A stretch of DNA of 46,507 nt from NCBI RefSeq assembly GCF_022548875.1, contig NZ_JAKZEW010000030.1, positions 9,968 to 56,474 of the forward strand, written 5' to 3'. Below the pieces are notes generated by a model that searched no databases, was not told the origin of the DNA, and saw nothing but the letters and a program-made list of their open reading frames with translations. Below are positions 1 to 46,507 of this stretch, one piece after another; the first letter of the stretch is position 1, and each line of letters opens with the position of its first letter. The position numbers and the translations under genes are program-made. Source of the DNA: Glycomyces sp. L485. Lineage in GTDB: Bacteria; Actinomycetota; Actinomycetes; Mycobacteriales; Micromonosporaceae.

Positions 1-1556
<1,556 letters not shown>

Positions 1557-1735
1557 GGCGTTCTTCCTCAGCTGCGGGTACAGGCTCGCCTTACAGGTTG
1601 TCACACTGAGGCGGTAAACGTGAAGGCAGGTTACGCAGAGCATTGTGTTCAGTCACCGCAGGTAGCGACCATAAAACTGAAGAATGTCCGCAACCGGTGG
1701 CCTATGTGGGGCGTGTGGGCTCTGTTGGCAAGGCC

Positions 1736-1765
1736 GCGAGGGAGAGTCCAGTCATTGGACCTCGC
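1736..1765 (+). other. Stem-loop in leader of the LPKTG gene
   Basis: GCGAGG (1736-1741) and TCCA (1747-1750) pair with TGGA (1756-1759) and CCTCGC (1760-1765), leaving a 5-nt bulge and a 5-nt loop. It lies 43 nt before the start codon of the surface-protein gene. If transcription begins after the AT-rich stretch at 1671-1678, the transcript has a ~125-nt leader carrying this hairpin. No known riboswitch was recognised. Confidence 0.3.
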
Positions 1766-1808
1766 GCCATCGCCCGAGAACCGGCACGAAACCCGAAACA
1801 GGAGCTCT

Positions 1809-3011
1809 ATGTCCCCCCGCATCAGGTCCGGCCTCCGCATCGCGGGCGCCGGAGTCGCCGCAGCGGCCCTCACTCTCGCGGCGGCAGCCCCCGCCCTCGC
1901 CCAGGACACAGCTGTTGACGCACACTTCTCGCTGTCCGTCAACTCCGTCTGGGGCCACGAGCCGGCCGTCTATGAAGACGGTCAGTACGGCGTCTTCAGC
2001 CCGATCCTCGACGAGGAAACGGTAACCAAGGACACCGAGCCGTTCACCGTCACCACCGTGTTCGACTTCTCAGCCGCCGAAGGCCAGCTCGAAATCGAAC
2101 TCGTCGACGACGAGCGGTGCGAGACCGCGGACTCAGTTGTCACCTGCATCGACGAGAACATCGACCACGACGCCATGTGGAGACTCGACCTCGGCGATTA
2201 CTACTTCCGGGTCTCCGTCGGCGAGGACGGCGACCCCGGCGACGAGGTCCCCTACCGGGCCAGCGTCGCGATCGACGGCGAGATCGTCGACGAGGTCGAG
2301 GACTTCATCAAGATCAGCGACGAGTACGGCACCTGGGAATACGATCCCAGCATGGACCACTCGACCGATCACGAGCCGGGAGACTACGACCTGGCCGTCC
2401 CGGACTATGACATCCAGGGCGCATCGGGCGAGACCGTGACTGTCTCCCTCGACACCACCAACCTCGGCCCGCTCGACGCCCAGGCCCCGATACACGTCGG
2501 CGCCGGTGAAGGCTCCTACGGCGTCCGGGTGCAGCTGCCCACCGGCACCGAACCCGCCTGGGACGAGACCGACTCGTTCTCCGAGGACGGCGTCTACTGC
2601 TCGCTGGCCTCGTCGTTCCCTCTCATCGACCGGGACTTCCCCCGCGACACCGGCATCACCAACCGCCAGATCAACTGCTGGTTCGACTCCGTCGCCGTCG
2701 ACGAGCAAGTCAACCTGCAGTTCCCGGTCACGATCGTCGCCGCCGAGCCTGCCGCCGACGGCATCATCGCGCTGACCGAATCCATGGAGCTCGACGCCGA
2801 CTACAGCAACAACGTCGCGGTCCTCAGCCTCAACAGCGCACAGACCGACCCCGGCGACGACACTCCCACCGACCAAGCCGGCAGCGAGAAGCTGCCGAAG
2901 ACCGGCGGCAGCTCGATCGTCATGGTCTCGGCCGCCGCGGCCGCGATCGCGGCCGGCGCCGTGGTCTTCTTCGTGCTGCGCCGCCGCAAGCTCGCCCAGA
3001 ACTGGGAGTAA
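1809..3011 (+). CDS. Secreted LPKTG-anchored surface protein
   Basis: A 400-residue protein. A signal peptide of about 32 residues (basic start, Ala-rich core, ending APALAQ) is followed by an acidic, Asp/Glu-rich extracellular region with no domain I recognise. A cell-wall sorting signal follows: LPKTG at residues 362-366, a hydrophobic segment, then RRRKLAQNWE. It is therefore probably exported by Sec and covalently linked to peptidoglycan or pili by a sortase encoded elsewhere. ATG at 1809 is preceded by GGAG at 1801, and the next in-frame start upstream would destroy the signal peptide. A strong hairpin terminator follows directly. The middle contains repeated D/E-P-G stretches and a few Cys, consistent with a folded extracellular domain. 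Function beyond surface display is unknown. Confidence 0.85.
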   Translation: MSPRIRSGLRIAGAGVAAAALTLAAAAPALAQDTAVDAHFSLSVNSVWGHEPAVYEDGQYGVFSPILDEETVTKDTEPFTVTTVFDFSAAEGQLEIELVDDERCETADSVVTCIDENIDHDAMWRLDLGDYYFRVSVGEDGDPGDEVPYRASVAIDGEIVDEVEDFIKISDEYGTWEYDPSMDHSTDHEPGDYDLAVPDYDIQGASGETVTVSLDTTNLGPLDAQAPIHVGAGEGSYGVRVQLPTGTEPAWDETDSFSEDGVYCSLASSFPLIDRDFPRDTGITNRQINCWFDSVAVDEQVNLQFPVTIVAAEPAADGIIALTESMELDADYSNNVAVLSLNSAQTDPGDDTPTDQAGSEKLPKTGGSSIVMVSAAAAAIAAGAVVFFVLRRRKLAQNWE

Positions 3012-3052
3012 GCCCTTACGCCGCAAGGCAACAGATAAACACCAGTCACAGC

Positions 3053-3089
3053 GACGGCCGCCCCGGACTCCACCGCCGGGGCGGCCGTC
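3053..3089 (+). terminator. Hairpin terminator after LPKTG gene
   Basis: Perfect 14-bp stem (3053-3066 with 3076-3089, GACGGCCGCCCCGG and its complement) with a 9-nt loop, 42 nt after the stop codon. It lies just before the next promoter. Confidence 0.85.
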
Positions 3090-3133
3090 CCTCATTCACC
3101 CCGCCGGTACCGGACACGAAGGCGACGCCGTCA

Positions 3134-3139
3134 TAGACT
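3134..3139 (+). promoter_or_regulatory. -10 hexamer TAGACT for leaderless SpoIIE-type gene
   Basis: TAGACT lies 7 nt upstream of the GTG start at 3147 and there is no purine-rich ribosome site, so the mRNA probably begins at the start codon. Confidence 0.55.
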
Positions 3140-3146
3140 GGGCCCC

Positions 3147-5144
3147 GTGACGTACCCCGAGAGGGCCACCCGCAGGCTCCGACTGCCTGCCGACGACCGA
3201 TCCCCCGCCACCGCCCGCGCCGCCGTCAGAACGGTCCTGGCCGAGGCCGGGCTCGGCGAGCTGCTCGACGAGACCCTGCTGCTCACCACCGAGCTCGCCA
3301 CCAACGGCGTCGTCCACGCCGGAACCGACATCAACCTCACCGTCGCCGCCGACTCCATCGGCGTGCGCGTCACCGTCACCGACTACCGCTCCGGCGGGAT
3401 CGAACCGGCCGACATGAACGCCATGCCCGAGGTCACCGCCGAAGGCGGGCGCGGCCTGCTCCTGGTCGACCGCTTCGCCTCCTCGTGGGGCACCACCCAC
3501 GACGCCACCGGCAAGTCGATCTGGTTCCGCATCGACCGCGACCCCGCGGCGCCCCCGCCCGAGCGGCCCGCCCGCGGCATCGACGTCCCCGACGGCCCCG
3601 TCACCGACCTCGGCCAGCTCGCCGCGCTCCTGACAGTCTCCCCCGCGCTCCAGTCGCGCCTGCCGGTCGAGCAGCTCGTCGCCGAGCTCCTCGCCCGGCT
3701 CCACGACGCCACCGCCGCCGCCGGCGGCGCCCTCGAATACGACCCCGGAGACGGCTCCGGCGCCTCGATCCTCGCGAAGTTCGGCGACACCGCCGCGCCC
3801 GCGGTCACCGTCGAGATGCCGCTGACCGCTCCCGCCTGCGGGAAGCTTCAACTCGCCGGCGACGCCGGCCCGTCCTGGCGCCCCCTCGCCCAGCTCACCG
3901 CAGAACGCGTCGCGCTGGCCCTCCAGATCGACCGGATGCGCACCGACGAGCAGCGCCGCTCCGGCTGGCTCACGTACCTCGCCGAGGCCGGGGAGCTGCT
4001 GGCCCACTCCCTCGAAGAGCACCTCACCGTCGCCCTCATCCCCCAGCTCATCGTCCCTCAGCTCGGCCGTTGGGCCGCCGTCCATTTGCGCGGCGACGGC
4101 GGGACGCTGCGCCTGGCGGCGCTCAGCCACGCGGAGGAGCGCGAACTCGAGTTGTGGCGGTCGCACCTCGGCACCGCCTCGGCCGCCCTCGAGGCGTCCC
4201 TGGCCACCGACGGGTGGACCGGCATGGAGCTGCCGATGCCGCGAGGCATCGACGGCGTCGCACTCCCGCTGTCGGCGAGGGGCACGACCATCGGGGTCCT
4301 CTCGGTGGGCCGCCCGGCCCAACGCCGGCACTCGACCGAGGAGCGCGCCGTCGTCGCCGACCTCGCGAAGCGCTCGGCGCTCGCGCTCGACAACGCCCGC
4401 ATCCACGCCGAGCGGGCCGCGGTCGCGCACGAGCTCCAGTCCGCGCTCATGCCCGGGACGCTCCCGGAGGTCTCCGGGGTCTCCTTCGCCGCCGAGTACC
4501 TGCCGGCCGAGGCGTTCGGCACCGAGGTCGGCGGCGACTTCTACGACGCGACCGAGCTGCCCGACGAGCGGCTGTGGGTCGCGATCGGCGACGTGTGCGG
4601 CAAGGGCGCCCAGGCCGCGGCCGTCACCGGCGTCGTCCGCGACGTGCTGCGGGTCATGGCCCGCGACGGCCGTCCCATGCCGCGCGCCCTGGAGCTGCTG
4701 AACTCGACGCTGCTGGACCAGCCCGGCGACTACCGGTACGCCACGATCGCCTCGGCTCTGCTCGACCGCGACGGCGACGCGATCGCCGCGACCCTGTGTC
4801 TGTCCGGGCACGACCGCCCGCTGCTGCTGCGCGCCGACGGCGAGGTGGAGTGGGTCGGCCGGGAGGGCACCGCCGTCGGGCTGTTCCCGCACGTGAAGGT
4901 GAACCCGCGGCAGGTGCGCCTCGAAGTCGGCGATGCGCTGGTGTTCTTCACGGACGGGGTGACCGAGCGGCGGGACGTGTCGGTCATGTTCGGCCACGAC
5001 CGCGTCGTCAAGGCCGTCCGGGACGTGGCGGGGAAATCGGCCCGTTCGATCGCCACCGCGCTGCTGGAAGCGGTCCAGACGTTCTCACCGGACTCGCCGA
5101 GGGACGACATCGCGATCCTCGTCGTCCGCTGCGACGGAATGTGA
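3147..5144 (+). CDS. HATPase-GAF-SpoIIE (PP2C) phosphatase
   Basis: A 665-residue soluble protein with three modules. Residues ~1-140 are an RsbW-like HATPase with an N box (TTELATNGVVHAG, 48-59) and a G box (GRGLLLVDRF, 101-110). Residues ~255-425 are GAF-like. Residues ~440-665 are a SpoIIE PP2C phosphatase with the metal-binding motifs GGDFYDA, GDVCGKG, FTDGVTE and PRDDIAILVVRC. Both halves of a partner-switching module, kinase and phosphatase for an anti-sigma-factor antagonist, are thus on one chain, as is common in actinobacteria. The GAF domain presumably senses a ligand. Start is GTG at 3147, leaderless. It is convergent with the NlpC/P60 gene across a shared hairpin. The cognate STAS protein and sigma factor are not in the window. 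Confidence 0.92.
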   Translation: MTYPERATRRLRLPADDRSPATARAAVRTVLAEAGLGELLDETLLLTTELATNGVVHAGTDINLTVAADSIGVRVTVTDYRSGGIEPADMNAMPEVTAEGGRGLLLVDRFASSWGTTHDATGKSIWFRIDRDPAAPPPERPARGIDVPDGPVTDLGQLAALLTVSPALQSRLPVEQLVAELLARLHDATAAAGGALEYDPGDGSGASILAKFGDTAAPAVTVEMPLTAPACGKLQLAGDAGPSWRPLAQLTAERVALALQIDRMRTDEQRRSGWLTYLAEAGELLAHSLEEHLTVALIPQLIVPQLGRWAAVHLRGDGGTLRLAALSHAEERELELWRSHLGTASAALEASLATDGWTGMELPMPRGIDGVALPLSARGTTIGVLSVGRPAQRRHSTEERAVVADLAKRSALALDNARIHAERAAVAHELQSALMPGTLPEVSGVSFAAEYLPAEAFGTEVGGDFYDATELPDERLWVAIGDVCGKGAQAAAVTGVVRDVLRVMARDGRPMPRALELLNSTLLDQPGDYRYATIASALLDRDGDAIAATLCLSGHDRPLLLRADGEVEWVGREGTAVGLFPHVKVNPRQVRLEVGDALVFFTDGVTERRDVSVMFGHDRVVKAVRDVAGKSARSIATALLEAVQTFSPDSPRDDIAILVVRCDGM

Positions 5145-5145
5145 G

Positions 5146-5174
5146 AACGGGCCGCGCCGATGGCGCGGCCCGTT
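5146..5174. terminator. Bidirectional hairpin terminator
   Basis: Perfect 13-bp stem (5146-5158 with 5162-5174, AACGGGCCGCGCC and complement) with a 3-nt loop. It separates the convergent phosphatase and NlpC/P60 genes and starts 1 nt after the phosphatase stop codon. Confidence 0.85.
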
Positions 5175-5187
5175 CGGTCGATCCGGG

Positions 5188-6156
5188 TTAGTCGCCGAAG
5201 TCCGAGACGCGCGTCGCGCCGTAGTAGACGTTGCCGTGGTCGATCCTGACGACCTTGACGACGCTGCGGGAGTTCGGCGCGTGGACGATGTAGCCGTTGC
5301 CGATGGCCATGCCGACGTGGCTCAGGCTGTTGTAGAACACCAGGTCGCCGGGCCTGATCTCGTCGCGGGAGATCTTCGCGGTCATGTTGTACTGCGCGGC
5401 GGCGTTGTGCGGCAGGGAGATCCCGACCTGCGCGTAGGCGTCGAGCATGAGGCCGGAGCAGTCGTACTGGTTCGGCCCGGCCGCGCCCCACACGTACTGG
5501 TCGCCGATCTGGTCGAGCGCGTGCATCACGACGTCGGCCCGGTCGCCGTCCATGTACGGCAGCTGGTAGTTCTGGACCGCGTCACCCGAGACTGTTCGCC
5601 ACTCGGCTTCGAGGTCGTCCATTCGGGCCTCGATCTCGGTCTTCTTGTCCTCCAGCTCGGCCTTGTCGGTCTCCAGGTCCTCCTGGAGCTCGGTGAGCAG
5701 GTCGAGCTGCGTGGTGTACTCCTCGGTGGCCGTGTTCAGCTCGGCCATGAGGTCGAAGTCGTACATGTTCGCGGAGTTGAGCCGGTCGAGGCGTTCCACG
5801 AACGCCTGGGGGGAGCCCGATTCGAGGAGGAGCGCCGTGTCGCCGATACCTTGGTCCACATAGGTCTCGGTGATGAAGCCGGCGAGGCGCTCCTGCAGGT
5901 CGTCGAGATCGGCCGCGGACTCTTCGAGCCCGGCCTCGACCTCGTCGATCATCTCCTCGTTGTCGGCGATCTCGACCGCGAGGGCGTTGTACTCCTCGAT
6001 CGTGGTGTTGAGATCGTCGTCCACGCTCTGGATCTCGTCCTCGACCGCCTCGCGGTCGCGCTGGGCCCAGGCGGGGGTCGAGGCGACCGCCGATACGAGA
6101 AGGCCGCCGACCAGAGCGGCGGACGTCCATTTGCGTCGGAGGTGCGGATGCTTCAC
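5188..6156 (-). CDS. Secreted NlpC/P60 peptidoglycan endopeptidase with coiled coil
   Basis: A 322-residue RipA/CwlO-type protein. It has a signal peptide (about residues 1-31, ending TPAWAQ) and a long acidic coiled coil (~35-190, DDLQERL, ELQEDLETDKAELEDKKTEIEARMDD in pieces). The C-terminal NlpC/P60 domain (~205-322) has nucleophile Cys233 in YDCSG, His280 in SHVGMAIG and a third polar residue, His292. The family cleaves D-Glu to diamino-acid bonds in stem peptides during growth and septation, and the coiled coil usually restrains the enzyme until an FtsEX-type partner acts. Start is GTG at 6156 with GGAG ~10 nt upstream; a TAGGCT -10 lies at 6208-6213. Confidence 0.93.
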   Translation of the reverse strand: MKHPHLRRKWTSAALVGGLLVSAVASTPAWAQRDREAVEDEIQSVDDDLNTTIEEYNALAVEIADNEEMIDEVEAGLEESAADLDDLQERLAGFITETYVDQGIGDTALLLESGSPQAFVERLDRLNSANMYDFDLMAELNTATEEYTTQLDLLTELQEDLETDKAELEDKKTEIEARMDDLEAEWRTVSGDAVQNYQLPYMDGDRADVVMHALDQIGDQYVWGAAGPNQYDCSGLMLDAYAQVGISLPHNAAAQYNMTAKISRDEIRPGDLVFYNSLSHVGMAIGNGYIVHAPNSRSVVKVVRIDHGNVYYGATRVSDFGD

Positions 6157-6207
6157 GAGGAGGGCGCTCCTTCGGGGTGTCTGAAGTCTGGGGACGGACC
6201 GAAGATG

Positions 6208-6213
6208 AGCCTA
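6208..6213 (-). promoter_or_regulatory. -10 hexamer TAGGCT for NlpC/P60 gene
   Basis: On the minus strand TAGGCT would set transcription start near 6200, giving a ~45-nt leader with the GGAG ribosome site. The leader is too short for a c-di-AMP (ydaO) riboswitch. Confidence 0.4.
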
Positions 6214-6318
6214 GCGCGCGTGACGGGGCGTGGGAAGGGCCCGGGCATGACAAATTCGCAGCGTGACGCCCATTCCACGGATGGTGCGGCGCTCCGGTGA
6301 GTTGCCTGGGAGTTCCGG

Positions 6319-6324
6319 TACGAT
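6319..6324 (+). promoter_or_regulatory. -10 hexamer TACGAT for leaderless leader peptide/CDO transcript
   Basis: TACGAT is followed after 7 nt by the ATG at 6332. No Shine-Dalgarno sequence precedes that ATG, so it should be the first codon of the transcript. Confidence 0.6.
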
Positions 6325-6331
6325 GTGCGTC

Positions 6332-6379
6332 ATGGTCTTCACGATGTGTCGCTGTCGCCGGTGTCCCGGCACCCGCTGA
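6332..6379 (+). CDS. Leaderless Cys-rich leader peptide (15 aa) upstream of cysteine dioxygenase
   Basis: ATG at 6332 opens a 16-codon frame, MVFTMCRCRRCPGTR then TGA (6377-6379). Three of 15 residues are Cys, all TGT codons at 6347, 6353 and 6362, with Arg codons between. The start sits 7 nt after a TACGAT hexamer. The stop is 53 nt before the cysteine dioxygenase start. This matches in design the leaderless polycysteine short ORFs known in mycobacteria to act as cysteine-responsive attenuators of sulfur genes. Placement upstream of the enzyme that consumes cysteine makes a regulatory role likely. Whether low or high Cys-tRNA raises expression cannot be told from sequence. Confidence 0.65.
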   Translation: MVFTMCRCRRCPGTR

Positions 6380-6426
6380 GCCCCCGGCTCTCCGTTCGCG
6401 CACCCGTTCCGACACATCGAAAGCCG
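6378..6426 (+). promoter_or_regulatory. Candidate attenuator: competing pairings after leader peptide
   Basis: GAGCC (6378-6382, overlapping the leader stop codon) can pair with GGCTC (6386-6390). Alternatively CGGCT (6385-6389) can pair with AGCCG (6422-6426), next to the weak GAAAG ribosome site of the downstream gene. The two pairings exclude each other, so ribosome position on the leader could decide access to the ribosome site. Stems are short, so this is tentative. Confidence 0.3.
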
Positions 6427-6432
6427 ATCTCC

Positions 6433-6915
6433 ATGCCTGATCTGACGCTCACCGTCCTGGAGGCCGACCGCCTCCGCTCCCTCGCCTCGTTCTACGCCGG
6501 GCACCTCGCGCTGCGCCCCCGGTTCTCCAAGTCGAGCCGCTGGGCCCGACGCGTCCTGGCCGGCCCCGGCCACGAGGCGTGGCTGCTGGGCTGGCTGCCC
6601 GGGCAGGGAACCGAGCTGCACGACCACGGCGGCCTCGACCGCCCCGCCGCCGCAGCCGTCACCGTCGTCTCGGGCCGATTGGGCGAGTACACGGTGCGGC
6701 CTGGCGCCTTCCCTCGACTGGAGCGGGCCGAGCTGGCGCCGGGCGAGGTGTCGACGGTCGACGACCGGACCGTCCACGCCATGCGCAACGACTCCGACGC
6801 GCCCGCGGTGAGCCTGCACGTCTATTCGCCGGGCCTGGACGCGATGCGCACCTACCTGTTCGACGAGACCGGGCTGGCGCCGTCGGCCGTCAAGCGCGCC
6901 GGCGAGGACTGGTAG
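6433..6915 (+). CDS. Cysteine dioxygenase family protein (cupin)
   Basis: A 160-residue single-cupin protein resembling bacterial type I cysteine dioxygenases, which use Fe(II) and O2 to oxidise cysteine to cysteine sulfinate. Metal-binding histidines are visible in ELHDHGG and in the later TVHAMRN motif, as expected for the two cupin motifs. ATG at 6433 (MPDLTLTVLEADRL) is preferred over the in-frame ATG at 6325. The upstream start would add a low-complexity Arg/Pro/Ser tail across the leader-peptide region and lies before the predicted transcription start. The ribosome site is weak (GAAAG, 9 nt upstream). The 3' end overlaps the convergent nnr gene by 26 bp. The Cys-rich leader upstream independently supports a link to cysteine. 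Confidence 0.85.
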   Translation: MPDLTLTVLEADRLRSLASFYAGHLALRPRFSKSSRWARRVLAGPGHEAWLLGWLPGQGTELHDHGGLDRPAAAAVTVVSGRLGEYTVRPGAFPRLERAELAPGEVSTVDDRTVHAMRNDSDAPAVSLHVYSPGLDAMRTYLFDETGLAPSAVKRAGEDW

Positions 6916-8344
6916 CCGACAGGACCGCCCCGACCGCCTGGGGCAGGGCCGCGGCGACGTCCGAGGCGGTGACGGTTCGCCGTCCCCTCGATGCGATCCC
7001 GGCGGCCCGACCGTGCAGGAACGCCGCGGCGACGGCGGCGCTGACGGCGTCCATGCCGGAGGCCAGCAGCGAGGTCAGGAAGCCACCGAGGACGTCCCCG
7101 GAACCGGCGGTGGCCAGCGCGGGCCGCCCGGACGGGTTGGCCCAGACGGCGCCGTCGGGACCGGCGATGACGGTGTGGTGCCCCTTGAGCAGGACGGTGC
7201 AGTTGAGTCGCTTGGCGAGTGCGGCCGCCGCGGCGGCGCGGTCGTCGCCGGGCGGCGAACCGTAGAGGCGCTCGAATTCACGGTCGTGCGGAGTGAGGAC
7301 GACGGGGGCCTCGCGTCCGGACAGGACCGACGGGTGTTCGCCGATGAGCGTCAGGGCGTCCGCGTCCATGACGGCCGGGACCGAGCAGGCGAGGACGGCG
7401 CGCAGTTCGGCCAGGGCCCGTTCGTCGGTGCCGATGCCGGGGCCGACGAGCCAGGCCTCGACGCGCCCGGCCTCCTCGACGGTCTCGGTGGAGACGACTT
7501 CGGCGTACCTGCGGCGCACGTGGTCGGCGGCGGCGCCGGCGTAGCGGACGTAGCCGGCGGGGCCGGCGAGGGCGCCGGAGGCGGCGAGGACGGCGGCGCC
7601 GGGGTAGCGGTCGGATCCGGCGGCGACGCCGACGACGCCCCGGGTGTACTTGTCGTCCTCGGGCCCTGGGGTGTGCCACCAGGAGCGGATGTCGGTCTCG
7701 GCGGCGACGGTGACGACCGGGTGCGGGTCGAGATAGGGCGTGAGCCCGATGTCGACGAATTCGAGGCGGCCGGTGCGCAGGGCGGCCTCGCCGAGGACGT
7801 GGCAGGGTTTGCGGGCTCCGAAGGTGACGGTGACATCGGCGGTGACGGCCCCTGCCGGGACGGCGCCGGTGTCGACCTCGACGCCGGAGGGGACGTCGAC
7901 GGCGATGACGGTGCCGGCGCTGATGCGGCCGAGGAGGTCGGCGGCGCGGTCGGGCAGGCCGGGGCGGCCGCCGATGCCGAGGATGCCGTCGAGGAGGAGG
8001 TCGCAGTCTTCGGGCGGGTCTTCGGTGAGGCGCCCGCCGGCGCGGTTGAGCGCGGCGGCGGCGAAGGGGTGGACGCGCGTGCCCATGACGGGGACGGCGA
8101 AGACGCGGGCGCCGCGCTCGGCGAGGCGGGCGGCGGCGAACAGGGCGTCACCGCCGTTGTCGCCGGGCCCGGCGAGGACGGTCACGGTGGAGCCGTAGAC
8201 GTTCCCGGGGTCCTGCTTGAGGATCCGGGCGGCCGCTGAGGCGAGCCCCGCGGCGGCGCGCTGCATGAGCGTGCCCGGTGGGAGCTTCGGCATGAGTTCG
8301 GCTTCCGCGCGGCGAACCGCCGCCGATGACCAAGCTGCGTCCAT
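6890..8344 (-). CDS. nnr: Bifunctional NAD(P)H-hydrate epimerase / ADP-dependent dehydratase
   Basis: A 484-residue two-domain repair enzyme. The N-terminal YjeF_N epimerase (~1-210) has the glycine-rich LAGPGDNGGDALFAAR loop and converts R- to S-NAD(P)HX. The C-terminal ribokinase-like dehydratase (~230-475) has TAGSGDVLGGFL near residue 430 and restores NAD(P)H using ADP. ATG at 8344 has GAGGGG 8 nt upstream. It lies 13 bp after acpS on the same strand, so the two are probably co-transcribed; acpS-nnr pairing is common in actinobacteria. The 3' end overlaps the cysteine dioxygenase gene tail to tail. Confidence 0.95.
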   Translation of the reverse strand: MDAAWSSAAVRRAEAELMPKLPPGTLMQRAAAGLASAAARILKQDPGNVYGSTVTVLAGPGDNGGDALFAAARLAERGARVFAVPVMGTRVHPFAAAALNRAGGRLTEDPPEDCDLLLDGILGIGGRPGLPDRAADLLGRISAGTVIAVDVPSGVEVDTGAVPAGAVTADVTVTFGARKPCHVLGEAALRTGRLEFVDIGLTPYLDPHPVVTVAAETDIRSWWHTPGPEDDKYTRGVVGVAAGSDRYPGAAVLAASGALAGPAGYVRYAGAAADHVRRRYAEVVSTETVEEAGRVEAWLVGPGIGTDERALAELRAVLACSVPAVMDADALTLIGEHPSVLSGREAPVVLTPHDREFERLYGSPPGDDRAAAAAALAKRLNCTVLLKGHHTVIAGPDGAVWANPSGRPALATAGSGDVLGGFLTSLLASGMDAVSAAVAAAFLHGRAAGIASRGRRTVTASDVAAALPQAVGAVLSATSPRRRA

Positions 8345-8357
8345 GGGACTGCCCCTC

Positions 8358-8729
8358 TCACACCGTTTCGGCGATCACCACCGCTGTCGCGATACCGCCA
8401 TCATGCGACAGCGACACATGCCAGCGCGAGACGCCACGCTGAGCGGCGGCTTCCGCCACCGATCCGGTGACGGAGAGCGAGGGGCTGCCGTCGGGGGCGG
8501 AGAGGATTTCGCAGTCGGCCCAATGCATTCCGTTTGGGGCGCCGAGGGCTTTGGCGACCGCTTCCTTGGCGGCGAAGCGGGCGGCGAGGGATTCGGTGCG
8601 GCGCGGGATCCCGTCGGGGGTCGAGCGTTCGGCGTCGGTGAAGAGCTTGTCGGCCACGGTCGGGGTGCGCTCCAGCACCCGCTCGAAGCGCTCCACTGCC
8701 ACTACGTCTATGCCCACCGCGACGATCAC
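8358..8729 (-). CDS. acpS: Holo-[acyl-carrier-protein] synthase
   Basis: A ~123-residue AcpS-type phosphopantetheinyl transferase that transfers 4'-phosphopantetheine from CoA to acyl carrier protein. The family motifs [10 protein letters not shown] (Mg-binding Asp) near the N-terminus and [13 protein letters not shown] in the middle are present, as is [10 protein letters not shown] near the end. I place the start at GTG 8729 ([10 protein letters not shown]), because AcpS proteins begin just before GIDVV and a CACTCT hexamer lies 6 nt upstream. A TTG one codon earlier (8732) is an alternative. It heads the acpS-nnr pair. Confidence 0.93.
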
Positions 8730-8909
8730 CAATCAAGAGTGCCACGGGATCAGGCGGGATGCCCCTTTTCGCGGCAGTTCATCCTCGCGGGTGAGGCCGT
8801 CGGCGCCGCAGGGATGTCACGGATCGGAGTGCGCGCCCGGCCGAGACGCTGCCGCGGGGCCTCGCTCACGGGCGCCGGTGATTCGCCGCTGGGGAGAGCC
8901 ATGGGCGCA

Positions 8910-9557
8910 CTATGACGCGGCGCGTCCCAGAGCCTCTGACAGCGCGCGGGTGAATTCGCGGGCGCTGTCGGTGTAGAAGAGGATCATCGAGCCGTCCTTC
9001 TTGTGGAGGATCGCCGATTCCAGGCCCTTTCGGGGATGGTGGAACATCTTCTGGTAGTGGAGGCGATTCGATTCGGCTCCGAGCTCCTTCGCCTGCTCCC
9101 GCAGGTCGGCAAGCTGCTCGACCTGGTCGGGACGGAGTCGCTCCATTTCCCTGCGAATCCGGTTGGAGACGTTGGACAACTCAAGGTCGCGTACGGCCAA
9201 GGACTTCTCGCTCTCATCGGGCCAGTGTGCCGCGCGCCGCTCCGCCTCGGTCCAGTCGGCCTCGACCCGGGCCTGGGCCACCGAGGCGGGGTCCAGTTCG
9301 GACAGCGGTGTCCTGATGCGGTAGTACATGACCTCGGTGTCGGTGATGCGGATGCGATACCGGAAGCCGACCAGGAACCGGGCCGGAACCAGGATGACCA
9401 GCAGGATCGCACCGTGGAGGTAGGCCAGTGACAGCCACTCCTCGCCGGTGGAGGGCGTCCGGCCCTGTGCCAGTCGGACCAGGGCCAGGATGCAGAGGTA
9501 GACGATGGCGAAGGCTAGGACGAGCTTCGGCGGGGTCTTCTCCTTGTATCGATACAT
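8910..9557 (-). CDS. Two-TM membrane protein with charged cytoplasmic domain, unknown function
   Basis: A 215-residue protein not recognised as a named family. Two hydrophobic segments (~11-31 and ~47-66) form a hairpin. A short PH-like stretch (RYRIRITDTEVMYYRIRTPLS in two pieces) follows, then a highly charged helical region (~95-175) with coiled-coil character. The C-terminal segment, with GSMILFYTDSAREFTRALSEAL, resembles the end of bPH-type domains. ATG at 9557 is 7 nt downstream of TAACCT (9565-9570), so it is probably leaderless. About 180 bp to the acpS start hold no gene I can support. Confidence 0.75.
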   Translation of the reverse strand: MYRYKEKTPPKLVLAFAIVYLCILALVRLAQGRTPSTGEEWLSLAYLHGAILLVILVPARFLVGFRYRIRITDTEVMYYRIRTPLSELDPASVAQARVEADWTEAERRAAHWPDESEKSLAVRDLELSNVSNRIRREMERLRPDQVEQLADLREQAKELGAESNRLHYQKMFHHPRKGLESAILHKKDGSMILFYTDSAREFTRALSEALGRAAS

Positions 9558-9658
9558 TCACTCGAGGTTAATGCATCATTGCGAACTTCTCCTCTGCCAG
9601 CGCGCCAACGCTTTTCGACCGGCACCCGGACCGACCGGCTGCACCGTCTTCACACCGA

Positions 9659-9690
9659 CGGGCCCCGACCGCCTGAGCGGTGTGGGCCCG
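9659..9690 (-). terminator. Hairpin terminator after D-Ala-D-Ala carboxypeptidase gene
   Basis: CGGGCCC (9659-9665) pairs with GGGCCCG (9684-9690), and an inner ACCGC-CTGA-GCGGT hairpin lies at 9668-9681. It begins 18 nt beyond the stop codon at 9708. Confidence 0.6.
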
Positions 9691-9707
9691 CGGAGTCCGT
9701 CGTCCGG

Positions 9708-11297
9708 TTAGCAGACGGCCGGTTCGACCCAGGAGCATTCCATCTGGATCTGGTCTTCGTCGGCCACTTCGGCCGGGATCTGCGGCTCTTCGATTCGTTC
9801 GAGGTTGCTGAACGTGGCGATCTCGGATTCGCTCGAGTCCGCGCCGTTGCCGGCGATCGTCGCCGCGATCTGGTCCTCGATGTCCTTGACCGTCCAGTAC
9901 AGGAAGTCGTTGGTCATGATGCTGAAGGCGAGCTCGCGGCCGTCGGCGTCGGTCGCGAAGCCGGACAGGGCCGAGACGCTGGTGAGCGAGCCGGTCTTGG
10001 CGTGGACGTTCCCGGCGGCGGGAGTGCCGCACATGCGGCTGGCCAGGGTGCCGTCCTCGCAAGCGATCGGCAGCGCGTCGTACCAGGTGTCGAACCAGGT
10101 CGCGTCCTTGGCGCCGACGAGGAGGTCGGTGATCATCGCGGGCGAGATCAGGTTCTGCCGGGACAGGCCCGAGCCGTCGTCGAAGCGGATCGGGCCGGTG
10201 TCCACACCGTACTTCTCGATCGCGGCGTACAGCGCGGCCTTGCCGCTGCTGAAGGTGCCCTCGCCGCTCGCCTCATAGCCCATGGTCTTGAGCAGGGCTT
10301 CGGCGTGGGAGCTGTTGGAGGGCTTGAGGAGGCCGGCCATCAGCTCCGACAGGGGCTTCGATTCGCGGCTCGCCAGGACCTGCTCGCCCTGCGGCGTGGT
10401 CTCGCCGGTCCGGACATCGCCGGCGACGGTGATGCCGTTGTCGGCCAGCGCGTCCTCGAACACCGAGGCGGCGAGCCCGGCCGGGTCGATGACCGCGCGG
10501 GTGCCGTAGGTGCCGTTCGAGTCCTCGGCGACGGTGCCGGTGACGCGGACGGTGTTGCCGCCCTTGTCGCGGTTGATGGACACGGAGGTGCCGGATCCGG
10601 CCGCGCCGGTGACGGCGTCGTTGACCACGGTCACGTAGTCGTTGGCGGGAGTCATGGAGATGGAGGCCGGGTCGCCTTCGCCTGCACCGGGGTCGACGAA
10701 GACGCGGACGGTGCCGGCGTTGAGGTCGTCGCCGGAGGCGATGGTCAATGCCGAGACCTCGGAGGCGTACAGGTACTGCAGGTCGCCCCATTCCCACTTG
10801 CCGAGGCGCTCGTCGTCGAAGGCCGTGTCGTCGGCCACGAGGTCGCCGTCGATACGGCTGACGCCGTTGTCGGCCAGTTCGGCGGCGAGGGCGTCGTAGT
10901 CGGCTTCGAGCATGGTCGGGTCGCCGGAGCCGCGCACGTAGAGGTCGCCGTCGACGACGCCGTCCTCGGGCCGGTCGCCGATGACGTCGGTGGTGTAGGT
11001 GTAGTCCGCGCCGAGTGTCTCCAGGGCTGCCGCGGCGGTGGCGATCTTGTTGTTGGAGCCGGCGTTGGCCCGCTTGTCGCCGTTGTGGTCGTAGAGGATG
11101 TCGCCGGTGTCGGCGTCGGCGACGACGACGCCGACCTGGGAGTCGGTGAGCCGGGCGTCGGCGAGGATCGCGTCGATGGCTTCGGCCAGCGCCTCGTCGC
11201 CGGTCTCCTGCGCTTGCGCGACTACGGTTCCGGCGATGCCGAGTGCGGTCGCGGCGCCTGCTGCGACCAGGCCGGTGATCAAGGTTCGTTTTCTCAC
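9708..11297 (-). CDS. dacB: D-alanyl-D-alanine carboxypeptidase/endopeptidase (PBP4, S13 family)
   Basis: A 529-residue exported penicillin-binding protein of peptidase family S13, trimming or cleaving peptidoglycan stem peptides outside the membrane. It has an N-terminal signal sequence (MRKRTLITGLVAAG..., cleaved near AQAQ). The SxxK nucleophile motif is GSNNKIATAAAA, the second motif is DGSGLSRQN and the third is HAKTGSL. A large insertion between the first two motifs is typical of S13. Start is GTG at 11297, 6 nt after TACACT (11304-11309), so leaderless. The reading frame stays open far upstream through glmS in the wrong frame, but the signal peptide and promoter fix this start. It lies downstream of glmS, separated by a terminator. 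Confidence 0.93.
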   Translation of the reverse strand: MRKRTLITGLVAAGAATALGIAGTVVAQAQETGDEALAEAIDAILADARLTDSQVGVVVADADTGDILYDHNGDKRANAGSNNKIATAAAALETLGADYTYTTDVIGDRPEDGVVDGDLYVRGSGDPTMLEADYDALAAELADNGVSRIDGDLVADDTAFDDERLGKWEWGDLQYLYASEVSALTIASGDDLNAGTVRVFVDPGAGEGDPASISMTPANDYVTVVNDAVTGAAGSGTSVSINRDKGGNTVRVTGTVAEDSNGTYGTRAVIDPAGLAASVFEDALADNGITVAGDVRTGETTPQGEQVLASRESKPLSELMAGLLKPSNSSHAEALLKTMGYEASGEGTFSSGKAALYAAIEKYGVDTGPIRFDDGSGLSRQNLISPAMITDLLVGAKDATWFDTWYDALPIACEDGTLASRMCGTPAAGNVHAKTGSLTSVSALSGFATDADGRELAFSIMTNDFLYWTVKDIEDQIAATIAGNGADSSESEIATFSNLERIEEPQIPAEVADEDQIQMECSWVEPAVC

Positions 11298-11343
11298 GAC
11301 GTGAGTGTATATGTCGTGACCTGTCGGCGGGTGCCACAGAACG

Positions 11344-11375
11344 AAGGTGCGCCGCCCACTCGGACGACGCACCTT
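11344..11375 (-). terminator. Hairpin terminator after glmS
   Basis: AAGGTGCG (11344-11351) pairs with CGCACCTT (11368-11375), with an inner CCG/CGG pair. It lies 26 nt past the glmS stop and before the dacB promoter. Confidence 0.75.
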
Positions 11376-11401
11376 GCGCTGCTTGACGAACGTAGGGGCA
11401 A

Positions 11402-13249
11402 CTATTCCACAGTGACCGACTTGGCGAGGTTCCGAGGCTGATCGATGTCCTTGCCCAGGGCCGTGGCCAGTTCTGCGGCGAACTCCTGGAGCGGGACGGC
11501 GGTCAGCAGGGGCGCGAGCAGCGTCGGGGAGGCCGGGGTCTCGATCACGTGGTCGGCGTGGACGCGGGTGATGTCGTCGCCGGCCTCGCACACCGCGATG
11601 ACTCTGGCGCCGCGGGCCTTCACCTCTTGGATGTTGGAGATGATCTTGTCGTGCAGCAGGGACCGGCCCCGCGGGCTGGGCACGATCGCGATCACGGGAG
11701 TGCCGTCCTCGATCAGGGAGATCGGGCCGTGCTTGAGCTCGCCGGCGGCGAAGCCCTCGGCGTGGATGTAGGCGAGTTCCTTGAGTTTCAGGGCGCCTTC
11801 GAGGGCGACCGGGTATCCGACGTGTCGGCCGATGAACAGCACGCGGCCGAACGGCGCCGAGTCGCGGGCCATGGCGCGGACCGGTTCGAGGTTCTCCAGG
11901 AGCGCGGCGATCTTGTCGGGGGTGGCGACGAGCTCGTCGAGGACGGCCGAGACCTCGTCGGCGTACATGATGCCGCGGGTCTGGGCGAGGTGGAGGCCGA
12001 CGAGGTAGCAGGCGGCCAGCTGGGTCAGGAACGCCTTGGTCGAGGCGACGGCGACCTCGATGCCCGCGCGGGTGTACAGCACCGCGTCGGATTCGCGCGG
12101 GATGGTGGAGCCGACGGTGTTCGAGATGGACAGGACGCGGGCCTTCTGGTCCTTGGCGTGGCGCACTGCCATGAGCGTGTCCATGGTCTCGCCGGACTGG
12201 GAGATCGCGACGACGAGTGTGGAGCGGTCGAGGACGGGGTCGCGGTAGCGGAACTCCGAGGAGAGCTCGACTTCGCAGGGGATGCGCGTCCAGTGCTCGA
12301 TGGCGTACTTGGTGACCAGCCCGGCGTGGTAGGAGGTGCCGCAGGCGATGATGAAGACCTTGTCGACGTCGCGGAAGTCCTGGTCGGACATGCGAACCTC
12401 GTCGAGGACGATCTGCCCGGACTCGTCGATGCGCCCGCGCAGCGTGTCGGCGACCGCCTGCGGCTGCTCGTTGATCTCCTTGCGCATGAACGTGTCGTAG
12501 CCGCCCTTCTCGGCGGCGGCGATGTCCCAGTCGACCGAGTAGGGCTTGCCTTCGGAGGGGTTCCCGGCGAAGTCGCGGACGGCGATGCCCGAGCGGTCGA
12601 TGGTGACGATCTGGTCCTGTCCGAGCTCGACGGCCTCGGTCGTGTAGGCGATGAACGCGGCGACGTCCGAGGCGAGGAAGTACTCGCCTTCGCCGACTCC
12701 CACGACGAGCGGGGAGTTGCGGCGGGCGCCGACGACCGTGTCGGGGTCGTCGGCGGCGACTGCCAGGAGCGTGAACGCGCCTTCGAGGCGTGCGCACACG
12801 CGGGTCATGGCCTCGGTGAGGTCGCCGTCCTCGCCGTATTCGCGGCCGAGGAGCTGGGCTGCGACCTCGGTGTCGGTCTCGGAGAGGAACTCGATGCCTT
12901 CGGCCTCCAGCTCGCCTCGCAGCTGCCCGAAGTTCTCGATGATGCCGTTGTGGATGAGTGCTATCCGGCCGTCGGCCGAGATGTGCGGGTGGGCGTTGCG
13001 GTCGGAGGGGACGCCGTGGGTCGCCCAGCGCGTGTGCCCTATGCCGCAGTCGGACTCGGGCAGTCCGGCCTCGCCGAGCGCCGCTTCGAGGTTGGCGAGT
13101 TTCCCGGCCTTCTTGGCCAGGCCGAGCTCTTTTCCGGCCACCAGCGCGATGCCGGCGGAGTCATAGCCCCGGTATTCGAGCCGACGCAGCCCGTCGAGCA
13201 CGACGTCGACGGCCTGGCGGTGCCCTACGTATCCCACGATTCCACACAT
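11402..13249 (-). CDS. glmS: Glutamine--fructose-6-phosphate aminotransferase (isomerizing)
   Basis: A 615-residue full-length GlmS, making glucosamine-6-phosphate from fructose-6-phosphate and glutamine, the entry step to UDP-GlcNAc and the cell wall. The N-terminal class II glutamine amidotransferase domain begins MCGIVGYVG, with Cys2 exposed as nucleophile after Met removal, and includes GIGHTRWATHG. Two SIS domains follow (~285-425 and ~455-600), with CGTSYHAG, SQSGETMDT and the C-terminal LAKSVTVE typical of the family. ATG at 13249 lies 7 nt after TAGGGT (13257-13262) without a ribosome site, so the start is leaderless. No glmS ribozyme is present, as expected outside Firmicutes. Confidence 0.98.
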   Translation of the reverse strand: MCGIVGYVGHRQAVDVVLDGLRRLEYRGYDSAGIALVAGKELGLAKKAGKLANLEAALGEAGLPESDCGIGHTRWATHGVPSDRNAHPHISADGRIALIHNGIIENFGQLRGELEAEGIEFLSETDTEVAAQLLGREYGEDGDLTEAMTRVCARLEGAFTLLAVAADDPDTVVGARRNSPLVVGVGEGEYFLASDVAAFIAYTTEAVELGQDQIVTIDRSGIAVRDFAGNPSEGKPYSVDWDIAAAEKGGYDTFMRKEINEQPQAVADTLRGRIDESGQIVLDEVRMSDQDFRDVDKVFIIACGTSYHAGLVTKYAIEHWTRIPCEVELSSEFRYRDPVLDRSTLVVAISQSGETMDTLMAVRHAKDQKARVLSISNTVGSTIPRESDAVLYTRAGIEVAVASTKAFLTQLAACYLVGLHLAQTRGIMYADEVSAVLDELVATPDKIAALLENLEPVRAMARDSAPFGRVLFIGRHVGYPVALEGALKLKELAYIHAEGFAAGELKHGPISLIEDGTPVIAIVPSPRGRSLLHDKIISNIQEVKARGARVIAVCEAGDDITRVHADHVIETPASPTLLAPLLTAVPLQEFAAELATALGKDIDQPRNLAKSVTVE

Positions 13250-13256
13250 GCGGAGA

Positions 13257-13262
13257 ACCCTA
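13257..13262 (-). promoter_or_regulatory. -10 hexamer TAGGGT for leaderless glmS
   Basis: Minus-strand TAGGGT ends 7 nt before the glmS ATG (13249). No Shine-Dalgarno sequence is present. Confidence 0.5.
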
Positions 13263-13349
13263 CAGCAGTTTCGCGCAAGACCCGTGCGTGGAGTAACGGT
13301 ATTCGATCACACAAGTTGATCGTTTTCGTGGCACCGGACACGTTCATCC

Positions 13350-15248
13350 TTAGGAGACCAGTGCGATGCCTCGAGTTCCGTCGTCGTTCACGTAGCTGAT
13401 CGCAACGCCGCCCGCGACCGCCGTCAACTGCGCGTCGTGGCACCACGCCTCGGGCAGGCCCTCCTCGGCCACGTCCAGGCGCTCGGCCTCGCCGTCCTCG
13501 ATCTCGTAGAGCCGGCAGTCCGGGATGGTCGGGTCGAGCGAGAAGTCCGAGGTCAGCAGCGCCCGGTTGTCCGGCAGGACCGTAGCCCAGCCTCGCGCGA
13601 CCTCCGCTTCCAGCGGCGTGTAGCCGAGCTTGATGGCCTTGTGGTAGAGCTGCTCACCGGTGTGCAGGTCGTAGGTCATGACGCCGAGCCACGAGCCCTG
13701 CCGGTGGGTCGCCGCGTAGCACTCGACGAGCTGGACCGTGCGCCGGCCGCCGTCACCGACGCTGGGCTTCGCCGGTGAGCTCCCGGCCTCCCCGAGGGCC
13801 TCGACGTGCGCGGTCGGGTTCGACAGGTACAGCGTCCCGCCGCACGCCGAGGTGTGCGTGGAGCCGAACACCTGGTCCCGTTTGCGCCACAGCAGCTCCC
13901 CGTCGGCGGTGTCGAAGGCGAGGAGCTTGTGCTCGAAGCGCCGGGCCGAGTAGGGGCCGTCGGAGACGCGCACCTCGGTGCGGCTGTCGATGACGACGGC
14001 GTCCTCGGTGACCAGGAAACTCTCCGGGGCCACCCGGGCGCGACGGTCGACCTCGCGCTGCCAGACCAGGGCGCCGTCGTCGAGGTCGAACGCGAGGACG
14101 TAGTCGCGGGCTACCGCCCGGTCCGGCGCCGGGACGCAGTCGGCGAGCATGACCAGGCGGGCGCCGGTCATCTGGGCGGCCGCCCCCTTGCAGCCGTTCG
14201 GCATGGTCGTCCCCCACAGTCTCGCGCCCGAGAAGTCGTAGGCGGTGAAGACCTCGCCGCGGTCGCCGACGTACAGCAACCGGTCATCCGACATGGCCAT
14301 GAGCAGGCCCGGAGCGCCGCCGAAGCGGACGGTCGCGACCTCCTCGCCGGTCCGCGTGCGCAGGATCCGCGTCTGGTAGTCGTCGGGGTTGTCGGCTCTG
14401 GGACCGGAGAGCCCGACGAGATCCTGGGCATGGGACAGGACCGGGGCCTGCGAGGAACGCCAGTTCCAGCGGCGGTGGTACCAGGCGGCGGCGCCGGTGG
14501 CCGGGTCGAGGAGCGTGACCGCCTGCGGGGTCGGCTCGGCCGGGTGGTCGACGCGGAGCATCCCGTACGGGGTCTCGACGAACCGCTCGACGCCGGCCAG
14601 TTCGGTGAGTTCGTCGAACGCGGGTCCGGCACCGGCGCCCTGGACGTCGCCGACGCGCACGTCCTGGTTCGCCAGCTCGGCCCACCGCTGCATCGCGGGC
14701 GCCATCGCGGCGGCGGCCATGAAGACGATGGCGGTGCTGAGCGCGGCGATCTTTCGCCGCAGGTCTTTGGGGACGGCGACCCGACCTGCCGAGTAGCCCT
14801 CGACGACGAACTCGGAGATCGCGAGGAGCCCGCCGCCGATGACGCCGAAGACGTAGGACAGCGCCGCGACGCCGGCGCGGTGGGTGATGAACGCGGTCGG
14901 TCCCGCCTCCGGCATCGCCGAGTAGAGCGTCCACCCCGCGGCGGCGGCGAAGACGACGGTCACCAGCGCGGCGATGATGACGCGCGGACCCGAGCGGGCG
15001 GCGGTGGAGGTGAGGACGACGGCCACGAGCAGGACCGAGGCGACGGTCCCGATGATCATGTAGAGCCCCGATGACCCGGTGCTGGCCTCGGTGCCGAAGG
15101 AGGCCCACACCAGCAGCGCGGCCCAGGCGATGAGCGAGGCCTGTCCGGCCGTGCGCAGGAGGACGCGGGCCACCGGGCGCCTCATCGGAGGCCTGTCGGA
15201 TCGCGGATCGGCGCGGTGCCGGCCGGGGGAAGAGGTGCTCGCGGACAT
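13350..15248 (-). CDS. Membrane-anchored PQQ-like beta-propeller protein, unknown function
   Basis: A 632-residue protein. The first ~200 residues hold about five hydrophobic segments (GQASLIAWAALLVWASFG, LYMIIGTVASVLLVAVVLT, VIIAALVTVVFAAAAGW and others). The remaining ~430 residues are an extracytoplasmic domain with repeated blade-like units such as TLLDPATGAAAWYHRRW, ILRTRTGEEVATVRFGG, LAFDLDDGALVWQREV and LLAFDTADGELLWRKRD. That pattern is typical of PQQ-like propellers used for binding rather than catalysis. ATG at 15248 is preceded by an AGAAAGAG stretch. No ligand can be inferred. It lies upstream of glmS on the same strand, with an AT-rich gap of ~100 bp holding the glmS promoter. 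Confidence 0.8.
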   Translation of the reverse strand: MSASTSSPGRHRADPRSDRPPMRRPVARVLLRTAGQASLIAWAALLVWASFGTEASTGSSGLYMIIGTVASVLLVAVVLTSTAARSGPRVIIAALVTVVFAAAAGWTLYSAMPEAGPTAFITHRAGVAALSYVFGVIGGGLLAISEFVVEGYSAGRVAVPKDLRRKIAALSTAIVFMAAAAMAPAMQRWAELANQDVRVGDVQGAGAGPAFDELTELAGVERFVETPYGMLRVDHPAEPTPQAVTLLDPATGAAAWYHRRWNWRSSQAPVLSHAQDLVGLSGPRADNPDDYQTRILRTRTGEEVATVRFGGAPGLLMAMSDDRLLYVGDRGEVFTAYDFSGARLWGTTMPNGCKGAAAQMTGARLVMLADCVPAPDRAVARDYVLAFDLDDGALVWQREVDRRARVAPESFLVTEDAVVIDSRTEVRVSDGPYSARRFEHKLLAFDTADGELLWRKRDQVFGSTHTSACGGTLYLSNPTAHVEALGEAGSSPAKPSVGDGGRRTVQLVECYAATHRQGSWLGVMTYDLHTGEQLYHKAIKLGYTPLEAEVARGWATVLPDNRALLTSDFSLDPTIPDCRLYEIEDGEAERLDVAEEGLPEAWCHDAQLTAVAGGVAISYVNDDGTRGIALVS

Positions 15249-15274
15249 GCACTCTTTCTACCCGGACCAGGGGC

Positions 15275-15294
15275 GCCGAAGACCGCCTTTCGGC
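15275..15294 (-). terminator. Possible terminator after the 2',3'-cyclic phosphodiesterase gene
   Basis: GCCGAA (15275-15280) pairs with TTCGGC (15289-15294). Flanking AGGGGCG (15269-15275) and CGCCCCT (15314-15320) could extend the structure to the stop codon. Weak. Confidence 0.35.
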
Positions 15295-15318
15295 TATTCG
15301 GCCAGCGGTTTTCCGCCC

Positions 15319-15999
15319 CTATGCCGGTCCGAGAGGCACCGTCGACACAGGCGTGTAGTTCGGCTGGTCGCCGGCGGGTTTGCTCGCGAAGTCCGATTTG
15401 TACAGCACGACCTGGCGCGCGATCCACGAGGGGCCGTAGTAGCGGCGCAGGGTCAGCAGGTCCTGGGCGGCCTGCTGGTTGGTGACGCGGTCGCCGGGGC
15501 GCGCTAGGGTGACGTGCGGGCGGTACTGCTTCTGGTCGACCGGCAGGTCGGCGGCCGCGAGTCCGGCGCGGATGCGGTGGACGAGCTCCACAAGCGGCGC
15601 GACGTCGCCGTCGAGACCGGCGTAGACGACCGAGTACCGGCCCCGGCCGAAGCGTCCGCCGCCGGAGACGCACAACCGCAGCGGATCACTCGCCGCGCAA
15701 GCGGCGGCGAGGATCTCGGAGGCGTCGGCGAGCCGGTCGACCGGGACTTCGCCGAGGTAGGCGAGCGTCAGGTGCCAGTTCTCGGAGCGCACGAGGCGGT
15801 TCGACTGGGCGGGGCGGCGGTTCGCGGCGCTGGGGCGCGAGCCTCGGCCGTTCGAGGCGCTGGCCCGGCGGGCGATGTTGAGGTCGGATACCACTTCGGC
15901 GAGGTCGGACACGGCGTTGTCCGGGAGCGGCAGCGCGGTGAAGAGGCGCTGCGTCCGCGTCTCGGTCTCGGCGACTGCGGCGGCGACTGTGGCACTCAC
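15319..15999 (-). CDS. thpR: RNA 2',3'-cyclic phosphodiesterase (2'-5' RNA ligase, LigT family)
   Basis: A 226-residue 2H phosphoesterase. The two hallmark HxTx motifs are visible, HLTL around residue 75 and HVTL around residue 163, each forming half of the active site that opens 2',3'-cyclic phosphates (or ligates 2'-5' in vitro). An Arg/Ser-rich insertion (ARRASASNGRGSRPSAANRR, ~44-63) is longer than usual before the first motif. Start is GTG at 15999 with GGAGGG 6 nt upstream. The 250 bp upstream are relatively AT-rich and contain a 10-bp direct repeat. In vivo role of this family is poorly defined. Confidence 0.88.
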   Translation of the reverse strand: MSATVAAAVAETETRTQRLFTALPLPDNAVSDLAEVVSDLNIARRASASNGRGSRPSAANRRPAQSNRLVRSENWHLTLAYLGEVPVDRLADASEILAAACAASDPLRLCVSGGGRFGRGRYSVVYAGLDGDVAPLVELVHRIRAGLAAADLPVDQKQYRPHVTLARPGDRVTNQQAAQDLLTLRRYYGPSWIARQVVLYKSDFASKPAGDQPNYTPVSTVPLGPA

Positions 16000-16052
16000 T
16001 GGATTCCCTCCAGGGGCTCGCTCGGGGGTACTTGACGCGCGGCGGTATCGAT

Positions 16053-16085
16053 GGGTTTGTCGAGCCGACGCGGCAGGGTTTGTCG
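16053..16085 (+). repeat. 10-bp direct repeat GGGTTTGTCG, two copies 23 bp apart
   Basis: Copies at 16053-16062 and 16076-16085, about two helical turns apart, in the region upstream of the phosphodiesterase gene. They could be binding half-sites or chance. The rest of 16000-16250 is AT-rich with no gene seen. Confidence 0.3.
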
Positions 16086-16250
16086 CGATGTGATTAATCC
16101 TCGCAGCACCGCCGACTGTTAATTCAGTGAAATCCCACCAGACGAGACGGTAATTTCAGGGAAGTAACAGGTGGGTCGGAAATAGTCGCGCGTGGCGGGC
16201 GGTTCGCGGCGATTTGCGTGGGACCCGCGAGGACGGCCACTGGGAGGTCC

Positions 16251-17516
16251 CTACGGCATGGCCTTGCCCGGGAGCGCTTCGAGCCGACGGCGCAGGCGGA
16301 CGTGCCTGGCGGCATACGCGAAGGCGACGGCGACGACGGACACCCCGCCGCCGAGCCACAGGCCCGCGCGGGCCCCCGCGACCTCGCACACCCAGCCGAC
16401 GATCGGCGCGAACACGGCGGTCGAACCGAGGAACACCAGCAGGTACAGGGACAAGACCCTGCCGCGGAAGTCGCCGCGCACACCCATCTGGACGCGCTGG
16501 TTCGCGGCCTGCGCGAAGTAGACCATGGCGAAGCCGGTCGGCACGAGCAGGACCATGGCCGAGGCGAAGGTGGGGCCGAAGCCGGTGGCGGCGGTGAGGA
16601 CGCCCAGGGCGAGCCCTGCGCCGAGCACGGTGTAGACGCCAGGGCGGTCGCTGCGGCGCCCGGAGACCAGTGCGCCGACGAGCGCGCCGACGGCGAGGGA
16701 GGTGAGCAGGAGCCCGAAGGTGTCCGCGCCGGTCGCGAACTCGGTCTTGGCCAGCATCGACAGCGTCACCGGGAAGTTGAAGGCGAAGCCGCCGACGAAC
16801 AGCGTGACGACCAGGACGCCGAGCAGGTCGGGGCGGCCGGCCACGAAGCGCAGGGCCTCGCGTATGCCGCCGCTGGTGCCGGCCGAGCGCTGGACCGGGT
16901 TCGACAGGCGGCGGCGCAGCAGGATCGTGCACGCCGCGGCCGGGCCGAGGAACGCGGTCGCGTTGATCGCCAGGACGGTGCCGGTGGAGGTCGCGGCGAT
17001 GAGCAGCCCGGCGACCGCCGGGCCCGCGATGCGGCTGGTGTTGAAGATGGCCGAGCCGAGGGAGATGGCGTTGGGAAGCGCCTCGGGGTCGACGATCTCG
17101 GAGTAGAACGCCTGGCGGGCCGGGCCCTCGACCACCGAGACCGAACCGAAGACGAACACCGCGAGGTAGACCATCCAGACCTCGACGAGGCCGGACAGGG
17201 CGGTGACGGCGAGCGCGCCGGAGACGGCGGCGCTGGCGATGGAGCAGAGCAGGAGGATGAGGCGCTTGTCGACGGCGTCGGCGATCTTGCCGCCCTGGAG
17301 ACTGAAGAGCAGGTACGGGCCGAACTGGATGGCGAGGGACAGGCCGAGGGCGGAGCCGGAGTCGCCGGTGAGTTCGAGGACGAGCCAGCTGATCGCGGTG
17401 GTCTGGAGCCAGAAACCGAGGGTGCCGGCCAGCTGCCCGGTGGCGAAGACCCGGTAGGCCGGGTAGGTGAGAGCACGGAACGTCTGGTGCAGCTGGCGAG
17501 CGATGACTGGGGACAT
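16251..17516 (-). CDS. MFS exporter
   Basis: A 421-residue major facilitator with ~12 hydrophobic segments. The loop after TM2 (LQGGKIADAVDKRLILL) matches motif A of the EntS/MFS_3 drug and siderophore exporter group. Substrate cannot be told. ATG at 17516 (MSPVIARQLHQTF), with a TAGCAT -10-like hexamer at 17528-17533 and only a few nt of leader. A palindrome overlaps that promoter, suggesting repressor control, but no regulator gene is adjacent. It lies downstream of sepH on the same strand, separated by a hairpin. Confidence 0.88.
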   Translation of the reverse strand: MSPVIARQLHQTFRALTYPAYRVFATGQLAGTLGFWLQTTAISWLVLELTGDSGSALGLSLAIQFGPYLLFSLQGGKIADAVDKRLILLLCSIASAAVSGALAVTALSGLVEVWMVYLAVFVFGSVSVVEGPARQAFYSEIVDPEALPNAISLGSAIFNTSRIAGPAVAGLLIAATSTGTVLAINATAFLGPAAACTILLRRRLSNPVQRSAGTSGGIREALRFVAGRPDLLGVLVVTLFVGGFAFNFPVTLSMLAKTEFATGADTFGLLLTSLAVGALVGALVSGRRSDRPGVYTVLGAGLALGVLTAATGFGPTFASAMVLLVPTGFAMVYFAQAANQRVQMGVRGDFRGRVLSLYLLVFLGSTAVFAPIVGWVCEVAGARAGLWLGGGVSVVAVAFAYAARHVRLRRRLEALPGKAMP

Positions 17517-17529
17517 GGCAGTGATCCAT

Positions 17530-17554
17530 GCTAGCCACTTACCGGCCGGCTAGC
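17530..17554 (-). promoter_or_regulatory. Operator-like palindrome over the MFS gene promoter
   Basis: GCTAGCC (17530-17536) and GGCTAGC (17548-17554) form a perfect inverted repeat. Nested within it is TTACCGGCCGGCTA (17539-17552), a near-palindrome of the TetR-operator type. The TAGCAT -10 hexamer (17528-17533) overlaps the left arm. Confidence 0.45.
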
Positions 17555-17603
17555 CGGCGATTATGACGAACTTCTCCCTCGCGAGCAGACGAAACGGCCG
17601 ACC

Positions 17604-17633
17604 CCGCAGGGCCGGCCCGGCCGCGATCTGCGG
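17604..17633 (-). terminator. Hairpin terminator after sepH
   Basis: CCGCAG (17604-17609) pairs with CTGCGG (17628-17633), and inner GGCCG (17610-17614) pairs with CGGCC (17618-17622). It starts 1 nt beyond the sepH stop. Confidence 0.5.
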
Positions 17634-17634
17634 A

Positions 17635-18663
17635 CTACTTCTTCCCGGCTCCGCCGAAGAGCACGTCGTCCCAACCCGGGAGCTGGTTGCGCGGCTTCGA
17701 ACCGGCCGCGGCCAGCGGGGGCGACTGCAGGTCGTCCTCGGCCGACGAGCGCTTGCCCGGACGCAGCACCGCCAGCGACGGCACCTCCGGCGTCTCGCGC
17801 TGCTCCGACACCGTCGTCCCCGGCAGGCCCAGCTGCGCCGCGTGCTGCTTCTGCCGGCCCGACGGCTCGTCGAGCGGGCGCTCGAGCACCTCCCGCAGAC
17901 GGTCGCGCCGCAGCGGGTCCGGGCCGTCCCGGTCCTCCTCGCTCAGCCCGTGCATCGGGTCCCGCGAGGGCCGCGCCGGCTCACCGGGCCTGATGCCCAG
18001 ATCCGAGGGCATGTCCATCGGATCCGGCACCTGCTTCGGAGCCGGGGTCGACAGGAACTGCGCCATCTCGTCATCGGGCGTCACGGCCTGCCGGGCCCGG
18101 TCGAGCTTCCAACGAGCCCGCGCCGTCGTCTTGCCCGACGACCACGAGGCGTGCACCATCCACGAACCGTCCTCGGTACGCCAGGCGTCCCACGAGACGG
18201 CCTCCGGGTCGACCCCGTGCGCGCCCAACTTCATGTCAACCACATTGGACATACGATCGCCGCGCTCCGAAGTGGCCAGCCGCGCCCGGCGGGCCGCCTG
18301 CGCGAGCATCGCCCGCTCCTGCAGCACCGGACCGGCGTAGCGAAGCACCCGGTCGACGGCGACCTGCGCCGAGGCCGCGATGTCCTCGGCGCTCTCACCG
18401 GAGCGGATGCGGGTCTGGATGTCGCGCGGCGACAGGTTGAGGTGAGTGGCGCCCCGCGGCGGGGCGCTGCGCTGGCCTGCACCGGACTGCTTCGCGGCGG
18501 ACGGGCTCTCGCCCTTGGCCTTCAGCGAGTCGCCGCCGTCGGGCACGTCGACGGCCGCCGAGACCCGCTCGTCGAGCGGCAGCGCCAGCAGGCGCCCCAG
18601 CTCGTCCGCGAGCACCAAGGCGTGACCGTCCTCTGAGAGGGCTACGAACCGTACCGGCCTCAT
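17635..18663 (-). CDS. sepH: Septation protein SepH
   Basis: A 342-residue actinobacterial cell-division protein that binds FtsZ and promotes Z-ring assembly in Streptomyces and mycobacteria. The conserved N-terminal DUF3071 region (MRPVRFVALSEDGHALVLA...) includes the helix-turn-helix-like segment LNLSPRDIQTRIRSGESAEDIA and the block RVLRYAGPVLQERAMLAQAARRA in two pieces. A Pro-rich variable linker and the family's C-terminal motif LPGWDDVLFGG follow. I choose ATG at 18663 over the in-frame GTG at 18672 because AGGGG lies 8 nt before 18663. A TACGCT hexamer at 18714-18719 would give a ~45-nt leader. Confidence 0.93.
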   Translation of the reverse strand: MRPVRFVALSEDGHALVLADELGRLLALPLDERVSAAVDVPDGGDSLKAKGESPSAAKQSGAGQRSAPPRGATHLNLSPRDIQTRIRSGESAEDIAASAQVAVDRVLRYAGPVLQERAMLAQAARRARLATSERGDRMSNVVDMKLGAHGVDPEAVSWDAWRTEDGSWMVHASWSSGKTTARARWKLDRARQAVTPDDEMAQFLSTPAPKQVPDPMDMPSDLGIRPGEPARPSRDPMHGLSEEDRDGPDPLRRDRLREVLERPLDEPSGRQKQHAAQLGLPGTTVSEQRETPEVPSLAVLRPGKRSSAEDDLQSPPLAAAGSKPRNQLPGWDDVLFGGAGKK

Positions 18664-18796
18664 GCCTTTCACCCCTGGTGTTCTTCGTCAGCGCCGCATT
18701 GCCAGCTCATCCGAGCGTACGCCCAACCCTACCGGCGAACCACAACCACCGGGGGACGATATTCACGACTTCGCCAGCTCGGGTCGGCATTACGGA

Positions 18797-18825
18797 TTGT
18801 CGCGGAGTCTGTCGCAGAGTACATT
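18797..18825 (+). promoter_or_regulatory. Promoter TTGTCG-N17-TACATT
   Basis: -35 TTGTCG (18797-18802), 17-bp spacer, -10 TACATT (18820-18825), then 7 nt to the GTG at 18833. This is one of the clearest housekeeping-type leaderless promoters in the window. It is divergent from sepH. Confidence 0.7.
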
Positions 18826-18832
18826 GGCGGAC

Positions 18833-19180
18833 GTGTCGACCGACGGAACCTCTCCATCTTCGCCTGTCCCGTCGTCGGCGTCGCGTGATGCGTTCAAGCG
18901 GGTCAAGCGCTCGCCAGAGCTTCCGGCGCCCGACGCGGTTCAGCTGCGCATGACGCCGATCGCCGCGGGTGGGACTCTGCTGTGGACGATCGCGCTCGTG
19001 TCGGCCCAATTGTTCCGCGACGAACTGGCCGATTCCGGGCGAGAATGGTGGATCGCCTGCGCGTTCAGCGGCGTCGTCCTCGGGATCCTCGGCACGGCCG
19101 TCATGGCGGTCATGGACCGCCGTCACTTCTCGCGCCGCGGACGGGACCCACGGGATTCGTCGGAGCCCTCGTCGTCGTAG
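18833..19180 (+). CDS. DUF2530 family membrane protein
   Basis: A 115-residue protein with a Ser/Pro-rich start and two membrane segments (~45-62 GGTLLWTIALVSAQLF and ~74-95 WWIACAFSGVVLGILGTAV) separated by a short loop with DSGREWW. The tail is basic, then Ser-rich. This matches actinobacterial DUF2530 proteins often found beside the DUF3027 gene; function unknown. GTG at 18833 is leaderless. Its last 21 bp recur 41 bp downstream inside the convergent DUF3027 gene. Confidence 0.8.
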   Translation: MSTDGTSPSSPVPSSASRDAFKRVKRSPELPAPDAVQLRMTPIAAGGTLLWTIALVSAQLFRDELADSGREWWIACAFSGVVLGILGTAVMAVMDRRHFSRRGRDPRDSSEPSSS

Positions 19181-19221
19181 CGCGAGCCGCTCAGAGCTCT
19201 TCGGAGCCCTCGTCGTCGTAG
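19160..19221. repeat. 21-bp direct repeat at facing gene ends
   Basis: Positions 19160-19180 and 19201-19221 are identical (begin TCGGAGCCC, end GTCGTAG), period 41 bp. The first copy ends with the DUF2530 stop codon; the second encodes the acidic tail YDDEGSE of the DUF3027 protein on the other strand. A small tandem duplication is the simplest origin. Confidence 0.8.
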
Positions 19222-19976
19222 ATGGTCTCGGATTGGGCCACGCCCTGCGGGGTGGTGTCGACGTACTCGCTGATCTGCGAGTGGGCGCCGCAGCCGTGAT
19301 CGGCCGAGACGACCCGGCCGTCCTCGGAGGAGAACACGTTCGCGCAGGCGCCGAACGCGACCCGCATGGCCCCGGCCAACGGCATGTAGAAGCCGCAGGT
19401 CCCGCACCGCGCGGGGGCGGGGGCGGCCTCGCTGATCGGCGCGTTCGGGCCGCGGTCGCCGTCGTACCAGCGCTGCGCGGCCTCGGCGCGCCCGTCGCGG
19501 TTGAGGACCCGCTCGCGGCCGACGCCCAGTTCGAGGGTGATGTCCTCGACGGCGTCGTCCTCGGAGTAGATGTACGCGGGCATGAGGCGGTCGTCGTCCT
19601 CGGCGGTGGGCAGGACCTCGCCGGTGCCGACCTCGCCGGCCTCCAGCCGGTCGGACCACGGCACCCACGTCGGCGGGCGCAGTGCTTCGGGACCGGGCAG
19701 CAGCGCGGTCTCCGAGACGGTGGCGACCTTGGCGCGCGGGGCGCGGCTGACCACGACGGCCCAGCGCCAGCCGCGGTAGCCGGCCAGCGTGCAGTCGAAG
19801 TAGTGGGTGACGACCCGGTCGGCCTCGGCTTCCACGCTCAGGTACTCGCCGACGCCGTCACCGGCCTCCTCGGCGGCGTCGCGGGCGAGCTCTACGGCGT
19901 CAGCGCAGATCTTGTCGAGGCGCGGCTTGCGGGTCCGGGACTTGGCTGCTGCGGTGGCGGTTGAGCTCTCAGGCAC
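19191..19976 (-). CDS. DUF3027 family protein with zinc-ribbon-like cysteines
   Basis: A 261-residue soluble protein of the conserved actinobacterial DUF3027 family. The middle contains GYRGWRWAVVVSRAPR and LPTAEDDDRL. The C-terminal part has CGTCGFYMPLAG, then GACANVFS and HGCGAHS, cysteines and histidine arranged as a metal site. Molecular role unknown. GTG at 19976 (MPESSTATAA) lies 7 nt after TATCCT (19984-19989), so leaderless. A longer frame upstream to 20210 lacks this signal and would overlap the mqnB promoter region. The acidic tail contains one copy of the 21-bp repeat. Confidence 0.88.
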   Translation of the reverse strand: MPESSTATAAAKSRTRKPRLDKICADAVELARDAAEEAGDGVGEYLSVEAEADRVVTHYFDCTLAGYRGWRWAVVVSRAPRAKVATVSETALLPGPEALRPPTWVPWSDRLEAGEVGTGEVLPTAEDDDRLMPAYIYSEDDAVEDITLELGVGRERVLNRDGRAEAAQRWYDGDRGPNAPISEAAPAPARCGTCGFYMPLAGAMRVAFGACANVFSSEDGRVVSADHGCGAHSQISEYVDTTPQGVAQSETIYDDEGSEEL

Positions 19977-20045
19977 GTCTCCAAGGATAGGGCAACGTCG
20001 GCGGGACCTCACCGGACGGTGCTCCAAGTGCGATGCGCTACCCGG

Positions 20046-20051
20046 TACGTT
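20046..20051 (+). promoter_or_regulatory. -10 hexamer TACGTT for leaderless mqnB
   Basis: TACGTT, then 7 nt, then the ATG at 20059. Confidence 0.5.
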
Positions 20052-20058
20052 TGATGCC

Positions 20059-20673
20059 ATGCGAATACTCGTCGTGTGCGCGGTGAGCGAGGAGGCGGAG
20101 GCCATCGAGGCCGGCCGGTCGCTCCGCCACGAGCTGGACGTCCTAGTGAGCGGCGTCGGACCCGCCGCCGCGGCGGCGGCCACCGCCCGCGCCCTCGCCG
20201 AGAACGGCACGATGGGGCGCGCCTACGACGTGGTCGTCAACGCCGGCATCTGCGGGGCCTTCAAGGGTCGCGCGGAGGTCGGCGACGTGCTCATCGGCAC
20301 CGACTCGGTCGCCGCCGAGCTCGGTGTGGCGCTCCCGCGGCGGTTCCAGCCGATCGACGAGATCGGCTTCGGCACCAACCGGATCGGCTGCAACACCGTG
20401 CTGACCGTCGCCATGGAGGGCGTGCGGGGCGAGATCCTGACGCTCGCGTCCATCACCGGTTCGGCCGCTCTGGCCGAGAATCTCGCCGGTCGCCACCCCG
20501 AGGCCGTCGGCGAGGCCATGGAGGGCTTCGGGGTGGCGACCGCCGCCCAGCAGGCCGGGCTGCCGTTCGCCGAGATCCGCGCGGTCTCCAACTACGTCGG
20601 CGACCGCGACGTCGCGAAATGGGATTGGTCGGGGGCGCTCAAGTCGCTGACCGGCGCGATCCGGGAGCTGTGA
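20059..20673 (+). CDS. mqnB: Futalosine hydrolase
   Basis: A 204-residue nucleosidase of the purine-nucleoside-phosphorylase/MTAN fold that removes the base from futalosine to give dehypoxanthine futalosine in the alternative menaquinone pathway. Recognisable are MRILVVCAVSEEAEAI, VVNAGICGAF, IGTDSVAAELG, the active-site stretch EAMEGFGVATAAQQAG (ME/EGFG) and IRAVSNYVGDRD. ATG at 20059 is leaderless. mqnD starts 4 bp after its stop, so the two form an operon. Enzymes MqnA, MqnC and MqnE are not in the window. Confidence 0.95.
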   Translation: MRILVVCAVSEEAEAIEAGRSLRHELDVLVSGVGPAAAAAATARALAENGTMGRAYDVVVNAGICGAFKGRAEVGDVLIGTDSVAAELGVALPRRFQPIDEIGFGTNRIGCNTVLTVAMEGVRGEILTLASITGSAALAENLAGRHPEAVGEAMEGFGVATAAQQAGLPFAEIRAVSNYVGDRDVAKWDWSGALKSLTGAIREL

Positions 20674-20677
20674 GCCG

Positions 20678-21517
20678 GTGACCGCGATCCGCCTGGCGCA
20701 CTCCCCGTGCCCGAACGACACCTTCATCCACCACGCGTGGACGGCCGGGCTGCTCGACGCCGCACCCGAGGTGGAGCTCACGTTCGCCGACATCGACATC
20801 ACCAACACCGCTTGCGCGCGCGGCGATTTCGATGTCGCGAAGGTCTCCTATGCGGCGCTGCCGTACCTCGGCGACCAATGGCGGCTGCTTCCGGCCGGCG
20901 GCGCGCTCGGGCGCGGCTGCGGGCCGCTCGTGCTCACGGCCGGGCGGTCCGGCCTCAACGGCGCGACGATCGCCGTGCCGTCGGACCGGTCCACGGCGTT
21001 CCTGCTGTTCAACCTGTGGATGGACTCGCTCGGCGGCAGGGACGTCCGGATCGAGGTCGTGCCTTTCGACCAGATCATGCCGGCCGTCCGCTCCGGACGG
21101 TTCGACGCCGGGCTGGTCATCCACGAGGCGCGCTTCACCTACCGCGAGTACGGCCTGGAGCGCCTGGTGGACCTCGGCGAGTGGTGGGAGGGGAGCGTCG
21201 GTCTCCCGATCCCGCTTGGCGCGATCGTCGCCAAGTCGCACTTGGACGGCGAGGCGATCACCGAGACCATCCGGGCCTCACTCGACCATGCGTGGACGCA
21301 CCCCGAGGACAGCCGCGACTACATCGCCGAACACGCCCAAGAGATGTCGCCCGAGGTGTGCCGCAAGCACATCGAGCTGTACGTCAACGAGTTCTCGCGG
21401 GATCTGGGCGAGGAGGGCCGCGCCGCGGTGGAGCGACTGCTCGGCGGCGCGGCGGCGCTGGGCCTCGTCCCCGAAACCCGGATCGCGCCCCCATGGGACG
21501 GACACCCGGACAGCTGA
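20678..21517 (+). CDS. mqnD: 1,4-dihydroxy-6-naphthoate synthase
   Basis: A 279-residue periplasmic-binding-protein-fold lyase that converts cyclic dehypoxanthinylfutalosine to 1,4-dihydroxy-6-naphthoate. The family signature SPCPNDTFIHHAW is at residues ~9-21. Also typical are DIDITNTACARGDFDVAKVSY and FDAGLVIHEARFTY, each read across the expected positions. Start is GTG at 20678, coupled to mqnB with 4 bp between. Gene order mqnB-mqnD-cold-shock gene matches that in Streptomyces. Confidence 0.96.
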   Translation: MTAIRLAHSPCPNDTFIHHAWTAGLLDAAPEVELTFADIDITNTACARGDFDVAKVSYAALPYLGDQWRLLPAGGALGRGCGPLVLTAGRSGLNGATIAVPSDRSTAFLLFNLWMDSLGGRDVRIEVVPFDQIMPAVRSGRFDAGLVIHEARFTYREYGLERLVDLGEWWEGSVGLPIPLGAIVAKSHLDGEAITETIRASLDHAWTHPEDSRDYIAEHAQEMSPEVCRKHIELYVNEFSRDLGEEGRAAVERLLGGAAALGLVPETRIAPPWDGHPDS

Positions 21518-21591
21518 TTCCTCCGGCCGCGGCCACGCTAGGCTTGACGGACCTGTCAGTACAACCCAGACGAGAATTTCGAGGTTGAACG

Positions 21592-21993
21592 GTGCCCAGT
21601 GGCCGAGTGAAGTGGTTCGACGCCGAAAAGGGATTCGGCTTCGTCTCCCGCGACGACGGCGGGAAGGACGTGTTCGTCCACCGTGACGCGCTGCCCGAGG
21701 GCGTCGAGGAGCTCGCCAAGGGCCAGAAGGTCGAGTACAGCATCATCGACACCCGCCGGGGCGTGCAGGCGATGGGCGTCCACCTGGTCGCCACCCCGCA
21801 GGCGGGCCCCGCTGCGGCCGTCGCCGAGAAGCCCAAGCGCTCCCCCGAGGAGCTCAACAGCCTCCTGCAGGACATGATCGGCGTCCTCGAACAGCAGGTC
21901 ATGCCGCCGCTGTCGCGCGGTAAGCGCCCCGACCGCAAGACCGGCGCGAAGATCGCCGAGATGCTCCGCGCCGTCGCCGACGATCTGGGTTAG
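21592..21993 (+). CDS. Cold-shock domain protein with C-terminal extension
   Basis: A 133-residue protein. Residues 1-68 are a cold-shock domain with RNP1-like KGFGFVSRD and RNP2-like DVFVHRDAL, so it binds single-stranded nucleic acid. A basic, helical ~65-residue C-terminal extension (KPKRSPEELNSLLQDMIGV..., GKRPDRKTGAKIAEML) is typical of the actinobacterial CspB-like long form. Start is GTG at 21592 with GAGG 7 nt upstream. A TAGGCT hexamer (21539-21544) suggests a ~40-nt leader, so it has its own promoter after mqnD. Confidence 0.93.
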   Translation: MPSGRVKWFDAEKGFGFVSRDDGGKDVFVHRDALPEGVEELAKGQKVEYSIIDTRRGVQAMGVHLVATPQAGPAAAVAEKPKRSPEELNSLLQDMIGVLEQQVMPPLSRGKRPDRKTGAKIAEMLRAVADDLG

Positions 21994-22024
21994 CTTGCGA
22001 ACCGGCGAGCGGCGCCTCCCGCAG

Positions 22025-22030
22025 TAGGCT
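22025..22030 (+). promoter_or_regulatory. -10 hexamer TAGGCT for leaderless larE
   Basis: TAGGCT, 7 nt, then the GTG at 22038. Confidence 0.5.
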
Positions 22031-22037
22031 TCATCGC

Positions 22038-22877
22038 GTGACCTCCCAAGCTGATCGTTTGAACGCGCTGCTCGACCGGCTTTCCACGCTTCGGTCGCTG
22101 CTGGTCGCCTTCTCCGGCGGCGCCGACTCCGCGTTCCTGCTGGCCGCCGCAGTCCGCACGCTCGGCCCCGAACACGTCGAGGCGGCCACCGCCGTCTCGC
22201 CGTCCCTGCCGTCGAGCGAACTCGACCTCGCCCGCGGCTTCGCGGCCGGCCTCGGCGTCGCCCATCACGCCCCCGCCACCGATGAGCTGTCCCGCCAGGG
22301 CTACCGGCAGAACGCCGGCGACCGCTGCTTCTTCTGCAAGACCGAGCTCATGAGCGTCCTCGGCCCGCTCGCCGAACGGCTCGGCATCGCGGCCGTAGCC
22401 ACCGGCACCAACGCCGACGACGTCGTCGCCGGATTCCGGCCCGGCATCCGCGCGGCCTCCGCGGCCGGGGCGATCACACCGCTGGCCGACGCCGGTCTCA
22501 CCAAGGACCAGATCCGCGCCGTCTCCAGGGAATGGGGCCTGCCGACCTGGGACAAGCCGGCCGCGGCGTGCCTGTCGAGCCGCATCGCCTACGGCGTCGA
22601 GGTGACCGCCGAGGGCCTCGACCGAGTGGCGGCCGCCGAGGCGGCGCTGCGCAGCGCGCTCGAGGCGGCGGGCATTCCGGTGCGGAACCTGCGGGTCCGG
22701 GATCTGGGCGGCGACACCGCGAAGGTCGAGGTCGACTCCGAGCTGCTGGAGGAGGTGGCCGCGCACGGCGAGGTGCTCGCGGCGGTGGAGGGCTTCGCTC
22801 GAGTCCGGCTCGACGAGCATGGGTTCCGGTCGGGCGCGATGAACGAGCTGCTGCCGAACCCCGAGCGGTACCGGTGA
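22038..22877 (+). CDS. larE: LarE family ATP-dependent sulfur transferase
   Basis: A 279-residue PP-loop enzyme. SGGADS (26-31) is the ATP-pyrophosphatase loop. LarE adds sulfur to P2CMN while building the nickel-pincer nucleotide cofactor of lactate racemase and related enzymes. Cys178 in AAACLSSRI aligns by context with the sacrificial Cys176 of the Lactiplantibacillus enzyme. Two further cysteines, C97 and C100 in RCFFCK, could belong to an iron-sulfur type that recycles sulfur; I cannot confirm which. Start GTG at 22038 is leaderless. No larB, larC or larA neighbours are present, so the partner enzyme or true substrate here is open. Confidence 0.88.
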   Translation: MTSQADRLNALLDRLSTLRSLLVAFSGGADSAFLLAAAVRTLGPEHVEAATAVSPSLPSSELDLARGFAAGLGVAHHAPATDELSRQGYRQNAGDRCFFCKTELMSVLGPLAERLGIAAVATGTNADDVVAGFRPGIRAASAAGAITPLADAGLTKDQIRAVSREWGLPTWDKPAAACLSSRIAYGVEVTAEGLDRVAAAEAALRSALEAAGIPVRNLRVRDLGGDTAKVEVDSELLEEVAAHGEVLAAVEGFARVRLDEHGFRSGAMNELLPNPERYR

Positions 22878-22893
22878 ACTGGAGTCGATAAGC

Positions 22894-22994
22894 ACCCGGT
22901 GAGACGGGCCAGCGGTGATCGTCAGTGGAGGATGAGTCCGAAGCGACCGCCTCACCGGGTCCATAACCCCTCGGGAACCCCTCATTCCCCGAGG
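22894..22994 (+). other. Structured region after larE (3' UTR element or small RNA)
   Basis: ACCCGGTGAG (22894-22903) pairs perfectly with CTCACCGGGT (22951-22960). Directly inside, GCGGT (22912-22916) pairs with ACCGC (22946-22950), leaving an 8-nt one-sided bulge and a 29-nt apical loop. A second hairpin follows at once, CCTCGGGAA (22969-22977) with TTCCCCGAGG (22985-22994, one bulged C), which could terminate transcription. No known RNA family was recognised. The gap 22878-23216 holds no ORF I can support. Confidence 0.45.
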
Positions 22995-23051
22995 ACTTCA
23001 CCGTCCGACATCAGCCTGAGCCTGCCCTGAAGCGTTCCTGTCAATTCCCTG

Positions 23052-23096
23052 ACACTACCGTGTTCGCGGCATAACGGTCAGTGTGAACCTGTTCAC
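23052..23096 (+). promoter_or_regulatory. Two adjacent inverted repeats upstream of yidD-like gene
   Basis: ACACTACCGT (23052-23061) pairs with ACGGT-C-AGTGT (23074-23084). Overlapping its end is GTGAAC-CT-GTTCAC (23083-23096), a perfect 14-bp operator-like palindrome. They lie ~120-165 bp before the YidD start. No regulator gene is near. Confidence 0.4.
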
Positions 23097-23216
23097 CTGT
23101 TCGAGGGACGAAACATCCCTAATTGACAGTCGCTACTCTGATCCGGACCGCCCCCTCCCGACCTGTGGCGGCCGCGTCGCTCCCGACCGGTCTCGGAGTC
23201 CGTGTAGAACAGTCCT

Positions 23217-23687
23217 GTGGAACTGTCGGGCTGCTCGAACGCGTACGAGCCGGGATGCTCCAGCGGATGCGGCGTCCCGCTCGAAGCCGCCTGCAATCCG
23301 GGTGGGCCGTGCAATGCCTGTTCGAACTCCTGCGGCGGCACCTCCGACCCCGGACCGTGGGCGGCGGCGCTCGCGGGCGCCCTCGGGTTCGCGCGCCTGG
23401 GGCCAGAGCGGCTGATGCGGGCGAGCACGAGCCATCGGCGGCTGCCGCGCCTGATCGGGCTGCGCGCCATCGCCGCCTACCGGCGTCTGCTCGCGCCGCG
23501 GGTCTCGGTGCGGTGCAGGTACGTGCCGTCCTGCTCGGGGTACGGCTACCGCGCCGTTGCGCGGTACGGGCTGTGGACGGGCGGGCGGCTCGCCGCCGCG
23601 CGGGTGCTCCGCTGCCGGCCCGGAGTGACGCCGGGCACGCAAGATCCGGTCCCGAGAGCATGGCCGAACCGCGAGGCGGACCGCTAA
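23217..23687 (+). CDS. yidD: YidD-family membrane-insertion factor with Cys-rich N-terminal extension
   Basis: A 156-residue protein. Residues ~80-146 match YidD (haemolytic domain): LRAIAAYRRLLAPRVSVRC, YVPSCSGYGYRAVARYG, and ARVLRCRPG with a PGTQDPVP end. YidD assists YidC-dependent membrane-protein insertion at the inner leaflet. Unusually, residues 1-41 carry seven cysteines (C6, C14, C18, C26, C32, C35, C39) with Gly, Pro and Asn, resembling a metal-binding or disulfide-rich segment. Residues ~45-60 are weakly hydrophobic. GTG at 23217 is 6 nt after TAGAAC, suggesting a leaderless start and supporting the extension. It is not beside rnpA or yidC, so it is probably a stand-alone copy. Confidence 0.8.
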   Translation: MELSGCSNAYEPGCSSGCGVPLEAACNPGGPCNACSNSCGGTSDPGPWAAALAGALGFARLGPERLMRASTSHRRLPRLIGLRAIAAYRRLLAPRVSVRCRYVPSCSGYGYRAVARYGLWTGGRLAAARVLRCRPGVTPGTQDPVPRAWPNREADR

Positions 23688-23690
23688 AAT
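23685..23690 (+). promoter_or_regulatory. -10 hexamer TAAAAT overlapping the YidD stop codon
   Basis: TAAAAT begins with the TAA stop of the upstream gene and ends 7 nt before the ATG at 23698. Confidence 0.6.
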
Positions 23691-23697
23691 CCACGCC

Positions 23698-23919
23698 ATG
23701 ACTGATGCGAAGCCGGCCGAGAGTCCGGGCCAGAAGGACGTCCAGACCCGCAGCCGCCCGGTGAAGCCGGGCCACCTGGAGATCGGCGAATTCACCTCCG
23801 GGCACATCGGCGCCACGGCGCCGTTCGGCAACACGGGCTTCCCACTGCCGGTGAAGGACATTCACTACGAGCACGACGAGCCGGCGCCGCCGCGCATCCT
23901 CGAGGACGAGCGGCACTAG
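23698..23919 (+). CDS. Small acidic protein, unknown function
   Basis: A 73-residue soluble protein with no recognised domain. It is polar, with KPAESPGQKD near the start, a Gly/Phe/Thr-rich middle (GEFTSGHIGATAPFGNTGFP) and an acidic-His end (IHYEHDEPAPPRILEDERH). The codon pattern fits coding sequence, it has a leaderless-type TAAAAT-N7-ATG start, and a hairpin terminator follows, so it is probably a real single-gene unit. No membrane segment or signal peptide. Confidence 0.7.
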   Translation: MTDAKPAESPGQKDVQTRSRPVKPGHLEIGEFTSGHIGATAPFGNTGFPLPVKDIHYEHDEPAPPRILEDERH

Positions 23920-23927
23920 CGCGCCGC

Positions 23928-23947
23928 GCCTGCACCGCATTGCAGGC
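23928..23947 (+). terminator. Hairpin terminator after small acidic protein gene
   Basis: GCCTGCA (23928-23934) pairs perfectly with TGCAGGC (23941-23947) across a 6-nt loop, 8 nt after the stop codon. Confidence 0.55.
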
Positions 23948-24022
23948 GATCGCGGTCTTCGTCGGTTGACGCCGAGACCCTTGACAGACCGGGAATACTG
24001 AGGGGAACTTCGTGATCCCTGG

Positions 24023-24054
24023 AACCGGGGCGGACGTTCGCGTCCGTCCCGGTT
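24023..24054 (+). terminator. Strong hairpin with TTCG tetraloop
   Basis: AACCGGGGCGGACG (24023-24036), loop TTCG (24037-24040), complement at 24041-24054 with one G-U pair. It sits between the small-protein gene and the next promoter. It may terminate a short transcript starting in 23948-24010, where no gene is seen. Confidence 0.75.
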
Positions 24055-24126
24055 TGTCGCATGGAGTCGTGATCCGGGGCGGTCCCGGCTTCGGTGCCCG
24101 GGGCAAAACCCGGATACGATTCGCGT

Positions 24127-25104
24127 ATGACATACCCCCCGCAGGGCCAGCCGGGCGACCCTTACCAGCAGCCGCCTCCCGGCGGTTACGCGCCGGGGCA
24201 GGCGGGCCCCGAGTACGGCGTGCAGCCGCCCCAGTACGCGCAGCCGGACACGAGCCAGTCGGGCTACCCCCCACAGCCCGGCTACCCGCCTCAGCCGGGT
24301 TATGCGCCGCAGCCGGGCTACCCCGACCAGTTCGGGCAGTACGGCCCACCGCCGGTCCCGCAGCCCGCAAAGGGCGGCGGTGGAACCGCGATCCTCATCG
24401 TCGTCGTCCTCATCCTCATGATCGGCGGCGGCGTCGCCGGGTACCTCCTGCTCGGCGACGACCAGGACGCCACCACGACCGCCGGTGACGACACCACCGC
24501 CGAGTCGAACGAGGACACCACCGAGCAGGCGCCCTCCGAAGACGACGAGGGCGGGGACGCCCCCGCGCCGGACGGCGAGCACCTGACGGTTTCGTCGCTC
24601 GGGGCGCTGACGCCGCTGCCGGGCGATCCGTGGGTCTACGCGGGCGGACCGGGCACGGCCACCGACCTACAGCAGGACGCGGAGGTCTACTCGATCCAGC
24701 ACACGGACGAATGGATCTCGTTCTTCAGCGTCGGCCTGTTCAGCTCGCCCGACGTCGCCTACGACCCGTCGGACATGGTCGGCAGCGCCGAGGCGGCGAT
24801 ATCGTCGTGGACCGACGAGGACACGGGCGCGTTCGGCGGCGCCGAAGACCTGAGCGTCTCCGACATCGAGTTCACCGAGACCGAGGTCGACGGCCGCCCC
24901 GCTGTCCTCGCCGAGGCGCGCGCCTCATGGGAATCGATCGACAGCACCTCGGACGCGTACGAGGACATCGCGATCCTGGTCGTCGACGTCGACGGCGTCA
25001 ACGCCTTCCTCGGCATCGCCAGCGTCCCCGAGTCGGGCACCGACGCGCGGCAGCAGGCCTTGGACGCGCTGCTGGCCACGAAGTTCGAGGGCGAGTCGGC
25101 CTAG
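24127..25104 (+). CDS. Proline-rich single-TM membrane protein
   Basis: A 325-residue protein. Residues 1-85 are a cytosolic Pro/Gln/Gly/Tyr-rich region with repeated PQPGYPP-type units. Residues ~88-108 (TAILIVVVLILMIGGGVAGYLLL in two parts) are one membrane helix. A Thr/Asp/Glu-rich linker (~110-150) follows, then an extracytoplasmic alpha/beta domain of ~175 residues, with DEWISFFSVGLFSS and AYEDIAILVVDVDGVNAFLGIAS, that looks like the small sensor or lipoprotein-type domains of actinobacterial envelope proteins. Function unknown. ATG at 24127 lies 6 nt after TACGAT (24115-24120), leaderless. An in-frame ATG at 24094 precedes the promoter and is rejected. Confidence 0.82.
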   Translation: MTYPPQGQPGDPYQQPPPGGYAPGQAGPEYGVQPPQYAQPDTSQSGYPPQPGYPPQPGYAPQPGYPDQFGQYGPPPVPQPAKGGGGTAILIVVVLILMIGGGVAGYLLLGDDQDATTTAGDDTTAESNEDTTEQAPSEDDEGGDAPAPDGEHLTVSSLGALTPLPGDPWVYAGGPGTATDLQQDAEVYSIQHTDEWISFFSVGLFSSPDVAYDPSDMVGSAEAAISSWTDEDTGAFGGAEDLSVSDIEFTETEVDGRPAVLAEARASWESIDSTSDAYEDIAILVVDVDGVNAFLGIASVPESGTDARQQALDALLATKFEGESA

Positions 25105-25112
25105 AAACCCGT

Positions 25113-25140
25113 CAGCGCCGCGACGAGCGTCGCGGCGCTG
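25113..25140 (+). terminator. Hairpin terminator after proline-rich membrane protein gene
   Basis: CAGCGCCGCGAC (25113-25124) pairs perfectly with its complement at 25129-25140, loop GAGC, 8 nt after the stop codon. Confidence 0.85.
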
Positions 25141-25176
25141 GAGTCCGGGTCCGGCGTATTGCTGTCGAAGCATTTC

Positions 25177-25208
25177 GGCCCGGCGGCGACCGAGGTCGCC
25201 ACCGGGCC
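25177..25208 (-). terminator. Hairpin terminator after acyl-CoA dehydrogenase gene
   Basis: Stem 25177-25190 with 25195-25208 (GGCCCGG...GGCGAC, one mismatch), 4-nt loop, 19 nt past the stop of the minus-strand gene. With the hairpin at 25113 it insulates the convergent pair. Confidence 0.7.
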
Positions 25209-25227
25209 GGTGGGGCCCGAACGTGTC

Positions 25228-27066
25228 CTAGAAGGCCTCGTCGGGGAGGTCCATCGCGGTCAGGTCCGCCGCCTCGACGATCTTGCGGTCGGCGGTCAGT
25301 CGCGGCAGGACCTCGCGGGAGAAGAACTTCGCCGCGGCGACCTTGCCCCGGTAGAAGTCGTCGTCGGCGCCCCCGTCGAGCTTGGCCTGCGCGATCTCGG
25401 CCTGGCGCAGCAGCAGCCACGCGACCATGAGGTCGCCGACCGCCAGCAGCAGGCGCCGCGAGTGCAGCCCGGTCTTGTACAGCTCCCGCGGCTGCCCCTC
25501 CGCGGGGCCCATGAGGGCCGGCTGGAATGCCTCGATGATGCCCTGGACGTCGCCGAGCGCGCGCAGGACGCGGGAGCGGGCCTCGGCCAGGTCCTCGTGC
25601 CCGTCCTCGATGGACTGCATGATCTCGGAGGCGACGGCCATGAGCGCCTCGCCGTTGTCCTTGACGATCTTGCGGAAGAGGAAGTCGAGGCTCTGGATGG
25701 CGGTGGTGCCCTCGTAGAGCGTGTCGATCTTCGCGTCCCGCAGGTACTGCTCCAGCGGGTAGTCCTGGAGGTAGCCCGAGCCGCCGAACGTCTGGAGGGA
25801 CTCGGAGGCGAGCAGCTCGTACGCCCGCTCGGAGCCGCAGCCCTTGACCAGCGGCAGCAGCAGGTCGTTGACGCGCTTGGCGGTCTCGGCGGCCTCCTCG
25901 TCGCCGTCGAGCGTGGCCAGGCGCTCCTTGTCCTGCCAGGACCCGGTGTAGGTGACCAGGGCGCGCAGGCCCTCGGCGTAGCTCTTCTGGAGCAGGAGCG
26001 AGCGGCGCACGTCCGGGTGCTGGATGATCGGCACGCGCGGCGCGGTCTTGTCGGCGGACTGGAGCAGGTCGGCGCCCTGGACGCGGCTCTTGGCGTAGTC
26101 GAGCGCGTTCAGATAGCCGGTGGAGAGCGTGGCGATGGCCTTGGTGCCCACCATCATCCGGGCGTACTCGATGATGAGGAACATCTGTCGGATGCCCTCG
26201 TGCTTCTCGCCCATGAGCCAGCCCTTGGCGGGGGCCTTCTCGCCGAAGGTGAGCTCGGCGGTGGCCGACACCTTCAGGCCCATCTTGTGCTCGATGTTCG
26301 TGGCGAGGACGCCGTTGCGCTCCCCGAGTTCACCGGTGGCAGGGTCGAACAGGTACTTCGGGACGACGAACAGGCTCAGCCCCTTGGTGCCGGGCCCCCC
26401 GACGCCCTCTTCGCCGACGGGGCGGGCCAGGACGTAGTGGATGATGTTGTCGGTCATGTCCTGGTCGCCCGAGGTGATGAACCGCTTGACGCCCTCGATG
26501 TGCCAGGAGCCGTCGGGCTGCTTGTAGGCCTTGGCGCGCCCGGCGCCGACGTCCGAGCCCGCGTCGGGCTCGGTGAGCACCATGGTGGCGCCCCACTGCT
26601 TCTCGATGAAGAGCTTCGCCCACTCCTTCTGCTCGTCGGTGCCCTCGATGAACAGGCTGTGCGCGAAGGAGGGCCCGGCCGCGTACATCCACAGTGCCGG
26701 GTTGGCGCCGAGCACGAGCTCGGCCATCGCCCACCAGAGCATGCGCGGCGAGGAGGTCCCGCCGAGCGTCTCGGGCAGGTCGAGGCGCCAGTACTCGGAG
26801 TCCATGAAGCTGCGGAAGGACTTCTTGAAGGCCTCGGGCAGCGCCACGGAGTGCTTCGCGGCGTCGTAGACGGGCGGGTTGCGGTCGCCTTCGACGTAGC
26901 TGGAGGCGAGCTCCTCCTCCGACAGGCGCGCGAGTTCGGTGAGGATCTCGCGCGAGGTGGCGACGTCGAGGTCGCCGAAGGCGTCGTGGTCCAGGATCTT
27001 GTCGACTCCGAAGACCTCGAAGAGGTTGAACTCGAGATCGCGAAGATTGTGGCGGAAGTGCGTCAT
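25228..27066 (-). CDS. Acyl-CoA dehydrogenase (FadE5-like)
   Basis: A 612-residue flavoprotein of the long acyl-CoA dehydrogenase type, which introduces the trans-2 double bond in beta-oxidation. Visible are an N-terminal extension ([19 protein letters not shown]), the substrate/FAD loop [54 protein letters not shown] and [14 protein letters not shown], the last carrying the probable catalytic Glu. A C-terminal ~130-residue extra domain follows. Length and layout match mycobacterial FadE5 (broad chain-length range). ATG at 27066 has GGAGG 7 nt upstream. Two operator-like palindromes flank its promoter, pointing to fatty-acid-responsive TetR control; the regulator gene is not adjacent. Confidence 0.94.
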
Positions 27067-27079
27067 TGCGGGTCCTCCA

Positions 27080-27127
27080 TTACTCGGTGGTAACCCTCAT
27101 CATATTACTCGTCGGTAAGTACCTCAA
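27080..27127 (-). promoter_or_regulatory. Promoter with two operator copies for acyl-CoA dehydrogenase gene
   Basis: On the minus strand TTGAGG (27122-27127), a 17-bp spacer and TATGAT (27099-27104) form a promoter with start near 27092. Two near-identical 14-bp elements are present: TTACTCGTCGGTAA at 27105-27118, filling the spacer, and TTACTCGGTGGTAA at 27080-27093, at the transcription start. Each is an imperfect palindrome. The arrangement is typical of repression by a TetR-type dimer at two sites. Confidence 0.65.
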
Positions 27128-27239
27128 GTATTCCGCACGATCCGCCCGACGACCAGCGATTACCCGGAGTGTCGCACCAGGTGTGTAATTTTCCTTGCGG
27201 CGCCGTAACCAGCAGGACGGTGCTTCGTTGAACTAGTCG

Positions 27240-27252
27240 ACAGACTGTCTGT
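27240..27252. promoter_or_regulatory. Palindrome ACAGACTGTCTGT
   Basis: A perfect 13-bp odd-centred palindrome in the gap 27128-27369. It resembles a repressor operator and lies ~118 bp before a small ORF with a strong ribosome site. Nothing else is recognised in that gap. Confidence 0.35.
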
Positions 27253-27369
27253 GCGACGCCCGACCGCCGACTCCACCGCACGTCCGATCCGGCAACCGAG
27301 AGCACCCGTCCCGGGCCCCGGCGTGCCCGAGAAGGCCAACACCGCACGATCCGCAAGGAGCCTCCCGCC

Positions 27370-27510
27370 ATGATCCGAACCGTCGCCGATCGCATCGCTT
27401 CGAGAACCCGGCCCGCCTACGTCGGCCGCCACCGCCGCACCAGACCGAGGCTCGCCCGCGTCTTCCGGATCGCCGAATCTCAGGCGGCCTCCGGCCGCCC
27501 ATGCCTCTAG
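27370..27510 (+). CDS. Possible small basic protein (46 aa)
   Basis: ATG at 27370 follows AAGGAG at 27355-27360 (9-nt spacing), one of the better ribosome sites in the window. It opens a 46-residue, Arg-rich frame with no Lys and few acidic residues (starts MIRTVADRIASRTRPAYVG). No domain is recognised and no membrane segment seen. Its stop overlaps the 3' end of the convergent phosphatase gene by 4 bp. It may be a genuine small gene under the palindrome at 27240, or chance, since GC-rich DNA gives Arg-rich frames easily. Confidence 0.3.
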   Translation: MIRTVADRIASRTRPAYVGRHRRTRPRLARVFRIAESQAASGRPCL

Positions 27511-28610
27511 TCGGCCTCCGGCCGGTAATCGAGCAGGAGCAGCGCGATGTCGTCGGTCAAGGGGCCGCCCACCCAGCGGCGCAGCGCGGTCTCCAGCGAG
27601 GCCAGGCCGTCGCCGACGTTCCCGTGGCCGATCAAGGACCACGCCCGGTCGCGGATAGGGAAGAACTCGCCGTCGTTCCTCGCCTCCGCCAAGCCGTCGG
27701 TGTACAGGAAGATCCGGTCGCCCGGCTGGAGCCGCACCGTCAGCTCCCGCGCCGACGGGCCCAGGCCCAGCGGCGGCGCCATCGACTCGGGCTCCAGGTA
27801 CGAGGCCACGCCGCCGCGCACCAGCATCGGCGGCGGATGCCCGCAGTTGACGATCTCCAGCGTCCCGCCGCGCTCCTGCATGAGGATCGCGGTCACGAAG
27901 TCCTCCTCGTCGGCGTTGCGCGCCACCGCGTGGTCGAGATCGTTCACCATGCACCGCTGGTCGCTCCGCTCGAACGCGACGTGCCGGTACGAACCGAGCA
28001 CCGTCGAAGACAGCCGCACCGCGTCCAGGCCCTTGCCCCGAACGTCGCCGATGATGATCCGCACGCCGAACTCGGTGTCGAGGGCCTCGTACAGGTCGCC
28101 GCCGATCTCGGCGCCCGACCGGGCCGAGACGTAGCGCGCCGCGATGTCGAACGGCCCCAAGCGGCTGTCGATCGGCCGCAGGATCGCCTGCTGCACCACC
28201 GACGCCAGCTGCGTCAACCGCCGCAGCCGGTCGTCGTCGCGCTCGCGCACGACCGCGACCGCCACCGAGATGACGATCGCCGCGCACACCACCAGAAAGT
28301 CCATGGTCTGCCCGAGGGCGCTGGAGGCGTCGAATCCGTGCAGGATCCACAGGTACACGAAGGACCCGACCAGGCTCGCACCGCCGACGCCGACTACCCA
28401 GCGCCATGTCAGGAACACCGAGGCGACCAACGGCGGCAGCGCCATCCACGGAACGGCGTCCGCCTGGTCGCGCACGGCCGTCTGGAAGGCCACGAGGATC
28501 ACGATGGTGACGAAGGCGACGATGAACACCGAGCGCGCCGATGGCGAGGACCAGCCGGTCCACTGGTCGGCGCGTCCCATACCGTGCCCCCGTTTCAGCG
28601 GAGTGCGCAT
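27507..28610 (-). CDS. Membrane-bound PP2C (SpoIIE-type) phosphatase
   Basis: A ~367-residue protein. The first ~125 residues contain three to four hydrophobic segments (SVFIVAFVTIVILVAF; LPPLVASVFLTWRWVVG; ASLVGSFVYLWILHGF; MDFLVVCAAIVISVAVAVV). A SpoIIE/PP2C domain (~150-365) has GAEIGGDLYEALDT, IIGDVRGKGLDA, NCGHPPPML, FLYTDGLAEARN and LTDDIALLLLDY. It is likely a serine phosphatase acting on an anti-sigma antagonist, activated by a membrane signal. The start is uncertain: ATG at 28610 has AAGGAGG 11 nt upstream; ATG at 28580 (MGRADQW) has GGGGG 6 nt upstream. The frame upstream of 28610 lacks coding character. Confidence 0.88.
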   Translation of the reverse strand: MRTPLKRGHGMGRADQWTGWSSPSARSVFIVAFVTIVILVAFQTAVRDQADAVPWMALPPLVASVFLTWRWVVGVGGASLVGSFVYLWILHGFDASSALGQTMDFLVVCAAIVISVAVAVVRERDDDRLRRLTQLASVVQQAILRPIDSRLGPFDIAARYVSARSGAEIGGDLYEALDTEFGVRIIIGDVRGKGLDAVRLSSTVLGSYRHVAFERSDQRCMVNDLDHAVARNADEEDFVTAILMQERGGTLEIVNCGHPPPMLVRGGVASYLEPESMAPPLGLGPSARELTVRLQPGDRIFLYTDGLAEARNDGEFFPIRDRAWSLIGHGNVGDGLASLETALRRWVGGPLTDDIALLLLDYRPEAD

Positions 28611-28671
28611 CTCGGCGAATGCCTCCTTCCTACCGGACGTCCGCGGAACGCCAGAGGCTTTCACGCAAGAA

Positions 28672-28693
28672 CCCATGGGCACCCGCCCATGGG
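28672..28693. promoter_or_regulatory. Perfect inverted repeat CCCATGGGC-ACCC-GCCCATGGG
   Basis: A 9-bp stem (28672-28680 with 28685-28693), each arm containing the palindrome CCCATGGG. It lies between the divergent phosphatase and GNAT genes, so an operator or leader hairpin is likelier than a terminator. The rest of 28611-28982 is less GC-rich, includes CGATT-GAT-AATCG (28872-28884), and holds no gene I can support. Confidence 0.4.
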
Positions 28694-28982
28694 GAAAGCA
28701 CGGAATTGGCCTCCTGACCGCCCTGACTCTTCGGGATCGCCGCACCTGAATTCGACGGTCGCCGATGTGAAGATCGTAATGGTCCTCGAGCAGCCTCCCG
28801 CCGTGGAGGAGGCCGCCGCGCCGATCGCCGGGATATCTGGGCATTCGGACCGTGATAAACGACGAAAAGGACGATTGATAATCGACTGTTCGGCTGATAC
28901 AGGAAGCCTCCCGCAGTCGACGCCGCCCCGGGCGCCGCCAAATCCATTGCCGAGCCGAAGTGCGCTGTGCCAGTCTTGGGAC

Positions 28983-29456
28983 GTGCAGTTCACCCTTGAG
29001 AGATCCCCCTTCACCGGCCCTGTCGCCCAAGAACTCTGCGCCGAAGTCCAAGCCGAGTACGTCCGCCGCTACGGCGACGGCGACACCACCTTCCTCGCGC
29101 CCGACGACTTCGATCCACCCGGCGGCGACTTCATCGTCGCCTACGACGCATCAGGCCGGCCGGTCGGATGCGGCGGCTGGCGCACCCGCGGGGAAGGCGA
29201 CGCCGAGATGAAGCGCCTCTACGTGCGCGAGGCCGCACGACGCCAGGGCCTGGCCAGACTGCTCGTCGCCGCAGTCGAGACCTCCGCCGCCGAGGCCGGG
29301 CGCAAACGCCTCGTGCTGGAGACCGGCCCGCGCCAGCCCGAGGCGATCGCCATGTACGAGTCGCTCGGCTACAAGCCCGTCAGCCCGTTCGGCGAATACG
29401 CCGAAACCGACGGCTCGCTCCACCTCGGCAGGGAACTGCGCAGCGAAGAACGCTGA
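28983..29456 (+). CDS. GNAT family N-acetyltransferase
   Basis: A 157-residue single GNAT domain. The acetyl-CoA pyrophosphate loop appears as EMKRLYVREAARRQGLARLLVAAVE (motif A, R/Q-x-x-G-x-A type) in two pieces, followed by AGRKRLVLETGPRQPEAIAMYESLGYKPV (motif B). Substrate unknown; the motif-B form is common in actinobacterial amine or aminoglycoside-like GNATs, without telling specificity. GTG at 28983 follows CAGTCT by 6 nt, so it may be leaderless. Confidence 0.88.
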   Translation: MQFTLERSPFTGPVAQELCAEVQAEYVRRYGDGDTTFLAPDDFDPPGGDFIVAYDASGRPVGCGGWRTRGEGDAEMKRLYVREAARRQGLARLLVAAVETSAAEAGRKRLVLETGPRQPEAIAMYESLGYKPVSPFGEYAETDGSLHLGRELRSEER

Positions 29457-29654
29457 CTCCGAAAGACCGTTCCGCAATTCATCCATTTTAAACTGTCTAA
29501 TGGCGAATGCACTAGATGCGTTACTTCCGTGGTATTCACTGAAAAAGCCATTGCGTCCGATATCTTCTGCTAAGGGATGTATTACCGTAAGCTCCTGCAC
29601 GACGGTCGAAGCGGCCGCCACTTTCGATCCCCCCACCTCGAAAGGACTGTGCGC

Positions 29655-30473
29655 GTGAGCAACAGCAAGAAGTACCTCACCCGATTCGCGGTCGGCGTCG
29701 CCGGCCTCGGTGCCGCGGCGCTGGCGATGACCTCGACCGGCGCCTGGGCCGAAGAGACCTCTTCCGACGGCGACTTCCAGATGCAGATCATCAACGGCCA
29801 GCCCGCCGCCGAAGGCCAGTATCCGTGGATGGTGGCCCTGGCCGACGCCTCCGACCTCTCGTACAACTTCTGCGGCGGCTCCCTTGTGGCCGACGACGTC
29901 GTCCTCACCGCCGCCCACTGCACCGTCGAACCCGCACCCCCGGACTTCGTGATCCGCCACGGCTCGGTCGACATCGACGCGACCGACGTGTACCAGGTCG
30001 CCGACGTCCACACCGCCGACCGATACAACGACTGGACCTTCGCCAACGACTGGGCACTGGTCAAGCTCGCGCAGCCCGTCCCCGGCGCCGAGACGATCGA
30101 GCTCACCACCGAGGACCGGGCGGACTGGGGCGTCTTCGAGGTCGCCGGCTGGGGCGTCACGGAGAACGGCTGGGGCTCCGACGAGCTGCGCTTCGTCGAG
30201 GTCCCGCACATCTCCGACGCCGACTGCGCCGGCGCCTACGGCTCGGAGTTCGAGGCCGTCTCGATGATCTGCGCGGGCGACCTGGCCAACGGCGGCGTGG
30301 ACTCGTGTCAGGGCGACTCGGGCGGACCGCTCATCTCGGTCCAGGGAAGCCGGGCCGTCCAGGTCGGCGTCGTCAGCTGGGGCTACGGCTGCGCCGAAGC
30401 TGGCAGGCCGGGCGTGTACGCGAACGTCGGCGCTCTCATCGACGACATCAACGCAGTGCTCGACACCTGGTAG
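29655..30473 (+). CDS. Secreted trypsin-like serine protease (S1)
   Basis: A 272-residue precursor: signal peptide (~1-32, ending TGAWA), short acidic propeptide, then IINGQPAAEGQYPWMVAL as the mature start. The catalytic triad is His88 (LTAAHC), Asp132 (NDWALVKL) and Ser222 (CQGDSGGPL). Asp216, six residues before Ser222, predicts cleavage after Arg/Lys. Six cysteines fit three disulfides. GTG at 29655 is chosen because AAAGGA lies 8 nt upstream and it gives a normal signal peptide; the frame opens earlier at 29577 without support. The 200 bp upstream are strikingly AT-rich. It is followed by a hairpin terminator. Confidence 0.94.
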   Translation: MSNSKKYLTRFAVGVAGLGAAALAMTSTGAWAEETSSDGDFQMQIINGQPAAEGQYPWMVALADASDLSYNFCGGSLVADDVVLTAAHCTVEPAPPDFVIRHGSVDIDATDVYQVADVHTADRYNDWTFANDWALVKLAQPVPGAETIELTTEDRADWGVFEVAGWGVTENGWGSDELRFVEVPHISDADCAGAYGSEFEAVSMICAGDLANGGVDSCQGDSGGPLISVQGSRAVQVGVVSWGYGCAEAGRPGVYANVGALIDDINAVLDTW

Positions 30474-30523
30474 GAGTGCCTTCCGGGACCGGGCAGGAGC
30501 TCCGGACGGCCCGTGAGGCAAGG

Positions 30524-30549
30524 CGGGGCCGGGCATGTGTCCGGCCCCG
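30524..30549 (+). terminator. Hairpin terminator after trypsin gene
   Basis: CGGGGCCGG (30524-30532) pairs perfectly with CCGGCCCCG (30541-30549), 8-nt loop. Confidence 0.75.
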
Positions 30550-30629
30550 ATCTCTTTGCCCGCATCAGGGCACCGGTGCGCCTCCGGCGGCGACTTGTAT
30601 ACTCGTCACGGCTCCGCTCGACGGAGCTC

Positions 30630-30703
30630 GCGGGTGTAGTTCACTGGTAGAATGCGACCTTCCCAAGGTTGAGAAGCGGGTTCGATTCCCGTCACCCGCT
30701 CCA
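30630..30703 (+). tRNA. tRNA-Gly (anticodon CCC), CCA encoded
   Basis: A complete cloverleaf: acceptor GCGGGTG (30630-30636) with CACCCGC (30693-30699). The D arm is GTTC-ACTGGTA-GAAT. The anticodon stem CGACC/GGTTG encloses loop TTCCCAA with anticodon CCC. The T arm is GCGGG-TTCGATT-CCCGT. T is the discriminator and CCA (30701-30703) is genomically encoded. TATACT at 30598-30603 is a plausible -10. A hairpin terminator follows. Confidence 0.96.
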
Positions 30704-30710
30704 GTACCGA

Positions 30711-30739
30711 AACGCCTCCGGCACAGCGCCGGGGGCGTT
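30711..30739 (+). terminator. Hairpin terminator after tRNA-Gly
   Basis: AACGCCTCCGGC (30711-30722) pairs with 30728-30739 (one G-U), 5-nt loop, 7 nt after the tRNA end. Confidence 0.8.
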
Positions 30740-30813
30740 CGTCGTTTCCATCCCCGGCCGGCCCTCGCCGCGGCCGTCCTCGACGTCCCAAGTGTCACGG
30801 ATTGGCGACCCTC

Positions 30814-30842
30814 TTCACATACGGCCGTGCCATGGGTAGTAT
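30814..30842 (+). promoter_or_regulatory. Promoter TTCACA-N17-TAGTAT of the sugar ABC operon
   Basis: -35 TTCACA (30814-30819), 17-bp spacer, -10 TAGTAT (30837-30842). The predicted start near 30849 gives a ~110-nt leader and coincides with an operator-like palindrome. Confidence 0.6.
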
Positions 30843-30848
30843 GAGCAC

Positions 30849-30884
30849 ATCGAAAATTACCGATATTTGTTCCGGAAGTTTCGG
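30849..30884 (+). promoter_or_regulatory. Two operator-like palindromes in sugar ABC operon leader
   Basis: ATCGAAAATTACCGAT (30849-30864) and CCGGAAGTTTCGG (30872-30884) are imperfect palindromes at and just after the predicted transcription start. LacI-type sugar repressors often use such sites; the cognate repressor gene is not in the window. Confidence 0.4.
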
Positions 30885-30958
30885 CGTACCTTACCCTCGC
30901 TCCGCTCGGGACATGTCGTCGGCACAGTCAACGCCCATCCCTCGAAAGGACGATTCCG

Positions 30959-32242
30959 ATGCGACAACCCCTGAGCCGGCCCCGGGCGCTCGCCGCCGCG
31001 GGCGCCGCGGCGGCACTTGCCCTGGCGGCCGCCGGCTGCGGCGACAGCGGCGAAAGCGACGCCGACCTGGTCTGGTGGCACATCCAGAACGAGGACCCGA
31101 TGAAGTCCACCTGGGAGTCGATGGCCGAGGACTGGGCCGAGGGCTCCGGCCTCACCACCGACGTCCAGGCGGTCGAGGTCGAGGCGTTCAAGGAGCGCAT
31201 GGGCACCTCCGCGCAGGCGGGCGAGCTCCCCGACCTCTACAACACCTGGGGCGGGGGCGTTCTCGCCGAGCAGGTCGAGGCGGGCCTGGTCCGCGACATC
31301 ACCGACGACGTCGACTGCCTCGACAAGGTCAACCCCATCAGCCTTGAGGCCTATACGATCGACGACCGCCTCTACGCCGTCCCGTTCGACCAGGGCGTGG
31401 TCGGGTTCTGGTACAACATGGACCTGTTCGCCGAGGCCGGCGTCGAGGCGCCCCCTGCCACGTGGGACGAGTTCCTCGACGCGGTCGCCGCCCTCAAGGA
31501 CGCCGGCATCACCCCGATCGCGCTCGGCGCGGCCGACCAGTGGCCCGTCCACTACTACTGGACGTACCTGGTGATGCGCACCGTCGGCCTGGACGGCCTC
31601 GCCGAGGCCGCCGAAGCCGGCGACTTCTCCGGCGACGGCTTCGTCCAGGCAGGTCAGATGCTCGCCGACCTGGCCGCCATGGAGCCCTTCCAGCCCGGCT
31701 TCGAATCGGCCGGCTACGGCGCGGTCGACGGCCAGGCCGCCCACATGGGCGAGGGCATCGCCGCCATGGAACTCATGGGCCAGTGGGGACCCGAGGTCCA
31801 GCGGCAGGCCTCCGGCACCGACGGCCCCGGCGGCGCGCTCGGGTTCTTCCCGTTCCCCGAGGTCACCGGCGGCGCCGGCGCCACCGCGGAGTTCCTCGGC
31901 GGCGGGGGCGGCTTCGCGGCCGGCTCCGAAGCGCCCGACGAGGTCGTCGACTTCATGTGCTACCTGCTCGAAGAGGAGAACCAGGCCAAGGCGGTCGCCG
32001 ACGGCAACTTCTCGACCGTCGCGGCCGACCCCGACGCCGTCGTGACCGACCCCGACCAGCACATACAGCTCGTCACCGAGGCCATGGCCGCCGCCACCGG
32101 CACACAGCTCTATCTCGACCAGGCGTACCCGCCGGCGATCGGAAGCACCATCAACGAGGCCTCCGAGGGCCTCGTGCTCGGCCAGCTGACCGCCGAGGAG
32201 TTCGTCGCCATGGTCGATGACGCCTGGGCGGCCGAGGCGTGA
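30959..32242 (+). CDS. Sugar ABC transporter substrate-binding lipoprotein
   Basis: A 427-residue family-1 extracellular solute-binding protein. A lipoprotein signal peptide has the lipobox LAAAGC, Cys27. The mature part begins with WWHIQNEDP, has the linker motif DLYNTWGGG, then YAVPFDQGVVGFWYNMDLF (typical of carbohydrate binders) and VDFMCYLLEEENQAK. ATG at 30959 has AAAGGA 8 nt upstream. It is the first gene of an operon with two permeases; the next start overlaps its stop. Specificity cannot be fixed, but oligosaccharides are usual for this group. Confidence 0.93.
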   Translation: MRQPLSRPRALAAAGAAAALALAAAGCGDSGESDADLVWWHIQNEDPMKSTWESMAEDWAEGSGLTTDVQAVEVEAFKERMGTSAQAGELPDLYNTWGGGVLAEQVEAGLVRDITDDVDCLDKVNPISLEAYTIDDRLYAVPFDQGVVGFWYNMDLFAEAGVEAPPATWDEFLDAVAALKDAGITPIALGAADQWPVHYYWTYLVMRTVGLDGLAEAAEAGDFSGDGFVQAGQMLADLAAMEPFQPGFESAGYGAVDGQAAHMGEGIAAMELMGQWGPEVQRQASGTDGPGGALGFFPFPEVTGGAGATAEFLGGGGGFAAGSEAPDEVVDFMCYLLEEENQAKAVADGNFSTVAADPDAVVTDPDQHIQLVTEAMAAATGTQLYLDQAYPPAIGSTINEASEGLVLGQLTAEEFVAMVDDAWAAEA

Positions 32243-33231
32243 CCGTCAAGGAGCCGTCCGCGGCTCCCCCCGGCGAGGGACGCCCGGAAGGCCGCCGCGG
32301 GGCGTCCCCGCGCCGTCGGCCGGTCGGGCGCCCCGGCGCGGGGACCCTCACCGCGTTCATCGCCCCCGGCCTGCTGCTGTTCCTGCTCTTCGTCCTCTTG
32401 CCGGTGGCGTTCGCCGCGTACGTGGCGTTCTTCCGCTGGAACGGCCTCGGCGGCCCGCCCACCGACTTCATCGGGTTCGATAACTTCCGGAACCTGCTCG
32501 GGGACGACGTGTTCATGGGCGACATGTGGCGCCTGACGCTCCTCGTCGCCATGTCGATCGGCATCCAACTGCCGATCGCGTTCGGCCTGGCGATGCTCCT
32601 GCACCAGCGCTTCCCCGGGCGCACGGTGTTCCGGCTGCTGTTCTTCGTGCCCTACGTGCTCACCGAGGCCGTCACGGCCGTCCTGTTCGGCTTGATCTTC
32701 TCGCCCAGGCGCGGCTTCGCCGACTCGATGCTCCAGAGCATCGGCGTCGAGACCCAGGTCGGGTGGCTCTCCGATCGCAGCATCGTCCTGTTCGTCATCT
32801 TCGGGATCCTCACCTGGAAGTTCTTCGGCTTCCACATGATCCTGTACCTGGCGGGGCGCCAGAACATCCCCGAGGAGCTCTACGAGGCCGCCGCCATCGA
32901 CGGCGCCGGCGGCGCGCAGATGTTCCGCAACATCACGCTGCCGCTGATGGGCCCGACCGTGCGCATCACGATCTTCCTGTCCGTCATCGGCACCGTCCAG
33001 CTGTTCGACCTGGTGTTCGTCCTCACCGGCGGCGGCCCGTTCCACGCCTCCGAGACTCTCGCGATCACCATGTACGACCAGGGCTTCGGGCGCAACCAGA
33101 TCGGCTACGCCTCGGCGCTGTCGATCGCCATGTTCGTCATCAGCCTGGTCTTCGCCCTGTTCTACCAGCGCTACGTCCTCAAACGCGACCTCCAGGGCTC
33201 GCTGACCACTGCCGGAGGGGGTCGCTCATGA
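32239..33231 (+). CDS. Sugar ABC transporter permease (MalF-like)
   Basis: A 330-residue inner-membrane permease. A basic, Pro/Gly/Arg-rich cytosolic start of ~35 residues precedes six hydrophobic segments. The EAA loop that docks the ATPase reads EELYEAAAIDGAGGAQMFRNITLP. FDNFRNLL after TM1 is also typical. GTG at 32239 overlaps the TGA of the binding-protein gene (GTGA), so translation is coupled. Confidence 0.93.
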   Translation: MTVKEPSAAPPGEGRPEGRRGASPRRRPVGRPGAGTLTAFIAPGLLLFLLFVLLPVAFAAYVAFFRWNGLGGPPTDFIGFDNFRNLLGDDVFMGDMWRLTLLVAMSIGIQLPIAFGLAMLLHQRFPGRTVFRLLFFVPYVLTEAVTAVLFGLIFSPRRGFADSMLQSIGVETQVGWLSDRSIVLFVIFGILTWKFFGFHMILYLAGRQNIPEELYEAAAIDGAGGAQMFRNITLPLMGPTVRITIFLSVIGTVQLFDLVFVLTGGGPFHASETLAITMYDQGFGRNQIGYASALSIAMFVISLVFALFYQRYVLKRDLQGSLTTAGGGRS

Positions 33232-34070
33232 ACGTGCGGACGCCGCGCGGGAAGCTCCTGCGCAACACCGGTCTCTACATCGCCGCGTTCGTCACCGCGG
33301 CGTTCGTGGCAACGCCGATCCTGTTCGCGCTCCTGGGCGGGTTCAAGGACAACCAGCAGCTGCGGGAGAACGCCCTCGGGCTGCCGAGCCCGTGGAACGC
33401 CGAGCACTACACCGACGTGCTCACCTCGGACTCGTTCTGGCGCCAGGTGTTCAACTCGGTGTTCATCGCGCTCGCGACGACGGTCATCGTCGTGGGCTGC
33501 GCGGCCATGGTCGCGTTCGTGTTCGCCCGTTTCGCCTTCAGGGGCCGCGAGGCGCTGTTCACGCTGTTCGCGGCGGGCATGATGTTCCCGTTCGCGGTGG
33601 CGGTGCTGCCGCTGTTCATCATCCTGCGGACGTTCGAGCTGCTCAACAGCCCGCTGGGGGTGATTCTGCCGCAGGCGGCCTTCGGGCTGCCGCTGACGAT
33701 CATCATCCTGCGCAGCTTCTTCCGCGCCATTCCCGGCGAAGTCGAGGAGGCCGCCGTCATCGACGGCGCGGGCCCGTGGCTGTTCTTCGTCAAGATCCTG
33801 CTGCCGATGGCCCGCCCGGTGCTGGCGACGGTGTCTGTCCTGGCGCTGGTGGGCTCGTGGAACTCCTATCTGCTGCCGCTGGTGGTGCTGAGCAGGCCGA
33901 CGTGGTGGACACTGCCGCTGGGCGTCACCCAGTTCCAGGGGCAGTACGCCTCGGACACGGCGAAGGTCCTGGCGTTCGTCATGCTCGCCATGCTGCCGGC
34001 GCTGATCTTCTACGCCTTCGCCGAGCGCCACCTCATCAGCGGTCTGACCTCGGGCGGCACTAAAGGCTAG
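33228..34070 (+). CDS. Sugar ABC transporter permease (MalG-like)
   Basis: A 280-residue permease with six hydrophobic segments and EAA loop GEVEEAAVIDGAGPWLFFVKILLP. ATG at 33228 overlaps the previous TGA (ATGA), with GGAGGGGG shortly upstream. It completes a binding protein-MalF-MalG set. No ATPase gene follows, so a shared MsiK-type ATPase encoded elsewhere is inferred, as in Streptomyces. Confidence 0.93.
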   Translation: MNVRTPRGKLLRNTGLYIAAFVTAAFVATPILFALLGGFKDNQQLRENALGLPSPWNAEHYTDVLTSDSFWRQVFNSVFIALATTVIVVGCAAMVAFVFARFAFRGREALFTLFAAGMMFPFAVAVLPLFIILRTFELLNSPLGVILPQAAFGLPLTIIILRSFFRAIPGEVEEAAVIDGAGPWLFFVKILLPMARPVLATVSVLALVGSWNSYLLPLVVLSRPTWWTLPLGVTQFQGQYASDTAKVLAFVMLAMLPALIFYAFAERHLISGLTSGGTKG

Positions 34071-34085
34071 GGAGGTGGGAACCGA

Positions 34086-35987
34086 ATGCGCACCGAAGGC
34101 GTCGGAGAGTACATGAGACACCCGCTCGCGCCTCTCGGCGCCGCCGTCGTCCTGGCCGCCGGTGCATGCACCTCCGGGCCCGACGCCGACGTCGAGCCGA
34201 TACCTTGGATTCCGGCCTCGGCCCAGTTGGCGTCGTACGACAACTGCGAGGACGCCCTGGAGGGCATCCACGAGTCCGTACTGGGCACGCTCACCGAGAT
34301 GCGCCGTACGCAAACCGCGCGCGGACCGATGGGGTTCACCGAGGAGGGGGACGACGCGGCCGCCGCCGGCGAATCGGCCGCCTCCGCCGAGGACGGCGCC
34401 TCGGGCGAGACCCACTCCGAGACCAACAACGCGGTCGCCGGGGTCGACGAGCCCGACCTGGTCAAGACCGATGGCCGGTTCATCTACAGCGTCGCCGACG
34501 CAGTCCTGCGAGTGGTGGACTCCCGGACCGCCGAAGTCGTCGCCGAGCACGACTACGGGTGGGAGACGTGGAACCACCGGCTGTTCCTCGGCGACGACGA
34601 GCTGCTCGTCCTGTACACGCGGGACCGCGCGGTAGGAGGGGACTACCACTCCGAGTTCACCCTCGAACGGCTCGACCCCGAGACCCTCGAGGTGCTCGAC
34701 GCGTTCGCCCTCGAGGGGTCGATGCTGGACGCGCGTCTGGTGGACGACCAGATCCGGCTCGCTGTGAGCTCGTCGCCGCGCGTCCAGCCGCTGTGGGAGG
34801 AGTTCTACTCCGGCGGCGACACCGCAGACCTGCGCGAAGCGGTGCGCTCCACGACGATCGAGGACTGGCTGCCGGACTACAGCGTCAACGGCGACGTGTT
34901 CGCCTCGGAGTGCGGTTCCCTCGCCCACCCCGAGCGCTTCGAGGGCGGCTCGACGGTCTCGGTCGCTGCGCTGCCCGCTGACGGCGAATGGTCTGATGTG
35001 GACCCCGTGACGGTGATGGCCGACGGCGGAACCGTCCACGGCACCGCCGACAGCCTCTACCTCGCGCACAGCGACTACCGCTGGGACGAGCGGAACACCG
35101 AGGTCGAGACCGAGCTCTACCGCTTCGTATTCGAAGGCGGGAAGCCGCGCCTTGCAGGCGAGGCGGCCGTGCCGGGGACGCTGCTCAACCAGTACTCGCT
35201 GAGCGAGCACGACGCCCACCTGCGCGTAGCCACCACCGAACACGGCGACAACTGGTGGGGATTCCCCGAAGGCGACTCCTCTTCGAGCGCGGAGCCGGAG
35301 CCGTCGAGCTCGACCGTGACCGTCCTCGAAATCGGCGACGACTCGCTGACCGAGGTCGCCTCCATCGGCGACCTGGGAGTCGACGAGCGGATCTACGCGG
35401 TCCGGTTCATCGGCGACACCGGCTACGTGGTCACCTTCCGCCAGACCGACCCGCTGTACACACTGGACTTGTCCGACCCGGCGAACCCGGAGGTCACCGG
35501 GGAACTCAAGATCACCGGCTACTCCGCCTACCTGCACCCCGTCGGCGACGGCCGGCTCCTCGGCGTCGGCCAGGAGGCCACCGAGCAGGGCATGACGACC
35601 GGACTCCAGGTGAGCCTGTTCGACGTCTCCGCCGAAGAGGCGAGCGTGCTCGACCAGTACGAGCGCCCCGGTGCGAACTCGGCGGCCGAATGGGACCCGC
35701 ACGGATTCCTGTATTGGGAGCCCGAGGGCGTCGTCGTCCTTCCGGTATGGGACTGGGAGGACTACGCGAACACGGGCGCAGTGGTGCTGGAGATCGCCGA
35801 CGACACCGTCACCGAACGCGCCTGGATCTCCCACCGGCAGCGGCACAACGACGGCGAGGACCACTACGGCAACGCGATCGTTCGTAGCCTGATCATCGGC
35901 GACCAGCTGTGGACGCTCTCCGACTCAGGACTCCAGGCGAACGATATCGGCGGCGGATACGGCACCGCCGAATGGATCGCCTGGTAG
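34086..35987 (+). CDS. Beta-propeller domain lipoprotein
   Basis: A 633-residue protein. The signal peptide ends in a lipobox (LAAGAC, Cys28), so it is anchored outside the membrane. After a Glu/Asp/Ala-rich linker, NNAVAGVDEPDLVKTDGRFIYSV and the repeated blades ending in TYWIAW-like features match the bacterial secreted beta-propeller (Beta_propel, PF09826) family. Other markers are RFIGDTGYVVTFRQTDPLYTLDLSDPANP, read across its span, and SAYLHPVGDGRLLGVGQE. The family's function is undefined; a Cys pair may form a disulfide. ATG at 34086 has GGAGGT 9 nt upstream. It starts 15 bp after the permease gene, so it is probably co-transcribed with the importer, and a terminator follows. Confidence 0.88.
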   Translation: MRTEGVGEYMRHPLAPLGAAVVLAAGACTSGPDADVEPIPWIPASAQLASYDNCEDALEGIHESVLGTLTEMRRTQTARGPMGFTEEGDDAAAAGESAASAEDGASGETHSETNNAVAGVDEPDLVKTDGRFIYSVADAVLRVVDSRTAEVVAEHDYGWETWNHRLFLGDDELLVLYTRDRAVGGDYHSEFTLERLDPETLEVLDAFALEGSMLDARLVDDQIRLAVSSSPRVQPLWEEFYSGGDTADLREAVRSTTIEDWLPDYSVNGDVFASECGSLAHPERFEGGSTVSVAALPADGEWSDVDPVTVMADGGTVHGTADSLYLAHSDYRWDERNTEVETELYRFVFEGGKPRLAGEAAVPGTLLNQYSLSEHDAHLRVATTEHGDNWWGFPEGDSSSSAEPEPSSSTVTVLEIGDDSLTEVASIGDLGVDERIYAVRFIGDTGYVVTFRQTDPLYTLDLSDPANPEVTGELKITGYSAYLHPVGDGRLLGVGQEATEQGMTTGLQVSLFDVSAEEASVLDQYERPGANSAAEWDPHGFLYWEPEGVVVLPVWDWEDYANTGAVVLEIADDTVTERAWISHRQRHNDGEDHYGNAIVRSLIIGDQLWTLSDSGLQANDIGGGYGTAEWIAW

Positions 35988-36002
35988 GGGAAGAAGGAGG
36001 GA

Positions 36003-36033
36003 GCCGCGCCGTTTGTTCGGGTGACGGCGCGGC
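36003..36033 (+). terminator. Hairpin terminator after propeller lipoprotein gene
   Basis: GCCGCGCCGT (36003-36012) pairs perfectly with ACGGCGCGGC (36024-36033), 11-nt loop, 15 nt after the stop. Confidence 0.75.
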
Positions 36034-36061
36034 CCCGTCTTCTCCTGTTTCCTTAAGGCTC

Positions 36062-36148
36062 TCAACGTCCGAGGTTGCGGAAACGGCGCACGGCCAGCGG
36101 CAGGAAGACAAGCGTGAAGATCACCGGCCAGATCAGCGCCGCGGCCAC
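36062..36148 (-). pseudogene. C-terminal remnant of an ABC-2 type permease
   Basis: The minus-strand frame ending at the TGA 36064-36062 reads RIEVAAALIWPVIFTLVFLP then LAVRRFRNLGR. This is the last membrane helix and basic tail typical of DrrB-like ABC-2 permeases (ALxWPxxxxxxFxPLAVRRxRxL). Upstream in frame the sequence loses membrane character at once, and no start or ribosome site exists. I infer a deleted gene leaving only its 3' end. No neighbouring ATPase gene is seen. Confidence 0.45.
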
Positions 36149-36178
36149 TTCGATCCGCAGCCGAGCAGGCCCGGGCCG

Positions 36179-36330
36179 AAACCGTCCGTCTCCTCGGACC
36201 GGTACCCCGGGCTGCGCACCGTGACCGACGAGGACGCGTGGAGCATCGTCGGGCACGACGTCATGCGCCAAGGCCTCAACGCGCGATGCTCGACGGCCTG
36301 GCTCCCCGCATGGAAGCGACGAGGAAGCCT
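36179..36330 (+). pseudogene. Possible coding fragment of unknown origin
   Basis: One plus-strand frame reads YPGLRTVTDEDAWSIVGHDV then MRQGLNARCSTAWLPAWKRRG. The mix of Asp, Glu, Trp, Ile, His, Met and Gln is unlike the Arg/Pro/Ala-rich frames normally produced off-frame here. No start codon with a ribosome site precedes it, and the frame soon runs antisense to the DUF4253 gene. It may be a remnant of a second gene disrupted together with the ABC-2 permease. I do not recognise the family. Confidence 0.25.
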
Positions 36331-37498
36331 AAGCCCACCTGAAATACCAAGCGCGGGACCTGATCATGTGCTCGGCGAGGTCCTCAAGCGTGGGCACGCC
36401 GGAGTCGAGCAGGTCCGGGCAGTAGGCGTAGGCCTCACCCGCGACTCCGAGCGCCTCCTCGGCGCCCGGCGGGTGCGGGACGTACAGCTCCAGCACGTCG
36501 TAGGTCATCGCCACGATCTCGGCCTCGAAGCGGTGGTGCCAGCGCTTGAGGATCGCGGCGTGCTCGGCGCCGTACAGCTCCCAGTTCGTCGAGCCCTTCC
36601 AGGGGAACATCGCGGGGATCTTCCAGCCGGCGTCGGTCTCGACGAGGCCGAGCAGGCCGTCGCGCTGTGGAGTGGCGAAGTCGGTGTCGCCGCGGCGGGG
36701 CAGGATCGGGACGCCGCGGGCCGGCTCGCCGGCCTCGGCGGCCTTGTCGTGCAGGAGCGCTGCGGCGTCGATGTCGGCGGCGCGGCCGAGCTCGTCGTCG
36801 CCTTCGTGGACGATCGCCTCGCCGGAGTCGCGCCACTCCTCGGGCGCGCCGAGCAGGACGGGCATCCAGCCGGTGCCCTCGGCGGCTTGGCGGATCTCCA
36901 GCCACCAGTGGAGGGCCTCTGAGGAGCGGACGCCGAAAGCCCACATGGTGGTGTCCCGGCGGCGGACGAGCTGGTGCATCTTGGGGACGGCGAGTCCGGC
37001 GGCGCGGAGCGCGGCACGGGGGGAGCCGGCGATGTCGAGCGCGTCGGTGTCCTCCTCGCGGGGCATCATCTCGTCGCGGCCGGTGGGGGCCGGGCGCTGC
37101 GGCGGCTCGGGTTTGTCCAATGTGAGCAGTTCCCGCTTGGGGCGCTCGGGCACGAAGATGTCGGCGGGACCGGTCTCGGGCTCCGGTTCGGGCTCGGCGC
37201 TCGAGGCGGGCTCGTCGCCGGGTTCCGGTTCGGGCTCGAACTCGGGATCGGGGTCGGGCACGGGCACGAGCCTGAGACTCGGCCCGCCGGCAGTTACGGG
37301 CGAGATGCTGTCCTCCTCCTGAGATTCCGTGCCGAGCGTCTCGGGGGCGGCATCATCGAGGGCGCCCGAGGAGACCGCTGTCGGTTCGTCGGGCGCCGGC
37401 TCGGTCTCGGGCTTGGCTGTCGGTTCCTGTTGGGCGGCGGGATCGGGCACTGAGTCAGGCGTGTCCCGGCGCCCCAACAGACGCTGGAGGAGTCCCAC
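36329..37498 (-). CDS. DUF4253 domain protein with Glu/Pro-rich N-terminus
   Basis: A 389-residue protein. Residues ~1-150 are low-complexity, dominated by Glu, Pro, Asp and Thr, with runs such as PDPDPEFEPEPEPGDEP. Residues ~165-389 fold as a DUF4253-containing region: PAMFPWKGSTNWELYGAEHA, ILKRWHHRFEAEIVAMTYDV, LELYVPHPPGAEEAL, YAYCPDLLDSG and the ending RSRAWYFRWA are hallmarks. The family is common in actinobacteria and of unknown function. Start is GTG at 37498 (MGLLQRLLGRR) with GGAG close upstream; the basic first 11 residues may touch the membrane. Confidence 0.82.
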   Translation of the reverse strand: MGLLQRLLGRRDTPDSVPDPAAQQEPTAKPETEPAPDEPTAVSSGALDDAAPETLGTESQEEDSISPVTAGGPSLRLVPVPDPDPEFEPEPEPGDEPASSAEPEPEPETGPADIFVPERPKRELLTLDKPEPPQRPAPTGRDEMMPREEDTDALDIAGSPRAALRAAGLAVPKMHQLVRRRDTTMWAFGVRSSEALHWWLEIRQAAEGTGWMPVLLGAPEEWRDSGEAIVHEGDDELGRAADIDAAALLHDKAAEAGEPARGVPILPRRGDTDFATPQRDGLLGLVETDAGWKIPAMFPWKGSTNWELYGAEHAAILKRWHHRFEAEIVAMTYDVLELYVPHPPGAEEALGVAGEAYAYCPDLLDSGVPTLEDLAEHMIRSRAWYFRWA

Positions 37499-37577
37499 AG
37501 TTCTCCATGATGCCCTGTCTGCGTTGGAATCGCCACGGGCACCCCCGGAGTGGAGCCGTGTGAAGCCGCCGATGCTC

Positions 37578-37829
37578 TCAGCTTCCGTCGCGCAGCTCCT
37601 TCAACGTCTCGGCCTTGAACGCGAGCGGTTCGAAGGCGGCGGTGATGCGGGCGCCGAGCTGCCGGTCGGCGTCGGGCGGGGTGCCGAGGAGGGCGGCGGC
37701 GTTGCGCACGGCCGTGGCGGGGCCGGCGGAGGCAGCCCTCAGACCGGCGTCGGCCACCTGCCTGGAGGGCGGCTCGAGGCCGCGGTCCCGTTCCAGCCTG
37801 AAGGGAATGCCGGGAAGGTCAACACTCAT
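37578..37829 (-). CDS. Small protein, unknown function (83 aa)
   Basis: No recognised domain. It is soluble and helical in the middle (ATAVRNAAALLGTPPDADRQLGARITAAFEP across ~38-68), with the polar end KAETLKELRDGS. ATG at 37829 follows TAGGCT (37836-37841) by 6 nt, a leaderless start. It lies between the small membrane protein gene and the DUF4253 gene on the same strand. Confidence 0.65.
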   Translation of the reverse strand: MSVDLPGIPFRLERDRGLEPPSRQVADAGLRAASAGPATAVRNAAALLGTPPDADRQLGARITAAFEPLAFKAETLKELRDGS

Positions 37830-37866
37830 CCAGGGAGCCTACCGCCCGCCTCCGACGGGCCGGGCC

Positions 37867-37962
37867 CTAGTCTTTGCGGCCCTTCTTGATGAGCATGCCG
37901 AACCAGAATGCGGCGAACAGGATGAGCACCAGGACCGCGACGAGTTTGAAGAGGAGCATCAT
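37867..37962 (-). CDS. Small single-TM protein (30-31 aa) coupled to SGNH hydrolase
   Basis: Frame MMLLFKLVAVLVLILFAAFW then FGMLIKKGRKD, stop 37869-37867. It is almost entirely one hydrophobic helix with a basic tail. The paired ATGs at 37962 and 37959 overlap the TGA of the SGNH gene (37961-37959), and GCAGGTGA just upstream can serve as ribosome site, so translation is coupled. Small proteins with this layout often bind or tune a membrane partner; here the partner is unknown. Confidence 0.6.
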   Translation of the reverse strand: MMLLFKLVAVLVLILFAAFWFGMLIKKGRKD

Positions 37963-38726
37963 TTCACCTGCAGGAGTTTGGGGCGTTTGGGTTCAACACT
38001 ATCTCCGCTCGACTTGCCGGTGAGGCGGCGCTTCACCCAGGGGGCGAGGTGCTTGCCGGCCCAGGCTGCCCCGTTCATCTCGCGGCGGACCTTCACGAGG
38101 CTCGGGAGCGGCTCCAGCCACTCCTGGTCGGGTTCGACGCCGAGTGCCTCGCACACGTTGACGGCGACGCGGCGGTGGCCGTGGGAGTTGAGGTGGAGGC
38201 GGTCCTCGGACCACAGGCGCGCATCGACGAAGGCCTCGTCCTTCCACAGGTCGATGAGGATCGCCTTGTGGCGGGCGGCGACGCGGCGGTAGGCGTCGTT
38301 GGTGGCGATGAAGCGCTTGCGCAGCACCTTCATGCCGGGGATGTGGGCGGTGGCGTCGGCGCAGGTGAACAGCACGACTTCGGCTCCGGAGGCCTTGAAC
38401 AGGCGCACCACTTCGTGGGCGCGGGTGGACAGCCGGGTGGCGTTGAAGCCGGGGCGCAGCGCGTCGTTGGCGCCTGCGGCGAAGGAGACCAGTGCAGGGC
38501 TCTGCTTGATCGCGGGTACGACCTGCTCGTCGACGATGCGGTCGAACAGGCGGCCGCGGATGGCGAGGTTGGCGTAGGCGAGGTCGGGCCAGAAGTCGGC
38601 CGCCCGGTGGGCGAACAGGTCAGCCCAGCCGCGGAAGCCGTCGCCGTCGGGATCGGGGTCGCCGAGCCCTTCGGTGAAACTGTCGCCGATCGCCATGAAA
38701 CTCGAGAATTCCGCGGGCACTCCCAC
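37959..38726 (-). CDS. SGNH/GDSL hydrolase
   Basis: A 255-residue single-domain esterase/lipase-type hydrolase. Block I is FMAIGDSFTEGLGD with nucleophile Ser16, block III is AAGANDALRPG (oxyanion Asn), and block V is EDRLHLNSHGHRRVA with the Asp-x-x-His pair. There is no signal peptide, so it is intracellular or membrane-associated through the coupled small membrane protein. GTG at 38726 has AAGG 6 nt upstream; an in-frame GTG at 38720 is possible. Substrate unknown. Confidence 0.9.
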   Translation of the reverse strand: MGVPAEFSSFMAIGDSFTEGLGDPDPDGDGFRGWADLFAHRAADFWPDLAYANLAIRGRLFDRIVDEQVVPAIKQSPALVSFAAGANDALRPGFNATRLSTRAHEVVRLFKASGAEVVLFTCADATAHIPGMKVLRKRFIATNDAYRRVAARHKAILIDLWKDEAFVDARLWSEDRLHLNSHGHRRVAVNVCEALGVEPDQEWLEPLPSLVKVRREMNGAAWAGKHLAPWVKRRLTGKSSGDSVEPKRPKLLQVK

Positions 38727-38863
38727 TCCCCACCTTCAATCCGCATCGAACGTCTGGACTGCTCCCAACCGGGTGCTGACCAGAATGCCTCACACAGATA
38801 ACGATCGGGTTTCGATCAAGTGGCGAGCGTGGGTGCAGCGGTCTTCCGCGGATTCCGTCGCCG

Positions 38864-38896
38864 AGCGCCCGAAGGCGTCGATCTCCTTCGGGCGCT
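38864..38896 (-). terminator. Hairpin terminator after GH42 gene
   Basis: AGCGCCCGAAGG (38864-38875) pairs perfectly with CCTTCGGGCGCT (38885-38896), 9-nt loop, 16 nt past the GH42 stop. Confidence 0.8.
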
Positions 38897-38912
38897 TGGC
38901 ATCTCGTCCGAC

Positions 38913-40835
38913 TTACGGGTGCTCGGCGTGGACGACGACCTCGCCGGCGGGGACGTCGACAGTCGTCGTGGCGGTCTTGACCTGCGCGTCGTGGTCGAGG
39001 TGGTTGATGCAGAACAGCCACGACCGGCCGTCGTCGTGGGAGCGTCGGACGACCTCGACTCCCGCGGGGGCGTGCGCGGCCGGCTCGACGCCCGCGTCGG
39101 CGGCCGCGGCCGAGACGATCCGGTCGAGGGTGGCGTCGTCGACGAACGTCGTCAGGTAATGTGCGGCGCCCTCGCCGAAGCGGTTGACCGTCCACGCCGG
39201 GGTGCCGTCGAGGTAGGTGTCGCGTACGTCGGCGTCGCGGGCCTCGGCCGCCTCGCTCCAGACCGCGCCCGTGCCGCCGGAGACGAGTCCGACCGTGGAG
39301 TCGATGAGCGGGTAGAACTCCTCGGTGCGCACGCCGACGAGGTCGGCGATCGCGCCGGGGTAGCCGCCGAGGTAGACGGTGTCGGTCTCGTCGGCGATCC
39401 CCGAGTAGGCGGTGACGAGGACGGTGCCGCCGCCGCGGACGAAGTCCTTGAGGTTCTCGGCGGCCTTCCGCGACATCAGGTAGAGGGCGGGCACGACGAC
39501 GAGGCGGTAGCCTGTCAGGTCGCCTTCGGGGTGAGCGACGTCGGCGGTGATGCCGGCGCGCCACAGCGCCGCGTAGTAGTCGTTGAAGACCTTCTGTAGG
39601 TCGAGGTCGGTCGTCGGCTTCGCCTCGTGCTCCTGGGCCCAAAGGTTCTGGTAGTCCCACAGGATCGCGGCGTCCGCCTCGACGGTGGAGCCTTCGATCT
39701 CGGTGAGCTCGCCCAGGCGTGCGCCGAGTTCGCAGACCTCGCGCCAGATCTTGGAGTCGGTGCCGGCGTGCGGGACCATGCCCGAGTGCCACTTCTCGGC
39801 GCCCTGCTTCGAGGCCCGCCATTGGAAGAACATGACCGAGTCGGCGCCGCGGGCCAGGTGCGAGAAGGAGTTGCGCAGCAGCTCGCGGGGGGCCTTGGCG
39901 CGGTTGCGGCCCTGCCAGTTGACCGCGGAGGTGGAGTGCTCCATGAGGATCCACGGCTTGCCCCCGCCGAGCGACCGGGCGAAGTCGGCGGCGAAGCCGA
40001 GGTTGATGTGGCCGGTCGGGCCTTCGAGGTAGTGGTCGGTGGAGACGACGTCGACGGCGCCCGCGAACTCCCACAGGTCGATGTCGGGGTGCGAGCCGGT
40101 CATGAAGTTCGTCGTCATCGGCAGGCTCGGGTCGATCGAGCGCAGCAGTTCGGCCTCGGCCTTGTAGAGCTGGAGGAGCTGCCACGACGAGAAGCGCTTG
40201 AAGTCGAGGACCTGCCCGGGGTTGGGGATCGTCGGCGTCGGGAGCGGTGCGTAGACCTGGTCCCACGAGGAGTAGGCCTGCGACCAGAACGCGGTGCCCC
40301 AGGCGGCGTTGAGCCCTTCGAGGTCGCCGTAGCGCTCACGCAGCCACAGGCGGAACTTCGCGGTCGCGGCCCTCGAGTAGGACCGGGCGTTGTGGCAGCC
40401 GTATTCGTTGTGGATGTGCCACAGCTTGACCGCGGGGTGGTCGTGGTAGCGGCGGCCGACCTGTTCGGTGACGGCCAGGGCCTTGGCGAGGTAGACGTCG
40501 GAGGAGGGGTCGAAGCCCTGACGGGAGCCGTGCGTGAGCTGACGGCCCCGGGCGTCGACCATGACGGCCTCGGGGTAGGTCGCGGCGAACCACGGCGGCG
40601 GGGAGGCGGTGGGGGTGGCCAGGCACGCCTCGACGCCGCTCGCGTGGAGCAGGTCGAGGACCTCGTCGAACCACGCGAAGTCGAAACGGCCCTCCTCGGG
40701 CTCGAACTTGGCCCACGAGAAGATGCCCACCGAGACGCGGTTGACGCCGGCCTCGCGCATGAGGCGCATGTCTTCGACCCATGTCTCGCGGGGCCACTGC
40801 TCGGGGTTGTAATCGCCGCCGTAGACGATAGCCAT
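38913..40835 (-). CDS. Beta-galactosidase, glycoside hydrolase family 42
   Basis: A 640-residue cytosolic GH42 enzyme hydrolysing terminal beta-galactosides. It starts MAIVYGGDYNPEQWP, the family's typical opening. The acid/base Glu144 lies in LWHIHNEYGCHN and the nucleophile Glu299 in WILMEHSTSAVNWQ. A trimerisation-type domain with FVRGGGTVLVTAYSG follows, then a short beta domain. No signal peptide. ATG at 40835 has AAAGGAG 7 nt upstream. An 18-bp LacI-type palindrome lies in its promoter, so sugar induction is expected. It could act on oligosaccharides brought in by the ABC system ~5 kb away; that link is inference. Confidence 0.95.
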   Translation of the reverse strand: MAIVYGGDYNPEQWPRETWVEDMRLMREAGVNRVSVGIFSWAKFEPEEGRFDFAWFDEVLDLLHASGVEACLATPTASPPPWFAATYPEAVMVDARGRQLTHGSRQGFDPSSDVYLAKALAVTEQVGRRYHDHPAVKLWHIHNEYGCHNARSYSRAATAKFRLWLRERYGDLEGLNAAWGTAFWSQAYSSWDQVYAPLPTPTIPNPGQVLDFKRFSSWQLLQLYKAEAELLRSIDPSLPMTTNFMTGSHPDIDLWEFAGAVDVVSTDHYLEGPTGHINLGFAADFARSLGGGKPWILMEHSTSAVNWQGRNRAKAPRELLRNSFSHLARGADSVMFFQWRASKQGAEKWHSGMVPHAGTDSKIWREVCELGARLGELTEIEGSTVEADAAILWDYQNLWAQEHEAKPTTDLDLQKVFNDYYAALWRAGITADVAHPEGDLTGYRLVVVPALYLMSRKAAENLKDFVRGGGTVLVTAYSGIADETDTVYLGGYPGAIADLVGVRTEEFYPLIDSTVGLVSGGTGAVWSEAAEARDADVRDTYLDGTPAWTVNRFGEGAAHYLTTFVDDATLDRIVSAAAADAGVEPAAHAPAGVEVVRRSHDDGRSWLFCINHLDHDAQVKTATTTVDVPAGEVVVHAEHP

Positions 40836-40874
40836 GGCCGGTCTCCTTTGCTCAGAGAGGTCGATGCCCGACCA

Positions 40875-40897
40875 AGGCTACGGCAACCGGTTACCGT
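40875..40897 (-). promoter_or_regulatory. -10 hexamer and LacI-type operator for GH42 gene
   Basis: TAGCCT (minus strand, 40875-40880) is a -10 hexamer. Directly upstream, ACGGCAACCGGTTACCGT (40880-40897) is an 18-bp near-perfect palindrome centred on AACCGGTT with a central CG step, typical of LacI-family operators. It fills the -35/-10 spacer, so a bound repressor would block RNA polymerase. Confidence 0.6.
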
Positions 40898-40916
40898 GCG
40901 CCACCGTCGCGGACGG

Positions 40917-41741
40917 CTACCGCAGCCATCCGGCCGCGCCCGGCTCGACCCACCAGGTGCGTTTGCGTTTGAGCTCGTCGACCAGGCCGTCGGAGACGAA
41001 CGTGACGCCGTCGTCGGGGTGGACGGCCACAGCGCGCCCGCGCGCCCGGCGCACCTCGATGCGGACCCGCTTGCGCCAGCGCCCCACGGTCACCGGCACG
41101 GCCACGGCGACGTCGATCCTGCCGTCGGCCGGGTCGGGCTCGGCCAGGACCAGGTCGTCGGCCGCGGCGTAGCCGTCCGCGTTGGCGACCACGCAGGCGA
41201 GGATCTGCTCCGAGCCGTCGGCCAAGACCGCGTCGTCGAGGTTCACCACGCCGCGCCAAGGGCGGTCGCCGCCGCCGAGGCGCACCCCGTCGAGGCAGAC
41301 GCCTCCGCCGTCGTGGCGCATCATGTCGGTGCGCAGCACGGTGCCGTTCACCGCGGCCTCGGCGACGTCGGCCGGCGCGGTCGGCAGGCCGAAGCGCTCG
41401 ACCAGCCCCGGCGCCGTCCCCAGCGGCAGGATCGCCAGCGGCGGCAGGTCGGGGACCGTGCGCCCGGCGGGCAGGTTTTCACCGCGTTCGCTCGGCGCGG
41501 GCGCCAAGCACCGCACCATGCGCGCGACCACGGCGTTGACCTGCTCGTCGGTGTCTGCGGCGAGCACGATGCGGGTCTGGGAGTCCTCGACGACAGGGTC
41601 GATCTCCTGCGGCGTGGAGGCCTCGACGGTGCGCACCTCCGCGCCGCGCCGCCGCAGCTCGTCGACGAGGTGGAGCGTCTGGGTGCGCGGCCCGGTGTTG
41701 GAGCAGTTCGACTCCACGAGAGTCAGCACGACAACGTTCAC
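40917..41741 (-). CDS. Diacylglycerol/sphingosine-kinase-like protein with degenerate active site
   Basis: A 274-residue protein. The segment TRIVLAADTDEQVNAVVARM (57-75) followed by LPPLAILPLGTAPGLVERFGLP (99-120) mirrors the DAGK catalytic core, where GGDGTxNEV is followed by LPLGTxNDFAR. Here the GGDGT stretch is replaced by AADTDEQVN, and the second motif lacks the Asn-Asp pair. The C-terminal half has the beta-rich layout of lipid kinases (RIDVAVAVPVTVGRWRKRVRIEVRR, DGLVDELKRKR). Catalysis as a lipid kinase is therefore doubtful; a binding or regulatory role is possible. GTG at 41741 follows TAGAGT (41749-41754) by 7 nt, leaderless. Confidence 0.6.
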   Translation of the reverse strand: MNVVVLTLVESNCSNTGPRTQTLHLVDELRRRGAEVRTVEASTPQEIDPVVEDSQTRIVLAADTDEQVNAVVARMVRCLAPAPSERGENLPAGRTVPDLPPLAILPLGTAPGLVERFGLPTAPADVAEAAVNGTVLRTDMMRHDGGGVCLDGVRLGGGDRPWRGVVNLDDAVLADGSEQILACVVANADGYAAADDLVLAEPDPADGRIDVAVAVPVTVGRWRKRVRIEVRRARGRAVAVHPDDGVTFVSDGLVDELKRKRTWWVEPGAAGWLR

Positions 41742-41822
41742 CTCGCCGACTCTACGGTGTGATGGAGGTCCAACCCATAGCGCGCGGCCCTGGTGAGGCG
41801 CGACGCCGGACGGAGCCAGTAG

Positions 41823-43154
<1,332 letters not shown>

Positions 43155-43162
43155 ATAGACTT

Positions 43163-43197
43163 GCGAAGGGGCGCCGGCTCGTCCGGCGCCCCTTCGC
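43163..43197 (+). terminator. Strong terminator after purA
   Basis: A perfect 15-bp stem (43163-43177 with 43183-43197, GCGAAGGGGCGCCGG and complement), 5-nt loop, followed by TTTG; 8 nt after the stop. Confidence 0.92.
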
Positions 43198-43248
43198 TTT
43201 GCCCGAGTCGCAGCGGTTCGGTTCTACCTATGGCACGCTCAGTGCCGC

Positions 43249-43254
43249 TATAGT
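43249..43254 (+). promoter_or_regulatory. -10 hexamer TATAGT for oxidoreductase-GH13 operon
   Basis: TATAGT, 7 nt, then the ATG of a 15-codon ORF at 43262. The best -10 match in the gap 43198-43457. Confidence 0.6.
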
Positions 43255-43261
43255 GACGCAC

Positions 43262-43309
43262 ATGGACGATTTACGCCATACTCGACCGTCCGGCCCGTGC
43301 AACGGGTGA
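43262..43309 (+). CDS. Leaderless 15-residue upstream ORF
   Basis: ATG at 43262, exactly 7 nt after TATAGT, opens MDDLRHTRPSGPCNG then TGA at 43307-43309. The stop is 148 nt before the oxidoreductase start. The position at the predicted 5' end suggests it is translated as first codon of the transcript, and it may act as a leader peptide. There is a single Cys, so it is not like the polycysteine leader at 6332. Could be chance. Confidence 0.4.
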   Translation: MDDLRHTRPSGPCNG

Positions 43310-43457
43310 TTCCTCCATCCCGTCTCCTGGACGTCCCTGCTGAACACGCCAGCCGTGCCCATGCCCGGCTCCATCAGCATCACGTGGCCGGCTTCCTCCT
43401 CACGCAGCGAATGCTCATCAGCAGCCTCACCGCCGGGGCCGAGAAGGGATGAACCGT

Positions 43458-44792
43458 ATGACGATCCGCCTGGGAATCCTCGGCGCCGGCGCCAGAGGCG
43501 CCGACGCGTACGGCAGATGGGTGCTCCAGAGACCCGAACGAGCCCGCATCGCGGCCGTCGCCGACCCCGTCCCGCACCGCCGCGAACGCCTCGCCGACGC
43601 CGCCGGCGTGGCGAACGCGCACCGGTACCCCGACTGGCGGGACCTGGTGACCGACGCCGACCGGACCGGCCTGGACGCCCTCGTGGTCTCCCTGCCCGAC
43701 CGGCTCCACGTCGAAGCGGCGATCGCCGCCGCCGAGGCCGGCATCCCGATCCTGCTGGAGAAGCCCGCCGCCACCACCGCCGCCGACCTCGACCGGCTCG
43801 CCGCCACAGCCGAGGCGCGCGGAGCCCGCGTCTGGGTCTGCCACGTCATGCGCTACCAGCCGTTCTGGCAGACCCTCAAGCACCTCGTCGAGACCGGCAC
43901 GATCGGCGGACTCGTGACGATGCGCATCGAGGAGAACATCGGCTTCTGGCACTTCGCGCACTCCTACGTGCGTGGAAACTGGCGCGACACCGCCACCTCG
44001 GCCCCGATCGTCCTCGCCAAGACCTCCCACGACCTCGACGCGATCCGGTGGTTCTCCGGGGCCGCCCCGATCAGCATCGCGAGCGTCGGGTCGCTGACGT
44101 ACTTCCGGCCCGAGCATGCGCCGCCGGGCGCGCCCGAGCACTGCCTCGACGGGTGCCCGGTGGCCGAGGAGTGCCCGTTCTACGCGCCGCGCTACTACGT
44201 CGACGCGCTGGCGCACGTCGACGGCTTCCCCGTCTCACTGCTCGGCGAGGACACCTCCGCCGAGGGCCGCATGGAGGCGCTGCGGCGCGGCCCGTACGGA
44301 CGATGCGTCTTCCGCTCGGACAACGACGCCCCCGACCACCAGCAGACCACGATGGACTTCGCCGACGGCATGACCGCGACCTTGTCGACCTCGGCGTTCA
44401 CCGGACAGAACACGCGCACTGTGCGCCTGACCGGAACACGCGGGGAGATCGCCGGGAACCTCCGCACCGGGCAGGTCGAGGTCGACCTGTTCTCGCCCCG
44501 AGCGTCCCTACCCGAGTCCGCGCTGACGCGCGTCGTCGGACAGAGCACGCGGCAGCCTCTGGGACACAAGGTGTTCGAGCTGTACTCCGGACCGGTGAAC
44601 GCAGTCGGCGAGCCGGACCACCGGGGGCACTCGGGCGGCGACGACGCGCTCATGGACGCGTTCGTGACGTCCCTGGCCGGGGGCGGCGAGCCGTCCACCA
44701 CGTTGAAGGCGTCGCTGGACAGTCACCGGATGGCGTTCGCCGCCGAACGCTCGCGCCTCGAAAGGCGCACCGTTCGCCTGGAGGCGGCATGA
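43458..44792 (+). CDS. Gfo/Idh/MocA family oxidoreductase
   Basis: A 444-residue NAD(P)-dependent sugar dehydrogenase or related enzyme. Rossmann fingerprint LGILGAGARGADAYG at 5-19, EKP at 101-103 (with the family's catalytic Lys102), and CHVMRYQPF. An extra Cys motif C229-x3-C233-x5-C239 (EHCLDGCPVAEECPF) lies in the substrate domain, seen in some members. ATG at 43458 is chosen over 43449 because AAGGG lies 9 nt before it. It overlaps the GH13 gene (ATGA), so both act together, perhaps oxidising a sugar released by GH13 or modifying its substrate. Confidence 0.9.
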   Translation: MTIRLGILGAGARGADAYGRWVLQRPERARIAAVADPVPHRRERLADAAGVANAHRYPDWRDLVTDADRTGLDALVVSLPDRLHVEAAIAAAEAGIPILLEKPAATTAADLDRLAATAEARGARVWVCHVMRYQPFWQTLKHLVETGTIGGLVTMRIEENIGFWHFAHSYVRGNWRDTATSAPIVLAKTSHDLDAIRWFSGAAPISIASVGSLTYFRPEHAPPGAPEHCLDGCPVAEECPFYAPRYYVDALAHVDGFPVSLLGEDTSAEGRMEALRRGPYGRCVFRSDNDAPDHQQTTMDFADGMTATLSTSAFTGQNTRTVRLTGTRGEIAGNLRTGQVEVDLFSPRASLPESALTRVVGQSTRQPLGHKVFELYSGPVNAVGEPDHRGHSGGDDALMDAFVTSLAGGGEPSTTLKASLDSHRMAFAAERSRLERRTVRLEAA

Positions 44793-46366
44793 CCTGGTGG
44801 CGGGACGCGGCGATCTACCAGGTGTACCTGCGCAGCTTCGCCGACGGGAACGGCGACGGCGTCGGCGACCTCGCCGGGCTGCGCTCCCGGCTGCCGTACC
44901 TGCGGGACCTCGGCGTCGACGCCCTGTGGATCACGCCGTGGTACGCCTCGCCGATGGCCGACGGCGGCTACGACGTGGCCGACTATCGCGCGATCGACCC
45001 GGTGTTCGGCAGCCTCGCCGAGGCCGAGGCGCTCATCGCCGACGCGCACGGGCACGGCCTGAAAGTCATCATCGACATCGTCCCGAACCACACCTCCGAC
45101 GAGCACCCGTGGTTCCAGGCCGCGCTGCGCGCCGGCCGCGGCTCGCCCGAGCGGCGGCGATACCACTTCCGGGACGAGCCGAACAACTGGCCGTCCCGGT
45201 TCGGCGGTCCGGCGTGGACCCCAGTGGCGGACGGCCAGTGGTACCTGCACCTGTTCGACGCGAAGCAACCGGACCTGAACTGGGAGAACCCCGAGGTCAA
45301 CGCCGAGTTCGAGTCGGTCCTGCGGTTCTGGCTGGACCGGGGCGTCGACGGCTTCCGCATCGACGTGGCCGACCGGCTCGTCAAGGCCGCGGGGCTCCCC
45401 GACATCCCCGGCGCCGCTGCACCCTCGTATATGGACCGCGGTGGCGGGCAACCCGACAAGGACCGGCCCGAGGTCCACGAGATCTACCGGGCCTGGCGAC
45501 TGCTGCTCAGCGAGTACGAGCCGGAGCGGACGTTCGTCGGCGAGATGTGGGTGCGGGACGCCGAGCGCTTCGCACTCTACCTGCGGCCCGACGAGCTGCA
45601 CACGGCGTTCAACTTCGCGTTTCTCAAGTGCGCTTGGGAAGCCGAAGCGCTGCGCGACGTCATCGACCGGACCGTCGAGACACACCACCGGGTGGCGGCG
45701 CCGCCGACGTGGGTCCTGTCGAACCACGATGTGACCAGGCACGTGACCCGCTACGGCCGGAACGACACCCGCTTCACCAGACGCCGCCACGACCTACCGA
45801 GCGACCTCGCGCTCGGCACCAGGAGGGCGAGGGCGGCGGCACTGCTGTCGATGGCGCTGCCGGGCAACGTCTACGTCTACCAGGGGGACGAGCTTGGCCT
45901 GCCCGAGGTGTTCGATCTGCCGGCCGAGATGCGTCAAGACCCGGTGTTCAAGCGCACCAACGGCAAGGACCTGGGGCGGGACGGATGCCGAGTGCCGCTG
46001 CCGTGGTCGGGTGGGGAGCCGCCGTTCGGCTTCGGCGAGGACGGTTCGTGGCTGCCGCAGCCAGCCGAATGGCACAGGCTGAGCGTGGAGAGCCAGGCGG
46101 CCGACGCCGACTCGATGCTCTCGCTGTACCGACTTGCGCTGCGCGTACGCCGAGCCGAACCGGCCCTGGGCGACGGGAGGATGCGCTGGCTGGAGAGCTC
46201 CGAAGGGGTGCTGGCGTTCATGCGCCCGCCGGGCTTCGTCTGCGTGGTGAACTTGGCCGAGGAGCCGATCGACCTCCCGCCGGGAACACCGCTAGTGGCC
46301 AGTATGGCGCTAGAGGACGGACGGCTGCCTCCGGACGCGACAATCTGGCTGCGCCGTTCGGTTTAG
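44789..46366 (+). CDS. GH13 alpha-glucosidase (alpha-amylase superfamily)
   Basis: A 525-residue GH13 enzyme of the oligo-1,6-/alpha-glucosidase type, hydrolysing terminal alpha-glucosidic bonds in the cytosol. Region I is DIVPNH (96-101), region II GFRIDVADR with nucleophile Asp192, region III FVGEMWV with acid/base Glu252, region IV LSNHDVTRH with Asp314. It opens MTWWRDAAIYQVYLRSF. ATG at 44789 overlaps the oxidoreductase TGA and has GGAGG 4 nt upstream. No signal peptide. Trehalose, sucrose or isomaltose specificity cannot be told. Confidence 0.95.
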   Translation: MTWWRDAAIYQVYLRSFADGNGDGVGDLAGLRSRLPYLRDLGVDALWITPWYASPMADGGYDVADYRAIDPVFGSLAEAEALIADAHGHGLKVIIDIVPNHTSDEHPWFQAALRAGRGSPERRRYHFRDEPNNWPSRFGGPAWTPVADGQWYLHLFDAKQPDLNWENPEVNAEFESVLRFWLDRGVDGFRIDVADRLVKAAGLPDIPGAAAPSYMDRGGGQPDKDRPEVHEIYRAWRLLLSEYEPERTFVGEMWVRDAERFALYLRPDELHTAFNFAFLKCAWEAEALRDVIDRTVETHHRVAAPPTWVLSNHDVTRHVTRYGRNDTRFTRRRHDLPSDLALGTRRARAAALLSMALPGNVYVYQGDELGLPEVFDLPAEMRQDPVFKRTNGKDLGRDGCRVPLPWSGGEPPFGFGEDGSWLPQPAEWHRLSVESQAADADSMLSLYRLALRVRRAEPALGDGRMRWLESSEGVLAFMRPPGFVCVVNLAEEPIDLPPGTPLVASMALEDGRLPPDATIWLRRSV

Positions 46367-46399
46367 ACGCGCTGCCGCTGAGTTCCGGGCTTCAGCTGG

Positions 46400-46437
46400 A
46401 GCGCCCCGGTGAGGCCGGAAATGGCCCTTCGGGCGCT
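46400..46437 (+). terminator. Possible terminator after GH13 operon
   Basis: AGCGCCC (46400-46406) pairs with GGGCGCT (46431-46437), with inner GGCC (46413-46416) and GGCC (46423-46426). It lies 33 nt after the stop. The last 70 bp of the window hold no gene I can support. Confidence 0.45.
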
Positions 46438-46507
46438 GGCGGCATCTTTCACGTGGATGGTCGATCTGCGCCAAGGGCGGCAGCGACTGTCAGGATGGTA
46501 GTGCTGG

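Follow-up and report, generated by a model that had tools for sequence, protein, structure and literature searches.

What does a cysteine-rich leader peptide control when the gene behind it is annotated as an enzyme that degrades cysteine? The question is raised by a stretch of 46,507 nt of Glycomyces DNA (hereafter the window), in which a 15-codon ORF with three Cys codons precedes a gene of the cysteine dioxygenase (CDO) family; the host genome measures 4.4 Mb, and a protein search places the nearest named relatives of the CDO-family protein in Glycomyces species. Leaderless polycysteine short ORFs of the Ms5788A type are said to have been described in mycobacteria by Canestrari and colleagues in 2020. 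Leaderless polycysteine short ORFs in mycobacteria also figure in the available part of Shell et al. (2015; PMC4633059), and the available part of Seliverstov et al. (2005; PMC1262725) presents candidate Cys leader peptides of cys operons in Mycobacterium, P. acnes and B. longum (cbs). Leader peptides with Cys codons are already known from actinobacteria, and the case before a CDO-family gene appears to be new: no report of a Cys leader before a cysteine dioxygenase was found in the open-access literature, searched by titles and the starts of abstracts and with subscription papers outside its scope.

Cysteine attenuation would here extend to a gene whose annotation is that of a cysteine-degrading enzyme, and the whole candidate switch (leader start, rare TGT codons, masking helix and Shine-Dalgarno sequence) is contained in about 100 nt. 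The sign of regulation read from its anatomy conflicts with the cysteine-degrading annotation, and therefore the mechanism and the purpose of the dioxygenase bear on each other.

The Leader and Its Surroundings

The first-pass annotation of this DNA had described a TACGAT, a spacer of 7 nt, an ORF of 15 codons with TGT at 6347, 6353 and 6362, and an interval of 53 nt before the dioxygenase gene, and these coordinates are right to the base: the ATG of the leader occupies 6332-6334, its TGA occupies 6377-6379, and 53 nt separate that stop from the ATG at 6433 (Table 1). The dioxygenase gene stands alone, since its upstream neighbour is a divergent NlpC/P60-family gene (5188-6156, minus strand) and its downstream neighbour a convergent gene of the NAD(P)H-hydrate dehydratase/epimerase type (6890-8344), both assigned by Pfam. 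Scans of positions 6150-7000 detected neither a consensus pair of sigma-70 promoter hexamers nor an intrinsic terminator or terminator-like site with a T-run, and no known RNA family in Rfam matched up to an E-value of 1 over positions 5800-7000. An N-terminal extension of the dioxygenase, whose frame in the window has no stop as far back as GTG 6325, was rejected because only 10 of 22 Glycomyces loci keep that frame open to the leader start and because the interval between the two reading frames varies in length (52-71 nt). Between the NlpC/P60 gene and the dioxygenase promoter, a block seen by eye in most Glycomyces loci (TGACAAATTCGCAGCGTGACG, 6248-6268 in the window) is possibly an operator.

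Table 1. Positions of the leader, the candidate pairing elements and the dioxygenase gene in the window.
Feature	Position	Strand	Basis or conservation
-10 element TACGAT	6319..6324	+	TANNNT 6-8 nt 5' of start in 29/29 leaders
Leaderless-type leader ORF MVFTMCRCRRCPGTR, stop included	6332..6379	+	22/22 Glycomyces loci
5' arm of putative masking helix; core CGATGTGTCG at 6342-6351	6334..6351	+	MFE fold
First Cys codon TGT (codon 6), 3' end of masking arm	6347..6349	+	
Second Cys codon TGT (codon 8)	6353..6355	+	
Third Cys codon TGT (codon 11)	6362..6364	+	
Small hairpin GAGCC-CCC-GGCTC over leader stop codon	6378..6390	+	MFE fold
3' arm CGACACATCG	6410..6419	+	
Probable Shine-Dalgarno GAAAG, 9 nt before CDO-family ATG	6419..6423	+	
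CDO-family thiol dioxygenase, 160 aa	6433..6915	+	PF05995; AlphaFold/Foldseek

Conservation of the Leader

ORFs of leaderless form were defined as 8-30 codons opening with ATG or GTG 6-8 nt after a TANNNT. Both strands of the window together hold three, and only the leader of the CDO-family gene has at least two Cys; 40 mononucleotide shuffles of the window gave a mean of 7.3 such ORFs, 0.60 with at least two Cys and 0.03 with at least three, by which measure one such ORF with two Cys is unremarkable and one with three is rare. The comparative evidence against a chance origin is stronger than these shuffle statistics. Across the window and the loci L002-L017 (144,927 bases) there are 23 ORFs of leaderless form, and the 17 with at least two Cys are the 17 leaders, one per locus. 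A covariance model of the element, trained on 17 of the 22 genomes of the genus with five outside training and with 147 candidates scored per genome, gave one strong match in each of the 22, adjoining the CDO-family gene (E 7e-32 to 9e-19); the next-best match had an E-value of 0.04.

Relatives of the CDO-family protein were found at 52 loci in a scan of genome contigs, and 165 of 200 genomes of the window's GTDB family have a match to it. The comparison set consisted of 31 distinct loci at which the protein is at least 50% identical (tblastn). At 28 of these, a leaderless-type short ORF with at least two Cys codons begins 6-8 nt after a TANNNT; L019 and L084 have such an ORF with a single Cys, and at L076 no leaderless-type ORF with Cys was found before the CDO-family gene. 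Counts given over 29 leaders leave out L084. As Glycomyces (n=22) we count the window, L002-L017 (including L005, a metagenome assembly of the same GTDB genus) and the further loci L063, L065, L067, L068 and L073 of that GTDB genus; the leader is present at all 22. The leaderless-type architecture and the Cys codons that the first-pass annotation had recognised in one sequence are thus both kept in related genomes, the start lying 6-8 nt after the TANNNT in every one of the 29 leaders tested. We conclude that the leader is not a product of chance.

The first Cys falls at codon 6 in 20 of the 22 Glycomyces leaders and at codon 8 in the other two, and codon 11 encodes Cys in 17 of the 18 leaders of 48 or 45 nt. 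Each Glycomyces leader has 2-4 Cys, at positions that also vary. Cys accounts for 63 of 304 leader residues at the Glycomyces loci and for 83 of 418 in the 29 leaders; the four Glycomyces dioxygenases counted have none in 632 residues. The peptides drift while the Cys codons stay, as in MCRCQRCCRTR, SCPCRRCHQR and TLCCHRR, or YGCCR and CALCCCCR in the Stackebrandtia group. Internal deletions of 12, 9 and 3 nt, with flanks kept, were seen by eye in Glycomyces L017, L065 and L068, respectively. Variable sites are distributed over the first, second and third codon positions as 13/5/7 in the 48-nt leaders and 6/3/2 in the 45-nt leaders; the first position being the most variable, this is not the usual coding pattern, and it counts against the explanation that we consider best. 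Leaderless-type short ORFs that end in GGLARCR and contain one or two Cys stand before more distant homologues at L084 and L085, which suggests that the leader may reach further into the family than the counts given here.

A Helix That Could Mask the Shine-Dalgarno Sequence

The core of the 5' arm, CGATGTGTCG, holds the first Cys codon and is the exact reverse complement of CGACACATCG, which adjoins the probable Shine-Dalgarno sequence. Measured against dinucleotide shuffles, pairing of the leader arm in the window gave z -3.2 (p 0.006), and pairing between leader nucleotides 1-22 and the last 34 nt before the dioxygenase start gave p<0.05 at each of the 22 Glycomyces loci (mean z -3.44). RNAalifold recovered the same long helix unprompted from 17 sequences, and their consensus fold also has a helix at the place of the small hairpin over the leader stop. 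In the 3' arm the pattern C G A C. C.. C G, covering 7 of 10 core positions, is invariant in all 22 Glycomyces loci, each of which has a Shine-Dalgarno sequence of the form GAA[A/G]G 8-13 nt before the start. When the helix is written out, 85.2% of 352 cells are standard pairs, against 26-45% with one strand slid, and none of 500 shuffles reaches 85.2%. The compensatory evidence is thin: changes on both sides occur in 3 of 16 pairs and in eight cells, figures that are reached in 436 and 57 of 500 shuffles, respectively, and 12 of 500 shuffles attain the covariation score of 0.115, which one slid version surpasses (+2; 0.126). Covariation alone does not prove the helix.

Outside the genus the picture is different. 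Pairing is weak at the seven loci of other genera (0/7 at p<0.05, mean z -1.12, Fisher 0.014), and pairing with the Shine-Dalgarno sequence above shuffles was found neither at nine Streptomyces-like loci (L124-L132, defined by CDO_I matches above 150 bits; mean z +0.35, none below p 0.05) nor at the 10 of 15 Cellulomonas loci tested (mean z -0.29, none below p 0.05), the other five having no match to the Shine-Dalgarno motif used. A masking helix as a general rule was rejected on the Streptomyces-like and Cellulomonas results, and a match by eye between CCGTCCTG and CAGGACGG at several Streptomyces-like loci is not claimed, because pairing at these loci is not above shuffles.

Preference for TGT Codons

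Of the 83 Cys codons in the 29 leaders, 77 are TGT, against 13 of 266 in neighbouring ORFs (94 mechanically predicted ORFs in the window and L002-L017, where the DNA is about 70% GC); the nominal p of 3e-93 for this contrast ignores relatedness and is not to be taken as a probability. The leaders at seven loci from other genera have TGT at 18 of 20 Cys codons. The helix as cause of the preference was rejected, since TGT is used for 40 of 42 Cys codons outside the helix arm and for 19 of 21 inside it. These codon counts point to selection for a slow, starvation-sensitive codon.

Proposed Mechanism and Its Sign

On balance we favour the reading in which the leader is a cysteine-responsive translational attenuator of the CDO-family gene. 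Going by the -10 spacing, transcription would start on the A of ATG 6332 or on a neighbouring base, and translation of the leader by a 70S ribosome would begin at once. With Cys-tRNA plentiful, the ribosome would complete the 15 codons and leave; 6334-6351 would then pair with 6410-6423, in a helix that would hide the Shine-Dalgarno sequence of the dioxygenase and allow little enzyme to be made. With Cys-tRNA short, the ribosome would stop at the rare TGT of codon 6 with its footprint over the 5' arm, the helix could not form, and the dioxygenase would be translated. From the ORF, its leaderless-type spacing and conservation, the TGT preference, the complementarity and the modelled accessibility, all of which rest on the data analysed here, we infer where transcription starts, that the ribosome stalls, that the gene is regulated and with which sign, and what the enzyme does.

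The first-pass annotation had also taken the leader for an attenuator, with the suggestion that its logic may be inverted with respect to that of cysteine-biosynthesis operons. A plausible RNA switch is retained from that reading; the inversion is not. Because the masking arm is the 5' end of the leader up to the first Cys codon, a stalled ribosome should unmask the Shine-Dalgarno sequence, and this arrangement predicts a leader of ordinary sign, ON when Cys-tRNA is short. The predicted sign agrees with that of translational attenuation at mycobacterial cysteine genes, as the available part of PMC13236596 describes it.

Stalling was modelled by placing a 30-nt ribosome on a leader codon and computing the probability that the Shine-Dalgarno sequence is unpaired. 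The mean over the 22 Glycomyces loci was 0.19 for free RNA, 0.48 for a stall at the first Cys codon, 0.28 at the last Cys codon and 0.21 at the stop codon; in the window the modelled value rises from 0.27 in free RNA to 0.60 with the ribosome on the first Cys codon. The modelled gain on a first-Cys stall exceeds 0.2 at 16 of the 22 loci, the window included, and is smaller than 0.2 at six (L002, L003, L004, L005, L008 and L011), four of which fall below free RNA; at these exceptions the helix ends just short of the Shine-Dalgarno sequence. Within the group of 48-nt leaders only the window shows the effect, which is missing at L002-L005 and L011, and for the subgroup to which the window belongs this is where the model is weakest.

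Alternative Explanations

An inverted logic would have cysteine excess open or couple translation of the dioxygenase by read-through of the leader, and stalling shut it, so that surplus cysteine is removed. This would be sensible for a true cysteine dioxygenase, and the enzymes do keep the iron His residues and the Ser-His-Tyr motif, most of them with an Arg close to where CDO has Arg60; the helix must also be melted by any ribosome that passes, and the available part of PMC12763843 has cdo genes up in feather-degrading Streptomyces on a cysteine-rich diet. In the same available part, however, two Streptomyces cdo genes remain low through 48 h and are up at 96 h along with sulfate-assimilation genes, a late rise that fits cysteine shortage as well and so accommodates either reading. 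The anatomy is less accommodating: the masking arm is situated at the first Cys codon and on its 5' side, a modelled ribosome at the leader stop leaves the Shine-Dalgarno sequence about as hidden as in free RNA (0.21 vs 0.19), and the distance of 52-71 nt from stop to start in Glycomyces is long for direct coupling. An inverted logic would need a masking arm 3' of the Cys codons, or direct coupling, and neither is seen; we judge it unlikely.

The Cys leader might instead act on transcription, through Rho or an effect between ribosome and RNA polymerase, with the helix a secondary matter. Actinobacterial Cys leaders without terminators are known, with Rho proposed, from the available part of PMC1262725; Cys leaders stand before this family in Streptomyces-like and Cellulomonas loci that have no Shine-Dalgarno pairing above shuffles, and the window's own leader group mostly lacks a modelled gain in Shine-Dalgarno access. 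We nevertheless think a transcriptional route unlikely for Glycomyces, where the arm containing the Shine-Dalgarno sequence is invariant at 7/10 core positions in 22/22 loci and pairs better than shuffles in each, and where the scan of 6150-7000 found no terminator-like site in the window.

A nascent Cys-rich peptide that senses redox state or metal, with cysteine supply not the signal, could draw on closely spaced Cys (CRCRRC) able to bind metal or form disulfides, but the number and position of the Cys vary and the other residues drift while TGT is tightly kept, which makes such a sensor very improbable. That there is no translational regulation at all, and that a conserved RNA element or promoter region carries accidental TGT codons, would suit third positions that are not the most variable and hence an RNA constrained in itself, but is scarcely credible when 29 leaders preserve an open frame, the start spacing and Cys codons, when the internal deletions measure 12, 9 and 3 nt, and when nearly all Cys codons outside the arm are TGT.

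The Dioxygenase and Its Substrate

The window protein belongs to the Pfam family CDO_I (PF05995; E 1.8e-13, 50.8 bits against a cut-off of 23), and its AlphaFold model has a mean pLDDT of 90.6. Residues H63, H65, S127, H129 and Y131 are kept in 30/30 aligned Glycomyces-group proteins, and H115 is invariant in an alignment of 12 proteins. The name cysteine dioxygenase given in the first-pass annotation is therefore right as to the family, the iron His residues and the Ser-His-Tyr motif; function as a cysteine dioxygenase is not certain.

By profile and by fold, the closest solved relative is the ergothioneine dioxygenase of Thermocatellispora tengchongensis (PDB 8QFL and others; our statements on the structures with codes beginning 8QF rest on their PDB titles). 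A profile search gave it an E-value of 4e-24, the best type 1 CDO chain having 2.7e-16, and Foldseek placed the 8QF structures at ranks 1-7 (E 1.1e-11) and the CDO of B. subtilis at rank 8 (1.6e-10). The ergothioneine dioxygenase differs from the window protein in sequence, with 23-25% identity, and carries Ala/Ser in place of Arg39/Arg40 of the window protein. R39 is aligned to the Arg of a type 1 CDO chain (CDO Arg60), with R40 adjoining, in a register that HMMER sets differently; Arg and Gln types of CDO are described in the available part of PMC8050391. A single-sequence search put a 3-mercaptopropionate dioxygenase chain (6xb9; 3.7e-6) first and ergothioneine dioxygenase second (6.7e-5). 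Because of the Arg position and this single-sequence search, ergothioneine dioxygenase was not accepted as a settled identity.

The homologue is followed by a rhodanese-like gene at 4 of the 13 loci with neighbours listed (assigned by Pfam on three of the four), these being L033 of Mumia, the Streptomyces-like L124 and L131, and L134 of the window's own family. The window's own genome has two methyltransferase genes of PF10017, which we take to be the family of the ergothioneine enzyme EgtD; the PF10017 profile also matches in E. coli. Sulfur salvage by the window dioxygenase, for example from ergothioneine, would be possible.

Translation turned ON under Cys-tRNA shortage would make no sense if the enzyme consumes cysteine, and would call for another thiol as substrate: the predicted sign suits sulfur salvage, but is paradoxical for an enzyme that destroys cysteine. 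The role most coherent with the predicted sign would be release of sulfur from some thiol when cysteine is short. We tentatively propose, as a possibility that falls well short of probable, that cysteine shortage turns the thiol dioxygenase ON and that this enzyme, together with many actinobacterial relatives called cysteine dioxygenase, serves sulfur salvage from a stored thiol such as ergothioneine and not cysteine disposal, the sign of the leader revealing the role. Actinobacterial CDO annotations may need a second look, given that the nearest solved relative of the window protein, by profile and fold, is an ergothioneine dioxygenase.

Relation to Known Cysteine Leaders

With mycobacterial leaders of the Ms5788A type, the Glycomyces leader shares a predicted leaderless start, a short ORF, Cys codons late in the peptide and a place upstream of sulfur genes, with cysteine supply as the proposed signal. 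It differs from them in its target, a lone thiol dioxygenase gene, in the Shine-Dalgarno helix, in the almost exclusive use of rare TGT, and in having no match to the models NF042933 (leader_Ms5788A) and NF042934 (cis_reg_atten). Neither model matched the window peptide, whether padded with Ala to 20 aa or in an upstream-extended form of 31 aa; in the window's own genome, none of five NF042933 matches up to E 10 lies at the CDO leader, and none of five NF042934 matches up to E 1 lies there or passes the cut-off. The likeness of the Glycomyces leader to the mycobacterial polycysteine leaders appears to be one of kind and not of sequence. One typed example of the Streptomyces-like leaders, by contrast, does match NF042934 (E 1.7e-9); these leaders are without Shine-Dalgarno pairing above shuffles.

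A second leaderless-type Cys leader, MRKPMLTKRRAIDFCTIATTLCRMP, lies elsewhere in the same genome (G000:C111:87401-87460, minus strand; L158), with a TAGCGT, 7 nt and an ATG, ahead of a rhodanese gene and a DUF1416 gene (Pfam). It is Ms5788A-like, with an NF042933 E-value of 1.4e-7 that is below the model's cut-off; an Ms5788A-like match is present in 22/22 genomes of the genus, and a further, weaker NF042933-like match occurs elsewhere in 17 of the 22. Judged by its sequence, the L158 leader is a recognisable relative of the Ms5788A-type leader, and we count it for the attenuator reading.

The Cys leaders in the available part of Seliverstov et al. (PMC1262725) resemble that of Glycomyces in their runs of Cys codons near the stop and in being without a terminator; they differ in their targets, cys and cbs operons, and that part reports no helix masking the Shine-Dalgarno sequence. 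The nearest mechanical parallel to the Glycomyces helix there is the LEU element, in which Leu codons are paired with the Shine-Dalgarno sequence.

Leaders Before Relatives in Other Genera

Cys leaders stand before members of this family in Cellulomonas and Streptomyces-like genomes as well, so that the question is not confined to one genus. All nine Streptomyces-like loci have a leader containing ...RYAGCVCRPS before the homologue, with its stop 72-127 nt before the CDO-family start, and a rhodanese-like gene follows the homologue at both of those with neighbours listed (L124 and L131). All 15 Cellulomonas loci have a leader with Cys near the end, which reads SCPACCQ or SCPARCQ in 11, and, by eye, most of these leaders come after a GGAG that resembles a Shine-Dalgarno sequence. 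At the other loci scanned, where at least two Cys were required, a Cys leader was found at some (for example L023, L089, L095 and L109) and not at many.

Two local complementarities were noticed by eye. In Cellulomonas L025 and L031, the leader sequence GGCCTGCT, with its Cys codons, is complementary to AGCAGGCC shortly 3' of the stop, which may represent a different switch. In the Stackebrandtia group (L079, L081 and L082), the last Cys-Arg codons, TGTCGC, can pair with a CGACA right after the stop, and could form a local hairpin in place of the long helix.
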